Assembly: GCA_017464985.1 (NCBI GenBank)
Contig: JAFTXL010000180.1
Span: 1 to 7,120, forward strand
Reading direction: 5' to 3'
DNA length: 7,120 bases
Source: Clostridia bacterium
Lineage (GTDB): Bacteria > Bacillota_A > Clostridia > UBA1212
The number at the start of each line of letters is the position of its first letter. Within the stretch, counting starts at the first letter, position 1. Under the pieces are notes generated by a model. That model did no database searches. It was not told where the DNA came from and saw only the letters and a program-made list of their open reading frames with translations. Below are positions 1 to 7,120 of the stretch, in pieces. A program made the translations under genes and the position numbers.

Positions 1-3000
1 CCGAAGTTCCGGGGTTTTGTCCATCAGCGTCTGTGCCTTGAGCGCCGCTGTTGCTGCTGTCGCCGCTCTGTCCGTCACCGTCCGTGCCTTGATCTCCGCT
101 GTTGCTGCTGTCGCCGCTCTGTCCGTCACCGTCCGTGCCTTGATCGCCGCTGCCGCTGCTGTCGCCGCTCTGTCCGTCACCGTCTGTGCCTTGATCGCCG
201 CTGTCGCTGCTGTCGCCGCCCTGTCCGTCACCATCCGTGCCTTGATCGTCTCCATTGCCTCCGTCATTATCGCCGTCACCGTCATCAGATACAGCGTCCC
301 ATGCCGCATACAACGTGATATCACCCATTGTTCCGCTTTCGATTTCATATATCTCATCGTTCAAATCTTCATCTGTATACCAGCCTGCAAAATCATATCC
401 TTCTTTTGTAGGGTCTGCAAGCTCTACAGTGTCACTTTCAACATTATATATGTCCGGATTTTTATCGGAATTTATACCGCCGTCAAGCACATACTTAATA
501 CTGTAGTCGATTACGTTAAACTCAGCATACAGAGTTATATCACCTGCCATACCGTTTACGATTCTTTCTATCTTGTCAGTCAAATCTTCATCTGTATACC
601 AGCCTTTAAACTCATATCCGTCTTTTTCAGGATCATTAATCACTACCGGTATATTTTCAAGATTGTACAAATTCGGATTATCTGCGGAGTTTGTACCGCC
701 GTCAAGCACATACGTAATACTGTAATCTATCGCATCAAACTTAGCATACAATGTTATATCGCCGTTTGACCCCCTTTGAATCTTTTCAATACCGTCAGTC
801 ATAGCTTCATCAGTATACCAGCCAGCAAATGCGTAACCTTCCTTAGTGGGTTCTGCAAGCTCTATAGTATCGCTTTCAATATTGTACGTGCCCGGATTTT
901 TCTCGGAATTCACACCACCGTACATTACATAGCTGATAAAATAGTCTACAGGTTCAAAATCGGCATACAAAGTAATATCTCCCGTCATACCTTTTTGAAT
1001 CACATCTATACTGTCAGTCATAGTTTCATCTGTGTACCAGCCTGTAAATGAGTAACCTTCCTTAGTAGGTTCTGCAAGCTCTATGGGAACATTTTCAAAG
1101 TTATACGAAGACGGATTATCCGCAGAATTTGCGCCGCCGTCAAGTACATACGAGATGTTGTAATCAATCGGTTTATATTCCGCGTACAGATTTATATCTC
1201 CTGTCAATGCGGCAGGATCAATTTTGTTGTCTGTAACCGGCTGTAAACACGTTTCGTCCCAATACCATCCCTCGAAAGTGTATCCGAGTTTTGAAGCCGG
1301 ATACAGTTCTATTTCTGCCGATTCGCTGGTCAGTACACCTGGATTATTAGCACTGTTTAATCCGCCGTCCAAATGGTATGTCACACTGTAAACATCCACA
1401 AGTTTCATTTTTACAGTATTGGAGCAGGCAGGTGTATAATACACATTATTGCCCTCACTTCCGCCATAATAAATCGCATACAGTTCATATGTTCCTCTCG
1501 ACAGATTTTCAACATCTATATCAAGTTTAACTGCTCCGTTTGCAATATAGCCTTTACCCAACAGAGTCTCCGTGCCATCCTCATTGCGGCGCATCAGATT
1601 CATATGGCCAGAAGAGGGAACAGGAGTATCCGCTCCACTTGCATTTTTGAGATTTATTTCAACATTGGCAATCTTTGTACCGGTTTCAAGGTAATACGTA
1701 TCACCTTTGAGAACTGCATCTGATTCGTTTTTCAAAGTCAGCTCAGCGATAAGGGCGTGAATTGTCGAATACGTATCGTCCTCCATTACCCAGACAGTAG
1801 CAGTCTTGGATATCACACTCTTTACACTGCTCGATTTCCGCTGAGAAGCAATTACACGGTAATAGCTCTTTCCAAGTTCAGCGGGAACCTGCGGAAGTGT
1901 ATAATCTTTTTGGGTTGCTCCGCTTATGTTCTCCCAAGAACCTTCACTGGCAGACGCATCTTCAACATATACCTGCCACTGATACGTCAAAGTTGCATCA
2001 TCCATACCTTCACCCGTTTTGGCCTCAGATGTTAAAGTCACAGATTCCGGGGGCTCTTCTACACTGTATATTACATTCTTCGGTTCAAGAGTAAAATACG
2101 GCATAGTTACATCGTCATCTTTGGTAACCGCAGTAACCCAGTTGCTTAAAACGCTCTCTCTCGTACCTGAGTACGATTTCACAGCAAATTCGTATTCTGT
2201 TGCAGGGTCAAGTCCTGTCGCAATAAAGTATGTTTTTTCTGTCGTGCCGATAGAAAATGCATTACCCAAATTATCTTTTATAAATACCTCATAACTGTCT
2301 GCAGGGCGATAATCTTTTTCCTCCCACTTGAGTATAACTTCATTTTCCGTTACAGCATAAACCCTTAAATCCACGGGCAAACTAGGAGGCACAGAGTCTT
2401 CACTTATTCCGGGTACAGTATATCCTACTACATAAGGGTAATCGTCAAGCCCATATAAATCCGAAGTATCGTCACCGTTTCCTCCTTTATTTATATCAAG
2501 CTGATAAACCGCCATCTTGGTGCTGTACTTATAATCTTCATCCGTACCTTCAGGCATATTTGTAAACGCTGCAGAAAAAGACAGACCCCTTGAGTCAGAC
2601 TCCACCCATACGGCACCGCCGCCTGCCGCCAATGTAAGACCAATCTGACCTGAAGTCTCAGATGCAAACCAAATGCTTGTTTCGGTCTTTCCTGCAACAT
2701 AAAGATCTCCGGTTAAATCCACATGGAAACCATGCGCTTTTGAAACACTTTCTTCAACCGAATAAGAAAGGCTTGTTACACCGCCGCCTACATCTACCGT
2801 CACACTTTTGGAAATATTCATACTGTCTTCAACAACATTTCCGGGAAGCTTTAGCTCTTCTTCACTTTCAGGATATGTAGAAGGATCGCCGATTGTCTTT
2901 TTTGCAATCATATCCTCTGTAATTGGCTCAATATTCGTCAATTTACCACTTGCAGTAAATTCGGTTACAAGTTTATTGTATTCCTCCAACGTTATTGCCG

Positions 3001-5305
3001 AAAATGTAGGTTCAAGCTGTACAGAAATACTACATTCCTGTAGTTCTCCGCCGATAAGGTCGCCCACCTTGTACGGGCATGTTTCCCCGTATAATTCTTC
3101 GTACGATGCAATAAACGCCTCGTCTGCCTTTCCCTCCGGAACCCAGATATTGTACTTATAGTACACTATAGGCACGGCAAATATGACAGCATAGTCTTCA
3201 CCCGCAGTAACTTCATATTTCCACGATTTTGTGTACGACGTTGCAGTACTCCGGTTTCCTATATAGCCGCCCATAAGAGAAAAGCCGAAACCTCCTCCGA
3301 ACATTCCGTTGTTGCCCATAAATCCTACGCCTGCCAGACCTGTAACATTGAGTGCCAAACCGAGTTCCACGCCCCAGTCCGAATCAATACCCGAGCCGTC
3401 TCCGTATGTTACTTCAAATGCAACTGTTCCGGGGTTTACATCGTAATCAAGTTCTTTCCAATACGGAGGACTCTGAAGCACCGTGAGAAGCTCCGGTGCG
3501 CTCCAGCCGTATTCCTTACCCGTATATTCTACATATACGGTGTCCTGATCTGAATCAATCGGGCAAATCGAAATAAATGTACCGTCATCGTCTTCATTCT
3601 TCTTATTTATATAATCATTATTTGTGACACTGCTTGTAATCGCAGAACTTTCTTCCCATATCCATATAATATCATAATAGATATTGTCATCGTTTAAGTT
3701 AACATGGTCTCCTGCAAGAACCACTATCTGTTCAACAGAAGAACTTGCCGAAGAAAAAGTCGCGCCGTATGCGTTGCTTATAAATGCATTGTTATCTCCG
3801 CCCAGCGAAATTTTTTTCTCCTTTACAAAAGAACCTGCGCTGAGAATATTTTTTTCACTTGAACCGCTTGAATCAGCACCGGAAAATTTGAATACAACGC
3901 CCTCAAGGAAAACAGAATCACTGTTACTTGCAGCGTGCAGCTTTGCCGCGGCTATCGCCGCAGGTTCCATCATGGCCTCTGAAACCTTAAGGTCACCGTG
4001 AGCTTCTACCTGTTTCGGACTATCCCACACCTTCTCATATTTTTTTGAAGAGGTATTCCATGTGATAATTTGTATAAAGTTTTTACTGTCTGATATTGAA
4101 CCCTTGTCAGAATTATCGTCCCAGTCGTTATTTATATAGCCTCCTACAATCAGTTCTTCCACACCGTTTCCGTTCACGTCGGCATCTACAGACGATGAAA
4201 AACGCATTCTGTTGCTTCCGTAAGTCATATTTGTATCCAGATAACGTGTTTCCATCTGTCCGTTGCTTCCGCAGTGATAAATACCCATGGCAGAGCTGTG
4301 TCCGTAATCGTCACAATCCCCGTCTCTTGCGTTGCTGATATTTATAACCAAATCATCCTGACCGGAAATGCTTGTAGTGTACAAGCTTACAACAGGCATA
4401 TGCCAGTCATTGTATCTCATATTAAACTTATTTGACTTTCCGTTATTAAGCTCACTTACATATATTCTGTCTTTTTCAGAAAGACTTTTATCAGCGTTTA
4501 CTTCAAAAATAATAATACATGCATTATCACCGTATTTAGACGGAACATACGCAGCAGCTTCTTCTTTTCCATCATTATCATAATCGCCTGCTGTAAGAGC
4601 AACATATGATTTAGATGTGTCTGCCGTTATTTCCCATACAAAATCGCCGCAGTCACTGTCATCATTTGTCAACCTGTATGTTGTTGCCGCTCCATCTTGC
4701 CATTTATCAGTATCTTCATTCAAATCGTAAATACGCAGATCCTGGAAACTGTCCTTTCCCTTATCGCGGTTTACATACAGCATTGTTTCAATAATTTCAT
4801 CCGCACCGTCTCCGTCATAGTCAATAGCGCACGCATTATGTGTCTGAACCTCAATCGGATCATCATCCTCCTCATAGTTATCTGAGAAGGACACTTCGTT
4901 TCCTATAAGGTCATTATCCATATTGTTAAAGTTAAATGCACTCGAAGAAGTCTCACTTGTATTGTTCATGACACGGAAAGAACCTTTAAAATTACTTGTT
5001 CTGTTCATATCTCCGACATACAGCTCGGTGAGATAAACAGGTTCAAAATCCTCCATCGGATGCTCCGTGTTCGACGGATCAAACTCACTTGGTGAATCCG
5101 TAACCAAACCAAACGAACCGTACTCAGCCGCAGACAGCACGTTGCTCTCTCCGCTGTACGACTTAGCGGAATACAATTGTGCCGCGCTTGCTGTCATATA
5201 ATCGACATCTGATGTACCCTCCGGCAGCATCCAGAACGATGACAAAATCGCAGCAGCAATAATTCCGCAAAGAATACGTTTTAGAAACATGTTTTGCTTA
5301 CTCAT
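1..5305 (-). CDS. Giant secreted multidomain surface protein (FG-GAP/VCBS, FN3, Ig-like, InlB B-repeats), 3' end outside window
   Basis: The frame is open from ATG 5305 to the left edge (at least 1768 residues; no stop seen). The start is supported by an AGGGGGA ribosome binding site 7 bases upstream and a signal peptide: KR at 9-10, hydrophobic core about 11-27, likely cleavage near TASAA (38-42). Residues about 150-400 carry FG-GAP/VCBS-like acidic loops (DYDGDG 162-167, DYDNDG 241-246, DADVNGNG 374-381), as in calcium-binding propellers. Residues about 400-970 match no family I know and are Ser/Gly rich. Then come FN3 (973-1062), an Ig-like domain with YQWQV (about 1068-1175), a second Ig-like domain (about 1189-1304), five InlB/Flg_new repeats with GWYTDE cores (1307-1672), and an acidic Gly/Ser/Asp linker (1673-1768). 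Inference: an exported adhesin or carbohydrate/host-contact protein. No catalytic motif was recognised. The anchor (sortase motif, dockerin or other) would lie beyond the window. Confidence 0.95.
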   Translation of the reverse strand, partial: MSKQNMFLKRILCGIIAAAILSSFWMLPEGTSDVDYMTASAAQLYSAKSYSGESNVLSAAEYGSFGLVTDSPSEFDPSNTEHPMEDFEPVYLTELYVGDMNRTSNFKGSFRVMNNTSETSSSAFNFNNMDNDLIGNEVSFSDNYEEDDDPIEVQTHNACAIDYDGDGADEIIETMLYVNRDKGKDSFQDLRIYDLNEDTDKWQDGAATTYRLTNDDSDCGDFVWEITADTSKSYVALTAGDYDNDGKEEAAAYVPSKYGDNACIIIFEVNADKSLSEKDRIYVSELNNGKSNKFNMRYNDWHMPVVSLYTTSISGQDDLVINISNARDGDCDDYGHSSAMGIYHCGSNGQMETRYLDTNMTYGSNRMRFSSSVDADVNGNGVEELIVGGYINNDWDDNSDKGSISDSKNFIQIITWNTSSKKYEKVWDSPKQVEAHGDLKVSEAMMEPAAIAAAKLHAASNSDSVFLEGVVFKFSGADSSGSSEKNILSAGSFVKEKKISLGGDNNAFISNAYGATFSSASSSVEQIVVLAGDHVNLNDDNIYYDIIWIWEESSAITSSVTNNDYINKKNEDDDGTFISICPIDSDQDTVYVEYTGKEYGWSAPELLTVLQSPPYWKELDYDVNPGTVAFEVTYGDGSGIDSDWGVELGLALNVTGLAGVGFMGNNGMFGGGFGFSLMGGYIGNRSTATSYTKSWKYEVTAGEDYAVIFAVPIVYYKYNIWVPEGKADEAFIASYEELYGETCPYKVGDLIGGELQECSISVQLEPTFSAITLEEYNKLVTEFTASGKLTNIEPITEDMIAKKTIGDPSTYPESEEELKLPGNVVEDSMNISKSVTVDVGGGVTSLSYSVEESVSKAHGFHVDLTGDLYVAGKTETSIWFASETSGQIGLTLAAGGGAVWVESDSRGLSFSAAFTNMPEGTDEDYKYSTKMAVYQLDINKGGNGDDTSDLYGLDDYPYVVGYTVPGISEDSVPPSLPVDLRVYAVTENEVILKWEEKDYRPADSYEVFIKDNLGNAFSIGTTEKTYFIATGLDPATEYEFAVKSYSGTRESVLSNWVTAVTKDDDVTMPYFTLEPKNVIYSVEEPPESVTLTSEAKTGEGMDDATLTYQWQVYVEDASASEGSWENISGATQKDYTLPQVPAELGKSYYRVIASQRKSSSVKSVISKTATVWVMEDDTYSTIHALIAELTLKNESDAVLKGDTYYLETGTKIANVEINLKNASGADTPVPSSGHMNLMRRNEDGTETLLGKGYIANGAVKLDIDVENLSRGTYELYAIYYGGSEGNNVYYTPACSNTVKMKLVDVYSVTYHLDGGLNSANNPGVLTSESAEIELYPASKLGYTFEGWYWDETCLQPVTDNKIDPAALTGDINLYAEYKPIDYNISYVLDGGANSADNPSSYNFENVPIELAEPTKEGYSFTGWYTDETMTDSIDVIQKGMTGDITLYADFEPVDYFISYVMYGGVNSEKNPGTYNIESDTIELAEPTKEGYAFAGWYTDEAMTDGIEKIQRGSNGDITLYAKFDAIDYSITYVLDGGTNSADNPNLYNLENIPVVINDPEKDGYEFKGWYTDEDLTDKIERIVNGMAGDITLYAEFNVIDYSIKYVLDGGINSDKNPDIYNVESDTVELADPTKEGYDFAGWYTDEDLNDEIYEIESGTMGDITLYAAWDAVSDDGDGDNDGGNGDDQGTDGDGQGGDSSDSGDQGTDGDGQSGDSSGSGDQGTDGDGQSGDSSNSGDQGTDGDGQSGDSSNSGAQGTDADGQNPGTS
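17..241 (-). repeat. 51-bp tandem repeat encoding a Gly/Ser/Asp-rich linker
   Basis: Four complete 51-bp units (191-241, 140-190, 89-139, 38-88) and a partial fifth (17-37) encode 17-residue units of the type GTDGDGQSGDSSNSGDQ (residues 1689-1756 for the full units). Only a few codons differ between units. The composition is acidic and lacks hydrophobic residues, so it should be disordered. It sits after the InlB repeats, where wall-spanning linkers are usual. The GC-rich DNA contrasts with the rest of the gene, and unit number could change by slippage or recombination. Confidence 0.93.
290..1387 (-). repeat. Five tandem InlB/Listeria-Bacteroides (Flg_new) repeats
   Basis: Counting from the N-terminal side, the repeats lie at 1387-1160 (76 aa, the most diverged, GWYWDE), 1159-941, 940-722, 721-503 (73 aa each) and 502-290 (71 aa). 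Each has the plan I-x-Y-V-L-D-G-G-x-N-S, a short variable part, GYxFxGWYTDE, then GDITLYAxF. This is the InlB B-repeat, a small beta-grasp-like module typical of stalks in surface proteins of Firmicutes and Bacteroidetes. The last four are closely similar, including at DNA level, which points to recent duplication. Confidence 0.92.
2120..2389 (-). other. Fibronectin type III domain
   Basis: Residues 973-1062 follow the FN3 plan: a proline-rich start (PPSLPVDLRV), the EVILKWEE strand with the conserved Trp, SYEVFIKD, the TGLDPATEYEFAVKSYS segment with the family's L-P-x-T-x-Y core, and a closing VTAVTK. About 90 residues is the usual length. FN3 domains in bacterial surface proteins act mostly as spacers or as carbohydrate-protein adjuncts. 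Confidence 0.85.
4100..4860 (-). other. FG-GAP/VCBS-like repeat region (probable beta-propeller)
   Basis: At least three segments share the pattern of a hydrophobic strand, an acidic DxDxDG-type loop and a second hydrophobic strand: AIDYDGDGADEIIE (161-174), AGDYDNDGKEEAAAYV (239-254) and VDADVNGNGVEELIVGG (373-389). A fourth, weaker one is around SGQDDLVINIS (314-324). In FG-GAP and VCBS families such loops bind calcium and the repeats form integrin-like propellers. Three or four repeats are fewer than a closed seven-bladed propeller, so further diverged blades probably lie between 50 and 500. Confidence 0.7.
5178..5305 (-). other. Signal peptide of the giant surface protein
   Basis: Residues 1-42 have the order basic (K3, K9, R10), hydrophobic (about 11-27, ILCGIIAAAI then LSSFWML), and a polar tail ending in TASAA before Q43, a fitting signal peptidase I site. 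There is no lipobox cysteine at the end of the core; C13 sits inside it. Export through the Sec pathway follows. The polar stretch between core and AxA-type site is longer than usual, so the exact cut is uncertain. Confidence 0.75.
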
Positions 5306-5312
5306 AACACAG

Positions 5313-5319
5313 TCCCCCT
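5313..5319 (-). promoter_or_regulatory. Ribosome binding site of the giant surface protein
   Basis: Read on the minus strand this is AGGGGGA, seven bases before ATG 5305. It decides for this start over the in-frame ATG at 5290 (codon 6), which has no such site. Confidence 0.8.
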
Positions 5320-5353
5320 GTTCAACAGCATTTAAATAAAAAAATTTTTTTAG

Positions 5354-5382
5354 ATTATATATTTTTTTCTTCTGCAATACAA
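5354..5382 (-). promoter_or_regulatory. Probable sigma-A type promoter for the giant surface protein
   Basis: On the minus strand a perfect TATAAT (5359-5354) lies 17 bases after TTGTAT (5382-5377). The -35 hexamer matches consensus in three of six positions, the -10 in all six. Transcription would begin near 5347 and give a leader of about 40 bases. The region is very A/T rich, so chance matches are possible. Confidence 0.5.
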
Positions 5383-5454
5383 TATTTTTTATATGGGAAT
5401 TTGTCATTGTACGGCAAAGTACCCCGTAACTTTCAGGTCAATCACTTATGAAAG

Positions 5455-5486
5455 GCAGAGGCGTTTTTTTGCAAAATTCCGCCTGC
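5455..5486. other. Imperfect inverted repeat
   Basis: GCA (5455-5457) and GGCG (5460-5463) can pair with TGC (5484-5486) and CGCC (5480-5483), leaving a two-base bulge and a loop that contains seven T. The T-run is inside the loop, so it is not a plus-strand intrinsic terminator. No function can be assigned. Confidence 0.3.
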
Positions 5487-5495
5487 ATAACTACA

Positions 5496-5545
5496 GGGCA
5501 AACGCATGAAAATTTTATAAAAAAGAGTTATTCATGCGTTTGCCC
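5496..5545. repeat. 15-bp perfect palindromic hairpin in the divergent intergenic region
   Basis: GGGCAAACGCATGAA (5496-5510) is exactly complementary to TTCATGCGTTTGCCC (5531-5545) across a 20-base A/T-rich loop. It lies between two divergent transcription units, where neither needs a terminator, and just upstream of the putative riboswitch promoter. A diverged copy lies at 6872-6914. It could be a dispersed palindromic element, a protein-binding site or a transcript structure. Confidence 0.8.
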
Positions 5546-5563
5546 CGGCATAACCGCCAGATA

Positions 5564-5593
5564 TTGAAATCATACGGCCTTATATGATAAAAT
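5564..5593 (+). promoter_or_regulatory. Probable promoter of the riboswitch-lipoprotein-ECF operon
   Basis: TTGAAA (5564-5569) and TAAAAT (5588-5593) each match consensus in five of six positions and are 18 bases apart. The start would fall near 5600, right at the 5' edge of the riboswitch core, which agrees with a short closing stem that can begin at 5600. No better pair was found between 5450 and 5600. Confidence 0.5.
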
Positions 5594-5599
5594 CCATAT

Positions 5600-5756
5600 G
5601 TTTGGAATGGAAACAGGTGTGAATCCTGTACGAGCCCGTCGCCGTGAGGTGTACTTTTATACTGATATCCTACCTGCTGCCGCAAAGCAGGGACAAGCCA
5701 TTGGATTTCCGAGAAGGCGGATAGCAGTTCTACCCAAGTCGAAATACTTTCCTTAC
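5600..5756 (+). ncRNA. Cobalamin riboswitch (aptamer)
   Basis: The order of conserved blocks fits the cobalamin riboswitch. GGAAACAGGTGTGAATCCTG (5609-5628) gives the family's GGAA-x-GGTG-x-GAATCC core, whose CAGG/CCTG arms pair. CGAGCCCGTCGCCGTGA follows, the CCCGCCACTGT-like segment. GCCATTGGATTTCCGAGAAGG is the usual GCCACTG...GAAGG module. AAGTCGAAATACTTTCC (5736-5752) is a diverged B12 box (consensus about AAGTCAGGAGACCTGCC). A short closing stem can form between GG/AA at 5604-5607 and TTCC at 5749-5752, with GT (5600-5601) facing AC (5755-5756). In this family adenosyl- or other cobalamins bind and usually lower expression of the downstream genes. The exact 5' boundary is uncertain because the B12-box partner is weak. 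Confidence 0.88.
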
Positions 5757-5811
5757 AAAACCTCGTACATAACTGCGAGCGCCGGTTAAAAGAGGAACAA
5801 TGAATATATTT
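5757..5811 (+). promoter_or_regulatory. Possible expression platform between aptamer and first gene
   Basis: AACC (5759-5762) can pair with GGTT (5784-5787), and TCG (5763-5765) with CGA (5776-5778), forming a hairpin just after the B12 box. There is no T-run behind it, so a classical transcription terminator is not seen; control of translation initiation or a loop-loop contact with the aptamer is more likely. I could not find a convincing pairing partner for the aptamer's L5-type loop, so the mechanism is open. Confidence 0.35.
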
Positions 5812-5812
5812 A

Positions 5813-5819
5813 AAGGAGA
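5813..5819 (+). promoter_or_regulatory. Ribosome binding site of the DUF4430 lipoprotein
   Basis: AAGGAGA lies eight bases before ATG 5828, a strong match to the anti-Shine-Dalgarno sequence. Confidence 0.85.
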
Positions 5820-5827
5820 ATGATTTT

Positions 5828-6310
5828 ATGAAAAAGACACGATTGAGCAAATCGTTGTCGTTCATCCTTTGCATCGTGCTTATTGCGGCTATAGCACTCA
5901 CAGCATTCGGTTGCAGCGACAACACCAATGACAGCAGTTCCGGAGCAACAACCTCCCCGGTCACTTCCGTATCCCCTGAAGCTACAGACGACTCATCTGA
6001 CAGCATCAATGTACTCGGAGAGGGATCAACAGTATTTACTTTTACCGTAACAGACACAAGAGGGAAAGAAACCTCTTTTGAAATTCACACAGATAAGGCA
6101 ATTGTCGGCGATGCACTCACAGAGCTCGGCCTCATATCCGGCGAAGAAGGTGCTTACGGACTTTATGTAAAGACCGTAAGCGGTATCACTTTGGACTATG
6201 ATAAAGATGGAAAGTATTGGGCTTTCTATGTAAACGATGAATATGCTTCTACAGGTGTGGACATGACATCAATTACGGCCGGCGCAACCTACTCATTTAA
6301 AGCAGAATAA
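5828..6310 (+). CDS. Lipoprotein with DUF4430 (transcobalamin-like C-terminal) domain, putative corrinoid capture protein
   Basis: This 160-residue protein starts with a lipoprotein signal: KK at 2-3, a hydrophobic core about 10-27, and a lipobox-like AFGC with C29 as the lipidated residue. The -3 position is Ala rather than the usual Leu, which is tolerated. A Ser/Thr/Asp-rich linker (30-61) leads to a single domain (about 62-160). Its pattern (FTFTVTD, a helix around VGDALTELGL, then YWAFYVNDEYASTGVD, and a final ATYSFK strand) is that of DUF4430, which is related to the C-terminal domain of transcobalamin and intrinsic factor. In those proteins this domain covers one face of cobalamin. Behind a cobalamin riboswitch and two bases before an ECF S component, a role in binding B12 or a related corrinoid at the outer membrane face is likely. 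This is inference; DUF4430 also occurs in other contexts. Confidence 0.9.
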   Translation: MKKTRLSKSLSFILCIVLIAAIALTAFGCSDNTNDSSSGATTSPVTSVSPEATDDSSDSINVLGEGSTVFTFTVTDTRGKETSFEIHTDKAIVGDALTELGLISGEEGAYGLYVKTVSGITLDYDKDGKYWAFYVNDEYASTGVDMTSITAGATYSFKAE

Positions 6311-6312
6311 TT

Positions 6313-6828
6313 TTGAAACTAAATGTCAGAGAAATAGCTATCTTCGGTATGCTGGGAGCGATGATGTTCGCATCAAAACTGATCATGGAACTGTTTCCGA
6401 ACATCCATCTTCTCGGCGTATTTACGATAGCTATAACTGTTGTTTACAGACAAAAGGCATTGTACCCAATATACATTTTTATCTTTATTCTGGGACTTTG
6501 GAACGGATTTGCCATATGGTGGATACCTTATCTTTATTTATGGACAGTATTATGGGGCATTACAATGTTGTTGCCTAAAAAAATGCCCAAGAAAATAGCT
6601 CCAATCATATACATGACCGTATGTGCCCTGCACGGATTCCTGTACGGAACACTGTACGCACCGTTTCAGGCATTTGCGTTCGGAATGAATTTTGATTCCA
6701 TGATAGCATGGATTATCGCAGGACTTCCGTGGGATTTTGTTCACGGCGTCAGTAATTTCTTCTGCGGGCTGCTGATTATGCCGATTATATTGGTACTGAA
6801 AAGAGCATCCCAAAATATTTCACGATAA
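6313..6828 (+). CDS. ECF transporter S component, probably for cobalamin or a cobalamin precursor
   Basis: This 171-residue, very hydrophobic protein has about six membrane segments (about 8-26, 31-45, 49-66, 70-88, 95-118, 144-163), the size and layout of S components of energy-coupling factor transporters. The first helix holds the AxxxA motif (A16-A20) that S components use to contact EcfT. It binds the vitamin and works with a shared EcfA-EcfA'-EcfT module, absent here, as in group II systems. The TTG start, two bases after the lipoprotein stop, is chosen because it keeps the REIAIFGMLGA segment typical of such proteins; the next in-frame start (ATG 6349) would cut helix 1. There is no clear ribosome binding site, so translation is probably coupled to the upstream gene. 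Substrate comes only from the riboswitch and the DUF4430 neighbour; CbrT- or CblT-like function cannot be told apart by eye. Confidence 0.88.
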   Translation: MKLNVREIAIFGMLGAMMFASKLIMELFPNIHLLGVFTIAITVVYRQKALYPIYIFIFILGLWNGFAIWWIPYLYLWTVLWGITMLLPKKMPKKIAPIIYMTVCALHGFLYGTLYAPFQAFAFGMNFDSMIAWIIAGLPWDFVHGVSNFFCGLLIMPIILVLKRASQNISR

Positions 6829-6871
6829 AAGAAGAAATTAAAAAATTAGCAGTCGAGCTATAATTGCAAAA

Positions 6872-6914
6872 GGACAATCGCATGAAATTTTTTTGAAAAA
6901 AGATCTATTAATGC
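6872..6914. repeat. Diverged second copy of the intergenic hairpin element
   Basis: This segment aligns with 5497-5537 by eye: both have GG-CAA, CGCATGAAA, a T-rich block, six A followed by GA, then TATT-x-ATGC. Roughly 80 percent of positions agree over about 36 columns, with one single-base gap. Here the arms are weaker (GCATGAA against TTAATGC, one mismatch). Low-complexity A and T runs inflate the match, but the conserved CGCATGAA and TATTxATGC ends do not depend on them. Confidence 0.5.
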
Positions 6915-6985
6915 CACGAGGTCTCACGAATCAAAAAATTCGTATAGACCCCGCGAGTCATCCGCATGACGCCGGGAAATTTCAT
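6882..6985. other. Possible three-stem structured element downstream of the ECF gene
   Basis: ATGAAATTT (6882-6890) is exactly complementary to AAATTTCAT (6977-6985) and would enclose two hairpins: 6920-6950 (GGTCT/AGACC plus ACGAAT/ATTCGT around a CAAAAA loop, with a small internal loop) and 6957-6970 (GTCAT/ATGAC around CCGC). This could be the folded 3' end of the operon transcript, a small RNA or a palindromic element. It matches no RNA family I recognise. Confidence 0.45.
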
Positions 6986-7018
6986 CTGAATAATATTTTC
7001 AGCTGAACTGAAAAGTTA

Positions 7019-7110
7019 AATTCCACTTCTTAATGCGGTTCTGTAAAAGTAGATTTTACTCTTACAGAACCGCATTATTAACAAAAAAAACTTCCCTTAA
7101 AGTGGAAATT
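7019..7110. repeat. Nested long palindrome
   Basis: A 16-bp perfect stem (7031-7046 with 7062-7077, TAATGCGGTTCTGTAA) continues after one mismatch with AGTA/TACT (7048-7051 with 7057-7060). Eight-base arms TTCCACTT (7021-7028) and AAGTGGAA (7100-7107) lie outside it. No T-run follows on either strand at terminator distance. It may be a palindromic repeat element, the end of a small non-autonomous element, or a strong transcript barrier. Confidence 0.75.
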
Positions 7111-7120
7111 AGTGTTACAA

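Follow-up and report, generated by a model that had tools for sequence, protein, structure and literature searches.

A cobalamin-riboswitch cassette joining a transcobalamin-like lipoprotein to a CbrT-type ECF S component in Clostridia

For ECF vitamin transporters, the S component in the membrane is taken to be the protein that binds the substrate (PMC5997447). One of the described systems closest to the locus presented here is ECF-CbrT of Lactobacillus delbrueckii (PDB 6fnp), whose S component comes from the same family. CbrT had been predicted by Rodionov et al. in 2009 (as given in PMC5997447) and, in the available part of PMC5997447, the purified complex transports cobalamin (Cbl) in liposomes with a KM of 2.1 nM, CbrT has a binding Kd of 9.2 nM and carries cobinamide as well, and a lipoprotein is not mentioned. 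The genes are given there in the order nrdJ-cbrS-cbrT-pduO, cbrS being named once and CbrT characterised (PMC5997447).

Another precedent is the work of Burroughs et al. (2007), who defined the SLBB superfamily and, in the available text, reported transcobalamin-like surface proteins in low-GC Gram-positives, encoded in operons with CbiQ and CbiO and usually found in organisms without key enzymes of B12 synthesis (PMC1796856). They predicted that these surface proteins scavenge B12 together with the CbiQ/CbiO-like transporters, and that the animal B12 carriers are of bacterial (Gram-positive) origin; a reviewer of the paper cautioned that the ligands may differ. The emphasis, as far as the available text goes, was on multi-domain toroid proteins beside motor genes, with stand-alone domains also noted (PMC1796856). 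On the animal side, crystals of the human beta domain by itself have been obtained with CNCbl and with cobinamide, holo-transcobalamin forms from the separated domains only upon cobalamin addition, and splitting transcobalamin (TC) into its domains weakens cobalamin binding relative to whole TC, according to the available part of PMC5599065.

The window analysed here is the whole 7,120-nucleotide stretch of contig JAFTXL010000180.1, in which an initial annotation made from the letters alone had pointed to a cobalamin riboswitch followed by a DUF4430 lipoprotein gene and the gene of an ECF S component. Its features are as follows.

5558..5769, plus strand: cobalamin riboswitch (RF00174 match; cmscan 44.8 bits, E 5.7e-9)
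5564..5593, plus strand: promoter-like site TTGAAA-18-TAAAAT with extended -10, within the 5' part of the Rfam match
5812..5820, plus strand: ribosome-binding site AAAGGAGAA ahead of the lipoprotein gene, by eye
5828..6310, plus strand: lipoprotein gene, 160 amino acids (ORF, PF14478, alignments and fold)
6023..6307, plus strand: transcobalamin-beta-like fold, residues 66-160 (pLDDT 95-98 in blocks)
6313..6828, plus strand: CbrT-type ECF S component gene, 171 amino acids, TTG start (ORF, CbrT profile and fold)
2-5407, minus strand: divergent gene of a secreted surface protein, 1802 residues (ORF and family match)

A gap of two bases separates the lipoprotein gene from the S component gene. The divergent gene is transcribed away from the cassette; its product carries a fibronectin III domain, five Listeria-Bacteroides repeat matches and an acidic Gly/Asp/Ser repeat tail that continues past the window edge, and is taken to be unrelated to the cassette. 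Two inverted repeats recognised by eye, one upstream of the cassette (about 5496-5546, 15 bases around GGGCAAACGCATGAA) and one downstream (7020-7088, ~20 base pairs), may be terminators or mobile repeats.

The riboswitch proposed upstream of the pair is borne out by the RF00174 score (44.8 bits against a curated cut-off of 31.5) and by a 30-sequence alignment in which 23 of the 35 predicted pairs have changes on both sides. The transcribed aptamer probably starts near position 5600. The promoter-like site at 5564-5593 matches 10 of 12 consensus positions, and 9 sites were found in the region where 4.9 are expected from shuffles. A site with at least 9 of 12 matches was present within the 75 bases ahead of the aptamer core in 24 of 30 leaders (window counted), a score reached by 11% of mononucleotide shuffles, and in 21 of the 30 the -10 of the highest-scoring site stops 14-18 bases short of the core. 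Eight of the riboswitch matches span only about positions 45-169 of the model. The aptamer may be a shortened version that lacks the outer 5' helices of the Rfam model; its modest score would then be accounted for. As separate observations, the promoter-like -10 often sits where the Rfam model places these outer helices (in the window and 29 other leaders), and two loci have tandem riboswitches ahead of the pair (L007, 1000-1190 and 1472-1648; L033, 3705-3895 and 4286-4488), one strong (105-107 bits) and one weak (45-46 bits) in each. One relative's contig (C17 of G308, holding L050 and neighbours) has four cobalamin riboswitches in about 7 kb, one of them preceding the pair.

DUF4430 is the only family over the cut-off in the lipoprotein (PF14478, 32.4 against 23.8 bits), as had been claimed. 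The protein consists of a signal peptide, a lipobox with its Cys at residue 29, a low-complexity linker and one transcobalamin-type beta domain. The signal peptide was called from the hydrophobic stretch and the lipobox, by alignment and script; Cys29 follows this stretch and is invariant in the lipoprotein alignments, and the script found GC or AC at the lipobox in all 79 paired relatives. A structure model was built from a 65-row alignment (window, 60 loci and 4 database proteins), and here the suggested parallel with transcobalamin found its support: 17 of the 19 Foldseek matches (E <= 1e-3) are transcobalamin, haptocorrin or intrinsic factor chains. The other two are chains of 3u7z, RUMGNA_00854 of Ruminococcus gnavus, the closest solved relative of the lipoprotein, titled a putative metal-binding protein. 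The model thus identifies the only folded domain as the beta domain of transcobalamin, a predicted beta-grasp nearest to the B12 carriers, with a helix (93-99) and then two strands (103-108 and 111-117) placed as expected for the cobalamin-contacting beta-hairpin insert. The link to the animal carriers is one of fold: sequence identity to transcobalamin, haptocorrin and intrinsic factor is only 12-17%, and a direct sequence link was rejected, the lipoprotein profile finding no chain of these three in the PDB at E <= 10. In contrast to the animal proteins, the lipoprotein has no alpha-toroid domain, is membrane-anchored and would feed a membrane transporter, whereas the animal carriers feed an endocytic receptor.

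The second gene had been read as an ECF S component, and both sequence and fold agree, the sequence pointing more precisely to the CbrT type. Family searches on the two proteins gave DUF4430 for the lipoprotein and, for the S component, nothing in Pfam or NCBIfam at E <= 0.1. The only PDB chain found with the S profile at E <= 10 was CbrT (6fnp), and hhalign gave a probability of 97.8 for the S family against CbrT and of 0.2 and 0.05 for two control groups; identity to Lactobacillales CbrT in the profile alignment is about 20%. In the reverse direction, the CbrT profile scored 39.9 bits on the S component and at most 13.3 on controls taken by script from 45 loci, of which a filter on length and hydropathy removed 9, leaving 36 rows; these are 33 distinct genes, with duplicates in L190/L207, L189/L210 and L195/L222, the last pair giving the top control score. 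Profile tests also found the protein unlike the other S components in the relatives' genomes, and the CbrT test makes an S component for another vitamin unlikely. The structure model (65-row alignment, window and 64 loci) had no Foldseek match with E <= 1e-3; an S-component fold is supported, with a clear separation of S components only in the VIA second look, and CbrT 6fnp was not among the matches listed in either fold search. The profile comparisons place the protein in the CbrT family, and the modelled fold is that of an S component.

One scan for relatives of the S component yielded 163 confirmed loci, and the best 80 were examined. The gene pair is conserved, with a DUF4430-type lipoprotein ORF directly upstream of the S gene in 79 of these 80 loci; in the remaining one (L025), the S gene has no lipoprotein gene before it. 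The spacing between the two genes was -1 in 27, +2 in 21 and -4 in 11 of the 79 pairs, and from -4 to +3 bases in 69. A riboswitch at gathering score lies within 1 kb upstream of the pair in 59 of the 79 (within 150 bases in 50) and was not found there in the other 20, two of which are contigs that end early. It should be noted that the genomes behind these counts are related and not independent. Chance adjacency of the two genes is ruled out by the 79 of 80 relatives and by pairs in other lineages. A wider operon was rejected, as no third gene recurs near the pair: among other ORFs of at least 100 amino acids within 6 kb, each family was confined to 17 of the 80 loci or fewer, and a motor gene was not recurrent.

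The pairing extends beyond close relatives. Among 299 Bacillota genomes, DUF4430 was found in 91 and the S profile in 93; both were present in 86, DUF4430 only in 5, S only in 7 and neither in 201, a co-occurrence partly favoured by construction because the S profile used includes three S proteins chosen beside DUF4430. At least 77 of the 97 S hits have a listed DUF4430 hit no more than 10 kb away (a lower bound, since four second S fragments and some secondary DUF4430 rows are omitted), all on the same strand and 76 with DUF4430 upstream; of these co-locations, only 8 are directly adjacent, and 66 have the two genes separated by 1-10 kb in larger clusters.

The gene contexts point to B12, judging by the predicted neighbours. 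The order is riboswitch-DUF4430-S in G018 and riboswitch-DUF4430-S-adenosyltransferase in G272, nrdJ-adenosyltransferase-DUF4430-S in L. plantarum and nrdJ-DUF4430-S-adenosyltransferase in Lactobacillus intestinalis, where we take the adenosyltransferase genes to be PduO. In a Lactococcus plasmid, DUF4430 and S are separated by nrdJ and an adenosyltransferase gene. A fixed gene order is not universal, and an E. faecium plasmid and G296 have S before DUF4430. The L. delbrueckii order nrdJ-cbrS-cbrT-pduO is the same as that of L. intestinalis and, because the two orders are equal, cbrS is probably the DUF4430 gene. Compared with the L. delbrueckii locus as published, the window pair is preceded by a cobalamin riboswitch. 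The cluster of G041 (riboswitch, a protein with SLH, squalene-cyclase-type toroid and DUF4430, a second DUF4430 protein, EcfT, a double EcfA and S) reads as a complete ECF importer accompanied by two surface proteins of the transcobalamin-like kind. Among five large clusters that were fetched, the riboswitch is in front in L150 and L152 and behind the S gene in L151 and L154; none was found in L153, whose fetched stretch ends near the first gene, and in L151, L153 and L154 the upstream end may fall outside the fetched stretch. A side observation from L151 is that the S-profile match lies within an 886-residue frame (9929-12589) whose start resembles that of an ECF ATPase, so that EcfA and EcfS may be fused there; several other S-profile matches sit in frames of 740-1060 residues.

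The B12 physiology of the relatives was examined in 15 genomes hand-picked from the 80 loci, many of them metagenome assemblies of uncertain completeness. EcfT (CbiQ) is present in all 15, the window's own genome being outside this sample, and so is a B12-binding domain (14 over the cut-off). The corrin-ring gene CbiC was found in 4, and a FecCD permease over the cut-off in 6; all nine genomes without such a permease were also without a CbiC match. The BtuCDF importer is likewise a system in which an extracytoplasmic binding protein feeds a membrane importer for corrinoids. The fold of BtuF is unrelated to that of the lipoprotein, and no FecCD permease, as in a BtuCDF-type system, scored over the cut-off in those 9 of 15 genomes. 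The riboswitch of the pair is the only cobalamin riboswitch found in nine genomes (once below the gathering score), not quite the same nine as those without FecCD, and one of several in two. No riboswitch was found ahead of the pair in the other four, three of which have riboswitches elsewhere only and one none. By these CbiC, FecCD and riboswitch counts, no better candidate for taking up corrinoids than the pair emerges in many of these species, a reading to be taken with caution as many of the assemblies are incomplete.

The idea of B12 scavenging by such proteins thus has its precedent in the available text of Burroughs et al. (2007), with which the window shares the domain, the predicted role and the type of motor (CbiQ/CbiO = EcfT/EcfA); what is added here is the CbrT partner, the riboswitch, a lone lipid-anchored beta domain closely coupled to an S component gene, and the genome counts (PMC1796856). 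No description of a lipoprotein-CbrT pair was found in searches of open-licence PMC papers. The riboswitch-DUF4430-S cassette of the initial annotation is confirmed as an observation, and its interpretation is partly supported, well grounded but unproven. Two outcomes that the annotation had named as refuting it, a missing riboswitch hit and the lack of a conserved gene pair in related genomes, did not occur. We consider it likely that the cassette is a corrinoid-uptake operon with a capture lipoprotein and a CbrT-family S component. From the riboswitch family, low cellular cobalamin would permit expression of both genes, and their close coupling would ensure that both proteins are made together. 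The lipid-anchored lipoprotein most likely binds the corrinoid outside the membrane, as the isolated human beta domain suggests by analogy, and would hand it over to the S component. The latter would then move the corrinoid through the membrane, docked on the housekeeping EcfA-EcfA'-EcfT motor, whose genes lie elsewhere. The beta domain of animals partners an alpha-toroid, which is missing here, and the S component itself may contribute the opposite side of the binding site; alternatively, the lipoprotein may simply concentrate the ligand at the membrane. The boldest version, which we regard as speculative and probably wrong, is a split transcobalamin in which the tethered beta domain and the S component form one corrinoid site, the S component replacing the alpha-toroid; the importer would gain an extracytoplasmic subunit, and the animal carriers would descend from part of an importer whose membrane half was lost.

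It could also be that the S component imports the corrinoid alone and the lipoprotein has another job, for example to stabilise or position the S component or to strip corrinoids of their upper ligands. This agrees with transport by ECF-CbrT of L. delbrueckii with no partner mentioned in the available text (PMC5997447), with the S gene of L025 and with an E. faecalis plasmid where cbrT lies beside nrdJ and no DUF4430 gene is annotated nearby, in an incomplete gene table. We hold this alternative to be unlikely. The lipoprotein is modelled with the fold of a domain that holds corrinoids, CNCbl is bound in crystals of the human domain alone (available part of PMC5599065), and the larger relative in L150 adds a squalene-cyclase-type toroid, as a full binder would. 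As ECF-CbrT transports with no lipoprotein mentioned in the available account (PMC5997447), the capture lipoprotein of the preferred reading is, by analogy, more likely a helper than an obligate subunit. A helper boosting capture at very low corrinoid, or setting which cobamides enter, fits both lines of evidence.

Cobalt and precursor transporters can also sit under cobalamin riboswitches, which counts for another alternative, that the pair moves a different B12-related compound: cobinamide or an incomplete corrinoid, a lower-ligand base, or cobalt. The title of 3u7z as a putative metal-binding protein and the transport of cobinamide by CbrT, reported in the available text of PMC5997447, speak in the same direction. 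Against it stands CbrT as the sole PDB chain matching the S profile at E <= 10 and, for cobalt, the 11 of 15 genomes in which CbiC was not found, because there cobalt alone would not yield a corrinoid. We hold this alternative to be unlikely; the observations here fit cobinamide as well as cobalamin.

In five genomes, the pair sits in a different cluster, made up of a nickel-pincer isomerase, a short-chain dehydrogenase, DUF4430, S, a biotin carrier and the beta subunit of a Na+-pumping decarboxylase. The arrangement is full in L156, L157 and L158, and contig ends truncate it in L160 and L161. Family scans cover L156 (834-5668, isomerase group 22), and the other four were assigned from the similarity of their protein starts. 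In none of these five clusters was a riboswitch found at gathering score, and the ligand of their pair, going by the neighbouring genes, may be other than a corrinoid. These clusters and the warning of the reviewer in the available text of the 2007 paper (PMC1796856) are what favours a B12-unrelated ligand in part of the family, with the B12 link of the window's clade coming mainly from the riboswitch, but we find this highly improbable, as that clade, two Lactobacillales plasmids, G272, G018, L150 and L152 link DUF4430 and S to the riboswitch, nrdJ or a cobalamin adenosyltransferase.

If the corrinoid-uptake reading is true, a conserved transcobalamin-type lipoprotein beside CbrT, preceded by a riboswitch, would alter the picture of substrate binding by the S component only, as far as B12 is concerned. 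The pair would be a candidate for the main B12 uptake system of many gut Clostridia, among them probable corrinoid auxotrophs whose genomes gave no BtuC-type permease over the cut-off. The cassette is also a compact test of the 2007 proposal on the Gram-positive origin of the animal B12 carriers, and bacteria and animals may catch B12 with the same small domain. The prediction is easily testable, with one small soluble domain and one S component.

Finally, there are DUF4430 proteins of about 250-290 residues (e.g., P0121, P0125, P0129, P0156, P0158, P0193, P0196, P0207 and P0219). The nine that were read contain the domain twice in a row, an arrangement in which a single ligand could be held between the copies, and a match to such tandem proteins was found in 25 of the 147 genomes searched.
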